DNA from: Parafrankia irregularis
GTDB lineage: Bacteria > Actinomycetota > Actinomycetes > Frankiales > Frankiaceae
Assembly: GCF_001536285.1 (NCBI RefSeq)
Contig: NZ_FAOZ01000006.1
Coordinates: forward strand, 248,001 to 312,000
Length of the DNA: 64,000 nt
Reading direction: 5' to 3'
Under the pieces are notes generated by a model. It was not told the DNA's origin. It made no database searches and was given only the letters and a program-made list of their open reading frames with translations. Positions 1 to 64,000 of this stretch are shown here, one piece after another. Position 1 is the stretch's first letter; each line of letters begins with the position of its first letter. Position numbers and translations under genes: made by a program.

Positions 1-1
1 C

Positions 2-337
2 GTGTTCGCCGTCTCGATCTACACCGGATATTTCGGCGCGGGCGCCGGCGTCGCCCTGCTGGCGATCATGGCTGTGATGATCCCGGAGCCACTGGCCCGC
101 GTGAACGCGGTGAAGAACGTCGTGTCGGGCTTCTCCAACGCGGTCGCCGCGGTCCTGTTCGCCGTCGTGGGATCGGTCGCCTGGACGGCTGCCGCCCCGC
201 TGGCCGCCGGGCTGCTCGCCGGCGGCGCCATCGGCCCCCGCATCGTCCGTGCGCTGCCCGCCGAGCTGCTGCGCTGGATCATCGCGGCCGCGGCGGTCGG
301 CCTGGCCGTCTCCCTGGCTCTCGACGCCTACCGCTGA
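2..337 (+). CDS. TauE/SafE family permease, 3' part (5' end outside window)
   Basis: Only the last 111 codons are present; the reading frame is open to the window edge, so the GTG at position 2 is probably not the real start. The segment is almost entirely hydrophobic. It carries the family pattern of a second half-repeat: GYFGAGAGVALLAI near the beginning, then NAVKNVVSGFSNAVAAVLF, then two more membrane helices ending in a short basic tail. TauE/SafE proteins are inner-membrane permeases linked to sulfite, sulfoacetate or other organic anion export; the substrate cannot be read from the sequence. A second member of the family lies at 20705-21529. The family assignment is good, the function only approximate. 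Confidence 0.8.
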   Translation: MFAVSIYTGYFGAGAGVALLAIMAVMIPEPLARVNAVKNVVSGFSNAVAAVLFAVVGSVAWTAAAPLAAGLLAGGAIGPRIVRALPAELLRWIIAAAAVGLAVSLALDAYR

Positions 338-800
338 GACCCGCGCCCAACGCAACTCAGCCCGGCCCGGCCCGGCCCGACCCGGCCTGACCCGGCCGCT
401 GTTCTCCTCGCCACCGGTCACGGATCCCACCGGCAGTTCACCTCAAGTGGGACAAAAGTGGCACGGCGTCGCCTGGCAACGCGCAAGAAAGAAGGATTTT
501 GGTCGTCGGGACGACCAGAATCCTTCACCCTTGCGACTCGCCAGACCGGGCTACCGGGCTACCGGGCGCTCGGAGGTCCGGCCGCGTTCGAGGAGCGCGA
601 CCCTCCCCACCCGCCGAATGGCGATCTTGATCGGCGCCGACCCGCGACTCACCGGCGACCAGGATCCTCGGGTCCTACTCGGTAGCGAGCCAGTCACAGC
701 GGCAGCCCGAAAACAGTGGCACACCCGGGAGGTTATCCCGCATACATCCGGGTATTTGCCGGCTCAGCGGATATTCCCCCTTTTACGGAAGGAGCGCCCG
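338..800. other. Intergenic region with palindromic repeat copy A
   Basis: No credible gene. It begins with a run of short CCCGG/CCCGA repeats (about 358-400), holds the long inverted repeat at 492-525, and ends with the ribosome binding site of the small membrane protein. Longer open frames across it have no recognisable product and lack coding character. Confidence 0.6.
492..525. repeat. Palindromic intergenic repeat, copy A
   Basis: Two 15-base arms, AAGGATTTTGGTCGT and ACGACCAGAATCCTT, differ at one paired position and flank a 4-base loop. Weaker pairing continues outward (GCGCAAG on the left, CCTTGCG and CGCCA on the right), giving a potential stem of more than 20 base pairs. The same core occurs at 56932-56985, 57125-57159, 59437-59482 and 59531-59578. 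It lies about 155 bases downstream of the TauE/SafE stop codon. Confidence 0.8.
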
Positions 801-1013
801 ATGGCAACCCGGGTGCGCACTCGGACCTACGGCAGCGTCAGCCTCGGATTTCTCCTTTACCTGGCCATCGGACTCATCGTCACCATCAGCCAGGACTACT
901 GGAACGTCACCGACTGGGACGGTGCCACGCTGCGCCACTTCTTCACCGCCGTGGTGGCGACACTGGCCTGGCCGCTGGCCATCTTCTATTCCATCGGCCT
1001 GACCCCGCGGTAG
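801..1013 (+). CDS. Small two-helix membrane protein, hypothetical
   Basis: A 70-residue protein beginning MATRVRTRTYGS. It has two hydrophobic segments, about residues 15-30 (LGFLLYLAIGLIVTIS) and 48-65 (FTAVVATLAWPLAIFYSIGL), joined by a short polar stretch rich in Trp and Asp, so it should sit in the membrane as a hairpin. The ATG is chosen because AAGGAG lies just upstream at the right distance; the same frame is open much further upstream but that part looks non-coding. I recognise no family beyond similarity in style to small actinobacterial membrane proteins, and no function can be given. Confidence 0.65.
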   Translation: MATRVRTRTYGSVSLGFLLYLAIGLIVTISQDYWNVTDWDGATLRHFFTAVVATLAWPLAIFYSIGLTPR

Positions 1014-1126
1014 ATGTCCACGTAGAGGTCGACATGCGCGACCCGGGCCGCTCGCCGGCACACCGCCGGCCGGCAGTGCGGCTGCGCGGCCGGTTGCGCG
1101 GCCGTCCAGCCGTGGTGCCGTCCCAT

Positions 1127-1167
1127 GGTGCCGTCTCCCGCCGCCGCGCACGGTGGGAGACGGCACC
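1127..1167. terminator. Bidirectional hairpin between convergent genes
   Basis: GGTGCCGTCTCCC (1127-1139) pairs perfectly with GGGAGACGGCACC (1155-1167) around a 15-base loop. It sits between the plus-strand gene ending at 1013 and the minus-strand gene ending at 1189, so it could terminate both. There is no U-tract, which is normal for high-GC actinobacteria. Confidence 0.7.
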
Positions 1168-1188
1168 GGCCAGCGCCGACGGCGGACC

Positions 1189-1968
1189 TCAGCCGCCCGA
1201 CGCCGAGAAGAACGTCGTCACCCGCAGCTCGGTCAACACCGTGGCCGCACAGCCCGCGCCGGTCACCGAACCAGGCCCGGCGGCCGCAGGACCAACCGCC
1301 AGCCCAGCCGCAGGACCGGCAACAGGCCCGGCCACCGACCCAGGCCCGGCCACCGACCCAGGCCCGGCAACACCGTCCGCGGCGAACGCACCGTCCAACG
1401 GGAGCAGCCCCGCAAAGCCGTCCACCGGCAGCGGACCTGTTCCGCCGGGAGGGACGAGGCGCAGCCCAGCCGGCCTGGCCGGTGCATCCGGGCAGCCCGG
1501 GAACAACCCGGCGGCGGTCATGGTGAGGCCGGCCTGCGCCCGTCCGCCGGCCGCCAGCGGCACCGACGGCCCGACCGGCCCCTGGGCATCGGCCGCCGGG
1601 CCGAGCCCGTCGCCGGCCTCGTCGACCTGGAAAACCAGCGGGTAGCCGCGCAGCTCACAGGCCCGCCGCCCGATGTTGACCACGCTCAGCGCCGCGTGCG
1701 TCTGACCCGCGCCATGCTGGATGTCCGTCACTTCGGCGCGAAGCTCACCCGAGTCGCAGGAAATGCCGCCGCCCGGCACGGCACCGGCCACGGCCACGGC
1801 CATTCCGGCGAAACCCGACGACGCGAAACCCACCACCGTGAGCGTGGCGGCGGCCATCCCGGTCGAAGTCAGGACGTGGAATCCCACCCCGCGCCTTTTC
1901 GGCGGCATTTCCGGCCGGCGCGAGGCGGACGATTCGAGGATGCGCGGAGAAAACGGAGAAAGACGCAT
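1189..1968 (-). CDS. Secreted DUF4232-like protein
   Basis: 259 residues. A basic N-terminus is followed by a hydrophobic segment (about residues 30-65, with VLTSTGMAAATLTVVGFASS) that reads as a signal peptide or anchor. A domain of the DUF4232 type follows, from about residue 70: ISCDSGELRAEVTDIQHGAG, LSVVNIGRRACELRGYP, then VPLAAGGRAQAGLTMT. Two pairs of cysteines could form disulfides, as usual in this exported family of unknown function. About 50 C-terminal residues are low-complexity Gly-Pro-Ala-Val, encoded by imperfect 18-base repeats (about 1310-1370). The ATG at 1968 has GGGAGG upstream; the open frame extends further but without a comparable ribosome binding site. Confidence 0.7.
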   Translation of the reverse strand: MRLSPFSPRILESSASRRPEMPPKRRGVGFHVLTSTGMAAATLTVVGFASSGFAGMAVAVAGAVPGGGISCDSGELRAEVTDIQHGAGQTHAALSVVNIGRRACELRGYPLVFQVDEAGDGLGPAADAQGPVGPSVPLAAGGRAQAGLTMTAAGLFPGCPDAPARPAGLRLVPPGGTGPLPVDGFAGLLPLDGAFAADGVAGPGSVAGPGSVAGPVAGPAAGLAVGPAAAGPGSVTGAGCAATVLTELRVTTFFSASGG

Positions 1969-2523
1969 GACGCCCTCCCGGATCCCCCGATCTGGGCCCG
2001 TTCCGAACTCCCGGTAAACGATGTTCCCGGGCACCGATCACCTTCCCCTTTCCCGGGGTCGCCACACCTGCGGTCCGGTCACCGACCGCGACAGTGACGA
2101 AGCGCACCATTGCGTGACCGAGCCCATCTGCATGGCCGAGCCCGTCCGGGGCCTGGCCCATCCGAGCGCGTCCCGTGGGGCGAGCCGGTCTGCGGGTGAG
2201 CTGTTCCACGCGAGCCGTCGGGCGGCGGTCGCGCTTTGGGCTGGTGCTCGGTGCGGATGGTGAGCAATCATGCGGCCGGGGCCCCGCCGGTACCCGCCGA
2301 ACCACACGGTGGCCCCCTGGACCGACGCACATCCCACAGGCCATCGTGAAACGGTCCGCACCTGGCAGGCGTTGAACCAGCTTGACGGGGGTAGGCACAC
2401 CGCTGGGCGACTGTCGGGCCCGACAGCGTCCCACCCGACGGAAGGGATCATGAACAGTACCGACGATGCCGGATGTAGTTCCGGCCGACCCACGCGTAGG
2501 GAAGCGCCCGCGGGGGTCGATCG
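1969..2523. other. Divergent intergenic region, 555 bases
   Basis: It separates the minus-strand DUF4232 gene from the plus-strand CNNM/CorC pair and should carry both promoters. I see no gene, no convincing -35/-10 pair and no strong inverted repeat. Open frames that cross it are continuations or mirror images of the neighbouring genes. Confidence 0.5.
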
Positions 2524-3819
2524 GTGACAGAGGCGCTCCTTCTGCTCCTGAGTATTGTGCTGGTGGTGGCCTGCGGCGTCTTCGTCGCCGCGGAGTTCGC
2601 GTTCGTCACCGTTGACCGACCTTCCGTCGAGCGTGCCGCCGACGCGGGCGACCGGTCCGCGGCCGGGGTGCTGACCGGGCTGCGGCAGCTGTCCACCCAG
2701 CTCTCCGGGGCACAGCTCGGTATCACCATCACGAACCTGGCCATCGGCTTTCTCGCCGAGCCGGCCATCGCGGATCTGCTCGAGGGCCCGCTCACCAGCC
2801 TCGGGGCTTCCCACGGTGTCGCGCGTGGCGTCTCCGTGGCTCTCGCCCTCGTCCTCGCGACCGCGTTCACCATGCTCTACGGGGAGCTCGTGCCCAAGAA
2901 CCTGGCGATCGCCAGGCCGCTGGGCACGGCGCGGGCCGTGCAGCGCCCGCAGCGGGTCTTCACCCGGGCTGTCCGTCCCCTGATCCATTCGCTGAACAGC
3001 ACCGCGAACGCGCTGCTGCGACGGGTCAACATCGAGCCCCAGGAGGAGCTCGCCTCGGCCCGATCGCCGCAGGAGCTGTTCTCCCTGCTCGGGCGCTCGG
3101 CCGAGCACGGCACCCTGCCTCGGGAGACCGCGACGCTCATGCAGCGCTCGCTGACCTTCGGTGACCGCGTGGCCGAGGACGTCATGACACCCCGCATGCG
3201 CATGCAGTCGATCGACGCGGACGCACCGGTCAGCGAGGTGATCAACGCGGTCCGGCGGACCGGCCACGCCCGGTTCCCGGTCATCGGGGACGGCAGTGAC
3301 GACGTCGTCGGGCTGATCCACGTCAAGCACGCGGTGAGCGTGCCCGAGGAGCTGCGCGCCACGACGACGGTGCGGGAGGCGATGGTCCCCGCCGTGACGG
3401 TGCCGTCCTCGATGCCGCTCGACCCGCTGCTGGAGACGCTGCGGTCGGGCGGTCTGCAGATGGCCATCGTCGTCGACGAGTTCGGCGGCACGGATGGTCT
3501 GGTGACCGCGGAGGACCTCATCGAGGAGATCGTCGGCGACGTCATCGACGAGCATGACCGGGTCAGCCCCCGGGCCCTGCGCCGCCGGGACGGCACCTGG
3601 CTGCTCTCCGGCCTGCTGCGGCCCGAGGAGGCCAGCGAGGTCACCCGCCTGCGGATCCCGGCCGACGAGTCGTACCAGACCCTGGGTGGCCTGATGTCAC
3701 GCACGCTGGGGCGGATCCCCCGCGCCGGCGACACGATCACGCTCGAGGGCATCCGGTACGAGGTGGAACGGATGGACGGTCGGCGGGTCGACCGGATCCG
3801 GCTCGGGGCCGGCCGATGA
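2524..3819 (+). CDS. CNNM/CorC-type membrane protein with CBS pair
   Basis: 431 residues, GTG start. The N-terminal DUF21 (CNNM) domain spans about residues 1-180 with three to four hydrophobic helices and the family pattern AAEFAFVTVDR, then QLGITITNLAIGFLAEPAI and GELVPKNLAIARP. Two CBS motifs follow (about 200-330; VMTPRMRMQSIDADAPVSE and MAIVVDEFGGTDGLVTAEDL), and a C-terminal CorC/HlyC domain (about 345-425) completes the standard architecture. The family is linked to Mg2+/Co2+ efflux and divalent-cation homeostasis; 'hemolysin' names are historical. The stop overlaps the start of the next gene by 4 bases (ATGA), so the two are co-translated. Confidence 0.88.
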   Translation: MTEALLLLLSIVLVVACGVFVAAEFAFVTVDRPSVERAADAGDRSAAGVLTGLRQLSTQLSGAQLGITITNLAIGFLAEPAIADLLEGPLTSLGASHGVARGVSVALALVLATAFTMLYGELVPKNLAIARPLGTARAVQRPQRVFTRAVRPLIHSLNSTANALLRRVNIEPQEELASARSPQELFSLLGRSAEHGTLPRETATLMQRSLTFGDRVAEDVMTPRMRMQSIDADAPVSEVINAVRRTGHARFPVIGDGSDDVVGLIHVKHAVSVPEELRATTTVREAMVPAVTVPSSMPLDPLLETLRSGGLQMAIVVDEFGGTDGLVTAEDLIEEIVGDVIDEHDRVSPRALRRRDGTWLLSGLLRPEEASEVTRLRIPADESYQTLGGLMSRTLGRIPRAGDTITLEGIRYEVERMDGRRVDRIRLGAGR

Positions 3820-4862
3820 ACGACATCATCGCGCTGGCGGTGACGGTTGTGCTTCTGGCCGGCAACGCCTTCTTCGTCGGCGCCGAGTTCGCGCTCATCT
3901 CCGCTCGGCGGGACACCATCGAGCCGCGGGCCGCGGCCGGCTCGCGCGCCGCCAAGGTGACGCTTCACGCCATGGAGCATGTGTCACTGATGCTCGCGGG
4001 CGCCCAGCTCGGTATCACGGTGTGCACGCTCGGCCTCGGCGCGCTGAGCGAGCCCGCCATCGCGCACCTGCTGGAGGCGCCGTTCGAGGCGGTCGGGCTG
4101 CCGACCTCGATGCGGCATCCGGTGGCGTTCGCGATCGCGCTCACCCTGGTGACCTACCTGCATGTGGTCATCGGCGAGATGGTTCCCAAGAACCTCGCGC
4201 TGGCCCTGCCGGACCGGGCGGTCCTGCTGCTCACCCCGCCCCTGGTCGCCGTCGTGCGGGCGGTGAAGCCGGTGATCTCGGCTCTCAACCTGGTCGCGAA
4301 CCTCACCCTGCGGGCGCTGCGGGTGGAGCCGAAGGACGAGGTCACCAACGTCTACACCCGCGACGAGGTGGCCGGGCTCATCGAGGAGTCGCACCGCGAG
4401 GGCCTGCTGGCCGAGGACGAGCACGACCTGCTCACCGGCGCGCTGTCCTTCGACGAGCGCACCGCCCGCAGTGTGCTGCTCCGGCCGGAGGCGCTGGTCA
4501 CCGTCGCACCCACGGTCACGCCGCGGGAGGTCGAGCAGCTCGCCGCCGACACGGGCTTCACCCGTTTCCCGGTCCGTGGCGAGGACGACGACCTCGTCGG
4601 CTACCTGCACCTCAAGGACGTCCTGGAGAACCGTGAGGACCGCAGGTCCGCGCCGGTCGCGCCGAAGTGGATCCGGCCGCTGGTGCGGGTCGGCGCGGAC
4701 GAGAGCCTGCGCACGGTCCTGGCGACCATGCAGCGCTCCGGGTCGCATCTGGCCCGGCTCTCCGACGAGACCGGCCGCATCCTCGGGCTGGTGGCGTTGG
4801 AGGACATCCTGGAGGAGCTCGTCGGCGAGATCCGCGACGAGGCGGCCCGTCAGCCCGCCTGA
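3816..4862 (+). CDS. Second CNNM/CorC-type membrane protein, no C-terminal CorC domain
   Basis: 348 residues, starting in an ATGA overlap with the gene before it. The DUF21 domain is clear (FFVGAEFALISARRDTIEPR, QLGITVCTLGLGALSEPAI, GEMVPKNLALALPDRAV). Two CBS repeats follow: one degenerate (SVLLRPEALVTVAPTVTPRE), then VRVGADESLRTVLATMQRSG and LVALEDILEELVGEI. The protein ends shortly after the second CBS motif, so it lacks the CorC_HlyC domain that its partner has. Such pairs of one full and one shorter paralogue are common in actinobacteria and may form a heteromeric cation transporter; the partnership is inferred from the operon. Confidence 0.87.
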   Translation: MNDIIALAVTVVLLAGNAFFVGAEFALISARRDTIEPRAAAGSRAAKVTLHAMEHVSLMLAGAQLGITVCTLGLGALSEPAIAHLLEAPFEAVGLPTSMRHPVAFAIALTLVTYLHVVIGEMVPKNLALALPDRAVLLLTPPLVAVVRAVKPVISALNLVANLTLRALRVEPKDEVTNVYTRDEVAGLIEESHREGLLAEDEHDLLTGALSFDERTARSVLLRPEALVTVAPTVTPREVEQLAADTGFTRFPVRGEDDDLVGYLHLKDVLENREDRRSAPVAPKWIRPLVRVGADESLRTVLATMQRSGSHLARLSDETGRILGLVALEDILEELVGEIRDEAARQPA

Positions 4863-4910
4863 GGCCGGCCGCGGGCGGCCTGCGGGTCGTCCGCGGCCGG
4901 CTGCGGCTGC

Positions 4911-4947
4911 GGTGTGTTCGGTGAGCCGGACGCTCTCCGAACACACC
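4911..4947. terminator. Bidirectional hairpin between convergent genes
   Basis: GGTGTGTTCGG (4911-4921) and CCGAACACACC (4937-4947) are perfect complements around a 15-base loop. It lies just after the second CNNM gene (stop at 4862) and before the minus-strand binding-protein gene (stop at 5010), and probably ends transcription from both sides. Confidence 0.7.
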
Positions 4948-5009
4948 CGCCGCCGGCCGACGCCGGGGTCAGCAGCCGTCAGCGGCGGCCGGTGCCGGGC
5001 CGGCGGCGG

Positions 5010-6305
5010 TCAGCGGAGGGTGTCCCCACACAGCGCCATCGGCATCTGGACCTGGAAGACGTCCGCCGCCTGCCCGACGCGCACGACGCTCACGCAGACG
5101 CGCGGGGCGTTCTTCACGGCGAGATCGACCGGACCGGGCAGCAGGCCGCCCGCGTCGTAGTCCTTCACCGCGCGCAGCGCCGCGATGTACCCGGCCCGGG
5201 TCGGGCACTGCCCGGCCTCCTGCAGGCCGCGCAGGAACAGGTCCGCGGTCAGCCAACCGACCAGGCCGGTGGTCTGCTCCGGCCGCTCGATCTGCGGCGC
5301 GTACTGGGCCATCGCGTCGAGGTAACGCTGATGCGCCGGGGTGTGCGCCTCGAACGGCAGGAAGTCGACGAGGTAGAAGCTGCCGGCCAGCCCGGTGCGG
5401 CGGCGGTCGAGGACCCCGGGGTCGTAGCCGACCGGCTGCATCGCCACCTTCACCGTCACGCCCGCGGCCCTGGCGGCGGCGACGACGTCCGCGAACGCCT
5501 GGACGGGCACGACGCCGGTGATCATGTCGGCACCGGCGGCCCGCACCCGCTCGGCCGCCGCGGCCAGGTCGAAGCCGGTGGACGTCCAGGTGATCGTGTC
5601 GACCACCTGGACCGCGTCGGCACGCAGGCTGCGCGCCAGCCGGTCCCCGATCTGCCCGGAGGCCGCGAGGGCGTCCGTACGCAGGATCACCGCCCTGGTC
5701 GCCCCGTGGGAGTGCGCGAACACGCCGAAGACCGAGTTGCCGAGGTCACCGCCGAGCATGTTGGAGTAGCCGAACACGTTCTCCCCGCCGGCCGTGAGGT
5801 CCTGGCCGATCGTGGGGACTCCGCGTTCGGCCAGGTAGTCGGCCGCCTCGCCGGCGATGCCACTGGTCCCGACGACGGCGAACGACTGGGAGCGCTCCAC
5901 GAGCGAACGCGCGGCGAGCAGCGCGCCCGCCGAGGTCGACTCGTCGTCGCGCCAGTCGTACCTGACCTGGCGGCCGTGGACGCCACCGGCGGCGTTCGCC
6001 TCGCCCAGCCTGGCGTCGACGCCGGCCCGGAACGCGCGGGAGAGCTGGGAGCTGGTTCCGGTGTCCGGGTAGAGCGCGCCGAACCGGACCTCGTCGGCGG
6101 TCACACCGGCCACCGGCGCACAGCTGGCCGCGGACACCTCGGGCGAGGTGTCGCCGGCTTCCCCGAAGCATCCGCCGATCAGGGTCGCCACCGCCGTCGC
6201 CAGTGCCAGGGCACCACCTGCGGCCCGCCACCGGCGGCCAGTCGCTGCGATCCTCAACAGTGTCCCCCGAGGCAAGAAAGGGATAGTTCGTACTTTTCCG
6301 ACCAT
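5010..6305 (-). CDS. Extracellular substrate-binding lipoprotein (type I periplasmic binding fold)
   Basis: 431 residues from the ATG at 6305. The N-terminus is basic, then a hydrophobic stretch ends in a lipobox (ATLIGGC), giving a lipoprotein signal peptide. The mature part has the branched-chain-amino-acid-binding (Peripla_BP_6) pattern: DEVRFGALYPDTGTSS, a Gly/Ala-rich helix with EANAAGGVHGRQVRYDWRDD, AVVGTSGIAGEAADYLAERG and the second-lobe motif [15 protein letters not shown]. No permease or ATPase genes adjoin it, so it may feed a distant ABC importer or act as an orphan sensor. The frame stays open upstream to 6494, but there it runs through the 15-base tandem repeat beyond the neighbour's stop, so the internal ATG is preferred. 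Confidence 0.8.
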   Translation of the reverse strand: MVGKVRTIPFLPRGTLLRIAATGRRWRAAGGALALATAVATLIGGCFGEAGDTSPEVSAASCAPVAGVTADEVRFGALYPDTGTSSQLSRAFRAGVDARLGEANAAGGVHGRQVRYDWRDDESTSAGALLAARSLVERSQSFAVVGTSGIAGEAADYLAERGVPTIGQDLTAGGENVFGYSNMLGGDLGNSVFGVFAHSHGATRAVILRTDALAASGQIGDRLARSLRADAVQVVDTITWTSTGFDLAAAAERVRAAGADMITGVVPVQAFADVVAAARAAGVTVKVAMQPVGYDPGVLDRRRTGLAGSFYLVDFLPFEAHTPAHQRYLDAMAQYAPQIERPEQTTGLVGWLTADLFLRGLQEAGQCPTRAGYIAALRAVKDYDAGGLLPGPVDLAVKNAPRVCVSVVRVGQAADVFQVQMPMALCGDTLR

Positions 6306-6370
6306 CAGGGCAAACTGGCTCGGCAACGTTACAACATCACGGACGCAGAGCCCAGCGATCGGCCGCCCCG

Positions 6371-6447
6371 CGGCCAGGCGTCCGGCGTTCAGCCGACCGG
6401 CAGTCAGACGTCCAGCGGTCAGCCGACCGGCGGTCAGCCGACCTGGC
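6371..6447. repeat. 15-base tandem repeat with in-frame stop codons at a gene end
   Basis: About five imperfect copies of a 15-base unit (CGGTCAGCCGACCGG type). On the minus strand each unit contains TGA in the frame of the methyltransferase gene: stop codons begin at complement positions 6434-6436, 6419-6421, 6404-6406 and 6389-6391, spaced exactly 15 bases. A fifth unit has TGG instead (6374-6376). The first is the actual stop codon of the gene. Confidence 0.85.
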
Positions 6448-7312
6448 CACGCCGCGGGCCGGCGGCCACGATCACCGCCATCGACGGGGCCCACCAGTAG
6501 CTGCAGTCCGCCGGCGGACGCAGGCCGTCCACCACCCGCACCGAGAACGTCTCGAAATGGCGCAGCAGCGCACGCTGGTGACGCCGGGAAAGCGAGTCGA
6601 TCTCGTTCGAGTAGTAGGTGAACGACCCTCCATCGGCCAGATGCTCGGCGGCGTGCGGGAAGAAGTGCTCGGCGAACGTCGCGTCCCGCACCACGTGGTC
6701 GTCGACCTCGCGCTCGTCCAGTGGATAGGTGTCGAACAGGATGCCGTCGAAACGCCCGAGATCCGGCAGCACGTCCTGCCAGCGGCCGGTCACTATCCGC
6801 ACGCCGGCCCGGCCACCGCCATCGCCCCCGCCCCCGCCCCCGTCACCGTCACCGTCGTCGGAGGCGGCCCACGCCCGCGCGGTCGCGGCGACGTCCGGGT
6901 TCGCCTCGATGATCGTGTGCGCCGACGGCCGCAGGCTCTGGACGAACCCGGCCGAGATTCCCAGGCCGAAGCCGACCTCGCAGACCGTCCCCCCGGTGCG
7001 GGTCACCGCCTCGGCCAGCGCCCGCATCAGGGGACGCTCCCAGGTCTGCATCACCTCCTGGCCGGAGACCAGCAGGGTGTCGCCGGTGACCACCGGCGTG
7101 TCCGCGTCGAGGGCCACCTCGATCCTCGGCCGGGTGGCGCCCGGCACCAGTCGCGGCGCGACCTCGTCGAGAGCCCGGACGTCGGCCACGAACTCGTCCA
7201 GTGCCCGCCCGAGCAGCCACTCACGAGGCTCGTCCGCCACCGGCGCCAACAGCGATTCAGACGTCGGGGTGAGACTGACCTCGAACTTCGCCGTGCGCCG
7301 CAGCAGCACCAT
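6434..7312 (-). CDS. Guanidinoacetate-N-methyltransferase-like SAM methyltransferase
   Basis: 292 residues; the ATG at 7312 follows GGGAGG. It is a class I SAM-dependent methyltransferase whose landmarks match the GAMT family rather than generic methyltransferases. These are VMQTWERPLMRALAEAV (about 88-104), motif I VCEVGFGLGISAGFVQ (110-125), the acidic strand end HTIIEANPD (132-140), and RFDGILFDTYPLDE (187-200), which resembles the ILYDTYPL signature of animal GAMT. A Gly/Asp-rich insert (about 152-170) breaks the core and is probably a disordered loop. GAMT methylates guanidinoacetate to creatine; close relatives act on arginine or other guanidines, so the exact substrate is open. No creatine or arginine genes lie nearby. 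Confidence 0.72.
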   Translation of the reverse strand: MVLLRRTAKFEVSLTPTSESLLAPVADEPREWLLGRALDEFVADVRALDEVAPRLVPGATRPRIEVALDADTPVVTGDTLLVSGQEVMQTWERPLMRALAEAVTRTGGTVCEVGFGLGISAGFVQSLRPSAHTIIEANPDVAATARAWAASDDGDGDGGGGGGDGGGRAGVRIVTGRWQDVLPDLGRFDGILFDTYPLDEREVDDHVVRDATFAEHFFPHAAEHLADGGSFTYYSNEIDSLSRRHQRALLRHFETFSVRVVDGLRPPADCSYWWAPSMAVIVAAGPRRGQVG

Positions 7313-7522
7313 GACCTCCCAGATCCGACACTGGATCGACCGGAAAACCGCCGGAACAGATGGGAAAGCCCGGCCGGGATGCACCGTATACGCGGCACAC
7401 CGCATACACGGCACACCACCGGTCCACACGGAGTCCGCATCCGATCAACATCCGGTCCGCACCCGGTCCGCGGGCAATGAACGTGGACGTCGGCTGCGCC
7501 GCAGACGGGTGTCGTAGGATCA

Positions 7523-10252
7523 ATGCGATCTGATGTGCCCAGGCAGGAGTGCGGCCCCTTGAGCGGGTATACACAACCGCCGGTGTCCGGGAACACCGCG
7601 CGGCCGCTCCGCGCGGAGGACCCCGTCCGGCTCGGTAACTATCGCGTGGTCGGCAGGCTCGGCCAGGGTGGAATGGGCGCGGTCTTTCTCGGCCAGGCGC
7701 CGGACGGCACCGCCGTCGCCATCAAGGTGATCCGGCCCGAGCTCGCGTCCCGGCCGGAGTTCCGGGCCCGTTTCGCCCGTGAAGCCGAAAGCGCCCGCAG
7801 AGTTCGCCGTTTCACCACCGCGGCGGTCCTCGACGCGGATCCGGACGGCCCACAGCCGTATCTGGTGACGGAATTCGTCGAAGGCCCCACGCTGTCACGG
7901 CATGTCACGGCACGCGGGCCGATGCGGCCGGCCGACCTCGAACAGCTCGCGGTCAGCGTCGCCACCGCGCTGTCGGCCATCCACGCCGCCGGGATCGTGC
8001 ACCGCGACCTCACGCCCGCGAACGTCCTGCTGTCCCCGGTCGGGCCGAAGGTGATCGACTTCGGGCTCGCCCGCGAGTACGACACCGTCAGTGACCTGTC
8101 CCGCAACGTCAAGCAGGCGATCGGCACCCCCGGCTACATGTCACCGGAGCAGATTCTCGACCAGCCCATCACGGCGGCGGTCGACATCTTCGCCTGGGGC
8201 TCGATCATCGTCTTCGCCGCCACCGGGCAGCCTCCGTTCGGCCAGGGGCGGGTCGAGGCCGTGCTGTACCGGATCGTGAACGAGCAGCCGCGGCTGGAGG
8301 GCGTGACCGGCGAGCTGCGCGACCTCGTCGAGCTCGCGATGCGCAAGGATCCCGGCGCCCGTCCCAGCGCCGAGGAGCTGCGCGCGGCCCTGATGGGCGG
8401 GGTGGCCATCCCGGATCGGTCGGCCCCGGCCCCGTCCTCCGCCGGCGTGGCCGGCGAAAGCGACCAGGGCGATCGCGCGCCACGCGGACGTCGCTGGTCA
8501 CGAGGCGGCCGCAAGGCCACAGAGGTCTCGACGACGGGCGCGGCGGCCGGCCCCGCTCGCCCCTCACCGGCCGACACCGTCATCTCGGCGTCGCCCCTCC
8601 CGCCCGCGCCACCGATGCCGACCTCGCCGCCCCCCGCCGCGCGGCAGCCCTACTCGCCGGCACCGCACTCGCCCGCACCACACTCCCCGGCACCGCATTC
8701 GCCGGCACCGCATTCGCCGGCACCGCATTCACAGGCGCCGCCCCACTCACCAGCACCGCAGTCGCCCTACTCCCCGGCGCCACGCCCACCGGCGACCTAC
8801 TCACCCGCGCCCTACTCACCGGCACCCCGATCGCCGGCACCACTGTCACAGACACCGCAGTCACCGGCACCGCACCCGTCCTCCCTGTCCCCTGTCACGC
8901 CGAGCAGCCCGGGCACCGCGGCGGCGCGGGGGCCACACCAGCAGGGCACGGGCCCGGACACCGGCACGGGGCGGCGCAGGCCCGATCGGCGGGTGGTCAT
9001 CGCGGGCTTCGCCGTCGTGCTCGCCGCCGCCATCGCGATCCCGGTGGCGAGGCTCGGCGGCGGTGACTCACCGTCGAGTACGGACCGCGATGCCATCGCG
9101 ACCAGGCTCGCCACCGAGGCGGCCGCCAGGCGTGCCGAGGACCCGGACCTCGCGGCCCGGCTGAGCCTCGCCGCCTACCGGATCGCTCCGGTCAGCGCCG
9201 CCAAGGACGCAATGATCGCATCGTTCAGCGCGCTGACCACGGTGCAACCACCGGAGGCCGCCAGCCCCGGCAAGGACGTCACGTTCAGCCCGTCGGACTC
9301 CGTGCTCGCCTCGGCCGGGTCGGACGGTGCGCTGCGGCTCTACCGCCTGACCGACGGCGGCGAGCCGTCGTTGCTCAGCGAGCAACCGACCAACGACCCG
9401 GCCGCCGCTGTCGCGTTCGCTCCCGACGGCAAGCGACTGGCCCTCAGCGGCACGCAGGACCCGGCCCGGGTGTGGGATGTGACCGACCCGGCCAAGCCGA
9501 CGCAGCTGAGCACGCTGTCCGGCCTGGGTACACCCGTCCAGGTGGCGCTCGGCGCGGACGGGACGCTGCTCGCCGCCGCCACCGCGGACGGCACGTTCGC
9601 GCTGTGGCGCCTCTCCGACCCCGCGGCGCCCGAGCCACCGCGCCTGCAGCGCACCGGCTCCGTCATCACCGACATGGCCCTGAACCCAGCCGGAACGCTG
9701 CTCGCGACCGCGGGAATCAGCGGGGATGTGCAGCTCTGGGACGTCACCGACCCGGCGCGCCCGAAGCAGAGCGGAGCCCTGCGCGGGCCGGTCGCCGCTG
9801 TCAACACCGTCGCCTTCAACGGCGACGGGACACGGCTGGCCGTGGGCCGGGACGACCGGACCGTCCAGGTGTGGGACGTGAGCGATCCACAGCAGGGCCA
9901 CGTCGCCACCGAGCTACGCGGGCCCGAAGGCCCCGTCTTCGCCGTCGCGTTCGACGAGGCCGGTCAGATCGTCATCGGGGACCAGTCCGGCGTCGTGAGC
10001 TACTGGGGCGGGGCGGATCCGGCGGCGGTGGTGCGGATCGCTGATGCGGAAAGCAAGATCACGTCCATTGCGATCGACCGCGCGGGTGACCACCTCGCGT
10101 TCACCACCGAAGGTGGCCGGACCTCGATCTGGTCGCTCAACCCCGACAGGCTCACCGCCGTCGCCTGCGCGAAACCGTCGGCGCGGATCACCCCGGCCGA
10201 GTGGGAACAGTTCGTCCCGGAGATCTCGTACACCGATCCCTGCAGCATCTGA
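7523..10252 (+). CDS. Membrane Ser/Thr protein kinase with WD40-like C-terminal region
   Basis: 909 residues. The kinase domain (about 38-292) is complete: GQGGMG P-loop (47-52), catalytic Lys in AIKVI (68), [11 protein letters not shown] (160-170, with Thr where most kinases have Lys), DFG (179-181) and [10 protein letters not shown] (201-210). A long Pro/Ser/Ala linker with PHSPA repeats (about 370-470) leads to one transmembrane helix (about 490-510, [16 protein letters not shown]). The outer part (about 570-890) holds seven or so WD40-like blades ([50 protein letters not shown]). It therefore looks like a receptor kinase sensing through a beta-propeller. A TTG at 7559 with GGAG upstream is a plausible alternative start, since TAGGAT (7515-7520) just before the ATG could be a -10 element. 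Confidence 0.9.
8655..8890 (+). repeat. 15-base coding minisatellite in kinase linker
   Basis: Repeats of a CCGGCACCGCATTCG-type 15-base unit, several of them identical in the middle, encode successive HSPAP / YSPAP blocks of the kinase juxtamembrane linker. The unit length is a multiple of three, so copy number can change without breaking the frame. Confidence 0.8.
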
Positions 10253-10419
10253 CCCACAACCGGGACCGGATGTCGGTTCGGTTCCACCTGCCGCTCGGGT
10301 CCACATGCCGCTCGGGTCCACATGCCGCGACCCACGCACCCTGGCTGTCGGCCAGAGCCCGTGGGTCGCGGTCCGTGCGTTCCGCCGGTAGGGCGGCAGA
10401 GCATCGAGCGGTGGAGCGG
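10253..10419. other. Convergent intergenic region with direct repeat
   Basis: It lies between the stop codons of the kinase and the Hsp70-PstS fusion gene. A direct repeat of about 17 bases (TGCCGCTCGGGTCCACA, roughly 10289-10322) precedes the hairpin at 10325-10371. No gene is present. Confidence 0.6.
10325..10371. terminator. Strong bidirectional hairpin between kinase and Hsp70-PstS genes
   Basis: CCGCGACCCACG (10325-10336) pairs perfectly with CGTGGGTCGCGG (10360-10371), and the loop contains a second small stem (CTGGC/GCCAG). It lies between two convergent stop codons (10252 and 10420), the expected place for a shared terminator. Confidence 0.8.
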
Positions 10420-13083
10420 TCAGGCGGTGACCGGCGGAACGCCCTTGATCAGCTCGTCGACCTTGGCGACGTTCTCGTCGATCGTGCTCTGGGCACGCGG
10501 CACGTAGTGGGCGTCGAAGGCGATCTTCTCGCCGTTCTGCATGTAGTAGCGCATGAAGGCGGCGGCCCCGGACTCACGCAGCGAGTCCTTGCGGGCGTAG
10601 ACGAACACCGGCTTGCACAGCGGCAGGTAGAACCCGGTGCCCGCGGTCACCGCGTTCGGTTCGACGCAGCCCTTGCCGTTGTCGATCTCCAGACCGCGCA
10701 GCTGCGAACCGAACGTCTGGAAGGTCGGGAAGTCGAGGAAGCCGAGCGCGTACTGGTCGCGGGCCACGTCGGTCGCCACACCGCTGAGGTCTGCCTCCTG
10801 GTACTGGCGGGACTTGTCACTGGCGTCGTTCACCGTCGCGTTGAACACCTGTGCCTGCACGCTGTCCCGCGGCGGCCCCACAAAGCTGATCGGCTGCGCC
10901 GGGAAAGAGGAGTCGATCTGGTCCCACCGGGTGATCTGCGAGCCGGCGTTCCAGATCTCGCGGACCTGGTCGAGGGTCATGCAGCGAGCCCACGAGTTCT
11001 GCGGGTTCACCACGATCGGCAGGGTGTGGTGCGCGACCTCGAAGCCGACGATCTGGTCGGCGCAGCCGGGATTGGCCTTGGAGTCGAACTCGAAGGAGGC
11101 GTCGGCGACGTCGATCTCGCCCGCGCACAGCTTGGCGAAGCCGTCCTCGGTCGTCGACGAGCTGACATTCACCGTCACGTTCGGCTGGACCTGGCGGAAT
11201 CCCGCGTAGGCGGTCTCACTGATCGGCGCGACCTCGGCCGAACCGGCGATCAGCACCGTTTTCGGCCCCCGTGTCAGCGGTGCGGGGGACGCGCTCTGCT
11301 GCGCCGGAGGGGTCGTGACCGCCGTGGCGATCGGCACGACCGCGGTCGGCTCCTCGTCATCGCCCCCGGTCAGGGCGACACCGAACACGACGCCGGCGGT
11401 CACGAACACGATCGCCGCGACCGCGGCGGCGATCGTCCCGCCCGACCGGCCCGCGAACGGACCGCCGCCGGAACCCGAGCGACCGCCACGACCGCCACGA
11501 CCGGTGTCCGGCCGGGCGGCCTGCGGTGGCACCGGCGCGGCGCCCACGGGACGGCTCTCGCCCGCCGCGTTGACGATCTCCATTCCGCCGAGCATCGTCG
11601 CCGCGCCCTCGTCGAAGCCGGAGGAGGACGAGGAGGCGCCGGTCGCGGTCGGATACGTCATCGGGGTGCCTGGGGCCGTGCCCGCCGGCGGCGGGGACGA
11701 CACCGGGGCGCCGGTACGGCCCCCGATCACGGTGGCGTCGGGGTCAGCCGGCCGGGCCGGCGGAACCGGCCCGGCGGACGACGCGGAGCCGACCGGCGGA
11801 AGCGACCCGACCGGCGGAAGCGAGCCGACCGGTGGGAACGAGGAGACCGGGGGCACGGAACCGGCCGGCGGGAAGGAGCTCGCCGGGGGCACCGAGCCCT
11901 CGGCGGGGTAGGAGCCCGGCTGCGAGACCGACCCCCACGGAGGCACGGATCCCGGCTGCGTGCCGGCGGCCGGCGGCCGGATGATCGAGGTGATCTGCTC
12001 GCCCGGCGAGCGTTCGGCGAGCCCCGCCGCGATCAGCGCCGCCCCGGTGGCGATGTCGTCGTCCGAGCCGACCTGCCAGCGGCCGACACCGGGGAAGGCG
12101 GCACGCATCTGGGCCGCGACGAGCGGCATCCGCGCGGTTCCCCCGAACAGCAGCACGGTCGACAGGTCGGCGTGTTCCGCCTGGCCGCTGCGCAGCACCT
12201 GCCGGAATGCCCGCACCGTGTCGTCGACGACCGGTGCGACCAGGGTCTCCAGATCGGAGCGCCGCAGAGTGACCGAAGCCGTCTCCCGGCCCGGGAGGCT
12301 GACCGTTACCTCGATCTCCTCCTCCTCGGCGAGGTACTCCTTGGCCTGCGCGCACTCGTCCCGCAGCCGGCCCAGCGCGACCGCGATCGCCGGGTCGCCA
12401 AGGTCGAGCCGGTCGCGGCTGGTGCCCACCTGGGCCAGCGCCCTGTCCACCAGCAGTTCGTCGAACTCGGCCCCACCGGCGCGACCGACGCCTACCGGCG
12501 ATCCAAGCCGTTCGAATCCGAACGGGCTGAAGGACAGCACCGCCGAGTCGAAGTGGCCGGCACCGAAGTCGTAGAAGCCCACCAGGTCAACGGTCCGGGC
12601 CGCCCGGCGGCTGATCAGCAGCGTGCCGATCGCGTCGGCGGACGCGCAGGTTGTGACGGGAGCGGAGACATCCGAAAGCTGGCTGACGGCCTCGGTGAAT
12701 GCGGCGCGGCGATGCTCCGGCCAGAAGGTCGGATGCGCGACGACGATCTGCTCGGGCTCCTCGCCGCGGGCCGCGACCACCTGGCCGACCAGGTGACCGA
12801 CCAGCCGGCCGAGGAGGCCCTCGGGGCTGTAGGCCGCGCCCGCGACCAGAACGTGGCCCGGCTCGCCAACGCGGTGCAGGAAGCCGCGGGCCGCGCGCTC
12901 GGGATCCGCCGTGGCCCGTCGCGCTGCCGAACGGCCGACGAGCATGCCTCCCGCCTGGGGCATGTAGAGCACGGATGGCACCGCCCGCCCACCGCCCAGG
13001 GTGAGCACGGCGGGCCATCCCCCGTCGGAGACCGCAAGAACGGTGTTCGCCGATCCGACGTCAATGCCAAGTTGGTAGCCCAT
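10420..13083 (-). CDS. Hsp70-type ATPase fused through a membrane helix to a PstS-like binding domain
   Basis: 887 residues; the ATG follows GGAGGA. Residues 1-360 are an Hsp70/DnaK-like nucleotide-binding domain: LGIDVGSANTVLAV (phosphate 1), VAHPTFWPEHRRAAF, VGFYDFGAGHFDSAVL (phosphate 2) and VLLFGGTARMPLVAAQM (adenosine motif). No Hsp70 peptide-binding domain follows. Residues 365-545 are a Pro/Ser/Gly-rich linker with PPVGS repeats. One transmembrane helix (about 550-572) follows. Residues 605-887 resemble phosphate-binding PstS proteins: VLIAGSAEVAPI at the start, GEIDVADASFEF, VNPQNSWARCMTLDQVREIW, and the ending AAFMRYYMQNGEKI. The predicted topology is ATPase inside and binding domain outside, as in a transmembrane sensor. 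It faces the WD40 kinase gene. I know of no characterised protein with this exact role. Confidence 0.88.
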   Translation of the reverse strand: MGYQLGIDVGSANTVLAVSDGGWPAVLTLGGGRAVPSVLYMPQAGGMLVGRSAARRATADPERAARGFLHRVGEPGHVLVAGAAYSPEGLLGRLVGHLVGQVVAARGEEPEQIVVAHPTFWPEHRRAAFTEAVSQLSDVSAPVTTCASADAIGTLLISRRAARTVDLVGFYDFGAGHFDSAVLSFSPFGFERLGSPVGVGRAGGAEFDELLVDRALAQVGTSRDRLDLGDPAIAVALGRLRDECAQAKEYLAEEEEIEVTVSLPGRETASVTLRRSDLETLVAPVVDDTVRAFRQVLRSGQAEHADLSTVLLFGGTARMPLVAAQMRAAFPGVGRWQVGSDDDIATGAALIAAGLAERSPGEQITSIIRPPAAGTQPGSVPPWGSVSQPGSYPAEGSVPPASSFPPAGSVPPVSSFPPVGSLPPVGSLPPVGSASSAGPVPPARPADPDATVIGGRTGAPVSSPPPAGTAPGTPMTYPTATGASSSSSGFDEGAATMLGGMEIVNAAGESRPVGAAPVPPQAARPDTGRGGRGGRSGSGGGPFAGRSGGTIAAAVAAIVFVTAGVVFGVALTGGDDEEPTAVVPIATAVTTPPAQQSASPAPLTRGPKTVLIAGSAEVAPISETAYAGFRQVQPNVTVNVSSSTTEDGFAKLCAGEIDVADASFEFDSKANPGCADQIVGFEVAHHTLPIVVNPQNSWARCMTLDQVREIWNAGSQITRWDQIDSSFPAQPISFVGPPRDSVQAQVFNATVNDASDKSRQYQEADLSGVATDVARDQYALGFLDFPTFQTFGSQLRGLEIDNGKGCVEPNAVTAGTGFYLPLCKPVFVYARKDSLRESGAAAFMRYYMQNGEKIAFDAHYVPRAQSTIDENVAKVDELIKGVPPVTA
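11790..11900. repeat. Coding minisatellite in Hsp70-PstS linker
   Basis: Degenerate 15-base and 30-base repeats (on the plus strand GCGACCCGACCGGCGGAA-like) encode repeated PPVGS/FPPAGS pentapeptides in the linker between the ATPase and the membrane helix. The frame is kept by the multiple-of-three unit. Confidence 0.75.
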
Positions 13084-13721
13084 GGGTCCTCCGGCTGTGT
13101 TCCCTCGTTGTCCGCCGTGGCCGTCACGGACGGACGCAGCGTGATCCCCCCGGCTCCCTCAGCGCCCCCGACACCGTCCGTAATCAGGCGGGTCGTTCAC
13201 ACAACAACGAAAGATCCGGCGGCCACATCGTAGGCCGCCCGACCAGGAGCTCCCTATCCGGTAGCGGACATCGATATCAGAAGACGGACACCGCACGAAG
13301 ACCTGTCCTCCGTTGTAACGCCAATCCATCCGAAACACATCTGTCGGAAACGCGTCCGTCGGAAGCCGCGCCGGAATCCCCCGCCGGGTTCCGGGTTGAG
13401 CCGATTCCACTGCGCCAGACCACCATCACGGGGCGTCGGCAGGATCCAGGCCAGGCCCGGCAGGCCCGCCAGGGTAAAGGCGCCCACGGTTTCGCCTCCC
13501 GGGCTGCCGCCGTTCGAGATCGCGGACCGCCCGCGCCCGAAGAGGTCCCCGAGCCGCCCGCACCAACCCTTTACGTACAGGTTCCGTCCGCAATAGGCTG
13601 CATCGCCCTGAGGTGCGAGTGAACGGAAGCTGGGCGGGACGGCGGCCAGCGGCCTGGGCGCCCAGGCGACACGCGAACCCGGGATCGATCAACACCGCCG
13701 CGGGAACGGAGCGTGAGTCAC
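13084..13721. other. Divergent intergenic region, about 640 bases
   Basis: It lies between the Hsp70-PstS gene (minus) and the acyl-CoA synthetase gene (plus), so promoters for both should be here. A small inverted repeat, GCGGCC with GGCCGC 8 bases apart (about 13217-13236), is the only structure I see. Part of it (13160-13345) is less GC-rich than the surroundings. A short open frame at 13426-13695 has no coding signs. Confidence 0.5.
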
Positions 13722-15278
13722 ATGACGTCGACCGACAACGAAGTCCGACCGACGATCCCCGACCTGCTCCGGCGTGCCGCCGGCGAGTTCGGCCCCGCCG
13801 ACTACCTCGTCACCCTGACGGACCGGCTGACCTACGCCGAGGCCGACGAGCGGTCGGCGCGGGTGGCCCGGTGGCTGCTGCACGAGGGCGTGGGCAAGGG
13901 CACCCGGGTGGGGCTGTTCTTCCCCACCGGCGTCGAGTGGGTCACCTGGTGGCTGGCGGTCTCCAGGATCGGCGCCCTCGCCGTGCCGTTGAGCACGCTG
14001 TACGCGCCGGCCGAGATCGCCAAGGTGGCACGGTTGGCCGACCTGCAGATGCTGGTGGCACCCACGCGGGTACTCAGGATCGACGTCGCCGACCGGTTCG
14101 AGGCGGCGTTCTCCGACCTGCCGGGCCAGCTGGACGGACCACTGGAGCTGGCGGGCGCGCCGTACCTGCGGCGGATCGTGCTCACCGGCGAGACCGACCG
14201 CGGCTGGGCCACCCGGTGGCACGCGCGGGACGCACCGATGGTGCGCGCCGAGATCCTCGCCGCGGCTGAAGCCGAGGTCACCCCGGCCGACCTGGCCGTC
14301 ATGGTACACACCTCCGGGTCGACGGCTGACCCGAAGGGCGTCCTGCACACCCACGGCACGCTGGTGCGGCAGACCTCCACCTGGGCGGCCGTGATCCGCC
14401 ACCTCACGGACGTCGAGGACGCGCCGCGCATCCTGTGCGCCATGCCGTTCTTCTGGATCGGCGGGATCCTCGCCGCGGCAGGAGCGCTGCACGCGCCCGT
14501 CGCGGTGCTGTCCCTGGAGCGGCTGGAGGCCGGATCGGCCCTCGACCTCGCCGAGCGGGAACGGGCGAACGGTGTCGTCGGGTGGCCGGCGTTCACCCAG
14601 CAGCTACGGCTGCACCCGTCCTTCCCGGAACGGGACCTGCGTAGCGCGCCCGCTCTGCTGCAGGGTCCGGTGGACCTGGCGATGGTGGATGTCCCCGACG
14701 GTCACCCGATTCACCGGAGCCTGACCGAGTCCGGCGGCAGCTTCGCGTTCACCGAGATCGCGATCGTCGACGCGGACGGTGGGCGCGTCCCGGACGGCAC
14801 GGTCGGCGAGCTGCTCATCCGTGGTATCGGCGTGATGGCCGGATACAACAAGCGCGAACGGTGGGAGGTCTTCGACGCGGACGGCTGGTACCACACCAGC
14901 GACCGGGTCTACCAGAGGACGGGCGACCCACGGCTGTTCTACGTCGGCCGGGACAGCGAGCTCATCAAGGCCGCCGGCTCGAACGTGTCGCCCCGCGAGG
15001 TCGAAGCCGTCATCGAGGAGTTCCCCGAGGTGGCGCACTGCGTCGTCGTCGGAGTCGAGCACCCGTCCCGTGGCGAGGAGGTGTGCGTGGTCGTGGTGGC
15101 GGCGGGAGAGGATCTGGACGTGGCGGAGCTGGCCGCGCGGGCCCGGACGCGTCTGTCCGCCTACAAGGTGCCCACCCGGTGGATCGTCGCGGCCGGCGAC
15201 GAGGTGCCGGCGCTGCCCAGCGGCAAGCCCGACCGCAGGGGCCTCAGGCGGCTGGTCGATGAGGGCCGCGTGAAGTAG
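13722..15278 (+). CDS. AMP-dependent acyl-CoA synthetase / ligase
   Basis: 518 residues in the ANL (adenylate-forming) superfamily. Core motifs are the phosphate-binding loop VHTSGSTADPKGVLHTHG (about 200-217), FTEIAIVDADGGRVPDGTVGE, the hinge YHTSDRVYQ...FYVGRDSELIKAAGSNVSP and the C-terminal Lys in LPSGKPDRRGLRRL that catalyses adenylation. It should form an acyl-CoA from a carboxylic acid, ATP and CoA; the acid cannot be told from sequence. The ATG at 13722 has GGAG ten bases upstream; the GTG at 13713 is too close to that site. It converges on meaB and the methylmalonyl-CoA mutase operon, so a role in short-chain or branched-chain acid use is possible but inferred. Confidence 0.85.
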   Translation: MTSTDNEVRPTIPDLLRRAAGEFGPADYLVTLTDRLTYAEADERSARVARWLLHEGVGKGTRVGLFFPTGVEWVTWWLAVSRIGALAVPLSTLYAPAEIAKVARLADLQMLVAPTRVLRIDVADRFEAAFSDLPGQLDGPLELAGAPYLRRIVLTGETDRGWATRWHARDAPMVRAEILAAAEAEVTPADLAVMVHTSGSTADPKGVLHTHGTLVRQTSTWAAVIRHLTDVEDAPRILCAMPFFWIGGILAAAGALHAPVAVLSLERLEAGSALDLAERERANGVVGWPAFTQQLRLHPSFPERDLRSAPALLQGPVDLAMVDVPDGHPIHRSLTESGGSFAFTEIAIVDADGGRVPDGTVGELLIRGIGVMAGYNKRERWEVFDADGWYHTSDRVYQRTGDPRLFYVGRDSELIKAAGSNVSPREVEAVIEEFPEVAHCVVVGVEHPSRGEEVCVVVVAAGEDLDVAELAARARTRLSAYKVPTRWIVAAGDEVPALPSGKPDRRGLRRLVDEGRVK

Positions 15279-15377
15279 CCGGGCCACCGCTTGCCGGCAG
15301 TAGGACCTGACGGACTGCGAGGTCGGCTGACCGGTTCCCCGCGCCGCCACCGCCACCGCCATCGCCGGCGTCAGACG

Positions 15378-16364
15378 TCAGGCGTCGAAGGCGTCGAGAA
15401 TGGTGTCGGCGGCGAGGCTCGGGGTCAGGGCGCCGTCGCGCACCCGCCGTTCGACGTCGGCGGTGACCGCCTGGACCGCCGCGCTGTCGCGCAGCCGGCC
15501 CAGCAGGCGGTCCTGGACCATCGCCCACGTCCAGTCGACCTGCTGGCGGCGGCGGCGCTCGGCCAGCTCACCGGAGGCGTCGAGGACGTTCTGGTGCTGC
15601 ACGACCTGGCCCCACACCGTGTCCAGCCCGGTCTTCTCGGCGGCGCTGCAGGTGAGGACCGGGGTCTGCCACTCGCGGGCGGACCCCTGCAACAGCCGGA
15701 TCGCACCGGCGAGCTCACGGGCGGCCCGGCGGGCGTCCAGCTCGTGCGGCCCGTCGGCCTTGTTCACGGCGATGACGTCCGCCAGCTCCAGGACGCCCTT
15801 CTTGATGCCCTGGAGCTGGTCACCGGTGCGGGCCAGGGTCAGGAACAGGAAGGTGTCCACCATGTCGGCGACCGTGGTCTCGGACTGCCCCACGCCGACG
15901 GTCTCGACGAGCACGACGTCGTAGCCGGCGGCCTCCATGATGATCATGGCTTCGCGGGTGGCCTTGGCGACGCCGCCGAGCGTGCCGGCCGTCGGCGAGG
16001 GGCGGATGAAGGCGGCCGGGTCGGCGGACAGTGCCGCCATCCGGGTCTTGTCGCCGAGGATGCTGCCCCCGGTCCGGGTCGAGGACGGGTCGACCGCGAG
16101 GACCGCCACCTGGTGGCCCTTCGCGGTGAGCATCGTCCCGAGCGCGTCGATGAACGTCGACTTGCCCACCCCGGGCACGCCGGTGATCCCGACCCGGCGG
16201 GCCTTGCCGGCATGCGGCAGCAGCGCCACCAGCAGCTGCTGCGCGGCCTCCCGGTGGTCGGCCCGGGTGGACTCGACCAGCGTGACGGCCCGCGCGATCC
16301 ACACCCTGGACGCCGCGAGGACGCCGTCGGTGTACTCGGCGACGTCGACGGCCCGGCGCGCCAC
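15378..16364 (-). CDS. meaB: Methylmalonyl-CoA mutase-associated GTPase MeaB
   Basis: 328 residues of the ArgK/MeaB G3E GTPase family, close to the normal length. Walker A is GVPGVGKSTFIDALG (about 59-73), Walker B region VLAVDPSSTRTGGSILGDKTRM, switch-type VLVETVGVGQSETTVADMVD, and the guanine-recognition NKAD (ADVIAVNKADGPHEL). The protein loads and protects adenosylcobalamin on methylmalonyl-CoA mutase, gating cofactor entry by GTP hydrolysis. It starts at a GTG five bases after the mutB stop codon, so it is the last gene of the mutA-mutB-meaB operon. Two short TGACG-type repeats follow the stop. Confidence 0.93.
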   Translation of the reverse strand: MARRAVDVAEYTDGVLAASRVWIARAVTLVESTRADHREAAQQLLVALLPHAGKARRVGITGVPGVGKSTFIDALGTMLTAKGHQVAVLAVDPSSTRTGGSILGDKTRMAALSADPAAFIRPSPTAGTLGGVAKATREAMIIMEAAGYDVVLVETVGVGQSETTVADMVDTFLFLTLARTGDQLQGIKKGVLELADVIAVNKADGPHELDARRAARELAGAIRLLQGSAREWQTPVLTCSAAEKTGLDTVWGQVVQHQNVLDASGELAERRRRQQVDWTWAMVQDRLLGRLRDSAAVQAVTADVERRVRDGALTPSLAADTILDAFDA

Positions 16365-16369
16365 CGTGG

Positions 16370-18615
<2,246 letters not shown>

Positions 18616-18616
<1 letters not shown>

Positions 18617-20517
18617 CAGGCCACTCCCACCGCTGCCAGGGTCGTGCTCAGCACCTCGACGGCGTTGCAGCCGGCGAAGACGTACCCGGTCACCCCGGCC
18701 GCGGCGTCGGTCTCCGCGCGGGCACCGGCCTTGCCGGCCAGCCAGATCCGCTCCGCCCCGGCGGCACGCAGCGCCTCGGCGACCGGTGCCGCCCACTCGG
18801 CGTAGACCTTGTCCGCCGAGCACAGGCAGGCGACCTTCGCGCCGGACGCGGTGAACGCGGCCGCGATCGCCGCCGGGTCGGTACCCGGCCCGGCGTCGGG
18901 CGTGGCCAGGCCGCCGGCCTGGAACAGGTTCGCGGCGAACGTGGACCGCCCGGTGAACGCCGACACGCTGCCGATCGTCGCCAGGAAGACCACCGGACGG
19001 GCACCGGTCGCCGCGGTGTGGGCGTCCGAACGGGCCCGCAGCGCCTCGTAGTCCTGGTCATAGGTGATCACCGGCAGGCCACCGGAACCGGCGCCGCCAG
19101 CGGGCTCAGCGCTCGGGGCGGGCTCGCGGGCGGGCAGCGTCTCGCCCAGGTTCGGGAACTCGCTCACGCCGGTCAGCGGGTCACGCCGATGCGCGAGCGC
19201 GTCGGCCCGGGCCGTCCAGGTGGCGTCCAGCCGGGCCCGCAGCGAGCCGTCCGCCAGCGTCGCGGCGATACCGCCGACACGCTCGATCTCGGTGAAGATC
19301 GCCCACGCGGCGGCGGCCAGCTGGTCGGTCAGCGTCTCGACGTACCAGGACCCACCGGCCGGGTCGACCACCCGGATCAGGCTCGACTCCTCCTGGAGCA
19401 GGGTCTGGGTGTTGCGCGCGATCCGCCGGGAGAAGTCGTCCGGCAGCCCAAGCCGGCTGTCGAAGGGCAGGACCGTCACCGCGTCCGCGCCACCGACGCC
19501 GGCGGCGAAGCAGGCCACGGTCGTGCGCAGCATGTTCACCCACGGGTCGCGGCGGCTCATCATCGCGGCCGAGGTCACCGCGTGCTGGCGCTGGGCCCGC
19601 ACCTGGGCCGGCGCGCCGCAGACCTCCGCGACCCGCGCCCACAGCCGCCGCGCCGCCCGCAGCTTGGCGATCGTCAGGAACTGGTCGGCGCTCGCCGCAT
19701 ACCGGAACTCCAGCTGGCCCAGGGCGTCGTCCACGCCCATGCCGGCCGCGGTCAGCTCCCGCAGGTAGGCGACCCCGGTGGCGATCGACGCGCCGAGCTC
19801 CTCGGCGTCGCTGCCGCCGGCATCGTGGTACGCCCGGGCGTCGACGACCAGTGTGCGCAGCCGCGGGTACTCGGCGGCCACCCGGGGCGCGAGCGCGCGG
19901 ACCGCGGTGAAGTCGGGCGCGGTCCCCGCCCGCGCGGCGAGCCCCAGCGGGTCGGCACCCAGCACCCCGCTGACCTGGGACGCCGGTACGCCGCGTGCGT
20001 CGGCCAGCGCCAGGAAGGCGGCCGCGGCCTCGGCGGTGAGCGGGCCGGCGTCGAGCACCACCGGCGCGAGGTCCAGGTAGACGTCCTTCAGGACCGTGGC
20101 GAGACCGTCCAGCGGCAGCCCCGCCGGGCCGAGCCGGAGCCACAGCGAGCTCACGCCGTTCTCCAGGTCGGCGAGCACCGCCTGGGCAGTGAGCCCCGCG
20201 TCGGGATGGCTGTGCAGCGCGCGCACATCCCAGCCGTCGGTGTTGGCGCCCTGCGGCCGCGCACCGCGCACGAACGGCGCGAGCCCCGGCAGGCCCGTCG
20301 GCGCGAGCGCCGCGCCATCGGCCGCGTCGTACAGCGGACGGATACTGATGCCCTCATACGTCGAGGTCGCGATCAGATCCTCGGCCTCGTCCGGGCTGGC
20401 GTCGTCGCCCGCGACCCCGGACTTGCGCAGCACGCCCAGGACGAGCTTGCGCCACTCATCCCGCGTCGCGCTCGGAAAGTCGGCGGCCAACTCCAGCTCC
20501 ACCGGTGGAACGGTCAT
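18616..20517 (-). CDS. mutA: Methylmalonyl-CoA mutase small subunit
   Basis: 633 residues. It is homologous to MutB through the barrel ([55 protein letters not shown]) and has a degenerate C-terminal domain. The DxHxxG cobalamin motif is missing: the corresponding stretch reads [16 protein letters not shown]. This is the hallmark of the non-catalytic alpha subunit that pairs with MutB. The ATG at 20517 is preferred over the TTG at 20526. There is no good ribosome binding site, but TAGCAT ends 8 bases before the ATG on the coding strand, so the mRNA may be leaderless. It is the first gene of the operon. Confidence 0.93.
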
Positions 20518-20671
20518 GACAGGCAATGCTAGGGGGCAACGACCTCGGAGGCTCGGAGCATGTTCCTCCCGTCACAGAGCCTTGCGTCGGATGCCCGTCC
20601 GACCAGCTGCGCGACGCCCTCATCAGCCGTCCCGAGACCAACATCAACGGCCTGGCAGCCAGGGCCGGAGC

Positions 20672-20714
20672 AGGTCAGCGGAGGTAAGCGGAGGTCAGCG
20701 GAGGTCAGCGGACC
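20672..20714. repeat. 10-base tandem repeat over the TauE/SafE stop codon
   Basis: Four copies of GAGGTCAGCG-like 10-mers. Read on the minus strand the unit is TGACCTCCGC, and TGA is the stop codon of the permease gene (20705-20707). Further TGA copies begin 10 and 30 bases downstream; the third copy has TTA in its place. Because the unit is not a multiple of three, the repeated stops fall in different frames, with the one 30 bases on again in frame. Confidence 0.8.
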
Positions 20715-21529
20715 AGAAGGACCACGGCCACGACCACACCCAGCACGACGACCGCGGTGCGTAGGACATTCGCGGGCAGAAGCCGGGCGACCCGCGCGCC
20801 GAGCACACCACCGCAGGCCGACGTCACGACCAGAATGCCCGCGAAGGCCCAGGAGACCTGCGCCGTCACCAGGAAGACCACGACACCGATCGAGTTGACG
20901 CCGAAGGAGAGAAGCGTCTTGAGCGCGTTCGTCCGCTGCAGCTCGTCGACGAGAAGAATGCCGAGCACACCCAGCAGCAGAACGCCGAGCCCGGCACCGA
21001 AATAGGAGCCGTACGCGCCGGCGACGAACACGCCGATACGCGTCGGCCAGGTGATGGCGCCCTGCGGCGGCCCGGGTTCCGTTCCGGGTTCCGTGCCGGA
21101 CTGTGTGGCGGTCGCGGCGGTCGCGGCGGCCACCGTGGCCGCCCGCCGCCGGGCGACCATGGCCGCGAGCCGGGACTGCACCGCGAGCAGCAGGCAGGCG
21201 GCGAGGACCAGGAACGGAACAGCCGACTTGAACCCGTCGGAGGGCGTCAGCAGGAGCACGATCGCGCCGACCAGTCCGCCGAGCATCGCGGGGGGCGCCA
21301 GTGCCTTCAGCCGACCGGTCTGGCCACGCAGCTCCCGCCGATACCCGAGCGCTCCGCCCGCATAGCCGGTGACGAGACCGACCGAAGAGGTGATGTTGGC
21401 GGTCAGGGCCGGCATCCCGGTCGCCAGCAGCGCGGGGAACGCGATCAGCGTGCCGCCGCCCGCGATGGCGTTGACCGCGCCCGCGAGCAGGCCGCCGCCC
21501 GCGACGAGAGCAGCGTCGGCTGGTCCCAC
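20705..21529 (-). CDS. TauE/SafE family permease
   Basis: 274 residues, GTG start preceded by GGAGG. About eight hydrophobic helices in two homologous halves: GGGLLAGAVNAIAGGGTLIAFPALLATG with TANITSSVGLVTGYAGGALG in the first, and GAYGSYFGAGLGVLLLGVLG with NALKTLLSFGVNSIGVVVFL in the second. A charged, Ala/Thr-rich cytoplasmic loop (about 125-155) separates them. The family exports sulfite, sulfoacetate or other small organic anions; the substrate is unknown here. The gene stands alone between the mut operon and the TerB gene. Its C-terminus runs into a 10-base tandem repeat that carries the stop codon. Confidence 0.88.
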   Translation of the reverse strand: MGPADAALVAGGGLLAGAVNAIAGGGTLIAFPALLATGMPALTANITSSVGLVTGYAGGALGYRRELRGQTGRLKALAPPAMLGGLVGAIVLLLTPSDGFKSAVPFLVLAACLLLAVQSRLAAMVARRRAATVAAATAATATQSGTEPGTEPGPPQGAITWPTRIGVFVAGAYGSYFGAGLGVLLLGVLGILLVDELQRTNALKTLLSFGVNSIGVVVFLVTAQVSWAFAGILVVTSACGGVLGARVARLLPANVLRTAVVVLGVVVAVVLLVR

Positions 21530-21672
21530 AGGTCCTCCGTCCGGTCGTGACGAACCGCCGACAACTCGGTTACGACCGACGGCGACACGGCGCCCGTCGG
21601 GAGGCCGCGGGCCTCACCCTGTCCGGATGAATGCGGCCTTTCCAGGGATTGCGGCCCAGGTCACGGCACTTT

Positions 21673-21690
21673 CCGGGCCGATCGGCCCGG
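21673..21690 (-). terminator. Palindrome downstream of the TerB-family gene
   Basis: CCGGGCCGATCGGCCCGG is an 18-base perfect palindrome located 36 bases past the TerB-family stop codon (minus strand) and upstream of the permease start. It could be a terminator or a protein-binding site; the short internal loop makes the terminator reading uncertain. Confidence 0.45.
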
Positions 21691-21725
21691 GCCGCGACGG
21701 AGCCAGCCGACCCACCGACGCTGCG

Positions 21726-22181
21726 TCAGAGGTCGAACTCCTCGGGGTTGATCCCGACCGCGAAGCACGCCTCCCGGACGATCGCCTGCTCGGCCTTGTC
21801 GAAGTTGCCGTCGGCGCCGCCGATGACGATCCCGATCTGGATCACCGCGCGGGCCTCGGTCGGCTTCTTCTTGACCTTGCCGATCTCCTGCAGGATGGAG
21901 ACCTTGCCGAAGTCGAAGTCCGCCTGCAGCTTGCCGAGATAGTCGTTGAACCTGCGCTGCAGGTCGTCGGCCGGGAAGTTGGACAGCACGTCGTTACTGA
22001 CGATCAGTGAGGCGACCCGCTGGCGCTCCGCCGGGTCGATGCTGCCGTCCGCGGCGGCCACGAGAGCACACATCGCCATGCTCGCGTCACGGAAAGCGCC
22101 GCTCTTGAGGTCGTTCTTCTTCGCGTTGAGCTGGCCCTGCATGGTCTGCGCGGACTGGCGTAGCTGGTTCCAGATCGGCAC
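21726..22181 (-). CDS. TerB-family (tellurite-resistance-like) protein
   Basis: 151 residues with a GTG start and a strong AAAGGAG site. It is an all-helical TerB domain with the family acidic motifs: MAMCALVAAADGSIDPAERQ (about 36-55) and the second half VIQIGIVIGGADGNFDKAEQ (about 113-132). The paired D-G-x-[IF]-D loops are thought to bind divalent metal. TerB relatives occur in stress and chemical-defence gene sets; this copy is not beside other ter genes, so a tellurite role is not implied. Cytosolic, no signal peptide. Confidence 0.88.
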   Translation of the reverse strand: MPIWNQLRQSAQTMQGQLNAKKNDLKSGAFRDASMAMCALVAAADGSIDPAERQRVASLIVSNDVLSNFPADDLQRRFNDYLGKLQADFDFGKVSILQEIGKVKKKPTEARAVIQIGIVIGGADGNFDKAEQAIVREACFAVGINPEEFDL

Positions 22182-22347
22182 CTGTGCTCCTTTGCCGGTG
22201 GCGTTTCCGGTGTTCGAGGATCCTGGCGTTCTGGTGATGGCAGGTCAGATCAGACGGTTAGACCCGTCAGGACGGGCCAAGCCGTGCCTGACCTGGCCAA
22301 CCTCCCACGAGGAGAACGTGCGACTGCCGGGCAACGCTCCTCGCTTG

Positions 22348-24918
22348 TCAGGATGCGCCGTTGAGCCGGTCGACGGCCAGCTGGGCATCACCGATATTGA
22401 CGAAGTCCACCGCGACGAAGGTCGGGCGCCGCCCCTGTTCGGCCTCACAGCTGTGCGCACGGTCGAGGATCCGGTCGGCATTGTTGGCGACCAGGGCCGC
22501 CTGCCGGCTCGGCGCCGCGTCGGTCACCCAGTTGTTGAGCAGGAGCAGCTCCGACCCGGCCTCACCGCGATTGCGCGCACAGCCGACAAGTTTGTCCGCC
22601 GAGTCGACGGAGAAGGGTGTGTCCGATGCATAGCGGTAGAAACTTCGGAGAAATGTTCCGGGCAGGTCCTGGCTCTCGGTGAAGACGGCCAGCCGCCGAC
22701 CGCTGTCGACCATCTCACGCAGCGTGGGCCATGAGCCGTCGTCGGCGGGCGGGGTGACCACGAGCCGGGAAAGCCCCGCCTGCGCGACCGCACCGGCGAT
22801 CTCGGAGGCCGGCACACCGTCCTGGATGATGAAGGTGACGACCTCGCTCGGGTTGCGGGCCATCCAGTCCCCCACCTTGCCGAGCTCCTCGACCAGGTCG
22901 AGCGCGCCGAGCTGGCACATGTCGTGGCACAGCCACAGCCCCGGCCGGGCCGACCTGGCGTTGCGGGTCAACGGCTCGATGGCCGCCCGGGTCGTCGGCG
23001 GGAGCGTCGCGAGCACCGCGTCGACCTGCTCGGGCGTGGTCCAGTGGTGCACGTCGAGCAGCAGCGCGCGAACGCCGAGGTCGAGCTGGTGCACCAGCGA
23101 CGGATCCTGCGTCGGGCCGAGAAAACGGTCCTCGCTGTTCGCCATCGCGTTGTGGGTCGCGAGGTAGGTGACCTCGTCGTAGCGCTTCGCGCAGAGCTGG
23201 GCCTGGCCGTTGCACAGTTCGCGCCCGGTGGCCGCGGCGCCCGGGAACGCGACCCAGGTCACCGCGATCATCACCGGAATGGTCACCACGAGGCCACCGG
23301 CGAGCCGGCGCCGCCGGCCGACCCGGCTCCACCGCGCGGACACTCGCCGGAACACGGCTGCGCCGACGACCACCAGGCCCACGAGCAGCGTCCAGCCGAC
23401 GATGCGCAGGTAGTCGGCCTCGATGTCGCCGTAGGCGTGCCGGGAGAAGTCCGCGAGGACGGCCCCGGCGCCCGGTGGCAACGGCCCACCGGGCTTGTCC
23501 AGCGCCAGCAGCGGGTTCGGCAGCAGGATCCGCATCGCGACCCCGAACAGGCCTGCGGCGGCACCCGCGGTGATCACGGCGGCCGCCAGCGCGCGCACCC
23601 GGGACCGGCCCCGCCTGGCCGCCAGCCCGATGATCGCCACACCGATCAGGCCGACCAGGGCGAGCAGGGCCACGGTCAGGCCGTCCAACGCCGCGGAGAC
23701 GTCGTGCAGCCGGGAGACGGCGCTGATGGCCGGCTCGTCGCGCAGGTCGGAGAGTCGGACGCCCAGGTCGAGAACGGCACCGTCGGTGAGGTGCGACCGC
23801 ATCTCACCGATCGCCTGCTCGTCGCCCTGGAACAACAGCGGGCCGACCAGGGCCAGCGCTCCGGCGACGTCCCCGGAGCGCAGGTCCGCGCGCAGCGGGC
23901 CGGCCATCTCGTCGCGGTCGGCCGCCGGCAGCCGACCGAGCACCGCGTCGACGACGCGGTCGGTGTCCTGCGCGGACAGCTGCATGGTGGGCAGATCGGC
24001 CGGCGGGCGGCCCGCCATGATCTCGTCGATTGCGGTCAGGATCGCGCGGGTGAAGTCCGTCACGGACTCGACCTGGTAGCTGCTCCCCGACCCGAGCTCC
24101 CCGGCTATGTAGCGGTTGGCCAGGCCGGAGACGTTGCCGAAGATCGGCGTGAGGTCGACCGTGAACGCGAGATCGTCCTGCTTCGCGCTCAGGTAGCCCA
24201 CGATGCGCCGGATCTGCTCGTCGGTCATCTCCTCGACCGTCGATGGCGGGAGGACCGTGCGCAGGTTCGCCGTGACCAGCGACGAGTCGATCGGCAGGCC
24301 GGAGAGCAGCGAGTCCACCGCCGGGTCGGGCAGGACCTCGGTGTAGATGCGGTCGTAGGCGTCGGCCTCGGTGAGCGACTGGGAGTAGAAGTCGGCGCTG
24401 AGCACGGTGGAACGCGCGGTGGTGAGCACGACGACGGGCACCCAGACCAGCGCCAGCAGCACGGCCAGGCCGGCCTGGGCCGCTCGCAGCCGCACACCGC
24501 TCCCACGGCCGGACGGCACCGGCCCGGCGGCCCGACCGCCGCTGGCGACCCGACCGGCTTTGGCGACCCGACCGGCGCTGGCGGCCTGGCCGGATCTGGC
24601 GGCCCGACCGGCGCTGGCAGTTCGGCCGACTCCGACGCCTCCGCTACCCGTGGCGGGTGGTTCGCCGCCCGGGCCCGGCGGATCGCCGTCGGCGGCACGC
24701 GGCTCGGGGACCGCCGCTCTGGTGTCGCCGGACGAGCTCGTGGACGGGGCCGCGTCGGAGCCATCTCCCGACGCGAACTCTGGCTCCGTCGTGGACCCGG
24801 GCGCGCCAACGGGCCCGGACGCCGCAGCGGACCCGGGTGTGGTGGCCCGCCTGCCTAGGCGCCCACGGAGCCCAGAAGCCATTCGGCCCATCTCCGACCT
24901 GTCACCACGCACCGCCAT
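22348..24918 (-). CDS. Multi-helix membrane protein with C-terminal PI-PLC X-like domain
   Basis: 856 residues from the ATG at 24918 (GGAAG upstream); ATG at 24882 is a good alternative. The N-terminal 130 or so residues are Ala/Gly/Arg-rich and disordered, partly encoded by 18-base repeats. A membrane helix (about 150-170) is followed by a roughly 220-residue outer region, three more helices (about 400-520) and another near 555-575. The C-terminal 280 residues resemble phosphatidylinositol-phospholipase C X domains: YLATHNAMANSEDRF (catalytic His, about 588), VRALLLDVHHW, LWLCHDMCQLG and VVTFIIQDGVP. Enzymes of this fold cleave or bind phosphoinositides or GPI-like lipids; here the domain would lie outside the membrane. 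Substrate unknown. Confidence 0.75.
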   Translation of the reverse strand: MAVRGDRSEMGRMASGLRGRLGRRATTPGSAAASGPVGAPGSTTEPEFASGDGSDAAPSTSSSGDTRAAVPEPRAADGDPPGPGGEPPATGSGGVGVGRTASAGRAARSGQAASAGRVAKAGRVASGGRAAGPVPSGRGSGVRLRAAQAGLAVLLALVWVPVVVLTTARSTVLSADFYSQSLTEADAYDRIYTEVLPDPAVDSLLSGLPIDSSLVTANLRTVLPPSTVEEMTDEQIRRIVGYLSAKQDDLAFTVDLTPIFGNVSGLANRYIAGELGSGSSYQVESVTDFTRAILTAIDEIMAGRPPADLPTMQLSAQDTDRVVDAVLGRLPAADRDEMAGPLRADLRSGDVAGALALVGPLLFQGDEQAIGEMRSHLTDGAVLDLGVRLSDLRDEPAISAVSRLHDVSAALDGLTVALLALVGLIGVAIIGLAARRGRSRVRALAAAVITAGAAAGLFGVAMRILLPNPLLALDKPGGPLPPGAGAVLADFSRHAYGDIEADYLRIVGWTLLVGLVVVGAAVFRRVSARWSRVGRRRRLAGGLVVTIPVMIAVTWVAFPGAAATGRELCNGQAQLCAKRYDEVTYLATHNAMANSEDRFLGPTQDPSLVHQLDLGVRALLLDVHHWTTPEQVDAVLATLPPTTRAAIEPLTRNARSARPGLWLCHDMCQLGALDLVEELGKVGDWMARNPSEVVTFIIQDGVPASEIAGAVAQAGLSRLVVTPPADDGSWPTLREMVDSGRRLAVFTESQDLPGTFLRSFYRYASDTPFSVDSADKLVGCARNRGEAGSELLLLNNWVTDAAPSRQAALVANNADRILDRAHSCEAEQGRRPTFVAVDFVNIGDAQLAVDRLNGAS
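24531..24620. repeat. 18-base coding minisatellite in PI-PLC-like gene
   Basis: Several imperfect copies of CTGGCGACCCGACCGGCT (18 bases) encode AGRVAK/AGRAAR-type hexapeptides in the disordered N-terminal region. Confidence 0.75.
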
Positions 24919-24993
24919 GGACGGCTTCCAACCTATCCCGGCCGGGCCGATCAGAGATCGGTTCCGCCGGCCAGGGAACACTCAGAGATCAGC

Positions 24994-25593
24994 TCAGGGC
25001 TGGCTCGCACGCAACTGCGGGTGCAGCACGGCCGTCAGGGCCTCCTCGATCCGCGCCGCGACGTCGTCCGGCGTGCCGGAACCGTCGATGCTCCGCAGCA
25101 GGCCCTGCTCCCCGTAGTGGCTGCGCAGCGGGGCCGTCTCCGCGGTGAAGACCTCCATGCGGCGCCGCGCCGTCTCGGCGGTGTCGTCGACGCGGCCCTC
25201 GGACAGCGCACGCCGGCTGATCCGCGCCAGCACCTCGGCCTGGTCGACCTTGAGATCCATCACGACGTCCAGCGGGCCGCAGGAGGCGTCCAGCATGCGG
25301 TCGAGGGCCTCGGCCTGTGGCAGCGTCCGGGGGAAGCCGTCGAGCAGGAAGCCGGCCCCACAGTCGGCACCGGTGGTGAGGCGGTCCGCGACGATGTCCA
25401 GCACGATCTCGTCGGGGACCAGCTCACCGGCACGGACGTAGCGCTCCGCCCGCCGGCCCAGGCTGGTGCCGGCGGAGATCTGCTGGTCGAAGAGCTGGCC
25501 CGTCGAGATCGCGGGAACGCCGTGGCGCGCGCTGATACGTGCGGCCTGGGTTCCCTTGCCTGCACCGGGTGGACCGAGCAGCACGAGCCTCAT
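24994..25593 (-). CDS. adk: Adenylate kinase, short form
   Basis: 199 residues from the ATG at 25593; a GTG three codons upstream is the alternative. The P-loop is GPPGAGKGTQAA at the very N-terminus, followed by PAISTGQLFDQQISAGTSLG, GFLLDGFPRTLPQAEALDRML and RISRRALSEGRVDDTAETARRRM. The LID region is the short bacterial form without the zinc-type insertion, as in other actinobacterial enzymes. It interconverts ATP, ADP and AMP in the cytosol. Actinobacteria usually keep adk next to secY in the ribosomal cluster; that context is absent here, so this may be an extra adk-like gene rather than the housekeeping copy. Confidence 0.85.
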   Translation of the reverse strand: MRLVLLGPPGAGKGTQAARISARHGVPAISTGQLFDQQISAGTSLGRRAERYVRAGELVPDEIVLDIVADRLTTGADCGAGFLLDGFPRTLPQAEALDRMLDASCGPLDVVMDLKVDQAEVLARISRRALSEGRVDDTAETARRRMEVFTAETAPLRSHYGEQGLLRSIDGSGTPDDVAARIEEALTAVLHPQLRASQP

Positions 25594-25652
25594 GCCCTGC
25601 ACGCTACAGGCAGTTGCGCTGCCGACAGCTGCACCAAAAGGACAAAAGGGCC

Positions 25653-25699
25653 CGGCCCGGACTCGATGGAAGGCAGCTCACCTCCCTCGGTCCGGGCCG
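25653..25699 (-). terminator. Hairpin downstream of gltD
   Basis: CGGCCCGGA (25653-25661) and TCCGGGCCG (25691-25699) are perfect complements, with a 29-base loop. It lies 32 bases after the gltD stop codon and before the adk start, the expected position for a terminator of the gltBD operon. Confidence 0.55.
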
Positions 25700-25730
25700 T
25701 TCCTGACCAATCGTCAGGGCCGGCTGGCCG

Positions 25731-27176
25731 TCAGGGCCGTCGGGTCGGCAGGATCGGGGCGGGCAGGTCCGTCGTGCCCATCAGATACCGGTCGACGGCC
25801 GCCGCGGCCGAGCGCCCCTCCGCGATCGCCCAGACGATCAGCGACTGGCCGCGGCCCATGTCCCCGGCCACGAACACACCGGGGACGGACGTCGACCAGC
25901 CCAGGTCGCGGGCGACGTTGCCACGGGGGTCGAGGTCGACCCCGAGCTGCTCCAGCAGGCCCGGGCGCTCGGGCCCGACGAAGCCCATGGCCAGCAGCAC
26001 CAGGTCGCAGGGCAGCTCGGTGTCGGTCCCCTCGATCTTGCGGGGCCTGCCGTCGACCATCTCGACCTCGTGCATGAGCAGCGCCCGCACGTTGCCGTCG
26101 TCGTCGCCGAGGAACCGCTCGGTGGACACGGCGAAGACCCGCTCGCCGCCCTCCTCGTGCGCGCTGGTGACCCGGTAGAGCAGCGGGAAGGTCGGCCACG
26201 GGTTCGCCGGGGCGCGCGACGCCGGCGGCCGGGGCATGATCTCCAGCTGGTGGACGGACACCGCGCCCTGACGGTGCGAGGTGCCCAGGCAGTCGGCCCC
26301 GGTGTCACCACCGCCGATGATCACCACCCGCTTGCCCTCGGCGGAGATGGTCGTCCGGTCCAGGTCACCGAGCTGGACCTTGTTCGCGGGCACCAGGAAG
26401 TCCATGGCCAGGTGGATGCCGCCCAGCTCCCGGCCCGGCACCGGCAGGTCACGGCCCACCGTCGACCCGCCGGCGAGGACGACCGCGTCGTAGGACGACC
26501 GCAGCTCGTCCGCGGTGAGGTCGACACCGACGTTGCACGAGGTGATGAACGAGGTGCCCTCTGCCTCCATCTGCGCGAGACGGTTGTCGAGGACGCTCTT
26601 CTCCATCTTGAACTCGGGGATGCCGTAGCGGAGCAGGCCGCCCACGCGGTCCGCCCGCTCGTAGACCACCACCTCGTGGCCGGCCCGGGTGAGCTGCTGG
26701 GCGGCGGCCAGCCCGGCCGGGCCCGAACCGACCACCGCGACCCGCCGCCCGGTCCGCACCGACGGCTGGACCGGGGTCACCACCCCGTCCGCGATCGCGC
26801 GGTCGATGATGGTGACCTCGATCTGCTTGATCGTCACCGGGTCGTCGCCGATGCCGAGCACGCAGGCCGCCTCGCACGGCGCCGGGCACAGCCGCCCGGT
26901 GAACTCCGGGAAGTTGTTGGTCGCGTGCAGCCGCTCGATCGCCTCGGTCCAGTCCCCGCGGCGGGCGAGGTCGTTCCACTCGGGAATGATGTTCCCCAGC
27001 GGGCAGCCGTTGTGGCAGAACGGGATGCCGCAGTCCATGCACCGGCCGGCCTGGTCGCGCAGCGCCGGCTCGGGGAACGGCTCGTACACCTCGCGCCAGT
27101 CGGTGAGACGCAGGTCCACCGGCCGACGTGAGGGCAGCTCCCGGCGGTGCTTGAGAAACCCGGTCGGGTCAGCCAT
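25731..27176 (-). CDS. gltD: Glutamate synthase (NADPH) small subunit
   Basis: 481 residues, normal length. The N-terminal domain has the Cys pattern for [4Fe-4S] clusters (CMDCGIPFCHNGCPLGNIIP, about 42-61, and CPAPCEAACVLG). An FAD-binding fold follows (VVGSGPAGLAAAQQL, about 149-163) with an inserted NADPH site (VVIIGGGDTGADCLGT). GltD passes electrons from NADPH to GltB, which makes two glutamates from glutamine and 2-oxoglutarate. The gene starts 64 bases after the gltB stop, so the two form one operon. It ends in a region with a short GGCCCTGACG repeat and a downstream hairpin. Confidence 0.96.
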   Translation of the reverse strand: MADPTGFLKHRRELPSRRPVDLRLTDWREVYEPFPEPALRDQAGRCMDCGIPFCHNGCPLGNIIPEWNDLARRGDWTEAIERLHATNNFPEFTGRLCPAPCEAACVLGIGDDPVTIKQIEVTIIDRAIADGVVTPVQPSVRTGRRVAVVGSGPAGLAAAQQLTRAGHEVVVYERADRVGGLLRYGIPEFKMEKSVLDNRLAQMEAEGTSFITSCNVGVDLTADELRSSYDAVVLAGGSTVGRDLPVPGRELGGIHLAMDFLVPANKVQLGDLDRTTISAEGKRVVIIGGGDTGADCLGTSHRQGAVSVHQLEIMPRPPASRAPANPWPTFPLLYRVTSAHEEGGERVFAVSTERFLGDDDGNVRALLMHEVEMVDGRPRKIEGTDTELPCDLVLLAMGFVGPERPGLLEQLGVDLDPRGNVARDLGWSTSVPGVFVAGDMGRGQSLIVWAIAEGRSAAAAVDRYLMGTTDLPAPILPTRRP

Positions 27177-27240
27177 GACACTCCTGTCGCGGTCTGGTTC
27201 TTCGTTGGATCAATGGGTCGGTACCCGCGTGGTGACCTGG

Positions 27241-30200
27241 TCAGACGCGGGACGACGCCATGATCTCCTCGTCGACGGGCAGGCCCTGCTCCTGCGCCCT
27301 GCGCATGGCAGCCAGGACTCGCTTGTAGTCGCGCGGCATGACCTTCACGAAGTGGTCCTGCTCGTCCGCCCAGCGGGAGATCAGCCGGGCTGCGACAGCG
27401 GAGCCCGTCTCCCGGTAGTGCTTCTCGATGTGCCCGCGCAGCGCGACCCGGTCATCGCCGTCGAGCGGGTCGACGTCCACCATCTCGGTGTTGATGCGCT
27501 GGAGCACCGGCTTGTGAAGATACGCGACGCCACCGCTCATCCCGGCAGCGAAGTTGCGGCCGATCGAGCCGAGGACGACGACGACACCGCCGGTCATGTA
27601 TTCGCAGCCGTGGTCCCCGACGCCCTCGACCACCGCGACGGCGCCCGAGTTACGCACGCAGAACCGCTCACCGACGATGCCGCGGAAGTAGGCCTCGCCC
27701 GCGGTGGCCCCGTAGAGCAGCACGTTGCCGGCGACGATGTTCTCCTCCGCCCGCAGCGGCGCCTCCTTCGGCGGGAAGACGATGAGCCGCCCGCCGGAGA
27801 GGCCCTTGCCGGCGTAGTCGTTGGCGTCGCCCTCCAGGGTGAGGGTCATCCCGCGGGGGACGAACGCGCCGAAGCTCTGCCCGGCGGAACCGGTGAACCG
27901 CAGCGAGATCGTGTCGTCGGGCAGCCCGGCCGCCCCGTACCTCTTCGTCACCTCGTAGCCGAGCATGGTGCCGACCGTCCGGTTGACGTTGCGGATCGGC
28001 ATCTCCAGCCAGACCGGCCGGCCGTCCTCGATCGCGCCCTCGCAGAGCTGGATCAGCGAGTTGTCGAGCGCCTTGTCCAGGCCGTGGTCCTGGCTCGCGG
28101 TGCAGTGCAGCGAGCCACCGAACGGCCGCTCCGGCGTGTGCAGCAGCGGGGTGATGTCGAGCCCGGACGCCTTCCAGTGGTCGATCGCCGCCCGGGCGTC
28201 GAGCAGGTCGACCCGGCCCACCGCCTCCGCGATGCTGCGCAGGCCCAGCGCGGCCAGGTGCTCGCGCACCTCCTCGGCGATGAAGGTGAAGAACGCCTCC
28301 ACGAACTCGGGGCGCCCGGTGAACCGCTTACGCAGCTCCGGGTTCTGCGTCGCCACGCCGACCGGGCAGGTGTCCAGGTGACAGACACGCATCATCACGC
28401 AGCCCGCGACGACGAGCGGCGCGGTGGCGAAGCCGAACTCCTCGGCACCCAGCAGGGCACCGATGACGACGTCCCGGCCGGTCTTCATCTGGCCGTCGAC
28501 CTGAACGACGATGCGGTCCCGCAGGCCGTTGAGCAGCAGGGTCTGCTGGGTCTCGGCGAGGCCCAGCTCCCACGGCGCGCCGGCGTGCTTGAGCGACGTC
28601 AGCGGCGACGCCCCGGTGCCGCCGTCATGGCCGGAGATCAGCACGACGTCGGCGTGCGCCTTGGAGACACCCGCGGCCACCGTCCCGACCCCGACCTCGG
28701 CGACGAGCTTGACGTGCACCCGCGCCTTGGGGTTGGAGTTCTTCAGGTCGTGGATGAGCTGGGCGAGGTCCTCGATCGAGTAGATGTCGTGGTGCGGGGG
28801 CGGCGAGATCAGGCCGACGCCCGGGGTCGAGTGCCGGGTCTTCGCGATCCACGGGTAGACCTTGTGCCCGGGCAGCTGGCCGCCCTCGCCCGGCTTCGCG
28901 CCCTGCGCCATCTTGATCTGGATGTCGTCGGCGTTCGCCAGGTACTCGCTGGTCACCCCGAACCGGCCGCTGGCCACCTGCTTCACGGCCGAACGGCGCA
29001 GGTCGCCGTTGTCGTCCGGGGTGAAGCGGCGCGCGTCCTCGCCGCCCTCGCCGGTGTTCGACTTCCCGCCGAGGCGGTTCATCGCGATCGCGAGCGTCTC
29101 GTGGGCCTCGGCGCTGATCGAGCCGTACGACATGGCGCCGGTCGCGAACCGCTTCACGATCTCGGAGGCCGGCTCGACCTGGTCGATCGGGATCGGGCCA
29201 CGCCCGGTGTCACGCAGCGCGAACAGGCCGCGCAGCGTCGCGTTCTGCCGGGCCAGGTCGTCGACCTTCGCGGTGTACTCGCGGAACAGGTCGTACTGGC
29301 GGCTGCGGGTGGCGTGCTGGAGCAGGAAGACGGTCTCCGGGTTGAACAGGTGCAGCTCGCCCTCACGCCGCCACTGGTACTCGCCGCCGACCTCCAGGGT
29401 GCGGTGCGCGAGCTCGGAGGGGACCGTCGGGTACGCGCGCCGGTGCCGGGCCGCGACCTCCTCGGCGATGACGTCGATGCCGACGCCGTCGAGCCGGCTG
29501 GGCGTGCCGACGAAGTACTCGTCGACCAGCTCCTGCGACAGCCCGATCGCCTCGAAGACCTGGGCCCCGGTGTAGCTCGCCACCGTGGAGATGCCCATCT
29601 TGGACATCACCTTGAGCAGGCCCTTGCCGAGCGCCTTGATCATGTTCTTCTCGGCCTGCTCGCGGTCGACGCCGGTGAGCTCGCCGCTGGCGAGCAGGTC
29701 GTCGATCGACTCGAAGGCCAGGTACGGGTTGACCGCCGCCGCGCCGTAGCCGGTGAGCAGCGCGATGTGGTGGACCTCGCGGGCGTCACCGCATTCGACG
29801 ATGAGGCCGACCTTCGTCCGGGTCTTCTCGCGGATCAGGTGGTGGTGCACCGCCGCGGTCAGCAGCAGGGACGGGATCGGCGCCTTGTGCTCGTCGGAGT
29901 CGCGGTCGGAGAGAACCACAATGCGGGCACCGTCGGCGATGGCCTCGCTGACACCGGCGCAGATCTCCGCGAGGCGCGCGGTCAGCGCGGCACCGCCACC
30001 CTCGACGTCGTACAGACCACGTACCGTCACCGACGCGAAGCCGGGCATGTCACCGTCGTCGTTGATGCCGATGATCCGCGCCAGCTGGGTGTTGCTGATC
30101 ACCGGGAACGGCAGGTGCACCATCCGGGCCGACGCCGGGGTCGGGTCGAGCAGGTTGCCCTCCGGGCCGAGCGTGCGGGCGAGGCTGGTGACCAGCTCCT

Positions 30201-31851
30201 CCCGGATCGCGTCCAGCGGCGGGTTGGTGACCTGGGCGAACAGCTGGGTGAAGTAGTCGAACAGCAGCCTCGGCCGGGTGGAGAGCACGGCGACCGGGGT
30301 GTCGGTGCCCATCGACCCGATCGGTTCGGCCCCCGAGCGCGCCATCGGGCCGACGATGATCCGCAGCTCCTCCTCGGTGTACCCGAAGACCTGCTGGCGA
30401 CGCAGGACGGACGAGTGCCCGTACAGGATGTGCTCCCGCTCGGGCAGGTCGTCCAGGGAGATGACGCCGGCGTGCAGCCACTCCTCGTACGGCGCGGCGT
30501 TCGCCAGCGCCGACTTGACCTCGTCGTCGCTGACGATCCGGCCCTTCGCGGTGTCGACGAGGAACATCCGCCCAGGCTGCAGGCGGCCCTTGCGCACCAC
30601 CTTGTGCGGCGGGATGTCCAGCACGCCGACCTCGGAGGCCATCACGACCAGGCCGTCGTCGGTCACCCAGTAGCGGGACGGGCGCAGGCCGTTGCGGTCC
30701 AGCACCGCGCCGATCATCGTGCCGTCGGTGAAGGCGATGGAGGCCGGGCCGTCCCAGGGCTCCATGAGCGCGGAGTGGAACTCGTAGAAGGCCCGGCGGG
30801 CCGGGTCCATCTCCTCGTGGTTCTCCCACGCCTCCGGGATCATCATGAGCACCGCGTGCGGCAGCGAACGCCCGCCCAGGTGCAGCAGCTCGAGCACCTC
30901 GTCGAAGCTGGCCGAGTCGCTGGCGCCGTCCTCACAGATCGGGAACAGCCGTGCCAGGTCGCCGGGGATGAGGTTGCTGGCCAGCAGCGCCTCCCGCGCG
31001 CGCATCCAGTTACGGTTGCCGCGCACGGTGTTGATCTCGCCGTTGTGGGCGATCAGCCGGTACGGGTGTGCCAGCGGCCAGCTCGGGAAGGTGTTCGTCG
31101 AGAACCGGCTGTGCACCAGCGCGATGGCGCTGTCGAACCGCGGGTCGTCGAGGTCCGGGAAGTAGGCGGAGAGCTGATGCGTCGTCAGCATGCCCTTGTA
31201 GACGATGGTGCGGGCTGACAGCGACGGCATGTAGGCGCCGGTCTCGCGCCGGACCCGCTTGCGTACGCAATAGGCGCGGCGCTCGAGGTCCATCACGTCG
31301 AATCCGTCGTCGGACGCGGAGCCGGTCGCACCCGCCGCGCCGGCCGCCCCGGACCCGTCCTGAGCCTGCGCCGGATCAGCCGCGGCGGCCCCGGTCGGCT
31401 CGCCGGGAAGCGCGAGGAAGATCTGCCGCATCCACGGCTCGACCTCACGCGCCGCGGTACCGACGAGGTGGCCGACCGTCGGAACCTCCCGCCAGCCGAG
31501 GATCCGCAGGCCCTCCTGGCGCACGATCCGGCTGATCGCCCGGACGGCGTCGTCGCGCTCGCCGGCGATCTGGGAGAGGAAGATCGTGCCGACGGCGTAC
31601 CGGCCCGGCGCCGGCAGCGGGAACTGCACGACGTCACGGAAGAAGCCATCCGGCACCTGAACCAGGATGCCCGCACCGTCGCCGGTGTCGGGGTCGCTGC
31701 CGGACGCACCGCGGTGATCAAGATTGCGCAGGACTGTCAGCCCCTGATCGACCAGCTCGTGGCTACGCCGGCCATGCACATCGACAACGAAGCCGACGCC
31801 ACAGGCATCGTGTTCGAACGAGGGGTCATAGAGACCTTGCGCAGTCGACAT
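27241..31851 (-). CDS. gltB: Glutamate synthase large subunit
   Basis: 1536 residues, typical size. The type II glutamine amidotransferase domain begins at the conserved Cys in [10 protein letters not shown]; the first 16 or so residues would be removed as a propeptide to expose it. It continues with [18 protein letters not shown]. The FMN-binding synthase domain shows [18 protein letters not shown], and the [3Fe-4S] cluster cysteines appear in [19 protein letters not shown]. The C-terminal GXGXG beta-helix ([14 protein letters not shown]) is present. An Ala/Gly/Ser-rich insertion of about 30 residues (near 155-185) is not usual for the core. It assimilates ammonia together with glutamine synthetase and forms an operon with gltD. 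Confidence 0.97.
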
Positions 31852-32281
31852 CCGGAGGTGTCCCGTCCATCTTCAGGGGCCGATGGGAGCGGACGACGTT
31901 GTCCGGAGGGTGGCGCGGCGAATGACGGGCTGCTCATCAGCTCCGCGCCTGTACCGAGTGTGCCATGCGCAAGCCGCATCCGCCGGGGTCGCTCATGTCC
32001 GTCAGATCACAGCGAGATGACGCCAGATTTCACAGGTGATCAAAGAACTTCCGGTAAGGGGCCACCGAAAGCGGACAAGTGACAGGGAGGCAACATTCCC
32101 GTCACAGGGCGCACCGCCAGGCAGCCAGCCGCCGCGAACCGGACGAGCAGGGTGAGGATCTCCTGCCTATAAGCAGTGTACGGATCCAGTTTGTCGTGGA
32201 TCTGCCCACCCTCCGTGCGATCTCCGGTATTCCGCCCTGTCACGGCAAGCCACCCTGTTCGTCGAGGGCAGCCTGCCTCGG
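31852..32281. other. gltB upstream region, 430 bases
   Basis: It lies between gltB and lgt, both transcribed leftward, and should contain the gltBD promoter and the end of the lgt transcript. I see no gene. I looked for GlnR-type half-sites; a stretch near 32020-32045 has TCAC and GAAAT elements on the minus strand, but the spacing does not fit well enough to call. A 67-residue open frame (32040-32243) has no coding support. Confidence 0.5.
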
Positions 32282-33568
32282 TCAGTCCCGGCTGGCCGAG
32301 CCCGCCCCCGCAGTCCCGGCAGGACCGGCGGTAGCAGAACCCGGGACGGCGGAACCGGCGGCGGCATCCGGCCCGCTGGGCGCCTTCCCAGCCGTCGCGC
32401 CCGCGCCCGCGCCGACGCCGGCACCGGCGGCCGAGCCGCCCGCACCCGGGACGGCTACGGCCGGCTCGGTCGCCCGGTCACCTGGATGGTCCGCGCTGAC
32501 CGTGGCAGCGCCCTTGCCGGCGTCGATGCCCGGCCCACCGGTCGCGGTCGCCTCCGTCGCGCCGGCCGCGGCCGCCTTGCCCTCGTGGCCCGCCTTGCCA
32601 GCAACGCCAGTCTCGCCGGCCCCGGTCCCCTTGCCAGCCGTGTCCGTCTTGCCTGGCGTCTCCGCCTTGCCGGCCGCGTCGGTCCTGCCCTCCACGCCGG
32701 CCTTGCTGTCCGCGCCCGCACCGGCCTCGGCGTCCGGGGTGTCCCCGGCGCCGGGGGCCGGGGGCCAGCCGACGTTGGCGTCGATCGGGCGCCGAACGAG
32801 CGCCAGCGCCAACACCGCGAGCAGGAAGACCACGATCGAGACCCAGATGTTGATCCGGAAGCCGAGGACCTTCTCCGCGGTGTCGATCCGCAGCGCCTCG
32901 ATCCACAGTCTCCCGATCGTGTAAAGCGCCACGTAGAGGAAGAACAAGCGCCCGCGGCCAAGCCGCTTACGCCTGTCGACGAGCAGCAGGACCCCCGCGA
33001 CGACCAGGTTCCACAGCGACTCGTAAAGGAAGGTCGGGTGGTAGGCCGAGACTCCCGGGATCATCTGGTGCGCCGGATCGATCCGGACCGCCCAGGGCAG
33101 ATCCGTCGCGCGGCCGTACAGCTCCTGGTTGAACCAGTTCCCCCACCGCCCGATCGCCTGCGCGAGAGCCAGGCCGGGCGCGAGCGCGTCCGCGAACAGG
33201 CCGAACGACACGTCCATCCGTCGGCAGGCGATCCAGGCGCCGAGCGCCCCACCGGCGACCGCGCCCCAGATCGCCAGGCCGCCGTTCCAGACCTCGAAGA
33301 CCGCGACCAGGTCGCCGTCCTTGCCGAAGTAGGCCTCGGGGCTGCTGACCACGTGGTAGATCCGCGCGCCGACGATGCCGAACGGGACCGCCCAGTACGC
33401 GACCTCGCTGGCGACCACGGGATCCACGCCACGTGCCCGCAACCGCCGAGCGGTCACGACAACAGCGACGATGATCCCGATGACGATCATCAGAGCGTAG
33501 GCGCGCAGGGGGACGGGCCCCAGATGCACGACTCCTCGGGATGGACTGGGTATAGCAGCGAGCACCAC
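32282..33568 (-). CDS. lgt: Prolipoprotein diacylglyceryl transferase with long low-complexity tail
   Basis: 428 residues from a GTG at 33568 (33565 is equally possible); MVLAAIPSPSRGVVHLGPVPLRAYAL is the usual start of actinobacterial Lgt. Seven membrane helices carry the family signature GRWGNWFNQELYGRAT (the lgt motif with essential Arg and Asn) and HPTFLYESLWNL. The enzyme transfers diacylglycerol from phosphatidylglycerol to the lipobox Cys of prolipoproteins. The last 135 or so residues are an Ala/Gly/Thr/Lys-rich tail, probably disordered in the cytosol. Its place after trpA is conserved in actinomycetes. Confidence 0.92.
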   Translation of the reverse strand: MVLAAIPSPSRGVVHLGPVPLRAYALMIVIGIIVAVVVTARRLRARGVDPVVASEVAYWAVPFGIVGARIYHVVSSPEAYFGKDGDLVAVFEVWNGGLAIWGAVAGGALGAWIACRRMDVSFGLFADALAPGLALAQAIGRWGNWFNQELYGRATDLPWAVRIDPAHQMIPGVSAYHPTFLYESLWNLVVAGVLLLVDRRKRLGRGRLFFLYVALYTIGRLWIEALRIDTAEKVLGFRINIWVSIVVFLLAVLALALVRRPIDANVGWPPAPGAGDTPDAEAGAGADSKAGVEGRTDAAGKAETPGKTDTAGKGTGAGETGVAGKAGHEGKAAAAGATEATATGGPGIDAGKGAATVSADHPGDRATEPAVAVPGAGGSAAGAGVGAGAGATAGKAPSGPDAAAGSAVPGSATAGPAGTAGAGSASRD

Positions 33569-33779
33569 GGGGGTCAGGCTATCGCCCCGGACGTCCGATG
33601 CTGCGAGGCCAGTCCCACGAGCAACGCAGCCGCAATCGGGAACGCGCCGGGCACACTTCCCGCAATCCACGACACCACAGGGGATATACCTGGCGCAATC
33701 AGACAGACCGGGCCCGGGTGGACCACAGAACAGCAACGGAGCGCCCACGGAGCGGCGGCGGGATGTTCACGGGAACAGG

Positions 33780-34667
33780 TCAGTCAGAGGCCGAGCGCAC
33801 ACCCGCGGCAAGCTCGGCTGCCAGACTGGTGACCGCGGCGAGACCGGCGTCGCCGCCCTGACCGGCACCGGTGTCGGTCGCGGTGTCGGTGGCGAGCGCA
33901 CGGACGAGGGCCGAACCGACGATGACCCCGTCCGCGAAGCTCGCGACCTCCGAGGCCTGGGCCCCGTTGCTGACTCCCAGCCCGACGGCGACCGGCAGGC
34001 CGGTCACCTCACGCACCCGGGCGACAAGATCACCGGCCTTGGCCCCGACCTCGGCGCGCGCCCCGGTGACACCCATTGTCGACGCCGCGTAGACAAAGCC
34101 ACGGCTGTGCCCGGTGACCAGGCGCAGCCGCTCGGGCGTGGAGCTCGGCGCGACCAGGAAGACCGGGTCCAGGCCGTGGGCGGCACAGGCCGCGAGCCAG
34201 CGGTCGGCCTCCTCGGGCGGCAGGTCGGGAGTGATCGCTCCCGCCCCGCCGGCCGCGGCCAGGTCGGCCGCGAACGCCTCCAGGCCGTATCGCTCCACCG
34301 GATTCCAGTAGGTCATCACCAGTGTCGGCGCTCCGGTCTCGGCGACCGCCTCGACCGTGCGCAGCACGTCCCGCGTCGTGACTCCGCCACGCAGGGCGGC
34401 ATCGGCGGCGTCCTGGATGACCGGCCCGTCCATGGTCGGGTCGGAGTAGGGCAGACCGACCTCGACCACGTCCACCCCCGCCGCGACCATGGCCCGCATC
34501 GCGGCGATCCCGCGTTCCACTGTCGGGAAGCCCGCGGGAAGGTAGCCGACGAGGACGGCACGCCCCTCGTCGCGGGCCTGGGCGAAGGCCCGGTCCAGCG
34601 GGCTGAACCGCTCCGCCTCGCCCGACTGGACCTGCGCTGACGCGCTCTGTGCCAACTGACTCCGCAC
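33780..34667 (-). CDS. trpA: Tryptophan synthase alpha chain
   Basis: 295 residues. TIM-barrel lyase that splits indole-3-glycerol phosphate into indole and glyceraldehyde 3-phosphate and passes indole to TrpB. Landmarks are VLVGYLPAGFPT, the catalytic-Glu strand VDVVEVGLPYSDPTMDGPVIQ (Glu and Asp both present), LVMTYWNPVERYG, and the phosphate-binding VGLGVSNGAQASE. It starts 26 bases after the trpB stop, in the same operon. The C-terminal 30 residues are Thr/Gly/Ala-rich. The GTG start has only a weak ribosome binding site. Confidence 0.96.
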   Translation of the reverse strand: MRSQLAQSASAQVQSGEAERFSPLDRAFAQARDEGRAVLVGYLPAGFPTVERGIAAMRAMVAAGVDVVEVGLPYSDPTMDGPVIQDAADAALRGGVTTRDVLRTVEAVAETGAPTLVMTYWNPVERYGLEAFAADLAAAGGAGAITPDLPPEEADRWLAACAAHGLDPVFLVAPSSTPERLRLVTGHSRGFVYAASTMGVTGARAEVGAKAGDLVARVREVTGLPVAVGLGVSNGAQASEVASFADGVIVGSALVRALATDTATDTGAGQGGDAGLAAVTSLAAELAAGVRSASD

Positions 34668-34693
34668 CGTGGATCCGTTCCTCGTCGTCGTGA

Positions 34694-36055
34694 TCAGGCG
34701 GATGGAGAGGTGCCCGCGGCGTCGCCTGCGCCCGGGGACTCGGCGCCCTCGTCCAACAGGTTGAACCAGCGGGCAGCCGTGTCGACGTCCTTGTCGCCGC
34801 GGCCGGAGCAGTTGACCAGCACGACGGCGTCGGGGCCGAGCTCACGGGCGACCTCGAAGGCGCCGGCGAAGGCGTGCGCGCTCTCGATGGCCACGAGGAT
34901 GCCCTCCGTGCGGGCCACCAGCCCCAGCGCGTCCATCGCCGCGGTGTCGTCGACCACCCGGTACGTGGCGCGCCCGGTCTCGTGCAGCAACGCGTGCTCG
35001 GGGCCGATGCCCGGGTAGTCGAGCCCGGCGGAGATCGAGTGGGAGACCTGGGTCTGCCCGTCCTCGTCCTGCAGCAGGAAGGTCCGCATGCCGTGCAGGA
35101 CACCGGGTGCCCCACCGGCGATGGCGGCCGCGTGGCGCCCGGTGGCGACCCCGTCACCACCGGCCTCGCAACCGATCAGCGCGACCTCTGTGTCCGGGAT
35201 GAAACGGTGGAAGATGCCCATCGCGTTCGACCCGCCGCCGACACAGGCGACCACCGCGTCCGGCAGGCGGCCGAGCAGGTCGAGGGTCTGCTGACGCGCC
35301 TCCACACCGATGATGCGCTGGAAGTCACGCACCATCATCGGGAACGGATGAGGCCCCATCACCGACCCGATGCAGTAGTGGGTCGAGTCGACCGTGGCCA
35401 CCCAGTCACGCATGGCCTCGTTGATGGCGTCCTTCAGGGTGCGGCTGCCGGACGCGACCGCGACGACCTCCGCGCCGAGCAGGCGCATCCGCGCCACGTT
35501 GAGAGCCTGCCGGCGGGTGTCCTCCTCGCCCATGTAGACGACGCACTCCAGGCCCAGCAGGGCGCAGGCGGTCGCGGTCGCCACACCGTGCTGACCGGCA
35601 CCCGTCTCGGCGATCACCCGCGTCTTGCCCATCCGGCGGGTGAGCAGGCACTGCCCCAGCACATTGTTGACCTTGTGCGAGCCGGTGTGGGCGAGATCCT
35701 CCCGCTTGAGCAGGATGCGCGCGCCACCGATCTTCTCGGTCAGCCGATCCGCGGCGGTCAGCGGCGTCGGGCGGCCGGCATAGGTCGACAGCAGCCGGTC
35801 GAGCTCACCGGTGAAGGCCGGGTCGACCCGGGCGGCCTCGTAGGCGGCCGAAAGCTCGTCGAGCGCGGCGAACAGCGCCTCGGGCACGAAACGCCCGCCG
35901 AAACGCCCGTAGTGACCTGACACGTCCGGAACCGACTGCCAGCTCCGGGCCGCTTCGACGGACGACCATTGATCGGCCGCACCGACCGCGCCCGGGCGGG
36001 TCGGGTCAGTGGCGTCGGAGGAGCCGGCAAGCGTTCCAGCGGATCGAGCAGTCAC
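34694..36055 (-). CDS. trpB: Tryptophan synthase beta chain
   Basis: 453 residues from the GTG at 36055; the start is uncertain, since the N-terminal 50 residues before [20 protein letters not shown] are not conserved and the frame is open to 36157. The PLP-binding Lys lies in [17 protein letters not shown], followed by [20 protein letters not shown] (Glu that activates indole) and the phosphate-binding [12 protein letters not shown]. The enzyme condenses indole with serine to tryptophan, and forms the alpha2-beta2 complex with TrpA encoded next to it. A strong hairpin separates it from trpC upstream. Confidence 0.94.
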
Positions 36056-36209
36056 GGCCCTGACTGTACCGGCGCCCGACCCCACCAAGGTGACCGCGGG
36101 AGAGCTGCGGCCAGACGGGGACCGTCCGGACACGGCGGGACGCCACGGGCGCCGCACCGTGATCCCGGCCCGGCATCACGCCACGCCCCGGCCCGCCCGG
36201 CATCCGCGG

Positions 36210-36242
36210 GCCGACGCCCCGGATCCGGGCCGGGGCGTCGGC
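36210..36242 (-). terminator. Hairpin between trpC and trpB
   Basis: GCCGACGCCCCGG (36210-36222) and CCGGGGCGTCGGC (36230-36242) pair perfectly over 13 bases around a 7-base loop, 12 bases beyond the trpC stop codon. On the minus strand it would end or attenuate transcription after trpC, which implies that trpB-trpA may have its own promoter. Confidence 0.75.
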
Positions 36243-36253
36243 CGCGTGCGGGA

Positions 36254-37060
36254 TCAGTGCGCGATGCGGGTGGCCGGATGGGTTCCGGCCGTCACGAGGT
36301 CCGCGACGAACTGCCGCGGGTCGCCACCGGTGACGGCGGCCTCGCCCACCAGAACGGCGTCCGCACCCGCGCCGGCGTACTGGAGGAGGTCGTGGGGACC
36401 GCGCACGCCGGACTCGGCGACCTTCAGCACCCCGTGGGGAACCATCGGTGCCAGCCGCGCGAACGTCTCCCTGTCGACCTGGAGCGTGCGCAGGTTCCGG
36501 GCGTTGATCCCGATCAGCCGGGCTCCCGCGTCGAGCGCACGGACCATCTCCTCCTCGTCGTGCACCTCGACCAGCGCGGTCATTCCCAGCGACTCGACCC
36601 GCTCCAGCAGCCCGATGAGGCGTGGCTGGTCGAGCGCGGCAACGATCAGCAGGACCAGGTCGGCACCATGCGCCCGCGCCTCCAGCACCTGGTACGGCGA
36701 CACCACGAAGTCCTTGCGCAGGACCGGGATGTCCACCGCGACCCGGACGGCATCAAGATCCGCAAGGGACCCGCCGAAGCGCCGCCGCTCGGTGAGGACG
36801 CTCACCGCCGCCGCGCCGGCCTGCTCGTAGAGCGAGGCCAGCCCGGCCGGATCGGTGATCGCCGCCAGTGCCCCCTTCGACGGTGAGCGGCGCTTGATCT
36901 CCGCAATCACCGACACCCGCGGCGCACGCAGCACCGCCAGCGCGTCCCGGGGGTCGGGTACACGTTCCACTCTTTGTTTGAGAGCTGCCAGGGACGTCTC
37001 TCGCTCGCGTTCAGCCAGATCTGCTCTGACCCCGTCGAGGATCTCGTCGAGAGCGTTCAT
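36254..37060 (-). CDS. trpC: Indole-3-glycerol phosphate synthase
   Basis: 268 residues from the ATG at 37060 ([19 protein letters not shown]). It is a TIM-barrel enzyme with the IGPS pattern [18 protein letters not shown] (substrate-binding Lys and Ser), [50 protein letters not shown] and the phosphate site [12 protein letters not shown]. It converts CdRP to indole-3-glycerol phosphate, the substrate of TrpA. It is a monofunctional TrpC, not fused to TrpF. The frame is open upstream to 37156, but that part lacks conservation. A hairpin follows its stop. Confidence 0.95.
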
Positions 37061-37432
37061 CGCCCCGCGCTCGCGCCAGTCGCGGCCATGGGGCCGATGG
37101 TAGGACAGGCGCACGACGCCGGCCCGCCACCCCCACTCACGGCGTCGACCGGTCACGACCTGTTGTTGCTTCTCCGTTGTTGATTTGAGCCGATACGCCC
37201 CTGACGTCGACGTCGAGGCCAGATGAATTAGAGGTATCTCCCACCCGGTGACGGAATGGTTCGCGAGCGTAGTGGTGACGCCGTTGCTACTGACACCCGC
37301 CGCACCGACACGGACACGTCACGAAACCGGCGCTCGGCGTCGCGACACGCCCGCCGCCCGGCGACTTTGACGCCCCGCGACCGCCCCGTATCATCGAACA
37401 CACGTTCGACGGAGCTGCTTGGGGGAGGCGTG
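37061..37432. other. Divergent intergenic region, trpC / coiled-coil gene
   Basis: 372 bases including a less GC-rich block (37140-37260). It holds the near-consensus promoter described at 37367-37394 for the plus-strand gene and must also carry a promoter for trpC. I see no leader peptide rich in Trp codons and no convincing attenuator on the trpC side. Confidence 0.55.
37367..37394 (+). promoter_or_regulatory. Near-consensus housekeeping promoter
   Basis: TTGACG (37367-37372) and TATCAT (37389-37394) are spaced 16 bases, close to the SigA/HrdB consensus TTGACA-17-TATAAT. The predicted start near 37401 gives a leader of about 30 bases ending in GGGGGAGG in front of the ATG at 37433. Confidence 0.7.
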
Positions 37433-38191
37433 ATGACGGATCGGGTGACAGATCAGGTGGGCCTGGCGTGGAGCGCGGCGGTGGAGATCGGCAACGCACC
37501 GAACGCGGCATGGGAGTCAGATCCGGCCGGCTCCGCGGGGCAGGCGATGGGCGCGCGATGGCCCATCGCGGCCTGGGCGTCCTCGGCTGTGTGGTCCGCC
37601 CGCCCCGCCAGCGGCAGCGGTTCCGAGCCGGACGGGCAGCCCGCTTCGGGCGGGCCGGAAGGTGGTCCGGACGAGAGGACCGATCGAAATGCAGGATCAT
37701 CGTCAGCCGTTCCCGGCACCGCGCCGGGCACGCCCGTCTCCGGCCCCGCGGAGCCGCTGCACGCCGGCGGCGCGGCTGCCGAGCCCACGGGCCCGGCAGC
37801 GGCCAGCCCAGCGGGCGCCCCGGGCACCGTCGCGCCCCGGCGGGCGACCGCCGTCCCGCCCCGGCCCACGCCCGCAGGGCCACCGGGGAGCGCGCCCGCA
37901 GGTCGGCCAGGGGCCGCCACGGGCTCGGGCTCACAGCGGCTTCTCGACACCGACACGGAGCACCAGCTACTTCTTGCTCAGATCCGGGAGCTCGACCGCC
38001 GCATCGCCCGAATGGACGTGCTCATCCGTCTGCTTGAGGCGGATGTTGAGCGCAACCACCTGACGCTGGCGACCCTGGGCCGCCAGCAGTCCCCGCGTAC
38101 ACTCCCGCCGCGGCCGCCCGAGACCCACACCGGCCGGCCCGGCACGAGCGGCTCGCCACGCCTCGCGGGCCAGGAAGGGCGGCTCCGATGA
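37433..38191 (+). CDS. Low-complexity protein with C-terminal coiled coil, hypothetical
   Basis: 252 residues. The ATG at 37433 has an excellent GGGGGAGG site 5 bases upstream and lies just after a near-consensus promoter, so it is a real gene despite the bias of its sequence. The first 60 residues are mixed (MTDRVTDQVGLAWSAAVEIG), residues 60-165 are Pro/Ala/Gly-rich, and residues 168-215 form a predicted coiled coil (HQLLLAQIRELDRRIARMDV, then LIRLLEADVERNHLTLATLG). No family is recognised. It is transcribed against the trp genes on both sides and its stop codon abuts that of the Trp-associated membrane gene with no base between. The function is unknown. Confidence 0.72.
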   Translation: MTDRVTDQVGLAWSAAVEIGNAPNAAWESDPAGSAGQAMGARWPIAAWASSAVWSARPASGSGSEPDGQPASGGPEGGPDERTDRNAGSSSAVPGTAPGTPVSGPAEPLHAGGAAAEPTGPAAASPAGAPGTVAPRRATAVPPRPTPAGPPGSAPAGRPGAATGSGSQRLLDTDTEHQLLLAQIRELDRRIARMDVLIRLLEADVERNHLTLATLGRQQSPRTLPPRPPETHTGRPGTSGSPRLAGQEGRLR

Positions 38192-38863
38192 TCAGGTGGG
38201 GTCCTGGCCCCGCTCGATGGCGTCCCAGGCGTCAACGGGTGCGGCTACGCGGGCCTGGTAACGGCCGGACATGGCCGGCCAGGTCCGCGCGCGGGCGACC
38301 ACGGCAGCGCCCGTGACGGCCAGTACCAGGCCGCCGAACGAGGCCGACCAGGGTCCGGCGGTGCGGGAGAGCCCAGTGATCGTCGGTTCCCCCACGGGCA
38401 CCACGGCCTGAACCTCGTCCGTGCCGCGGACAGCGCCCATCGGATCGATGGCGATCCCACCCGCCGTCACGAGGATGGCGATGCCCGCGAGCAGCACGAG
38501 GATTCCCACCACGGTCCGGCCCAGCCGCCGGGTCGCGATGATCGCCAGTGTCCCGGCGAGGCCGAGCAGCCCGAGGGCGGTCACCGCCGGTGCCAGCGAG
38601 CTGCCGGACCAGTTCACCGTCAGCGGCGCTGCCACCACCTTCTCCCCCACCCCTGACTGCACGCGGGCCGACACCCAGGTGGAACCAGCGCTGAACAGCA
38701 CCGCTGCCGCGCCGACCAGGCACCCGACGATGGCCAGCATCCGTTCCCGGCGGGCCCGTCGGGCCTGGTCAGCGGCCGGCGCGGCGGCCTGGTCGGCCGC
38801 GGTGCGGCCATCGGAATGCCGATCGGGTGGTGTGGTGGTGGGCATGTCGGGCGTCGGGGTCAT
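38192..38863 (-). CDS. Trp-biosynthesis-associated membrane protein (Trp_oprn_chp family)
   Basis: 223 residues. After a polar 40-residue N-terminus there are four hydrophobic helices: MLAIVGCLVGAAAVLFSAG (about 42-60), ALGLLGLAGTLAIIATRR (about 95-112), VVGILVLLAGIAILVTAGG (about 117-135) and SFGGLVLAVTGAAVVARAR (about 173-191). An outer loop contains ARVQSGVGEK and WSGSSLAP. This pattern and the position right after trpE fit the actinobacterial 'tryptophan-associated transmembrane protein' family, whose function is unknown. Its ATG overlaps the trpE stop (ATGA), so it is co-translated with trpE. Confidence 0.85.
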   Translation of the reverse strand: MTPTPDMPTTTPPDRHSDGRTAADQAAAPAADQARRARRERMLAIVGCLVGAAAVLFSAGSTWVSARVQSGVGEKVVAAPLTVNWSGSSLAPAVTALGLLGLAGTLAIIATRRLGRTVVGILVLLAGIAILVTAGGIAIDPMGAVRGTDEVQAVVPVGEPTITGLSRTAGPWSASFGGLVLAVTGAAVVARARTWPAMSGRYQARVAAPVDAWDAIERGQDPT

Positions 38864-40407
38864 GACGGCGAGCGGAGCGACTCCGCCACCTCGATCGCGC
38901 GGAGCACCGCGGCGGCCTTCGTCCGGCTCTCCAGATCCTCCGTCTCCGGCACCGAGTCCGCGACGATGCCGGCGCCGGCCTGCACATAGGCCATGCCGGA
39001 GCGCAGCACCGCGGTGCGGATGGCGATGGCGGTGTCCAGATCACCGCCGAAGTCGAGATAGCCGACCACGCCCCCGTAGAGAGCACGCCGGGTCGGCTCC
39101 AGCTCGTCGATGATCTCCATGGCACGCACCTTCGGGGCTCCGGACAGGGTGCCCGCGGGGAAGGTGGCGGCAAGCACGTCGACGGCGCTGCGTTCGGGCG
39201 CGACCTGACCGATCACGGTGGAGACGATGTGCATGATGTGCGAGAACCGCTCGACCGCGGCGAACTCGACGACCCGCACCGAACCGGGCACACAGACCCG
39301 CCCGAGATCGTTGCGGACCAGGTCCACCAGCATGACGTGCTCGGATCGTTCCTTCGGGTCGGCCAGCAGCTGGGCGGCCAGCTCGGCGTCGTGCTCGGGA
39401 GTCTCGCCCCGCGGCCGGCTGCCGGCGATCGGGTGCAGCAGCGCTCGGCGGCCCGTGACCTTGACGTGTGCCTCGGGCGAGGACCCGACGACGTCATGAT
39501 CGGCGAAGCGCAGCAGATACATGTACGGGCTGGGGTTGGACGCCCGCAGGACCCGGTACACATCCAGCGCGTCGGCGGAGGTGGGGCGTTCGAAACGCTG
39601 CGAGACGACGATCTGGAAGCACTCGCCGGCGCGGATCTCCTCGATCGACCGCTCGATCGCGGCCCGGTAGCCACCCGCCTCGGTGGCGGAGACGAAGTCC
39701 CGTACCCCGGTGACGGCCCCCGTCGTGGTCGCCACGGTCGGCTCGCTCCACTTGCCGAGATCGGCCGTCATCACCTCGATGCGGTGCACCGCGTCGTCGT
39801 ACGCCGCGTCCAGCTCGCCGGTACGGCCGGTACCGGCGCCCTCCGCACCATCGCCGCTTCCGGTGACGCCGGTGAAGACGTTCGCCACCAGCTGGCACGA
39901 CCCGTCGGTGTGGTCCAGGACGGCGAGGTCGGTCGTCAGCAACATCCGCAGCTCGGGAATCCCGAGATCATTGACGGAGTTCGCCGGCAGCCGCTCGATG
40001 CGCCGGACGATGTCGTAGGACAGGTAGCCGACCAGGCCGCCGAGCAGCGGCGGGGTCCCCTCCGGGCGGGGCGAGCAGAGCTGCCGCTCGACGGCCCGCA
40101 GGACCTCCAGCGGATCACCACCGCTCGGCAGGCCCGGCGGCGGCACCCCGTCCACCCAGACGGCCTGGCCATCACGTTCCGTGAGGGTGGCGGCGGCGCG
40201 TACCCCGATGAACGAGTACCGCGACCACACACCACCATGCTCGGCGGACTCCAGCAGGAACGTGCCCGGGCCGCCGGCCAGCTTGCGGTACACCCCGACC
40301 GGGGTCTCCCCGTCGGCCAGCAGGCGCCGGGACACCGCCACGACCGGCTGGTGCGCCGCGAGCTGGTGGAACTCCTCGCGGGTGGGCGTGATCACGCCGG
40401 TCGTCAT
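38860..40407 (-). CDS. trpE: Anthranilate synthase component I
   Basis: 515 residues from the ATG at 40407, which has GGGGAGCAGG upstream and overlaps the hisI stop. The feedback-inhibition motif LLES is present ([21 protein letters not shown]). The chorismate-binding half has the expected [40 protein letters not shown] and the C-terminal [20 protein letters not shown] with [20 protein letters not shown]. It makes anthranilate from chorismate with ammonia supplied by TrpG, which is not in this window; nor is trpD. Regulation by tryptophan is likely at least at the enzyme level because of the LLES motif. Confidence 0.95.
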
Positions 40408-40850
40408 CGACCTGCTCCCCTCGTCGACGCCGTCACGGAGGCGCGCTCCCCGGCCGACGCTGCCGCGGCCGACACTTCCGCCGCGGCCGGGCCGGCCTCG
40501 ACGGGCAGCTCCCGACCGACGAAGCAGGTGCGCTCCCCCGTGTGGCAAGCCGCCCCTACCTGGTCCACCCGGACGAGCACGGTATCCCCGTCGCAGTCGA
40601 GAGCGACCGAGCGAACCCACTGCACGTGCCCGCTGGTGTCCCCCTTGACCCAGTACTCGGACCGGCTTCGGCTCCAGTAGGTGGCGCGGCCGGTGGTGAG
40701 GGTCCGGTGCAGCGCCTCATCGTCCATCCAGCCGAGCATGAGGACCTCGCCCGTGTCGTACTGCTGGGCTACGGCCGGGAACAGACCCGCCCCGTCCCGC
40801 TTGAGCTGGCGGGCGATGGCGGGATCGAGAGCTGAGGCTGGTGCGGTCAC
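40404..40850 (-). CDS. hisI: Phosphoribosyl-AMP cyclohydrolase
   Basis: 148 residues. Monofunctional HisI, without the HisE pyrophosphatase domain. Conserved stretches: [42 protein letters not shown] and the zinc/magnesium-binding [14 protein letters not shown] and [12 protein letters not shown], with the three cysteines in place. It opens the purine ring of phosphoribosyl-AMP, the third step of histidine synthesis. The last 35 residues are Ala/Ser/Gly-rich. Its stop overlaps the trpE start by 4 bases, tying his and trp expression together. Confidence 0.95.
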
Positions 40851-41014
40851 CCACCCTATTCTGCCTGCCGCGGCGAGGCCGGCCGCGAGCCCGCGCTGTG
40901 AGCCGGCCCCATGAGCCGGCCGCGTGACCCGACGCTGTAACCCGACGCTGTGAGCCGGGCGCGACCTGGCGCCCCTGGCGCCGGCGCACCTGCCGTCGGC
41001 GGGCCGGCACGCCG

Positions 41015-42937
41015 TCAGCGGGAGGAGACTCCGGCGGCCCAGGACTCGTGCAGCCGCCGGTACACCCCGGGAACCGCGACGAGGTCGGCGTGCGTGCCGC
41101 GCTGGACGACCCGGCCCGCGTCCACCACGATCACCTCGTCCGCGGCCTCGGCCGTCGAGAGCCGGTGCGCGATCGTGACGGACGTCCGGTCGCGGGTCAG
41201 GGCCAGCAGGGCCGAGGCGATCCGGACCTCGGTGGCCGGGTCCACCGCGGAGGTCGCCTCGTCGAGGACCAGCAGGTCCGGGTCGGCCAGCTGGGCCCGG
41301 GCCAGCGCGACGAGCTGGCGCTCGCCGGCCGAGAGCAGATCGCCACGTTCACCGACCCTGGTGGCGATCCCGGCCGGAAGGCCAGCGAGCCACTCCCCCA
41401 GCCCCAGCTGCTCGAACGCCACCATGATCTCCTCATCGGTGGCGTCGGGGCGCCCGTAGCGGACGTTGCCCGCCACGGTCAGGTCGAACAGGAAGCCGTC
41501 CTGCGGCACCATGACCACGCGGCGGCGCAGCGAGTCGAAACGCACCTCACCCAGCGGGACGTCGCCGATCAGGACGGTGCCGTCGGTGGGGTCCATCAGC
41601 CGGGTCAGCAGCTTCGCCATGGTCGTCTTGCCGGAGCCGGTCTCGCCGACGACCGCCACCCTCGTCCGGGCCGCCAGGTCGAGGGTCACGTCGTGGAGCA
41701 CCGGCGGTCCGCCCGGGTAGGCGAAGCCGACCTGGTCGAACCGGACGCCCAGCGGGCCGTCCGGCAGCAGGCGCCCTCCGCCGTCGGCACCGGGGTCGCG
41801 GATGTCGGTCGGCGTGTCGAGCACGTCGACGACCCGCCGGAGCCCGGCGATCGCGTTGGAGCCCTCGTTCAGCACCTCGGTCAGCGACTGGATCGGCATC
41901 ACGAACAGCGTCAGCAGAAACAGGAAGGCCACGAGCTGGCCGGTCGTCAGCGAGTCGTCGACGCCGAGCGCGACCCCCAGCACGACCACCGACGCCGTCG
42001 TCAGCGCGGCGACGATCTCCACCCCCGCGAACACCCCGGCCACCAGCGTCTGCGCCTGGGTCTGCGCGACCCGGTAGTCCTCCACCGTGGTCCCGATCCG
42101 TCGGGCGGTCCGCTGCTGCGACCCGTACGCGCGCACCACCTGTGCGCCCACCACGGACTCGGCGATCGCGCCGAGCATCTCGCCGACCCGCTCCCGCACC
42201 ACGCCGTACCGGCGGGCCAGCCGCTTCTGGAACCGGTGGGTCGCGAGGACCAGCGGCACGAAGAACGCGTACACCACCAGCGTCAGCTGCCAGGAGTAGA
42301 CGAACATCAGGACCGTCGCGATGACCATCTGCCCCAGTGAGACGATCAACATGACGCCGCCGAACTGCAGAAACTGCGACATGGTGTCGATGTCGGTGGT
42401 CACCCGCGAGGTCAGCGACCCGCGCCGCTGCTCGGACTGGCTGAGCATCGACAGGTCATGCACGTGCCGGAACGCCCGGACCCGCAGGGTCGCGAGCGCG
42501 CTCTCCGACAGGCGGTAGAGCCGGACGTTCATCCGGTAGGCAGCGACGGCGGTGACTCCGATGGCGACAGCCGCGAAACCCACCGAGATCCCGATGACCC
42601 CCAGGTCGGCTCCGCCATCCCACACACCGCGGTCCAGTGCCTGCTGGATGACCACGGGGACGACCACCTTGCCCACCGTGGCGATGATCGCCAGTCCGAG
42701 CGTGCCGAGGATCCCGGCGGTCAGCTCCGGCACCAGCCGGTGCAGCCGGCCGAGGGTCGCCCACAGCCCCTCGCCCACCGCGCCTCCACCCATCACTGCA
42801 CCACCGCCCACGGCCGCACCACCGTGCACCGCGCCATCCCTCACCGCGCCATCCCTCACCGCGCCGGCGCCCACAGCAGCACCAGGACTCACGGCACCGC
42901 GACCCACGGCACTGCGACTCACGGCACTGCGACTCAC
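41015..42937 (-). CDS. ABC exporter half-transporter, catalytic-site subunit
   Basis: 640 residues. An unusual N-terminus (about residues 1-55) of [18 protein letters not shown] repeats is followed by a six-helix exporter membrane domain (about 65-370) and a nucleotide-binding domain. Walker A is [16 protein letters not shown], the signature is atypical [15 protein letters not shown] (LSAGE instead of LSGGQ), Walker [14 protein letters not shown] has the catalytic Glu, and the switch His is present ([14 protein letters not shown]). It overlaps its upstream partner by 4 bases (GTGA). The complementary defects of the two proteins indicate a heterodimeric exporter with one degenerate ATP site. 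The substrate is unknown. Confidence 0.92.
42780..42935. repeat. Coding minisatellite at ABC subunit N-terminus
   Basis: Tandem 15-base units of two kinds (CACGGCACTGCGACT-like near 42900-42935 and CACCGCGCCATCCCT-like near 42830-42865), with less regular copies between, encode the repetitive N-terminus of the 640-residue ABC protein. Confidence 0.75.
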
Positions 42938-45099
42938 GGCGCGACCTCCGGAACGGCCGGAACCGCGGCGGCCGGCGACCGCCCGTCCGCCGCCTCGTCG
43001 TAGGCGGTAAGCAGCTCGGCATAACCAGGCGAGCGATTCAGCAGCTCCCGGTGCGTGCCCTGCGCGACCACCCGGCCGCCGGCCAGGAAGACAACCTCGT
43101 CCGCGAGCTCGACCGTCGAGCGGCGGTAGGCGACGATCACCACCGTGGCGGCGCCGGCCCGGGCCCGCAGATCGGCGAGGATGGACGCCTCGATCCGCGG
43201 GTCGACGCTGGAGGTCGCGTCGTCCAGGATGAGCAGCCGCGGGTGGCGGACCAGCGCGCGGGCCAGGCCGATGCGTTGGCGCTGGCCGCCGGACAACGTG
43301 GTTCCTCGCTCGCCGACGCGGGTGTCCAGGCCCGCGGGCAGCGCGCGCACGAAACGGTCCGCCTGGGCGCGGCGCAGGGCCTCCCAGATCTCGTCGTCGC
43401 CCACGTCGAGGCCCAGCGCCACGTTGGCCCGCACGGTGTCGTCGAACAGGAACGTCTGCTGAGGGACGAGCGCGACCGCGCCGGTGACCTCGCCGGCCGC
43501 GAGCTCGGGCAGGTCCACCCCGTCGAGACGGATCGTGCCACCGCTCGGGTCGATGAGGCGGGCGAGCAGGTTCACCAGGGTCGACTTGCCCGAGCCGGTG
43601 CGGCCGGTGAGCGCCACCACCCGGCCGGGCGGCACGTCGAACGTGACGCCGGACAGCGCCGCCCGCCCGACGCCCACCGCGTCCAGAGCGTCCACGGCGT
43701 CGGCGGCGACGTCCACGCTGTCGGCAGGATCCACGGTGCCGGCGGGGTCGGCGACGTCCTCGGCGGTGGGCCGGCCCGCCGCCGGCGCGGGATACCGGTA
43801 GCCGACTCCGCTCACCTGCAGCGCGGCCGGACCGGACCCGGCGAGCTGGGCGGTGCCGTGGGTGAGCCCGCCACTCGCCGCGAGCACCGCCGCCACCCGC
43901 TCATGACCGACCACCGACCGCGGGAGCTCGCCGAAGACCCATCCGATCGCCCTGATCGGAAACGCCAGCAGGGTGAACAGGTACGCCACCCGCACCAGCT
44001 CGCCGACGGTGAGCGAGCCGGCGTCGATACGGACCGCGCCGACCACGATCACGGTGAGCACGCCCAGGTTGGGCAGCGCCTCCATGACCGGGTCGAACAT
44101 CCCGCGGATCCGGCCGGCGCGGACCATCGCGTCGCGCAGCTCCTGCGCCTTCACCTCGAAGCGGGACGTCTCATCGGCCTCCCGGCCGAGCGTCTTGACG
44201 ACCAGCGCCCCGTCGAACGACTCGTGCGCGACGCCGCTGACCTCACCGCGCAGCTGCTGAACCCGCCCGTACAGCGGTGACACCAGGCGCCCGTAGATGA
44301 TGTTGACGGCGCCGAAGGCGGGGAACACCACACACCCCACCAGTGCGAGCAGCGGGTCCGTCGCGACCAGCAGCCCCAGTGCGGCGGCCAGCATGACCAG
44401 CACGCCCGCGGCGAACGGCAGCGGCGCGATCGGTGCCCAGGTCGCCTCGACGTCGGCGTTCGCGTTCGACAACAGCGAGCCGGTCGAGTGCCGCTGATGC
44501 CATGCCAACGGCAGCTGAAGGTACTGGCGGGTGACCCGGCGCCGGTAGGTGGCCTGCAGCCGGTACTGCATCATCCCGGAGACCAGTCGGCGCAGGAACA
44601 GGCCGCACGCGCGCGCGAACCCGATGCCGACCATGATCGCACCGGCGCCGAGCAGCGTGCTCCCGTCGGCGTGCCCGTCCCGGATGCTCGGGACCACCAC
44701 CCGCTCGGTGATCTCGCCGAGCGCCAGCGAGCTCGCCACCGTCGCCAACGCGTACAGCGAGCTGCCGACGAAGGCCGCGGCGAAGATCCGCGGCTCCTCG
44801 CGTACCGCGTTCGCGAGGATGCCCAGCCCGCGCCCGATCACCCCGGGTGCGTGACCGCCCGCGCCCGCCACCGCCGGACGGGCCGCCCTGGCCCGGGGCG
44901 CAGGAACGTCAACGGTGGCGGCTGTGGCGCCGGTGGCACCCGCGGCGGCGTCCGCCTCCGCGGCCACGGCCTCGGCCTCGGCGGCTGTTACGGCCTCGGC
45001 GCCATCCGTGGCACCCGCGGCGACATCCGCCACGCACGCCCGCGCCCGTCTGCGGGGAGCGAGGCTGGCTGCGACGCTGGACGCGAGGTCACCGGGCAC
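42934..45099 (-). CDS. ABC exporter half-transporter, degenerate-site subunit
   Basis: 721 residues from the GTG at 45099, chosen because GGAGGA lies at the right distance; the frame is open to 45315 but without such a site. An Ala/Glu-rich stretch (about 1-80) precedes the exporter membrane domain (about 95-400). The nucleotide-binding domain has normal Walker A (VALTGRTGSGKSTLVNLLAR) and signature (TTLSGGQRQRIGLARAL). Walker B ends in LLILDDATSSVDP, with Asp in place of the catalytic Glu, and the switch His is replaced (VVIVAYRRSTVELAD). A linker insert rich in Asp/Val/Ala (about 465-500) lies before the Walker A. It pairs with the 640-residue protein encoded next. Confidence 0.9.
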   Translation of the reverse strand: MPGDLASSVAASLAPRRRARACVADVAAGATDGAEAVTAAEAEAVAAEADAAAGATGATAATVDVPAPRARAARPAVAGAGGHAPGVIGRGLGILANAVREEPRIFAAAFVGSSLYALATVASSLALGEITERVVVPSIRDGHADGSTLLGAGAIMVGIGFARACGLFLRRLVSGMMQYRLQATYRRRVTRQYLQLPLAWHQRHSTGSLLSNANADVEATWAPIAPLPFAAGVLVMLAAALGLLVATDPLLALVGCVVFPAFGAVNIIYGRLVSPLYGRVQQLRGEVSGVAHESFDGALVVKTLGREADETSRFEVKAQELRDAMVRAGRIRGMFDPVMEALPNLGVLTVIVVGAVRIDAGSLTVGELVRVAYLFTLLAFPIRAIGWVFGELPRSVVGHERVAAVLAASGGLTHGTAQLAGSGPAALQVSGVGYRYPAPAAGRPTAEDVADPAGTVDPADSVDVAADAVDALDAVGVGRAALSGVTFDVPPGRVVALTGRTGSGKSTLVNLLARLIDPSGGTIRLDGVDLPELAAGEVTGAVALVPQQTFLFDDTVRANVALGLDVGDDEIWEALRRAQADRFVRALPAGLDTRVGERGTTLSGGQRQRIGLARALVRHPRLLILDDATSSVDPRIEASILADLRARAGAATVVIVAYRRSTVELADEVVFLAGGRVVAQGTHRELLNRSPGYAELLTAYDEAADGRSPAAAVPAVPEVAP

Positions 45100-45410
45100 C
45101 GCACTCCTCCGTTTCGCGGTCGCTGTCAGACCGCCGATCACCAGCATCGACTGCTCGTCACCAACGCGGCTGTCCTGGCCAAAAGTCCCGGTCAGCAGGT
45201 CAGCGGGTCCGAGCACCCGGTGGGTGGGTCGTTGTTTCACGGCGGCCGTGGCCGGTGGACGCCCCCGCGGTTCTCCGGCGCGCCGCCATCCTGGCCTGCC
45301 GCGGGGGTGTTTCACACCGTCATGGGTGAGCTGACCTCAGCTGGACAGCCGAAGTTCCGTCAACGTTCGCGCGGTGCTCCCCCACAGCGCCGCGCTCGCC
45401 CGGCGGCGCG
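45100..45410. other. Intergenic region upstream of the ABC exporter pair
   Basis: 311 bases between the exporter start and the hisF stop, both on the minus strand. It should hold the exporter promoter. The exporter frame remains open through most of it, but without conserved sequence. No clear hairpin after hisF is visible. Confidence 0.5.
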
Positions 45411-46175
45411 TCAGCGCACCGGGATGTCCGCGTCGCGCAGCTCCTTCTTCACCTCGGAGATCCGCATCCGCCCGAAGTGGAAGACGCTGGCCGCGAGCAC
45501 CGCGTCGGCTCCGGCCGCGACGGCGGGGGCGAAGTGGTCGAGCCGACCGGCCCCGCCGCTGGCGATCACGGGGACGTCCACCGCCGCCCGCACCGCACTG
45601 ATCATCTTCAGGTCGTAGCCGTCCTGCGTGCCGTCGGCGTCCATCGAGTTCAGCAGGATCTCGCCGGCGCCCAGCTCGACGGCGCGCGCCGCCCATTCGA
45701 CCGCGTCGATGCCGGTACCGCGACGCCCGCCGTGCGTCGTCACCTCGAACAGCGGGCCACCCGGCTCACGGGAGCGGCGCGCGTCGACGGAGAGCACGAT
45801 GCACTGGCTGCCGAACCGCAGCGCGCACTCGCGGACCAGCTCCGGGCGCGCCACCGCGGCCGTGTTGATGCCGACCTTGTCGGCGCCGGCCCGCAGCAGC
45901 CGGTCGACGTCGTCGACCGCACGCACTCCCCCGCCGACGGTGAGCGGGATGAAGACCTGCTCGGCGGTGCGCCGGACGATGTCGTACGTGGTCTCCCGGT
46001 TGCCGCTGGACGCGGTGATGTCCAGGAAGGTGAGCTCGTCGGCGCCCTCGGCGTCGTAGAGCCGGGCCATCTCGACCGGGTCACCGGCGTCGCGCAGGTC
46101 GGTGAAGTTCACACCTTTAACAACCCTGCCGCCGTCGACGTCGAGGCAGGGGATCACCCGGACCGCGACCGTCAC
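45411..46175 (-). CDS. hisF: Imidazole glycerol phosphate synthase cyclase subunit
   Basis: 254 residues from the GTG at 46175, which overlaps the hisA stop by 4 bases (GTGA). The barrel signatures are [29 protein letters not shown] (first catalytic Asp), [57 protein letters not shown] (second catalytic Asp) and [14 protein letters not shown]. With HisH it converts PRFAR and glutamine-derived ammonia to imidazole glycerol phosphate and AICAR. The HisH partner is encoded on the other side of an inserted ABC transporter locus. Confidence 0.96.
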
Positions 46176-46924
46176 GGCGAGCCCGGTGCCGTCCCCGCCG
46201 CCGCACCCGCGCCCGCCGCGACGGACAGGGCCTCGGGCAGGGTGAACGCGCCGGCGTAGAGCGCCTTGCCGATGATGGCGCCCTCGACACCGGGCACCGC
46301 GGCGATGGCACGCAGATCGTCCAGGGAGGAGACCCCGCCGCTGGCGACCACCGGCCGCTTCGTCGCGGCCGTCACGGCCCGCAGCAGCTCGACGTTCGGA
46401 CCGGTCAGCGTTCCGTCCCGGCGGACGTCGGTGAGGACGTAACGGGCGCACCCGTCGGCGTCGAGGCGGGCGAGAACCTCGTAGAGCTCGCCGCCGTCAC
46501 GCGTCCAGCCGCGGGCGGCGAGGGTGGTTCCGCGGACGTCCAGGCCGACCGCGATCCGGTCGCCGACGCGGTCGATCGCCGCGCGGACCCAGTCCGGGTT
46601 CTCCAGCGCGGCGGTGCCGATGTTGACCCGGGTCGCCCCGGTCGCCAGCGCGGCGTCGAGGGACTCGTCGTCGCGGATGCCGCCGGAGAGCTCGACGGCG
46701 ACGTCGACGGAGCGCACGACCTCGGCGATCAGCTCCCGGTTGGAGCCACGACCGAAGGCCGCGTCGAGATCGACCAGATGGATCCACTCGGCGCCGTCAC
46801 GCTGCCAGGTCAGCGCCGCCTCACGGGGGTCGCCATAGGAGGTCTCGGATCCGGCCTCGCCCTGGACCAGACGGACGGCCAGGCCGTCAGCCACGTCCAC
46901 CGCGGGTAGCAGCGTCAACGTCAC
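46172..46924 (-). CDS. priA: Phosphoribosyl isomerase (HisA/PriA)
   Basis: 250 residues. The barrel carries [30 protein letters not shown], with the catalytic Asp and the Arg used by bifunctional enzymes, then [46 protein letters not shown] and [14 protein letters not shown]. HisA isomerises ProFAR to PRFAR. In actinobacteria that lack trpF the same enzyme, then called PriA, also isomerises phosphoribosyl anthranilate for tryptophan; the [12 protein letters not shown] stretch and the absence of trpF here favour PriA. The symbol hisA is the alternative. The last 15 residues are a Gly/Ala tail. Confidence 0.93.
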
Positions 46925-47021
46925 GCGCCCACCCTACGGGTCGCGGCCCCACCTGGCGCAGACCACACGGGCTCACGCAAAACGTCTCCGCACCCGCGGC
47001 CGGCATTCTAGGTTTGCAACG

Positions 47022-47999
47022 ATGATTCCCGACCGGGTGAATCCCCCACCGGCACAGGCGAATCTGGCGACGCTGCCGGCGTCCGCGGAGCCGGCGACAG
47101 CGGCGGCGGCAGCGGCGGCACCCGCCGAATCGCCCCTCCCGACGCGGCTGGTCGGCAGCCTGGCCAGTCCCGGCAGTTCCGGCAGGCTCGGCAGCGCGTG
47201 GGAGTCGGCGCGGATGTGGGGCGCGATCTCGTCCGCCTCCGCACGCCGGCTGGTCAGCTACCGGGCGGCGATCCTGGCGTCGATCGTGTCGAACATCGTG
47301 CTCACCGTGCTGCGCGGGCACCTGGCGCTGGCCGTGTGGACGCACCGCCCGGGCCTCGCCGGCTACGACAGCACCGCGGCGGTCACCTTCACCGTGCTCG
47401 GGCAGTCCCTGGTGACGACCTTCGCCGTCTTCGGCGGAATGATCGACATCCCCTGGCGGGTCCGGAACGGCAGCATCGAGGTCGACCTGGTCCGGCCGCT
47501 GGGCTTCCAACGCTGGTACCTCGGGCTCGAGGTGGGGCGGGCGGCCGTGTACCTGGCCAGCCGCGCCCTGCCGGCGGCGATCGTCGGGGTGCTCCTGTTC
47601 GACCTGCGGCTGCCGCGCACAGCCGGTGCGGCGGCCGCCTTCGCCGTGAGCCTGGGGCTGGCGCTGCTGGTGAGCTTCGGCCTGCGCTATCTGGTCGCGC
47701 TCAGCGCGTTCTGGATGACCGACTTCCGCGGCGTGCAGGCGGTCTCGGCGCTGGTGATGATGTTCTTCTCCGGGGCGGTCCTGCCGCTCGTCCTGTTCCC
47801 GGGCGCGCTCGGCACCATCGCCGGCCTGCTGCCCTTCGGCGCCGTCATCCAGACCCCGATGGACCTCTACCTGGGCACCGCGGACGACGGCCCGGTCCGC
47901 GCACTGGCCTTCCAGGCCGCCTGGGCCCTCGTGCTGCTGCTGGCCGGGCAGGCGCTGACATCCCGGGCGATCCGGCGTCTGGTGGTGCAGAACGGTTGA
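47022..47999 (+). CDS. ABC-2 family transporter permease (first)
   Basis: 325 residues. After an Ala/Pro/Ser-rich N-terminus (about 1-65) six hydrophobic helices follow (LASIVSNIVLTVLRGHLALA, AAVTFTVLGQSLVTTFAVFG, ALPAAIVGVLLFD, AFAVSLGLALLVSFGL, VSALVMMFFSGAVLPLVLFP, and the C-terminal one). The cytoplasmic motif IPWRVRNGSIEVDLVRPLGF is typical of the ABC2_membrane_6 (DUF990) permeases. The ATG lies 7 bases after TAGGTT (47009-47014), a possible -10 element, and has no ribosome binding site, so the mRNA may be leaderless. It is the first gene of a three-gene transporter operon that splits the his cluster. Confidence 0.87.
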   Translation: MIPDRVNPPPAQANLATLPASAEPATAAAAAAAPAESPLPTRLVGSLASPGSSGRLGSAWESARMWGAISSASARRLVSYRAAILASIVSNIVLTVLRGHLALAVWTHRPGLAGYDSTAAVTFTVLGQSLVTTFAVFGGMIDIPWRVRNGSIEVDLVRPLGFQRWYLGLEVGRAAVYLASRALPAAIVGVLLFDLRLPRTAGAAAAFAVSLGLALLVSFGLRYLVALSAFWMTDFRGVQAVSALVMMFFSGAVLPLVLFPGALGTIAGLLPFGAVIQTPMDLYLGTADDGPVRALAFQAAWALVLLLAGQALTSRAIRRLVVQNG

Positions 48000-48016
48000 C
48001 GAGCGGCGCGGAACCG

Positions 48017-48889
48017 ATGGCCAACGATGCGGGACGGATGTCCGGTGGCGCTCGCAGCGCCGCCGGCGGCGGGCGGCTCGGTCTGGTGCGCGACGAGGCC
48101 GCGCTCTACCTGCTCCTCGTCCGCGCGGCGTTCCGGTCGGCGGCGCAGTACCGCGTCTCGCTGGTGATGTACACGCTCGTGGAGATGGCGGGCGCCGCGC
48201 TGGACCTGGCCACGATCGGCATCATCTTCGCCCACCTCCCCGACCTCGACGGGTTCGCGCTGTCCGAGGTCGCGTTCCTCTACGGGTCCTCCGCCCTGCC
48301 CTTCGCCCTCGCCGAGGCCCTGGTGGGCCCGCTTGACCAGCTCGGCTGGCAGATCAAGGACGGAAGGATGGACGCGACGCTCACCAGGCCGGTCAGCGTG
48401 CTCGTGCAGAGCGCGACGATGGACTTCTCGGCCCAGCGGCTGGGGCGTCTCGCGCAGCCCGCCGCCGTGTTCGCGGTGAGCCTCGCCGCGCTCCCGGTGG
48501 ACTGGAGCCCCGGACGGGTCGCGATCCTTCCGATGATGGTCCTCTGCGGAACGGTGATCAGTATCAGCCTCGCGGTGGGGGTGGCCGCCGTCCTGTTCGT
48601 CGCCCCGGATGCCAGCGTCGCGATCGCGGCGGTCCGCCAGGGCTCGGCGCTGGCGACCCAGTACCCGCTGACGATCTACGGCCGCCGGATGGCGATGCTG
48701 CTGACGTTCGTCTTCCCGGTCGCCTTCGTGAACTGGCAGCCCGCGCTGTTCGTACTCGGCCGGCCCGACCCGTTCGGCCTGCCGGGCTTCACCGGCTTCC
48801 TCTCGCCGCTGGTCGCGCTGGCCAGCTGCCTGGCCGCCGGGATCGCGTGGAGCGCCGGGATCCGTCACTACCGCGGGGAGGGTGGTTGA
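48017..48889 (+). CDS. ABC-2 family transporter permease (second)
   Basis: 290 residues from the ATG at 48017; a TTG at 47996 overlapping the previous stop (TTGA) is the alternative. Six hydrophobic helices and the loop GWQIKDGRMDATLTRPVSVL match the paired permease of the ABC2_membrane_6 type, homologous to the first permease (compare RNGSIEVDLVRPLG there). Features include YLLLVRAAFRSAAQYRVSLV at the start and AMLLTFVFPVAFVNWQPALF near the end. The two permeases probably form a heterodimeric channel driven by the ATPase that follows. The substrate is not evident. Confidence 0.87.
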   Translation: MANDAGRMSGGARSAAGGGRLGLVRDEAALYLLLVRAAFRSAAQYRVSLVMYTLVEMAGAALDLATIGIIFAHLPDLDGFALSEVAFLYGSSALPFALAEALVGPLDQLGWQIKDGRMDATLTRPVSVLVQSATMDFSAQRLGRLAQPAAVFAVSLAALPVDWSPGRVAILPMMVLCGTVISISLAVGVAAVLFVAPDASVAIAAVRQGSALATQYPLTIYGRRMAMLLTFVFPVAFVNWQPALFVLGRPDPFGLPGFTGFLSPLVALASCLAAGIAWSAGIRHYRGEGG

Positions 48890-49920
48890 TCCTGTCATCC
48901 GATGCTTCCGTGATCGACGTCAGCGAGGTCACCCGTACGTTCGTGCTGCGGCGGAGGACGGGGTGGATGCGGCGGGAACGCAGCGACGTCCACGCGGTCC
49001 GCGACCTGTCGTTCAGCGTGCGGGCCGGGGAGATGGTCGGGTACCTCGGGCCGAACGGCGCCGGCAAGAGCACCACCATCAAGATGCTGGTCGGGATCCT
49101 CACCCCGTCCGCGGGGCGGATGCGGGTCGCCGGGCTGGACCCGTCCCGGCAGCGGCTGCGCCTCGCGCGGCGCATCGGTGTCGTGTTCGGGCAGCGGTCG
49201 GCGCTGTGGTCGGATCTACCACTCCGCGACAGCTTCGACCTCATCCAACGGATCTATCGAATCCCTCCGGCGCGATACCGCCGGAACCTCGACGAGTTCA
49301 TCGAGCTTCTCGATCTCGCCTCCTTCATCGACACACCGGTCCGCCAGCTCTCCCTCGGGCAGCGGATGCGCGGCAGCGTCACCGCCGCCTTCCTGCCCGA
49401 GCCCGAGATCGTCTACCTGGACGAGCCGACCATCGGCCTCGACGTCGTCTCGAAGGCCGCCGTACGTTCCTTCCTCGCCCGCACCAACCGGGAGTCGGGG
49501 ACGACGATCCTGCTCACGACACACGACATGACCGACGTGGAGCAGCTGTGCCGACGGGTGATGGTCATCGACCACGGCCGGCTCGGCTTCGACGGCACCC
49601 TGGACGAGCTGCGCACCCGGATCGGCGGCGTCCGGACGCTGCGGGTCGACCTCGCCGAGCCGCATCCGCCCATGACGATCGAGGGCGCCCAGGTCGTGCG
49701 GGTGGACGGCGCCCGGCAGTGGCTGGAGTTCAGCTCCCAGGACAGCGCGGCTCCGCTGGTCAGCGCGGTCGCGGCCCGCTACCCGCTGGTGGACCTCGCC
49801 GTCGGCGAACCGGCGATCGAGGACGTCGTCGCACGCCTTTACACCACCGACCGCCTCCCGGCCGTGCCGCCCAGCCGGACGGACCCGGACCCGGCGCATC
49901 CGCCGAGCCCGGTGCGCTGA
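48886..49920 (+). CDS. ABC-2 transporter ATP-binding protein
   Basis: 344 residues from a TTG at 48886 in a TTGA overlap with the preceding stop, with GGGGAGGG upstream. Walker A is GYLGPNGAGKSTTIKMLVG (about 45-63), the Q-loop region VVFGQRSALWSDLPLRDSF, the signature LSLGQRMRGSVTAAFL and Walker B IVYLDEPTIGLDVVSKA. This is the DrrA/NatA-like group, and the C-terminal 100 residues form the usual accessory domain. It energises the two permeases encoded upstream. It converges on hisH, 34 bases away. Confidence 0.92.
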   Translation: MILSSDASVIDVSEVTRTFVLRRRTGWMRRERSDVHAVRDLSFSVRAGEMVGYLGPNGAGKSTTIKMLVGILTPSAGRMRVAGLDPSRQRLRLARRIGVVFGQRSALWSDLPLRDSFDLIQRIYRIPPARYRRNLDEFIELLDLASFIDTPVRQLSLGQRMRGSVTAAFLPEPEIVYLDEPTIGLDVVSKAAVRSFLARTNRESGTTILLTTHDMTDVEQLCRRVMVIDHGRLGFDGTLDELRTRIGGVRTLRVDLAEPHPPMTIEGAQVVRVDGARQWLEFSSQDSAAPLVSAVAARYPLVDLAVGEPAIEDVVARLYTTDRLPAVPPSRTDPDPAHPPSPVR

Positions 49921-49924
49921 CCGG

Positions 49925-49970
49925 TCAGCTCGCCGTGCGTCAGTTCAGCGTGCGTCAGTTCAGCGTGCGC
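49925..49970. repeat. 15-base tandem repeat with in-frame stop codons at the hisH end
   Basis: Three near-identical units (CGTGCGTCAGTTCAG on the plus strand). On the minus strand the unit reads CTGAACTGACGCACG, and TGA falls in the hisH frame at complement 49955-49957 (the actual stop), 49940-49942 and 49925-49927. Each copy therefore repeats the C-terminal R-T-L-N-stop coding, in whole or in part. Confidence 0.85.
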
Positions 49971-50569
49971 AGCCAGTTCTCCAGCACATGCGCGCCGGCG
50001 TCACCGGACTTCTCCGGGTGGAACTGGGTCGCCATCAGCGGGCCACGCTCGACCGCGGCCGCGAACGGCTCGCCGTGCTCGGCCACGGTGTCCCCCGCCT
50101 GGGGCCGAGCGGCGTAGGAGTGCACGAAGTAGAAACGCGTGCCCGCGTCCACACCGGCGAACAGGACGGACTCCGCCGGCGGGGCGACCAGGTTCCAGCC
50201 CATGTGCGGCAGGACCGGAGCGGACAGCCGGTCCACGCTGCCCGCGAGCACGCCGAGGCCCGCCGTACGCACCCCGTGCTCGTCCCCGACCTCGTAGAGG
50301 ATCTGCATGCCGACGCAGATCCCCAGCACCGGCCGGCCGGACGCGAGCCGCTCGTGCACGACGGCGCCGCCGCCGATCGCCTCGATGCCCGCCATGCAGG
50401 CCGCGTACGCGCCGACCCCGGGCACCACGAGCCCGTCGGCGGCGCGCGCCGCGTCGAGATCCGCGGTGACGGTCACCTCCGCGCCGACCCGGGCGACCGC
50501 CCGCTCGGCCGAGCGCAGGTTGCCCGAGCCGTAGTCGAGGACGACGACCTTCGGACGGGCGCTGGTCAA
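49955..50569 (-). CDS. hisH: Imidazole glycerol phosphate synthase glutamine amidotransferase subunit
   Basis: 204 residues, starting at a TTG in a TTGA overlap with the hisB stop. Class I amidotransferase: [18 protein letters not shown] at the start, the oxyanion strand [12 protein letters not shown], the nucleophile Cys in [31 protein letters not shown] and the catalytic His/Glu in [12 protein letters not shown]. It supplies ammonia to HisF. It is the last gene of the hisD-C-B-H unit, and its end lies in a 15-base repeat that restates the stop codon. Confidence 0.95.
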
Positions 50570-51153
50570 AGCACACCCTTCGTCGAGGGAACCCCGGCGA
50601 CCCGCGCGTCCAGGGCGACGGCGTCGCGCATCGCGCGGGCGACGGACTTGAACTGGGCCTCGACGACGTGGTGCGCGTTGCGCCCCGACAGCACCCGCAC
50701 GTGCAGCGCGATCCGCGCCGACGCGGTGATCGACTCGAAGACGTGCCGGGTGAGCGTCGTGTCGTAGGTGCCGATCAGCCCGACCAGCTCCGGCTCGACA
50801 TGCACGCAGTAGGGCCGCCCGGAAAGATCGACGGCCGACTGCACCAGCGCCTCGTCGAGCGGGACCGTCGCGTCCCCGAACCGCCGGATGCCGGCCTTGT
50901 CACCGAGCGCCTCGCGCAGCGCCGCACCGAAGGCGATCGAGGTGTCCTCGACGGTGTGGTGGGCGTCGATGTGCAGGTCGCCCTCGGTCCGCACGGTGAG
51001 GTCGAAGCCGCCGTGCTTGCCGAGCTGCTCCATCATGTGATCGAAGAACGGGACGCCGGTCTCGGACGAGGCCAGGCCCGTCCCGTCGAGATCGAGCTCG
51101 ATCAGGACGTGCGACTCCTTGGTCTTGCGCTCGATCCGAGCGGTTCGCGCCAT
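50566..51153 (-). CDS. hisB: Imidazoleglycerol-phosphate dehydratase
   Basis: 195 residues, monofunctional as in other actinobacteria (no phosphatase domain). Metal-binding signatures [17 protein letters not shown] and [18 protein letters not shown] (the HHxxE/D pairs) are intact, with [20 protein letters not shown] between the first strand and the first motif. It dehydrates IGP to imidazole-acetol phosphate at a di-manganese site. Its stop overlaps the hisH start by 4 bases. Confidence 0.96.
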
Positions 51154-51219
51154 ACGTGTGTGATCCCTCGTGGGTCTTGAACGTCTACTACGTGTTCGAC
51201 GGCGTCGGTGCTGTTCGAG

Positions 51220-52578
51220 CTATCCGACCACGCTGGTGCCGGCCGGCGCTGCGGGCCCGGTCCGCAGCAGCGACGGGTTACCCGTGAGCACCGCGCGCAG
51301 GGCGGCGAGGAAGGCGTCCGTCTCGGCGGGCAGGCCCGCCGTCACCCGCAGCCAGCCGCCGAGGCCGACGTCCCGCACGAGCACCCCGGCGTCGAGCAGG
51401 CCCTGCCACACCGCCCGCTGGTCGGTGAAATGCCCGAACAGCACGAAGTTCGCGTCGCTCGGCGCCACCTCGCACCCGAGCTGCGGCAGCTCCCGCGCGA
51501 GCAGGTCGCGCTGGGCCTTCACCGCCTCGACCGTGCCGAGCAGCTCGTCGGCGTGCGCCAGCGCGGTACGCGCGATCGCCTGGGTGAACGACGACAGGTG
51601 GTAGGGCAGCCGGACCAGCGCGAGGGCGTCGACGACCGCCGGATGCGCCGCGAGGTACCCGACCCGGGCTCCGGCCAGCGCGAACGCCTTGCTCATCGTC
51701 CGCGTGACGACCAGGCGGGGGTGATCCGGCAGCAGGGTGAGGGCGCTGGGCACGCCGGCCCGGCGGAACTCCGCGTAGGCCTCGTCCACCACGACCACCC
51801 CGGAGCCCACCTCCTCCATCGCGTCGCAGGCGGCGGAGATGACATCCAGGCCCAGGGCGGTGGCGGTCGGGTTGTTCGGCGAGGCGAGGAACAGCAACGC
51901 CGGCCGGTGCCGGTGGATCGCGCCGGCGACCCGCTCGGCGTCGAGGGTGAAGTCCTCCGCCCGCTGCTCCCCGACCCAGCCGGTGGCGGTGGCCAGCGCG
52001 ATCAGCCGGTGCATCGAGTACGACGGCTCGAAGCCGACCGCCGTCCGACCGGGCCCGCCGAACACCTGGCAGAGCTGCTGGAGGATCTCGTTGGACCCGT
52101 TCGCCGCCCACACCTGGGCGGTGTGCACACCGAAACCGGCGTCCGAGGTCAGGTAGTAGGCGAGATCGGCGCGCAGGGCCTCGGCGTCGCGGTCCGGGTA
52201 GCGGTTCGCCTCCGTCGCGGCGAGGGTCGCGGCCTTCCCCAGCGCGTCGACCAGGCCGGCCGACGGCGGATGCGGGTTCTCGTTCGTGTTCAGCCGGACC
52301 GGGACGTCGATCTGCGGCGCGCCGTAGGGCGACAGGCCGCGCAGGTCGTCGCGCAGCGGCAGGTCGTCCAGCGTGACCACGCGCCGCGCCGGACGTCCGC
52401 CCGACGTCGCCGCACCCGACCGGGATCCGCGGTCGAGACCGGGGCCCACGCCCGGACCGGCCCCCAGGCCCGCGGCCGGCGCGGAGATCGGCTCCACCCG
52501 CATCCCGTCGAAGGCGGGGGCGTCGGCCTCGAGGGGGCCGACGGCGTCGCTCGTCGCATCCACCGAATCTTCGGTCAT
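51220..52578 (-). CDS. hisC: Histidinol-phosphate aminotransferase
   Basis: 452 residues, longer than usual because of an N-terminal extension of about 65 residues rich in Ala/Gly/Pro before [20 protein letters not shown]. The fold-type I PLP enzyme shows [50 protein letters not shown] and the PLP-lysine strand [17 protein letters not shown]. It transaminates imidazole-acetol phosphate to histidinol phosphate. The ATG overlaps the hisD stop by 4 bases. A start further inside the extension cannot be excluded. Confidence 0.93.
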
Positions 52579-53870
52579 CGTGCCCGCACCTCCACCGCGT
52601 CGACGTGCCCGGTCAGATCCTCGGCGGTGCCGAGCGCGGCGATCCGCGGTGCGATGTCGGCCAGCGCGTCGGCGTCGCAGGAGACGACGTGCACCTGCCG
52701 CTGGAAGGCGGACACCGCGAGACCACCGGAATGCCGTGCCGTCCCGCCCGTGGGCAGGACGTGGTTGGAACCAGCCAGATAGTCACCCAGCGGAACCGGG
52801 GCGTACGGCCCGACGAAGATCGCCCCGGCGTTGCGCACCCGGGCGGCGACCGCCGCCGCGTCCACCGTCTGGATCTCCAGGTGCTCCGCCGCCCAGGCGT
52901 CGGCGACGGCCAGCCCGGCGTCGAGGTCGGCGACCAGCGCCACCGCACCCTGCCCGGCCAGCGCCTCCGCCACCCGCTCGCGGTGCCGGGTGCGGGGAAC
53001 CTGCTTGTCCAGCTCGACATCGACGGCGTCGGCGAGCTCGACCGAGGTCGTGACCAGCAGACAGGCCGCCATCGGGTCGTGCTCGGCCTGGGCGATCAGA
53101 TCGGCGGCGACGAAATCCGGCCGGGCCGAGTCGTCGGCGAGAATCGCGACCTCCGTCGGGCCCGCCTCCGCGTCGACGCCGACCACGCCTCGCAGCAGCC
53201 GCTTCGCCGCCGTGACGTACACGTTGCCGGGACCGGTGACCACGTCGACCGCCGGGCAGCTCTGGGTGCCGTGCGCGAACATGGCGACCGCCTGTGCCCC
53301 ACCGGCCGCGTAGACCTCGTCGACGCCGAGCAGCGCACACGCCGCCAGCACCACCGGATGCGGCCGGCCGTCGTTGTCCACCTGGGGCGGCGAGGCCACC
53401 GCCAGCGAACCGACACCGGCCTCCTGCGCGGGCACCACGTTCATCACGACGCTGCTCGGGTAGGCGACCCGGCCACCCGGCACGTAGAGGCCGACCCGTT
53501 CCACCGGGATCCACCGCTCGGTGACCGTCGTGCCGGGGGCGACCTCGACGACGACCGGCTCGCGCAGCTGAGCCCGATGCACCAGCCGTGCCCGCCGGAT
53601 CGCCTCGGTCAGCGCGTCACGCACCGCCGGCTCGAGCGCCGCCAGCGCGGCCTCGAGATCCTCGGCCGGCACCCGCAGGCTCGCCGGCCGAACCCGGTCG
53701 AACCGCTCGGCGGCATCGAGGACAGCCGCGTCACCGCGGGCCCGCACATCATCACAGACCGGGCGCACCGCCTCGATCGCCACGTCGACGTCGACGGCCG
53801 CCCGCGGGATGAGGCGGCGGACCTCCGAGGCGCTGGGTCTCACGGAACGCAGATCGAGCCTTCTGAGCAC
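52575..53870 (-). CDS. hisD: Histidinol dehydrogenase
   Basis: 431 residues from the GTG at 53870 ([20 protein letters not shown]), preceded by a G-rich ribosome binding site; the long open frame upstream to 54272 is not coding. The family signatures are [58 protein letters not shown] and the C-terminal [19 protein letters not shown] with zinc- and base-binding residues. It oxidises histidinol to histidine in two NAD-dependent steps. It is the first gene of hisD-C-B-H; its promoter should be in 53871-54138. Confidence 0.96.
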
Positions 53871-54021
53871 GCCCCCGAGAGTATCGGCCCCACCCCCGGT
53901 CGGAGCAGTGGAATTCTTCGGGAATACCCACCGTGACACATGAAGACCCTGATCAGGCATCTTTTCCGGAGAAGTGACAGACCGACAGCGTGGTGTATCC
54001 ACCATGTGCCCGTCGCGTGGT

Positions 54022-54090
54022 TGCCGCCCACCGCCGCCCACCGCCGCCCACCGCTGCCTACCGCTGCGTGCCGCTGCCTGCCGCGGCCGG
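54022..54090. repeat. Degenerate GC-rich tandem repeat in hisD/O-methyltransferase intergenic region
   Basis: A run of CCGCCCACCG- and CCGCTGCCTG-type units of about 10 bases lies in the divergent region between hisD and the O-methyltransferase gene. It is non-coding, and its role is unknown. Confidence 0.6.
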
Positions 54091-54138
54091 CAACCGCGCG
54101 GGCGGCCGGACGCCGAGCCACTTCGATAGCCTCGACGC

Positions 54139-54852
54139 GTGACCTCCCGTTCGGACATCCCGCCCGCCGACGGGCACTCCTTCCACGGCAAGTCCGGTTT
54201 CCTGCCCCCGCAGCTGTATCGGTACCTCGTCACCCACGGGTCACCGACCGACGACATCCTCGCGGACCTCACGGCCGAGACCGCGGCCCTGGGCGGCGCC
54301 GCCGGGATGCAGATCCCCGCCGATCAGGGCGCCCTGCTGACGATCCTGACCGCGGCGATCGCGCCGTCCCGCGCCATCGAGATCGGGACCTTCACCGGCT
54401 ACTCCTCACTGTGCGTGGCCCGCGCCCTGCCGCCCGGCGGCCGGCTGCTGTGCCTGGACGTCAGCGACGAGTGGACGTCCATCGCCCGGCGCTACTGGGA
54501 GCGGGCCGGGGTGAGCGACCGGGTGGAGCTCCGCCTCGGCCCGGCAGCCGAGTCGCTGGCGCAGCTGCCCGCGCGGCCCACCTTCGATCTCGCCTTCATC
54601 GACGCCGACAAGGAGGCGTACCAGGCCTACCTCGAGCTGCTGCTGCCCCGGCTGAACCCGAACGGCCTGATCATCGTGGACAACGTCCTGCAGTCCGGGC
54701 AGGTGCTCGCCGAGGACGGAGCCGAGACCGAGGCCAGCCCGAACGTCGTCGCCATGCGGGCCTTCAACGAGGCTCTCGCCCGTGACCGGCGGGTCCAGGT
54801 CGTCATGCTGCCCGTCGCCGACGGGCTGACCCTCGCCCGCAAGCTGCCGTAG
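54139..54852 (+). CDS. O-methyltransferase (catechol/caffeoyl-CoA type)
   Basis: 237 residues, GTG start. It belongs to the Methyltransf_3 family: [35 protein letters not shown] holds the SAM-binding motif [11 protein letters not shown] motif II, and [22 protein letters not shown] with [11 protein letters not shown] carries the metal-binding Asp/Asn residues. Such enzymes methylate catechol-like hydroxyls; the substrate is not predictable. TAGCCT (54127-54132) lies just 6 bases before the GTG and there is no ribosome binding site, so a leaderless mRNA is possible. It is divergent from hisD. Confidence 0.9.
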
Positions 54853-54894
54853 GCCCACCGACCGACTCCCACCGGGCGGGCTGGCCGGGAGCGG

Positions 54895-55764
54895 TCACAG
54901 GTACCGTTCCGGGCGGCCGATCCGCACCTGCACACCGGGCGAGTAGTGCATCAGCGGCTCGACCACCGGCGGGGTGAACCCGGCCGCGCGCAGCAGCCCG
55001 TCGTCGAGCTCCACGGGATCCGCCCGATGGAGCGGCCAGGGCTCGTGGCAGGCCGGCACCGTCCGATGGCTCGACCCGGTCGAGCTGTAGAGGCGCCAGC
55101 GGGCGGTGAGAAAGTGATCCAACGGGCTGAGCTCGCCGGCCTGATACGCGGCGCCGATCCGGACCCGCACCCGGCTGGACGCCCCCCGCGGCCCCGGCCA
55201 GCGACGCCGCGTCCGGTAGAGGATCTCGTCCCGACCGATCTCGTCGCGGCCGATCTCGTCCCGGTCGATCCCGTCCCGGCCGAGCGTGCGACGCGGGCCC
55301 GACCAGCCTTCCCCGGTGCGGACGACCCGCATGGCGGACCACAGGTAGGGAAGCCGGAAACCCCCGCGCGCCATCAGGACCGCAGGGAGCCTGGCGGCGT
55401 CCAGGGAGAAGAACCAGACCCCGCGACGACCCCGCCGATCGACCACATAGGTGCGGACGTTCGTCTCCGGGAACGTGGACATCCACGGCAACGACCACCC
55501 GCGGCCGGTCGCCACCCGCATGGCGAACGGCACCAGGCTGACCCAGGCCCGGCCGTCGAAGGTGTCCACGGTCAGCTCCGGCGGCAGCCGGCGGCGCACC
55601 ACCTCGGGCTCGAACGGCCAGTGCAGGAAGGTCAGCTGCTCCCAGCGCTGGATCGAAGCCGGGCGCTCGACGGCGAACGGGCACACCGGCCCCACCGTGG
55701 GACGAGCGGCGGGGCGAGCCACGGCGTCACCGCCGCCGGCCAGGCCCGACTGGTCCAGGTACAT
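54895..55764 (-). CDS. DUF2071 family (YqjF-like) protein
   Basis: 289 residues. The family pattern runs through the protein: WEQLTFLHWPFEPEVVRRRLPPELTVDTFDGRAWVSLVPFAM, then TFPETNVRTYVVDRRGRRGVWFFSLDAARLPAVLMAR and the C-terminal HYSPGVQVRIGRPERYL. DUF2071 proteins are soluble and uncharacterised, with an acetoacetate-decarboxylase-like fold predicted for relatives. A variable insert reads as tandem RDEIG pentapeptides (about residues 165-185), made by 15-base repeats at about 55216-55275. The ATG is 25 bases beyond the ppk2 stop, so it may be co-transcribed with ppk2. Confidence 0.85.
   Translation of the reverse strand: MYLDQSGLAGGGDAVARPAARPTVGPVCPFAVERPASIQRWEQLTFLHWPFEPEVVRRRLPPELTVDTFDGRAWVSLVPFAMRVATGRGWSLPWMSTFPETNVRTYVVDRRGRRGVWFFSLDAARLPAVLMARGGFRLPYLWSAMRVVRTGEGWSGPRRTLGRDGIDRDEIGRDEIGRDEILYRTRRRWPGPRGASSRVRVRIGAAYQAGELSPLDHFLTARWRLYSSTGSSHRTVPACHEPWPLHRADPVELDDGLLRAAGFTPPVVEPLMHYSPGVQVRIGRPERYL
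55216..55275. repeat. 15-base coding minisatellite in DUF2071 gene
   Basis: About four units of a GATCTCGTCCCGACC-like 15-mer encode consecutive R-D-E/G-I-G/D blocks on the minus strand. The unit number could vary without frameshift. Confidence 0.75.
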
Positions 55765-55789
55765 GCGACCATCGTGGCCTGCCGGCCGA

Positions 55790-56737
55790 CTATTCGCCGG
55801 ATTTCAGCAGTTCCGTCGCGGAGACGACGATTCGCGGGTCCGGCTGCCCGATGACCGACTCGTCCCGGCCGGCGTACTCCAGCTGCGACAGGACGTGGCG
55901 CATGGCCTCCAGCCGGGCCCGTTTCTTGTCGTTGCTCTTGATGACGGTCCAGGGCGCCTTCTTGCTGTCCGTGTGGACGAACATGGCTTCCTTGGCCTTG
56001 GTGTAGTCGTCCCACCGGTCCAGTGCCGCGAGATCGACGGGGCTGAGCTTCCACTGCCGCACCGGGTCGATCTGACGGATCAGGAACCGCGTCTGCTGCT
56101 CGCTGCGTGAGACCGAGAACCACAGCTTGATGAGGTGGATGCCGCTTTCGATGAGCATCTCCTCGAGCGCGGGCGCCTGGCCGAGGAACTCGTGGTACTG
56201 GGCTTCCGTGCAGAAGCCCATGACCCGCTCGACGCCGGCCCGGTTGTACCAGGAGCGGTCGAACATCACGATCTCGCCGGCGGTCGGCAGATGCTCGATG
56301 TACCGCTGGAAGTACCAGGACCCACGCTCGGTCTCGGTCGGTTTCTCCAGCGCCACGACCCGGGCCCCACGCGGGTTCAGGTGCTCGGTGAACCGCTTGA
56401 TGGTGCCGCCCTTGCCGGCGGCGTCCCGGCCCTCGAAAAGCAGGACGACCTTCTGGCCGGTGTCCTTCACCCAGTACTGGAGCTTGAGCAGCTCGATCTG
56501 CAGCAGCCGCTTCTCCCGCTCGTAGGCGTCACGGGAAAGCCGGTGCGTGTACGGGTAGTTCTCCCGCCAGGTGTCGATGGACGTGCCGTCCGCACGGAAC
56601 AGAGTCGCGTCGTCCGCGTCATCCTCGACCACTGTCAGTGAGCGGACGTCCGTGCCGAGGTACTCGGTGGGTGGCGTGAAGGGAAGTGAACCAACAACCA
56701 GCCGCACGTCGGATGTTCCTGCGGTCGTCTCGCTCAT
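55790..56737 (-). CDS. ppk2: Polyphosphate kinase 2
   Basis: 315 residues. PPK2 signatures: Walker A VLLFEGRDAAGKGGTIKRFT (about 118-137), the lid-side ETERGSWYFQRYIEHLPTAGE, Walker B IVMFDRSWYNRAGVERVMGF, and SDKKRARLEAM-type lid (here SNDKKRARLEAMRHVL). One-domain PPK2 enzymes transfer phosphate between polyphosphate and nucleoside mono- or diphosphates; the class cannot be fixed from sequence reading alone. It is soluble. It is likely to lead the operon with the DUF2071 gene. Upstream lie two copies of the palindromic repeat. Confidence 0.95.
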   Translation of the reverse strand: MSETTAGTSDVRLVVGSLPFTPPTEYLGTDVRSLTVVEDDADDATLFRADGTSIDTWRENYPYTHRLSRDAYEREKRLLQIELLKLQYWVKDTGQKVVLLFEGRDAAGKGGTIKRFTEHLNPRGARVVALEKPTETERGSWYFQRYIEHLPTAGEIVMFDRSWYNRAGVERVMGFCTEAQYHEFLGQAPALEEMLIESGIHLIKLWFSVSRSEQQTRFLIRQIDPVRQWKLSPVDLAALDRWDDYTKAKEAMFVHTDSKKAPWTVIKSNDKKRARLEAMRHVLSQLEYAGRDESVIGQPDPRIVVSATELLKSGE

Positions 56738-56931
56738 GGCAGCCTCCGGTAGGGCTCATCAGCCCCGATCCCATCATCGGCCCGCCCCCGCATGGCACGC
56801 CAAGCTGGGATTTCAACGCCTGTTCACCTGCCCCACACGTCCCGCCTGACAGGTTCCCGGGCGACCGCGCCAGCGCGGAACGGCTGTCGCCCGGCGCGGC
56901 TCCGGGGCCCCGGCGACCCTGCTTGTCGCGT

Positions 56932-56985
56932 CGCAAGGGTGAAGGATTTTGGTTGTTGCGATGACCAAAATCCTTCATCCTTGCG
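56932..56985. repeat. Palindromic intergenic repeat, copy B
   Basis: The best preserved copy: left arm CGCAAGGGTGAAGGATTTTGGT cut after the first 20 bases would already pair, and the right arm runs from 56964 to 56985, giving 22 paired positions with one mismatch and a 10-base loop. The core matches copy A, including the outer CGCAAGG/CCTTGCG part. Confidence 0.85.
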
Positions 56986-57124
56986 GGCCGCCAGGCGAAT
57001 TTGCGCCCCTTTTGCCCCTCTTGGGATGAACTGTCGCCGCCGCTTGGCGGTGCGGGTAGGGTTCGCCTTCCGTCAGCGCGGCTCCGCCAAGCCCATGCCG
57101 GTGGTCCGGATCCGCCGCGTCTCT

Positions 57125-57159
57125 GGATTCTGCTACGGGCACCAAAACGACCAGAATCC
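57125..57159. repeat. Palindromic intergenic repeat, copy C (decayed)
   Basis: Outer arms GGATTCTG and CAGAATCC match the family, the right half still reads ACGACCAGAATCCTCAG, but the left inner half has diverged. It lies 40 bases beyond the thioesterase stop codon, with CTGCCCGGCGGCA on its right flank as in copies D and E. Confidence 0.65.
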
Positions 57160-57198
57160 TCAGCTCCTGCCCGGCGGCAACAGCGGCCGTCCCGGGCG

Positions 57199-57744
57199 TT
57201 AGCCCATGACGAGGCAGGTGCTGCTCGCGGTGGCCACCACGCGCCCGGCGGCGTCACGGACGTCCGCCTCCGCGAACGCGGCCCGACGGCCGGGGCGGGT
57301 CACCCAGCCATGGGCGGTCAGCGTGTTCGTCCCGCTCGGCACGATCTGGACCGGGCGAACATAGTTGACCTTGATCTCAAGCGAGGTGTAGGCGGTGCCG
57401 GCGGCCAGGGTCGTGTGCACCGCGCAGGCAGCCGCCGTGTCGAGGAGCGTGCAGACGAGGCCGCCGTGCACCAGTCCGATCGGGTTGTACGCGGACTCGT
57501 CCGGCTCGCAGGTGAAGACGACATCACCGACGTCCGCCGAGACCGGCCGGAAGTCGAACACCTGGGAGATCGGCGGCGGTGGGACCGTGCCGTCCATCAT
57601 GGCGCGCAGGAACTCCAGGCCGGACATGGTCAGGCCCAGGGCCGCGCTGGGGGCCGGGTCGTACCAGGTGACGGTCTTGTGCCGCTGGTCGCCCCAGTGC
57701 TGGGCCGGGTCGTTCCCGGCGGCCGCCGGCTCCGAAGATGACAT
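57199..57744 (-). CDS. PaaI-type hotdog thioesterase
   Basis: 181 residues from the ATG at 57744. A hotdog domain of the PaaI/4HBT group: ESAYNPIGLVHGGLVCTLLDTAAACAVHTTL (the HGG loop with the helix that carries the catalytic acidic residue, Asp here), then YTSLEIKVNYVRPVQI and the final strand GRRAAFAEADVRDAAGRVVATASSTC. Members hydrolyse acyl-CoA or aryl-acyl-CoA thioesters. The specific acyl group is unknown. The first 60 residues (HWGDQRHKTVTWYDP) are also common in actinobacterial homologues. It stands alone. Confidence 0.88.
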   Translation of the reverse strand: MSSSEPAAAGNDPAQHWGDQRHKTVTWYDPAPSAALGLTMSGLEFLRAMMDGTVPPPPISQVFDFRPVSADVGDVVFTCEPDESAYNPIGLVHGGLVCTLLDTAAACAVHTTLAAGTAYTSLEIKVNYVRPVQIVPSGTNTLTAHGWVTRPGRRAAFAEADVRDAAGRVVATASSTCLVMG

Positions 57745-57903
57745 GGGCCGGAGCCTATGTCGCCCACCTGCGACGAGTTCCGCCCGCGCGACGCGCCCAG
57801 CCGCCTGCCCACCGACCACCGGCGGCCGACCACCGGCGGCCGACTGCCACGCACCTCGATCCGATCGCCGCGCACCGCAACACCCGCCGATCGCGCGCGC
57901 CGC

Positions 57904-58446
57904 TCACTCGCCGGGATACCGCTCCCCCACGGCCGCGATCAGCCGGGCCGTCCTCGCCTCGACATGGGCCGTGAACCGGGCCGCCCAGTCACCGGTTGTC
58001 GACGCGGCGGCGACCAGCGCGGAAAGCGCCACGTCGAGGAGCTCGTCGATCAGCTCCTGCTCCGAACCGCGGCTCTTGCGCGGGTTCTGTCCACGCAGGC
58101 CGATCAGCGCCGCGCTCGCCTCGCCGCACTCCTCGGCCACCTTGACCACCCGCAGCGCGAGGCCCTCGTCGGGACCGATCGCCATTCTTCGATCGTTCAG
58201 GTCGAGCGCCCGCACGGCGGCGTCGATCGCGGCCGTGGGCAGCATCGGCTCCGATGGCACGGCTGCCTCCGGCAGCACCGTGGGCGGCGTCGGCTCCGGC
58301 GACACGGCGGTCTCCGGCGGCGCAGCGGCCTCCGAAAGCGCAGCGGTCTCGGACGGTGCGGGACTGTTCGGAAGCACATCCACCAGCGTGAAGGTACCGG
58401 CCGGGAACACAGCGGCCGTGTCCTGACGAGCGGGACGGATCCACAT
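57904..58446 (-). CDS. MazG-like nucleotide pyrophosphohydrolase domain protein
   Basis: 180 residues from the ATG at 58446, with only a weak ribosome binding site. The first 70 residues are low-complexity Pro/Glu/Ala/Ser (ETAVSPEPTPPTV-type). The C-terminal 100 residues carry a MazG-like motif: LRVVKVAEECGEASAALIG (the ExxE part), then QELIDELLDVALSALVAAAS (the ExxD-like metal site), ending in FTAHVEARTARL. Such all-alpha NTP pyrophosphatases remove unusual or excess nucleotides. Only one domain is present, so a small MazG-like enzyme rather than full MazG. The start could also be nearer the domain. Confidence 0.78.
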   Translation of the reverse strand: MWIRPARQDTAAVFPAGTFTLVDVLPNSPAPSETAALSEAAAPPETAVSPEPTPPTVLPEAAVPSEPMLPTAAIDAAVRALDLNDRRMAIGPDEGLALRVVKVAEECGEASAALIGLRGQNPRKSRGSEQELIDELLDVALSALVAAASTTGDWAARFTAHVEARTARLIAAVGERYPGE

Positions 58447-58638
58447 CTGCCCGCGCCCGGATAGTGTGGAGGACAGGAGCAGGAGACCGTCTCGCGGGAG
58501 CGGGGGCGGTCGAGGGCCACATCGAGCCTGGCCGCCCGAGGGCGTGCCCGGTGAGCGTGGCCGATCAGGCGGCCCGCCCCGACCGATGCGGCAACGGCCC
58601 GCATACCTACCTGATGCTCCGCGCGCCGGGCACTCGCC

Positions 58639-59268
58639 ATGGCCGCGGGCGAGAACGGACACGCCTTGACTCGGATCCCGGAGGCTTCGCGCGCCGACGC
58701 GACCCGCGCGCGCCTTCTCGCGGCCGCCCTCGACGCGTTCGCGACAAAAGGTTTTCACGGCACCACCACCCGCGACATCGCGGCGGCGGCGGGAATGAGT
58801 TCGGCAGCCCTGTACGTCCATCACAAATCGAAGGAAGAACTGCTTTACCTCATCTCGTTGACCGGGCACCAACGGACGCTCGCGAGGCTGCGCGCGGCGC
58901 TCGCCCACTCGGATGACCCGGTCGAGCAACTGCGCAGAGTGGCCCAGACCTTCGCCGAGTCGCATGCTCGCGATCACACCACCGCCCGGGTGGTCAACTA
59001 CGAGCTCGCCGCACTGAGCTCGGAGCATCGGGAGGAGATTCACGCCATTCGGCGGGAGATCGCCGCGGAGATCGGCGGAATCGTGCAGCGGGGTGTCGCC
59101 GCGAAGGTGTTCGTCGCACCCGATCCGGCGATGACGGCGACCGCGCTGGTCTCCCTCGCCATCGACATCGGCCGCTGGTACCGGGACGACGGCTCGTGGA
59201 CCCCGGCGGAGATCGGCCGCCGGTACGCCGAGCTGTCGCTGCGGATGGTCGGCGCAGCTCTTCCTTAG
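58639..59268 (+). CDS. TetR family transcriptional regulator
   Basis: 209 residues. An N-terminal helix-turn-helix of the TetR type (about 22-68): RARLLAAALDAFATKGFHGTTTRDIAAAAGMSSAALYVHHKSKEELLYLIS. The C-terminal ligand domain contains ESHARDHTTARVVNYELAAL and a final helix before GAALP, resembling the KstR2-like regulators of actinobacterial lipid or steroid metabolism. It is followed, 718 bases away, by an MFS transporter gene with a TetR-type palindrome in front (59843-59860), its most likely target. No palindrome of that kind is seen in front of the regulator itself. The ligand is unknown. Confidence 0.9.
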   Translation: MAAGENGHALTRIPEASRADATRARLLAAALDAFATKGFHGTTTRDIAAAAGMSSAALYVHHKSKEELLYLISLTGHQRTLARLRAALAHSDDPVEQLRRVAQTFAESHARDHTTARVVNYELAALSSEHREEIHAIRREIAAEIGGIVQRGVAAKVFVAPDPAMTATALVSLAIDIGRWYRDDGSWTPAEIGRRYAELSLRMVGAALP

Positions 59269-59436
59269 GCGAGATCCGCAGGAGGCGCGTTGACGGCGGC
59301 CGCGGACCGGTGAAAACGCGCACCAAAAGCGGCGAAGCGGCCACGGAGCGGCCGGCAGGCACGGAGAAACGAGAATTTCTGTCGCCGGGAGCCTGTAGCA
59401 CGGTTCCGAGCTTCGGACTGCCGCTGCCGCCGGGCA

Positions 59437-59482
59437 GGATCTGAGGATTCTGGTCGCAGGAACGACGAAAACCATCAGATCC
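59437..59482. repeat. Palindromic intergenic repeat, copy D
   Basis: Left arm GGATCTGAGGATTCTGGTCG (59438-59457) and right arm CGACGAAAACCATCAGATCC (59463-59482) pair with a few mismatches. It is the first of two tandem units; the next begins at about 59531. Confidence 0.7.
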
Positions 59483-59530
59483 TCGAGCCATGCCTCGAGC
59501 TGCGGTTCCGGCCCGCCGCCGCTGCCCGGC

Positions 59531-59578
59531 AAATCCTGAGGATCGTGGTCGCCGGCACGACCAGAATCCTCAGATTTT
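59531..59578. repeat. Palindromic intergenic repeat, copy E
   Basis: Left arm from AAATCCTGAGGATCGTGGTC (59531-59550) and right arm CGACCAGAATCCTCAGATTT (59558-59577) pair over about 20 positions with mismatches. The unit, including the flank to about 59625, is a diverged tandem copy of copy D and its flank. Confidence 0.75.
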
Positions 59579-59842
59579 CGAGCCGCGGCGTCGAGTTGCG
59601 GCCCTCGCCGCCCTTGCCGGGCAGCCCGGGTTCGCCTGCCCCCGGCGGCCTCAAACCGCGTTCACCTTGATCGTCGATCCTGATCTGCGTGACCTCGCGG
59701 CCGGCTCCGGAACGGCGCCCACCCACTCTTCGGACTCGCCCCGCCCAGGTTCCGGGCGCTGCAGGCGCTGCAGGCGCTACGGGTACCCGGAGCGTCGGTG
59801 CAGGTCACAGGTTCGCCTTCACAGTCCGGGAACCTGGTACTG

Positions 59843-59860
59843 ACTAATCGCTTGCTTAGT
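59843..59860. promoter_or_regulatory. Candidate TetR-family operator
   Basis: ACTAATCGCTTGCTTAGT is an 18-base imperfect palindrome (ACTAA/TTAGT arms, TCGC/TTGC inside). On the other strand it reads ACTAAGCAAGCGATTAGT, close to the AnCAAGnnCTTGnT type of site bound by KstR2-like regulators (two mismatches). It lies 126 bases before the MFS start and next to TTGCCG (about 59859-59864), a possible -35 element, so repressor binding could block the promoter. The TetR gene just upstream is the likely source of the regulator. Confidence 0.6.
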
Positions 59861-59986
59861 TGCCGTCCCGTCGCTTACCGTGCCTAGCTGTGGCGCACGC
59901 CACATCGCCCGCCGGTCGCGCGCCGCCTGTCGCGCCGAGCGAGCGTCTCGCCTCGGCCCCGACCGACGACCGCGGAGGACAGTCAT

Positions 59987-62005
59987 TTGAGTCTGACGAT
60001 CGATCCGCCGGCCGACACCCGCAGCCCGGATCGAAATGGCATCCGCAGGCTCTGGTTACGCCAGCTCGCCCACTACCCCGCCAATGGACCCCGCGGCCTC
60101 TATCTCGCGATCACCGTCCTCGTGGCCGTTTTTCTCTACTACGCGTTGTACACCCAGGGCGCGGTCGCGACGCAGATCATCGAGCATTACCACTTCTCGT
60201 TCACGGCCTTCGTCTTCGTCAGCGTCATCGGCAATGCGATCGGCGCCTTCGCATCGCTTTTCGCCGGTCTCACCGACCGCTGGGGCCGGGCCAACCTCGT
60301 CGTGGTCGGCGTGCTCGCGGTGGCCCTGATCGCCCTGCTGGGGCTGCCGAACGCACCCGGCAAGGCCGGCTTCACCGTCATGTACTCAGTGCTGTGCTTC
60401 GTCGAGGGAATCGTGCTGGTGGCCACTCCGGCACTGGTCCGGGACTTCTCACCGCAGGTCGGGCGGGGCCTCGCCATGGGCTTCTGGACCCTGGGCCCGG
60501 TGCTGGGCAGCCTCACGGTCACCAGCGTGTCGAGCAACACCCTGGACGAGCATCCCGACTGGCGCTTCCAGTTCTACGTCTGCGGCGTGGTCGGTCTGGT
60601 GATGTTCGTGGTCGCCCTGGTCGGGCTTCGGGAGCTGGCACCGGCGCTGCGTGACCAGCTCATGGTCAGCATGCGCGACCGCGCGCTGATCGAGGCCCGG
60701 GCCGCGGGCATCGACCCCGAACAGGCGTCCGCCGGGTCCTGGCGACGGGTGCTGAAGCCCAACGTGATCGGACCCGCCTTCGCGATCAGCACGTTCCTGC
60801 TGCTCTATTACATTCTGGTCGGCTTCGCCGTCGTCTACTTCGCCACCGTCCACGGGTACTCCGAGGCGCGGGCGAACGCGGTGGCCAACTGGTACTGGAT
60901 CTCCAACGCGATCGCCCTGGTCGTCGCCGGAGCGTTGTCGGACCACTTCCGGGTCCGCAAGCCCTTCATGGTCGTCGGCATGGCGATCAGCGTCGTCGGA
61001 AACATTCTGTTCGCGTTGTCGACGACCGACCCCGACACCGGCTACTACGCGATCGCCTTCTATTTCGTGCTCAGCGCCGCCGGCAGCGGAATCGCGTACG
61101 TGGCCTGGATGGCGGCCTTCACCGAGACCGTCGAGAAGCACAGCCCCGCGGCGACCGCCACCGGTCTCGCCATCTGGGGCTGGATCCTGCGCGTCGTCGT
61201 CAGCGTCGCCCTGATCCTCTTCACGTTCGCGCTGCCCGCCACCTCCGTCCTCGTCGACAAGGGGACCCGCGTCGAGCACATCGTCACGTCGCATCCCAGG
61301 GAGGTCGCGGTTCTCTCCGCGATCGACCCGGCGACCTCGGCCGCACTGGCCAGGAACCCCGAGGACACGGCGGCGCTGTCCAGGGCGCTCGGCCAGGTCG
61401 CGGCCGAGCAGGGTGCCACCGCCACCGAGGCAGCGGCGGTGTCGACAGCCGTGCGGGAGCGGTCCCGGGAGCTCGCCACCGCGCAGGCGATCGACCCGGA
61501 CACGCTGAAGGCGTTGCAGCAGGACCCGCCCGACGGCACCGCGATCGGCGCGGCCCTCGCCGACATCGTCAAGGAGCTCGGCGTCCCGCAGCCGACGGCG
61601 GTCGAGCTGCTCACCAGGCTGGGCGACCCCGACGTCAAGGCCGATCTCGCCCTCGTGCAGAAGTACGGCGCCGTCCTGACCTCCGCCGAGGCCGCGATCC
61701 CACCGGACGACCTCGCCTACCTCAGCGCCCACGGCACGGAGGTCGCCGACGCGCAGAAGGACAACCCGGGCCAGTGGCAGAACTGGTGGTGGGTGTGCGT
61801 CGCGGGCCAGATCGTGTTCGTCCCGTTCATCTTCCTGCTGACCGGACGGTGGAGCCCTCGGCTGGCCCGCGAGGACGAGCGGGTGCACGAGGCGATGGTC
61901 GAGCGTGAGATGGCCGCCCTGCAGCAGGCCAGGTCGGCCGCCGCGGCCACGGCAACCTCCGGCGGATCGCCGGAACCCACTGCGGGCAGCCAGCCCGCTC
62001 CGTAG
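59987..62005 (+). CDS. MFS transporter with a duplicated extracytoplasmic insert
   Basis: 672 residues, TTG start preceded by GGAGG. Twelve helices of the major facilitator type: LYLAITVLVAVFLYYALYTQ (helix 1), the loop 2-3 motif GLTDRWGRANLVVVG (motif A), and ALSDHFRVRKPFMVVGMAIS at the start of the second half. Between helices 11 and 12 there is a large insert (about 420-590). It contains two related blocks 56 residues apart, each beginning AIDP-x-T and continuing AL...P-x-D...AL...E-x-G (residues 445 and 501). The last helix (WVCVAGQIVFVPFIFLLTG) is followed by a long Ala/Glu cytoplasmic tail. Substrate unknown; probably controlled by the TetR regulator encoded upstream. Confidence 0.9.
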   Translation: MSLTIDPPADTRSPDRNGIRRLWLRQLAHYPANGPRGLYLAITVLVAVFLYYALYTQGAVATQIIEHYHFSFTAFVFVSVIGNAIGAFASLFAGLTDRWGRANLVVVGVLAVALIALLGLPNAPGKAGFTVMYSVLCFVEGIVLVATPALVRDFSPQVGRGLAMGFWTLGPVLGSLTVTSVSSNTLDEHPDWRFQFYVCGVVGLVMFVVALVGLRELAPALRDQLMVSMRDRALIEARAAGIDPEQASAGSWRRVLKPNVIGPAFAISTFLLLYYILVGFAVVYFATVHGYSEARANAVANWYWISNAIALVVAGALSDHFRVRKPFMVVGMAISVVGNILFALSTTDPDTGYYAIAFYFVLSAAGSGIAYVAWMAAFTETVEKHSPAATATGLAIWGWILRVVVSVALILFTFALPATSVLVDKGTRVEHIVTSHPREVAVLSAIDPATSAALARNPEDTAALSRALGQVAAEQGATATEAAAVSTAVRERSRELATAQAIDPDTLKALQQDPPDGTAIGAALADIVKELGVPQPTAVELLTRLGDPDVKADLALVQKYGAVLTSAEAAIPPDDLAYLSAHGTEVADAQKDNPGQWQNWWWVCVAGQIVFVPFIFLLTGRWSPRLAREDERVHEAMVEREMAALQQARSAAAATATSGGSPEPTAGSQPAP

Positions 62006-62083
62006 CGGCGGGCGGTCCGACGATCACCACGTGACGGTGCCGCCCCCCGCCGTCACGGGTGACCCTCGGCGTCCTCCCGCCTC

Positions 62084-62121
62084 CCGCCTCTCGGGTCCCG
62101 AGTCCAGGACCCGAGAGGCGG
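62084..62121. terminator. Bidirectional hairpin between convergent genes
   Basis: CCGCCTCTCGGGTCC (62084-62098) and GGACCCGAGAGGCGG (62107-62121) pair perfectly over 15 bases with an 8-base loop, between the MFS stop (62005) and the secreted-protein stop (62200). It is the clearest terminator-like hairpin in the window. Confidence 0.85.
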
Positions 62122-62142
62122 AACCAGCTCAGGACAGCAGAT

Positions 62143-62212
62143 CCGGCAGGTCAGCAGATCAAGCAGGTCAGCGGATCAGCAGGTCAGCAGGTCAGCAGGT
62201 CAGCAGGTCAGG
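62143..62212. repeat. 8-base tandem repeat over the stop codon of the lamin-tail gene
   Basis: About eight copies of AGCAGGTC (TGACCTGC on the minus strand). TGA of one unit is the stop codon (complement 62200-62202); further copies of TGA lie at 62192, 62184, 62176 and 62168, continuing less regularly to 62151. With an 8-base unit the repeated stops fall in all three frames. Confidence 0.85.
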
Positions 62213-63582
62213 GTTCCGCTGCGCAGCGCGTGGCTGGCGTCGTTGCTGTCATCGGCCCAGATGACCGGCCTGCGGCCGGCCGCGCAGGCCTGCGGCGAGA
62301 TGGCGAAGCCCTCGTTGTTGTAGTTGCCCATCCCCGTGGGCCGCTGGTAAGTGGCGGTCACGGCGAACTGGCCCTGGCCGTTGATGTCCGACGTGGTGGC
62401 CCTACCCGCGCAGGTGTTGTCACAGACGGCCCACAGATGGCCGGTCACCGCGTCGAACTCCAGATCCATCAGCGTTGCCAGGCCGCTGCCGAAGGTGGCG
62501 ACCCTGGTGTAGCCGCCGCCGGCCTGGTCGAGCGCGTAGGCGTAAATCGTCCCGTTGGACTCGAGGCCGACGAAGTACAGGCCGGTGCCGTGGCCGGCGT
62601 AGTTGGCCGGGTTGTAGGTGCTGTTGGTGTGCTCGTCACGGAAGCCGTGCGCGGTCAGATAGGTGTCCGGCACCCAGGCGATGGACTCCAGCCCGCTGTT
62701 GGGGTCCGACGACGGCAGGTCCGCGGTGAGGTTCCACTCCGCGGTGGCGTTCAACGACGTCGCGGTGGATGAACCGTCGTACCGCAGGACCTTCAGCAGA
62801 CTGACGTTGTCGTCGCTGTTGTTCCGTTCGGTTGCCACCAGGACGCCATCCGGGCTCACGACGACGCCTTCGGCGTCCGGGTCGCCGGAGCCGTTCGCGT
62901 AGTGCAGCACCTTGCCGCTGGACCAGCCACCGGTCGTGTCACGGATCCAGGTCGAACCGCTGGGAACGAGGCGGTACAACGTGCCGGTGCCGTTCTTCAC
63001 CGCCCACAGAACGCTCGAGCTCTGGAACGACACACCGCTGAGGTTCGATCCGAAGACGTTCGTGGCGTCGGCCACCGCCACCGCCGAGTCACCGGGCCAG
63101 GCCGAGCCGGAGCAGGAGTTGGTGGCGCCCCGGGTCGAGGCGAGTGTGGTGGCGAACGAACCCGTCCCGTCCGGACAGCGCCCGTAGGTCGTCGACGCGT
63201 GCGACGTCCAGGTGTAGGAGTCGATCAACGTGGTGCCGCCGGACTGGTACAGCCGCACCGAGTCGGAGCTGCCCAGCCCGTAGGCCGACTCGACATCGAC
63301 GACCACCCGCCCGCCGGCGGCCAGCGACGTACCCGACGCGATCGTGAACACATGCGAGTCGTCGTTGTCCTTCACCACCCATCCGGACAGATCCACCGCC
63401 GTGGCGCCGGTGTTCACCAGCTCCACCCAGTCGCCGGGCGAACCACCGCTCGACTCGACCTCGTTGATCCGCACACTCGTCGGGCCGTCGGCCGACGCCG
63501 GCAGGCCGGACAGTCCCAGCGCCGCCAGGGCAAGGGCACCGGCGACAGCCAGTCGCACTCTTCCTCGGGAAGATCCGAACAA
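62200..63582 (-). CDS. Secreted lamin-tail-domain protein with propeller-like C-terminal region
   Basis: 460 residues from the TTG at 63582, which has GAAGGAG upstream; a TTG at 63609 is the alternative but lacks such a site. A signal peptide (VRLAVAGALALAALGLSGLPASADG, cleaved after Ala-Ser-Ala) precedes a lamin-tail domain (about 33-140: VRINEVESSGGSPGDWVELVN, LSGWVVKDNDDSHVFTI, GSSDSVRLYQSGG). The remaining 300 residues contain repeated strands such as VLWAVKNGTGTLYRLVPSG, GVVVSPDGVLVATERNN, LMDLEFDAVTGHLWAVCDNTC, suggesting a beta-propeller or esterase-like fold. Extracellular; function unknown. The C-terminus ends in Cys just before an 8-base tandem repeat carrying the stop. Confidence 0.82.
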   Translation of the reverse strand: MFGSSRGRVRLAVAGALALAALGLSGLPASADGPTSVRINEVESSGGSPGDWVELVNTGATAVDLSGWVVKDNDDSHVFTIASGTSLAAGGRVVVDVESAYGLGSSDSVRLYQSGGTTLIDSYTWTSHASTTYGRCPDGTGSFATTLASTRGATNSCSGSAWPGDSAVAVADATNVFGSNLSGVSFQSSSVLWAVKNGTGTLYRLVPSGSTWIRDTTGGWSSGKVLHYANGSGDPDAEGVVVSPDGVLVATERNNSDDNVSLLKVLRYDGSSTATSLNATAEWNLTADLPSSDPNSGLESIAWVPDTYLTAHGFRDEHTNSTYNPANYAGHGTGLYFVGLESNGTIYAYALDQAGGGYTRVATFGSGLATLMDLEFDAVTGHLWAVCDNTCAGRATTSDINGQGQFAVTATYQRPTGMGNYNNEGFAISPQACAAGRRPVIWADDSNDASHALRSGTLTC

Positions 63583-63927
63583 CGCAGCCACTCCTTCTCG
63601 CAGGGACAAAGGCAGAAGGGAGCAGAATCGCGCTCCTGACGGAGACTCCCGCGACGGGGCAACCGTCCTCTGAACGCAATACGAACAACGCCCGCCGGGC
63701 GCATGGCAACCTCGCGCGCGAGCAAAAAGTGGCCTCCGGCACAGTCGACGGCCAAGCCGGATACCTACCCGGCGCAGCCACCTGTCAGCCAGCCGTCATC
63801 AAAGACCGGCATATACCCGGGCACTTCCGAGTGTCGGGTGGGCTAGCATGCAGACAGAAATACGCGCGGTGCCGCCTGCCCGGGTCCCGGCAGTGTGGGA
63901 TGTGGTACCCGGCTTGACGGGGGCGAT
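63583..63927. other. Divergent intergenic region at window end
   Basis: It lies between the secreted-protein gene (minus) and the partial gene at 63928 (plus). TAGCAT (63844-63849) could be a -10 element for the plus-strand gene, but no -35 is convincing. No complete gene is visible; a 62-residue open frame (63729-63917) lacks support. Confidence 0.45.
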
Positions 63928-64000
63928 ATGAAGGACTGTTTTCTCCTGAGCTCAGCCTTCGACGCCGACACCCCCTGGATCAGGCACTTTCACTCCGATC
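63928..64000 (+). CDS. Start of a possible TIR-like domain protein (3' end outside window)
   Basis: Only 24 codons are visible from the ATG at 63928, which has GGGGGCG upstream: MKDCFLLSSAFDADTPWIRHFHSD. The pattern of a short hydrophobic strand (CFLLSSA), an acidic turn, then W-x-x-x-F-x-x-D-L-like helix start, resembles the first strand and helix of TIR-like proteins such as FxsC of actinobacterial FxSxx-COOH systems (which begin FFLSYA..). With so little sequence this is only a suggestion. Confidence 0.4.
   Translation, partial: MKDCFLLSSAFDADTPWIRHFHSD

Follow-up and report, generated by a model that had tools for sequence, protein, structure and literature searches.

The window analysed here, a stretch of 64,000 nucleotides from Parafrankia irregularis, carries on its minus strand an open reading frame of 887 amino acids (10420..13083) that starts with ATG, runs through a single frame without interruption and has GGAGGA 3 bases ahead of the start on the coding strand, in agreement with an earlier note that had described one open frame with a good ribosome binding site. 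As judged from the reading frame, Pfam and NCBIfam profiles and homologues, the protein begins with an Hsp70 nucleotide-binding domain (NBD), which a flexible linker and one membrane helix connect to a PstS-type binding domain. The Hsp70-like and PstS-like ends recognized earlier are both matched by Pfam, with HSP70 (PF00012) on residues 5-355 (E 1.1e-34) and PBP_like_2 (PF12849) on residues 608-848 (E 6e-20), and the solved structures closest by sequence are DnaK 2v7y (E 3e-25) and the phosphate binding protein 4jwo (E 4e-37). The fusion is real. An assembly join was rejected because 26 of the 30 genomes carrying the family have the complete architecture in a single frame, and the homologues split into two genes that the earlier note had kept in mind did not turn up. 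Of the remaining four genomes, G302, G296 and G215 have the gene cut by contig ends, with the NBD end in G302 still joined to the binding domain, and G284 has the two domains in different frames. Comparison with three homologues gave dN/dS values of 0.09-0.22 for the NBD, 0.225-0.31 for the binding (PBP) domain and 0.22-0.69 for the linker, indicating that the gene is under purifying selection.

The PBP profile of the fusion finds 30 of 35 Frankiaceae genomes, and the search for this architecture across actinobacteria that had been suggested gave no fusion outside Frankiaceae in our class and phylum samples. All five class hits with frames of at least 460 (L056-L060) and all eight phylum hits with frames of at least 600 (L082-L087, L100, L101) were opened, and each had a PBP without an Hsp70 match; frames outside Frankiaceae below these lengths were judged by length alone. 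Among plasmids, 194 records match one end of the query and none covers 80% of it, while viral contigs searched for further sequences gave one stand-alone PstS (L090) with query A4 and none with query A2. The literature searched, at the level of titles and abstract beginnings of the top matches and with few subscription journals, contained no report of an NBD-PstS fusion. In a FastTree tree with 19 stand-alone PstS, arbitrarily rooted, the PBPs of all 30 fusions fall into a single clade with a support of 1.0. These 30 aligned members comprise 25 genes from 25 genomes and five paralogues, and they are not independent since the window protein and L001 are near-identical; the residue counts leave out P_L070 and L077, whose NBD and PBP do not share a frame, the shortened P_L053, L074 at a contig end, and L096-L099.

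The NBD (residues 5-355; 12019..13071, minus strand), identified by the Pfam match and characterised by residue counts in the 30 members, corresponds to profile positions 2-375 of 599, and hence the protein has no peptide-binding (substrate-binding) domain, as already noted from the sequence. Its score against the DnaK profile is 110 bits, with a cut-off of 822. The earlier description of a complete NBD with its phosphate motifs is right as to Hsp70 homology and alignable motifs, but the motifs are altered (GIDVGSANT for DnaK GIDLGTTNS in phosphate 1, YDFGAGHFD for DnaK FDLGGGTFD in phosphate 2) and probably do not make an intact ATPase. In the window protein, the catalytic Lys is replaced by Leu69, Glu171 by Cys146 and Thr199 by His177. 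Throughout the family, the Lys70 column is without Lys in 30/30 members (L 19, V 7, P 2, M 1, A 1), the Glu171 column has neither Glu nor Asp in any member, Gly197 is never retained and Thr199 is kept in only two. The six comparators, namely two DnaK and four other Hsp70-family proteins, two of the four membrane-anchored, have Lys, Gly197 and Thr in 6/6 each and Glu in 5/6, the sixth being a protein in which the SEP motif is displaced by two columns. The loss of the catalytic Lys in every aligned member makes this a pseudo-Hsp70; an active ATPase is unlikely on these counts, and the earlier label 'ATPase' is not supported. Asp8 and Asp194 are kept in 26/30 members each and the nucleotide-site glycines besides Gly197 in 25 to 30 of 30, and the NBD of the main clade probably still binds nucleotide. 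Asp8 is lost in four of the five members of the paralogue clade, where the PBP is nevertheless kept.

The extracytoplasmic domain (residues 607-887; 10423..11265, minus strand) is derived from PstS according to Pfam, alignment and residue counts. It aligns with PstS as a whole, which upholds the earlier assignment of a PstS-like C-terminal domain, but the phosphate-site signature is replaced in every member. The Thr, Arg and Gly of columns 617, 664 and 742, which we take to be phosphate-binding site residues, occur in 19/19 stand-alone PstS, a set cut by a pattern that conditions columns 613-618 and 644-649 and leaves columns 664, 685, 686, 742, 743 and 823 free, whereas T617E, R664F/Y and G742V are found in 30/30 members. 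The pattern consisted of a GS start motif, in which column 617 could be T, V or A, and of GTGGGF; all 19 loci tried passed it. They are the fetched and whole copies from a pool made up of matching non-Frankiaceae genomes, 35 in the class sample and 112 in the phylum sample, together with one plasmid record and a single stand-alone copy from Frankiaceae. Acidic and His residues are among the replacements, the changed cleft residues being Glu617, Phe664, His685, His686 and Val742, with Glu617, His685 and Val742 strictly conserved (30/30). We assume from the PstS alignment that these residues cluster in the cleft, because the AlphaFold models of the full-length protein (4 sequences, pLDDT 31.8) and of the PBP domain (5 sequences, pLDDT 39.2) were too poor for use. 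A fifth cysteine, Cys823, is invariant in the members and found in 0/19 stand-alone PstS, and the four other cysteines are common to most stand-alone PstS. The TIGR02136 cut-off of 206.6 bits is failed by 5/5 fusions (window protein 145, L017 134.5, L078 143.4, L088 157.6, L049 128.2) and passed by four of four stand-alone PstS controls (276.5-290 bits). Phosphate sensing is unlikely on the residue counts, and the ligand proposed earlier, phosphate or another oxyanion, finds no support in the genes nearby either, since no pst gene (pstCAB operon) occurs among the eleven other window genes scanned. The domain may bind a protein or nothing.

Between the two domains lies the single membrane helix that the earlier note had reported (residues 551-569; 11377..11433, minus strand; hydropathy 2.58). 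It is internal and the only strongly hydrophobic stretch in the protein, which means that the protein is not exported as a lipoprotein or by a signal peptide. Lys and Arg are richer on the N side of the helix in 29/30 members, so that the topology is probably N-in/C-out and the bitopic, receptor-like layout suggested before, with the binding-protein domain outside and the NBD inside, is supported. The cytosolic linker (residues 356-550; 11434..12018, minus strand) is Pro/Gly/Ser-rich and, from its composition and dN/dS, probably disordered as had been proposed, although it has about 195 residues and not 180. A motif scan placed GEQITSIIRPP (residues 361-371; 11971..12003), around Thr365, at the NBD exit. 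Two further islands are candidate phospho-Thr sites on motif enrichment and are kept in four aligned close homologues: DPDATVIGG (residues 447-455; 11719..11745), with the last G variable, and AATMLGGMEIV (residues 494-504; 11572..11604), with small changes; all three lie on the minus strand. The pattern T[ASV][VIL][IL] occurs at most 75 residues from the NBD end in 28/29 members and is unlike the VLLLD-type interdomain linker in sequence. Thr-hydrophobic motifs were present in 22/29 linkers versus an average of 4.3 after shuffling (at most 10 in 500 shuffles), and in 10 of 12 divergent linkers versus 2.1 expected (maximum 6), in tests that count related sequences as separate and with both Thr patterns picked after inspection of the linkers. 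The outer stalk had none (0/29).

The adjoining gene (7523..10252, plus strand), convergent with the fusion gene, encodes a transmembrane Ser/Thr kinase with a WD40/beta-propeller C-terminal half, as seen from Pfam and kinase motifs, and its co-occurrence with the fusion makes it the proposed partner; the fusion chain itself has no kinase-domain match in Pfam. The Frankiaceae genomes that have the kinase are those that have the fusion, 30 of 35, which gives a concordance of 35/35. The fusion-less genome G251 has a partial match (residues 6-272 of 392, E 2.3e-41); we judged it to be a paralogue, and counting it as present would lower the concordance to 34/35. The control neighbour MeaB reached 32/35, which the kinase exceeds by little. 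Completeness is below 90% in four of the five genomes without both genes, and the joint absences are probably few events. Fusion and kinase lie on the same contig, at most 3 kb apart, in 26/30 genomes, and the pair is kept while gene order and orientation vary between genera. The chromosomal block with MCM, MeaB and CNNM genes is, however, largely syntenic, and adjacency of the kinase alone is therefore weak evidence. The 11 window neighbours scanned were the kinase-WD40 gene, an AMP-binding enzyme, MeaB, two methylmalonyl-CoA mutase genes, TauE, TerB, Peripla_BP_6, two CNNM genes and one unmatched gene.

With both active sites rewired and a receptor-like kinase travelling with the gene, the fusion is probably a hitherto undescribed sensor or adaptor and not an ATP-burning phosphate sensor. 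We see about an even chance that the protein acts as a receptor or adaptor crossing the membrane once, with a pseudo-Hsp70 module inside and a non-phosphate ligand outside, working with the adjoining kinase. Outside, the two-lobed PstS-derived domain with its re-conserved cleft would bind such a ligand, possibly a cation, an amine or a protein. Inside, the NBD without hydrolysis residues would be a docking module that, in the main clade, probably still holds nucleotide. The signal, in whichever direction it runs, would pass through one helix and the long linker. Of the Thr-hydrophobic motifs in this linker, one lies at the NBD exit, the docking place of an Hsp70 interdomain linker. The transmembrane kinase would act as the partner and would probably phosphorylate linker threonines and so switch linker docking or recruit a reader protein; we infer this coupling between receptor and kinase. 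Published mycobacterial kinase motifs, as given in the part of the source available, fit the linker Thr motif only in part (Glu-X-X-Thr in Parafrankia) (PMC5845002), and the kinase's own linkers show no clear excess of the motif (4/13; shuffle mean 0.9, maximum 5). More tentatively, the two proteins might form a Frankiaceae signalling pair, with the beta-propeller receptor kinase either gated by the pseudo-Hsp70 receptor and its re-specified ectodomain or acting as the switch of this receptor, and with the NBD as a transmembrane signalling module under phospho-regulation. Chaperone motors are what Hsp70 domains are known as, and an Hsp70 pseudo-enzyme maintained throughout a family as the cytosolic half of a receptor would, if true, widen the roles of the fold as pseudokinases did for kinases. 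It would also point to a lineage-specific sensor in Frankiaceae, which include nitrogen-fixing plant symbionts, and automated annotation (DnaK-like, PstS) would give both parts of the fusion a wrong name.

Known systems offer partial parallels. Unlike Hsp70/DnaK, which its NBD resembles, the fusion is membrane-anchored and lacks both the substrate-binding domain and the catalytic residues, and unlike PstS it is no lipoprotein and has no pst operon. Two actinobacterial membrane Hsp70s, L010 from a Prescottella plasmid and L004 from Nonomuraea, likewise combine an Hsp70 NBD with a Pro-rich stretch and one or more membrane helices, but they have an intact catalytic Lys and GGGT and no PBP match; L010 adjoins dynamin-family and GTPase genes, and L004 is fused to a CD225 domain. 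Precedents for pairing a receptor with a kinase may be seen in two cases. In GlnH-GlnX-PknG of Corynebacterium, a Ser/Thr kinase is under the control of a binding protein outside together with a membrane protein, although these are three separate proteins, aspartate/glutamate is bound and the available part of the report mentions no Hsp70 part (PMC9769921). The other, L013 from the same genome, has a linker, one helix and PBP_like_2 outside, with a Ser/Thr kinase domain in place of the pseudo-Hsp70 and a PBP that scores 238 bits against the PstS profile TIGR00975, above its cut-off of 205. HSP70-only proteins of GTPase-centred conflict systems in actinobacteria and firmicutes also lack a peptide-binding domain, and the text available on them mentions no membrane helix or PBP (PMC7159879).

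The reading of the earlier note, a sensor that reports phosphate or another oxyanion through an ATPase switch, draws on the homology of the two ends and is now highly improbable: the catalytic Lys and Glu and mostly the Thr are gone, the phosphate signature is replaced, the TIGR02136 cut-off passed by stand-alone PstS is failed and the scanned neighbours are not phosphate genes. A membrane-tethered co-chaperone, whose NBD would act on cellular DnaK by nucleotide exchange or as a decoy at PBP-marked sites, is very doubtful as well. Ssz1, a non-canonical Hsp70, is not known to hydrolyse ATP. It partners another Hsp70 according to the source as far as available (PMC7083937), but the ten neighbouring genes scanned include no dnaJ, grpE or dnaK, the fusion has no peptide-binding domain, and the co-occurrence of the kinase would be left unexplained. 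Unlikely, though with a real share of our expectation, is an envelope scaffold, in which partners from the cytosol dock on the actin-like NBD, the PBP-derived domain grips a protein of the cell wall or envelope, and no ligand is sensed. The actin-like cytosolic domain of GspL/EpsL is a docking platform in type II secretion. As a degenerate actin-fold domain in a bitopic protein it provides a precedent, within the portion of the source available (PMC3815138); the invariant Cys823 could form a covalent dimer, and the paralogue clade keeps its PBP even where Asp8 is lost. Against a bare scaffold, the strict conservation of the cleft changes is better explained by a defined ligand.

Finally, the Thr motif at the NBD exit could be a mere remnant of the Hsp70 interdomain linker, with the kinase unrelated and its co-occurrence due to block-wise gain and loss, which we regard as improbable. 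The motif stands at the place of the DnaK linker VKDVLLLD, which affects the NBD according to the accessible part of the report (PMC8215388), and the block is largely syntenic, but the Thr is kept while its flanks vary and similar motifs recur further along the linker. The fusion and the kinase, moreover, lie on separate contigs in G111, G162, G284 and G302, and both are present in G162 and G017, where MeaB was not found.

The fused gene (10420-13083, minus strand) is an open reading frame of 887 residues with an ATG start and GGAGGA three bases 5' of the ATG. Pfam matches HSP70 at residues 5 to 355 (E 1.1e-34, profile 2 to 375 of 599) and PBP_like_2 at residues 608 to 848 (E 6e-20), and hydropathy gives one membrane helix at residues 551 to 569. 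The closest solved structures by sequence are DnaK nucleotide-binding domains (NBDs) for the Hsp70 part (E 3e-25) and the phosphate binding protein 4jwo for residues 602 to 866 (E 4e-37). The earlier note had the architecture right, and its observation stands with corrections, but its labels "ATPase" and "phosphate" both fall.

Judged by its residues, the Hsp70 part is a pseudo-enzyme. Among 30 aligned members (25 genes from 25 genomes and 5 paralogues), the column of DnaK Lys70 holds Leu in 19, Val in 7, Pro in 2, Met in 1 and Ala in 1, and thus Lys in 0/30. Glu171 and Gly197 are likewise retained in 0/30 and Thr199 in 2/30. By contrast, Gly196 and Pro143 are conserved in 30/30, and Asp8 and Asp194 in 26/30 each; a separate second alignment agrees with these counts. 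All six comparators have the Lys and the Thr. PMC8215388 describes Lys70 as bonding the gamma-phosphate and stabilising the transition state. Measured against three homologues, dN/dS is 0.09 to 0.22 in the NBD, indicating purifying selection, and 0.22 to 0.69 in the linker. That the catalytic residues are lost yet the NBD is under purifying selection argues that it is maintained for a purpose other than ordinary hydrolysis.

The phosphate site of the PBP domain is also changed. Three columns constant in 19/19 stand-alone PstS proteins are replaced in 30/30 fused members (Thr to Glu617, Arg to Phe or Tyr664, Gly to Val742). The Thr617 column is conditioned by how the stand-alone rows were excised; columns 664, 685, 686, 742, 743 and 823 are not. 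In PstS, these motifs contact phosphate. In the fused domains, Thr at column 743 has become Gln, His or Pro, Asp at column 686 is His in 27/30, His685 is invariant, and Cys823 is both new and invariant. None of the five fused proteins scanned reaches the NCBIfam PstS cut-off of 206.6 bits (128 to 158), whereas 4/4 stand-alone PstS proteins exceed it (276.5 to 290). Judging from the acidic and His residues, the ligand may be a cation, an amine or a protein.

Within the genomes sampled here, the pseudo-Hsp70 membrane protein is found only in Frankiaceae. The source genome is 9.54 Mb, and the nearest named contigs, each with the full architecture, are from Parafrankia sp. EUN1f, P. colletiae and Frankia sp. 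EI5c, the last with a protein identical to that of another genome, G300. Searched with a profile built from the fused PBP domain, 30/35 genomes of the order give a match (each best E 1.2e-99 or better), or 26/27 when only good-quality genomes are counted. The fusion is complete in a single frame in 26 of these 30; in the remaining four it is cut at contig ends (G302, G296, G215) or has its halves in different frames (G284). The profile matches in 59 of 296 genomes sampled from the class: 24/27 Frankiaceae, plus 35 from elsewhere whose scores are clearly lower and whose frames are mostly of stand-alone size. Of 396 genomes sampled from the phylum it matches in 113, and here the fusion occurs in the window's own genome alone. 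All the long frames were opened and none has an Hsp70 match (0/5 for the class, 0/8 for the phylum), and every plasmid record falls short of 80% coverage of the fused query. The fused PBPs form one clade with support 1.0 (FastTree, 30 fused and 19 stand-alone, arbitrary root). The window's own genome also has a second paralogue whose NBD is more eroded (L017, on contig C37; HSP70 match confined to 255-377), as do other genomes. Some copies of the fusion are decaying or mis-sequenced: NBD and PBP lie in different frames at L070 (11925-14540) and L077, and the copy at L053 (7038-8357) is shortened.

The convergent neighbour (7523-10252) encodes a Ser/Thr kinase (Pkinase E 3.1e-41) that also carries WD40 matches and a membrane helix; among the orthologues checked, HRD and DFG are present in 13/13 and the Lys pattern in 12/13. 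A search with its propeller matched 31/35 genomes at E 1e-40 or better, namely the 30 fusion carriers and G251, and G181, G292, G298 and G301 have neither gene. The match in G251 is partial (6-272 of 392) and is judged a paralogue, since similar partial matches are second hits in orthologue-bearing genomes. Concordance is therefore 35/35, or 34/35 with G251 counted against, and the edge over the control neighbour MeaB (32/35; missing in G162 and G017, partial in G292) is small. These counts call for caution: the surrounding block is largely syntenic, four of the five genomes lacking the pair are less than 90% complete, and the absences probably represent few events. Fusion and kinase lie at most 3 kb apart on one contig in 26/30 genomes and on separate contigs in G111, G162, G284 and G302. 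They are convergent in genome groups g1 and g115, in G017 of g2 and in those g3 genomes that carry both on one contig; in 7/8 g4 genomes they stand in tandem with the kinase first. In four g3 genomes the eroded paralogue is the gene immediately upstream of the kinase and shares its strand; one of these copies is frame-broken. Two genes from the kinase is a Peripla_BP_6 binding protein (5010-6494, minus strand), found at the same place in L001, L002, L003, L062, L063 and L099. A gene at 6434-7429 (minus strand) has no Pfam or NCBIfam match; in many Frankiaceae loci it is conserved close to the kinase and the fused gene, with identities of 63-96%.

The linkers carry recurrent threonine motifs, in patterns picked after inspection: 28/29 members carry T[ASV][VIL][IL] no more than 75 residues from the NBD end, 27 of those 28 at the NBD exit (the DnaK VKDVLLLD position). 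Thr with two of V/I/L/M occurs in 22/29 cytosolic linkers (shuffle mean 4.3, maximum 10 in 500 runs) and 10/12 divergent linkers (mean 2.1, maximum 6), against 0/29 outer stalks (mean 2.3). The kinase's own linkers have no clear excess (4/13; mean 0.9, maximum 5). Motifs reported for mycobacterial kinases are Thr-X-Pro, Pro-Thr and Glu-X-X-Thr (PMC5845002). The exit motif is a plausible candidate kinase site because the Glu at -3 in Parafrankia fits Glu-X-X-Thr, although most other genera lack this Glu.

The likeliest role of the pseudo-Hsp70 membrane protein is that of receptor or adaptor for the co-inherited kinase. An external ligand would alter the PBP domain or its dimer state, the one helix and flexible linker would relay the change to the non-hydrolysing NBD, and the partner kinase would phosphorylate linker threonines, which could alter NBD docking or recruit a reader. 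There are precedents: in GlnH-GlnX-PknG a Ser/Thr kinase is under the control of a binding protein (PMC9769921), GspL/EpsL has a cytosolic domain of actin fold (a reference cited in PMC3815138), and Ssz1 is a non-canonical Hsp70 that works as a partner (PMC7083937). For a PstS ectodomain the precedent lies in the window's own genome (L013:226-2472; contig C9, about 117.1-119.3 kb), where a Ser/Thr kinase is joined through a linker and a single membrane helix to a PstS domain. That PstS domain passes the TIGR00975 cut-off (238 versus 205 bits), and the protein is likely a phosphate-sensing receptor kinase; a possible relative in G190 (L094) has an apparently frame-broken kinase part.

In Nonomuraea gerenzanensis (L004, 4001-5389), a CD225 domain, of the interferon-induced transmembrane protein type, is joined to an Hsp70 NBD whose catalytic Lys and GGGT motifs are intact. 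A Prescottella equi plasmid (L010, 729-5800) encodes a membrane-anchored NBD, also with Lys and GGGT intact, immediately following a dynamin-family gene and a GTPase gene. Elsewhere in the window's own genome (L014:817-2361, contig C2), a further PBP_like_2 protein has an unassigned N-terminal part and two hydrophobic stretches; many Frankiaceae genomes contain matches in frames of about 500-590 residues.
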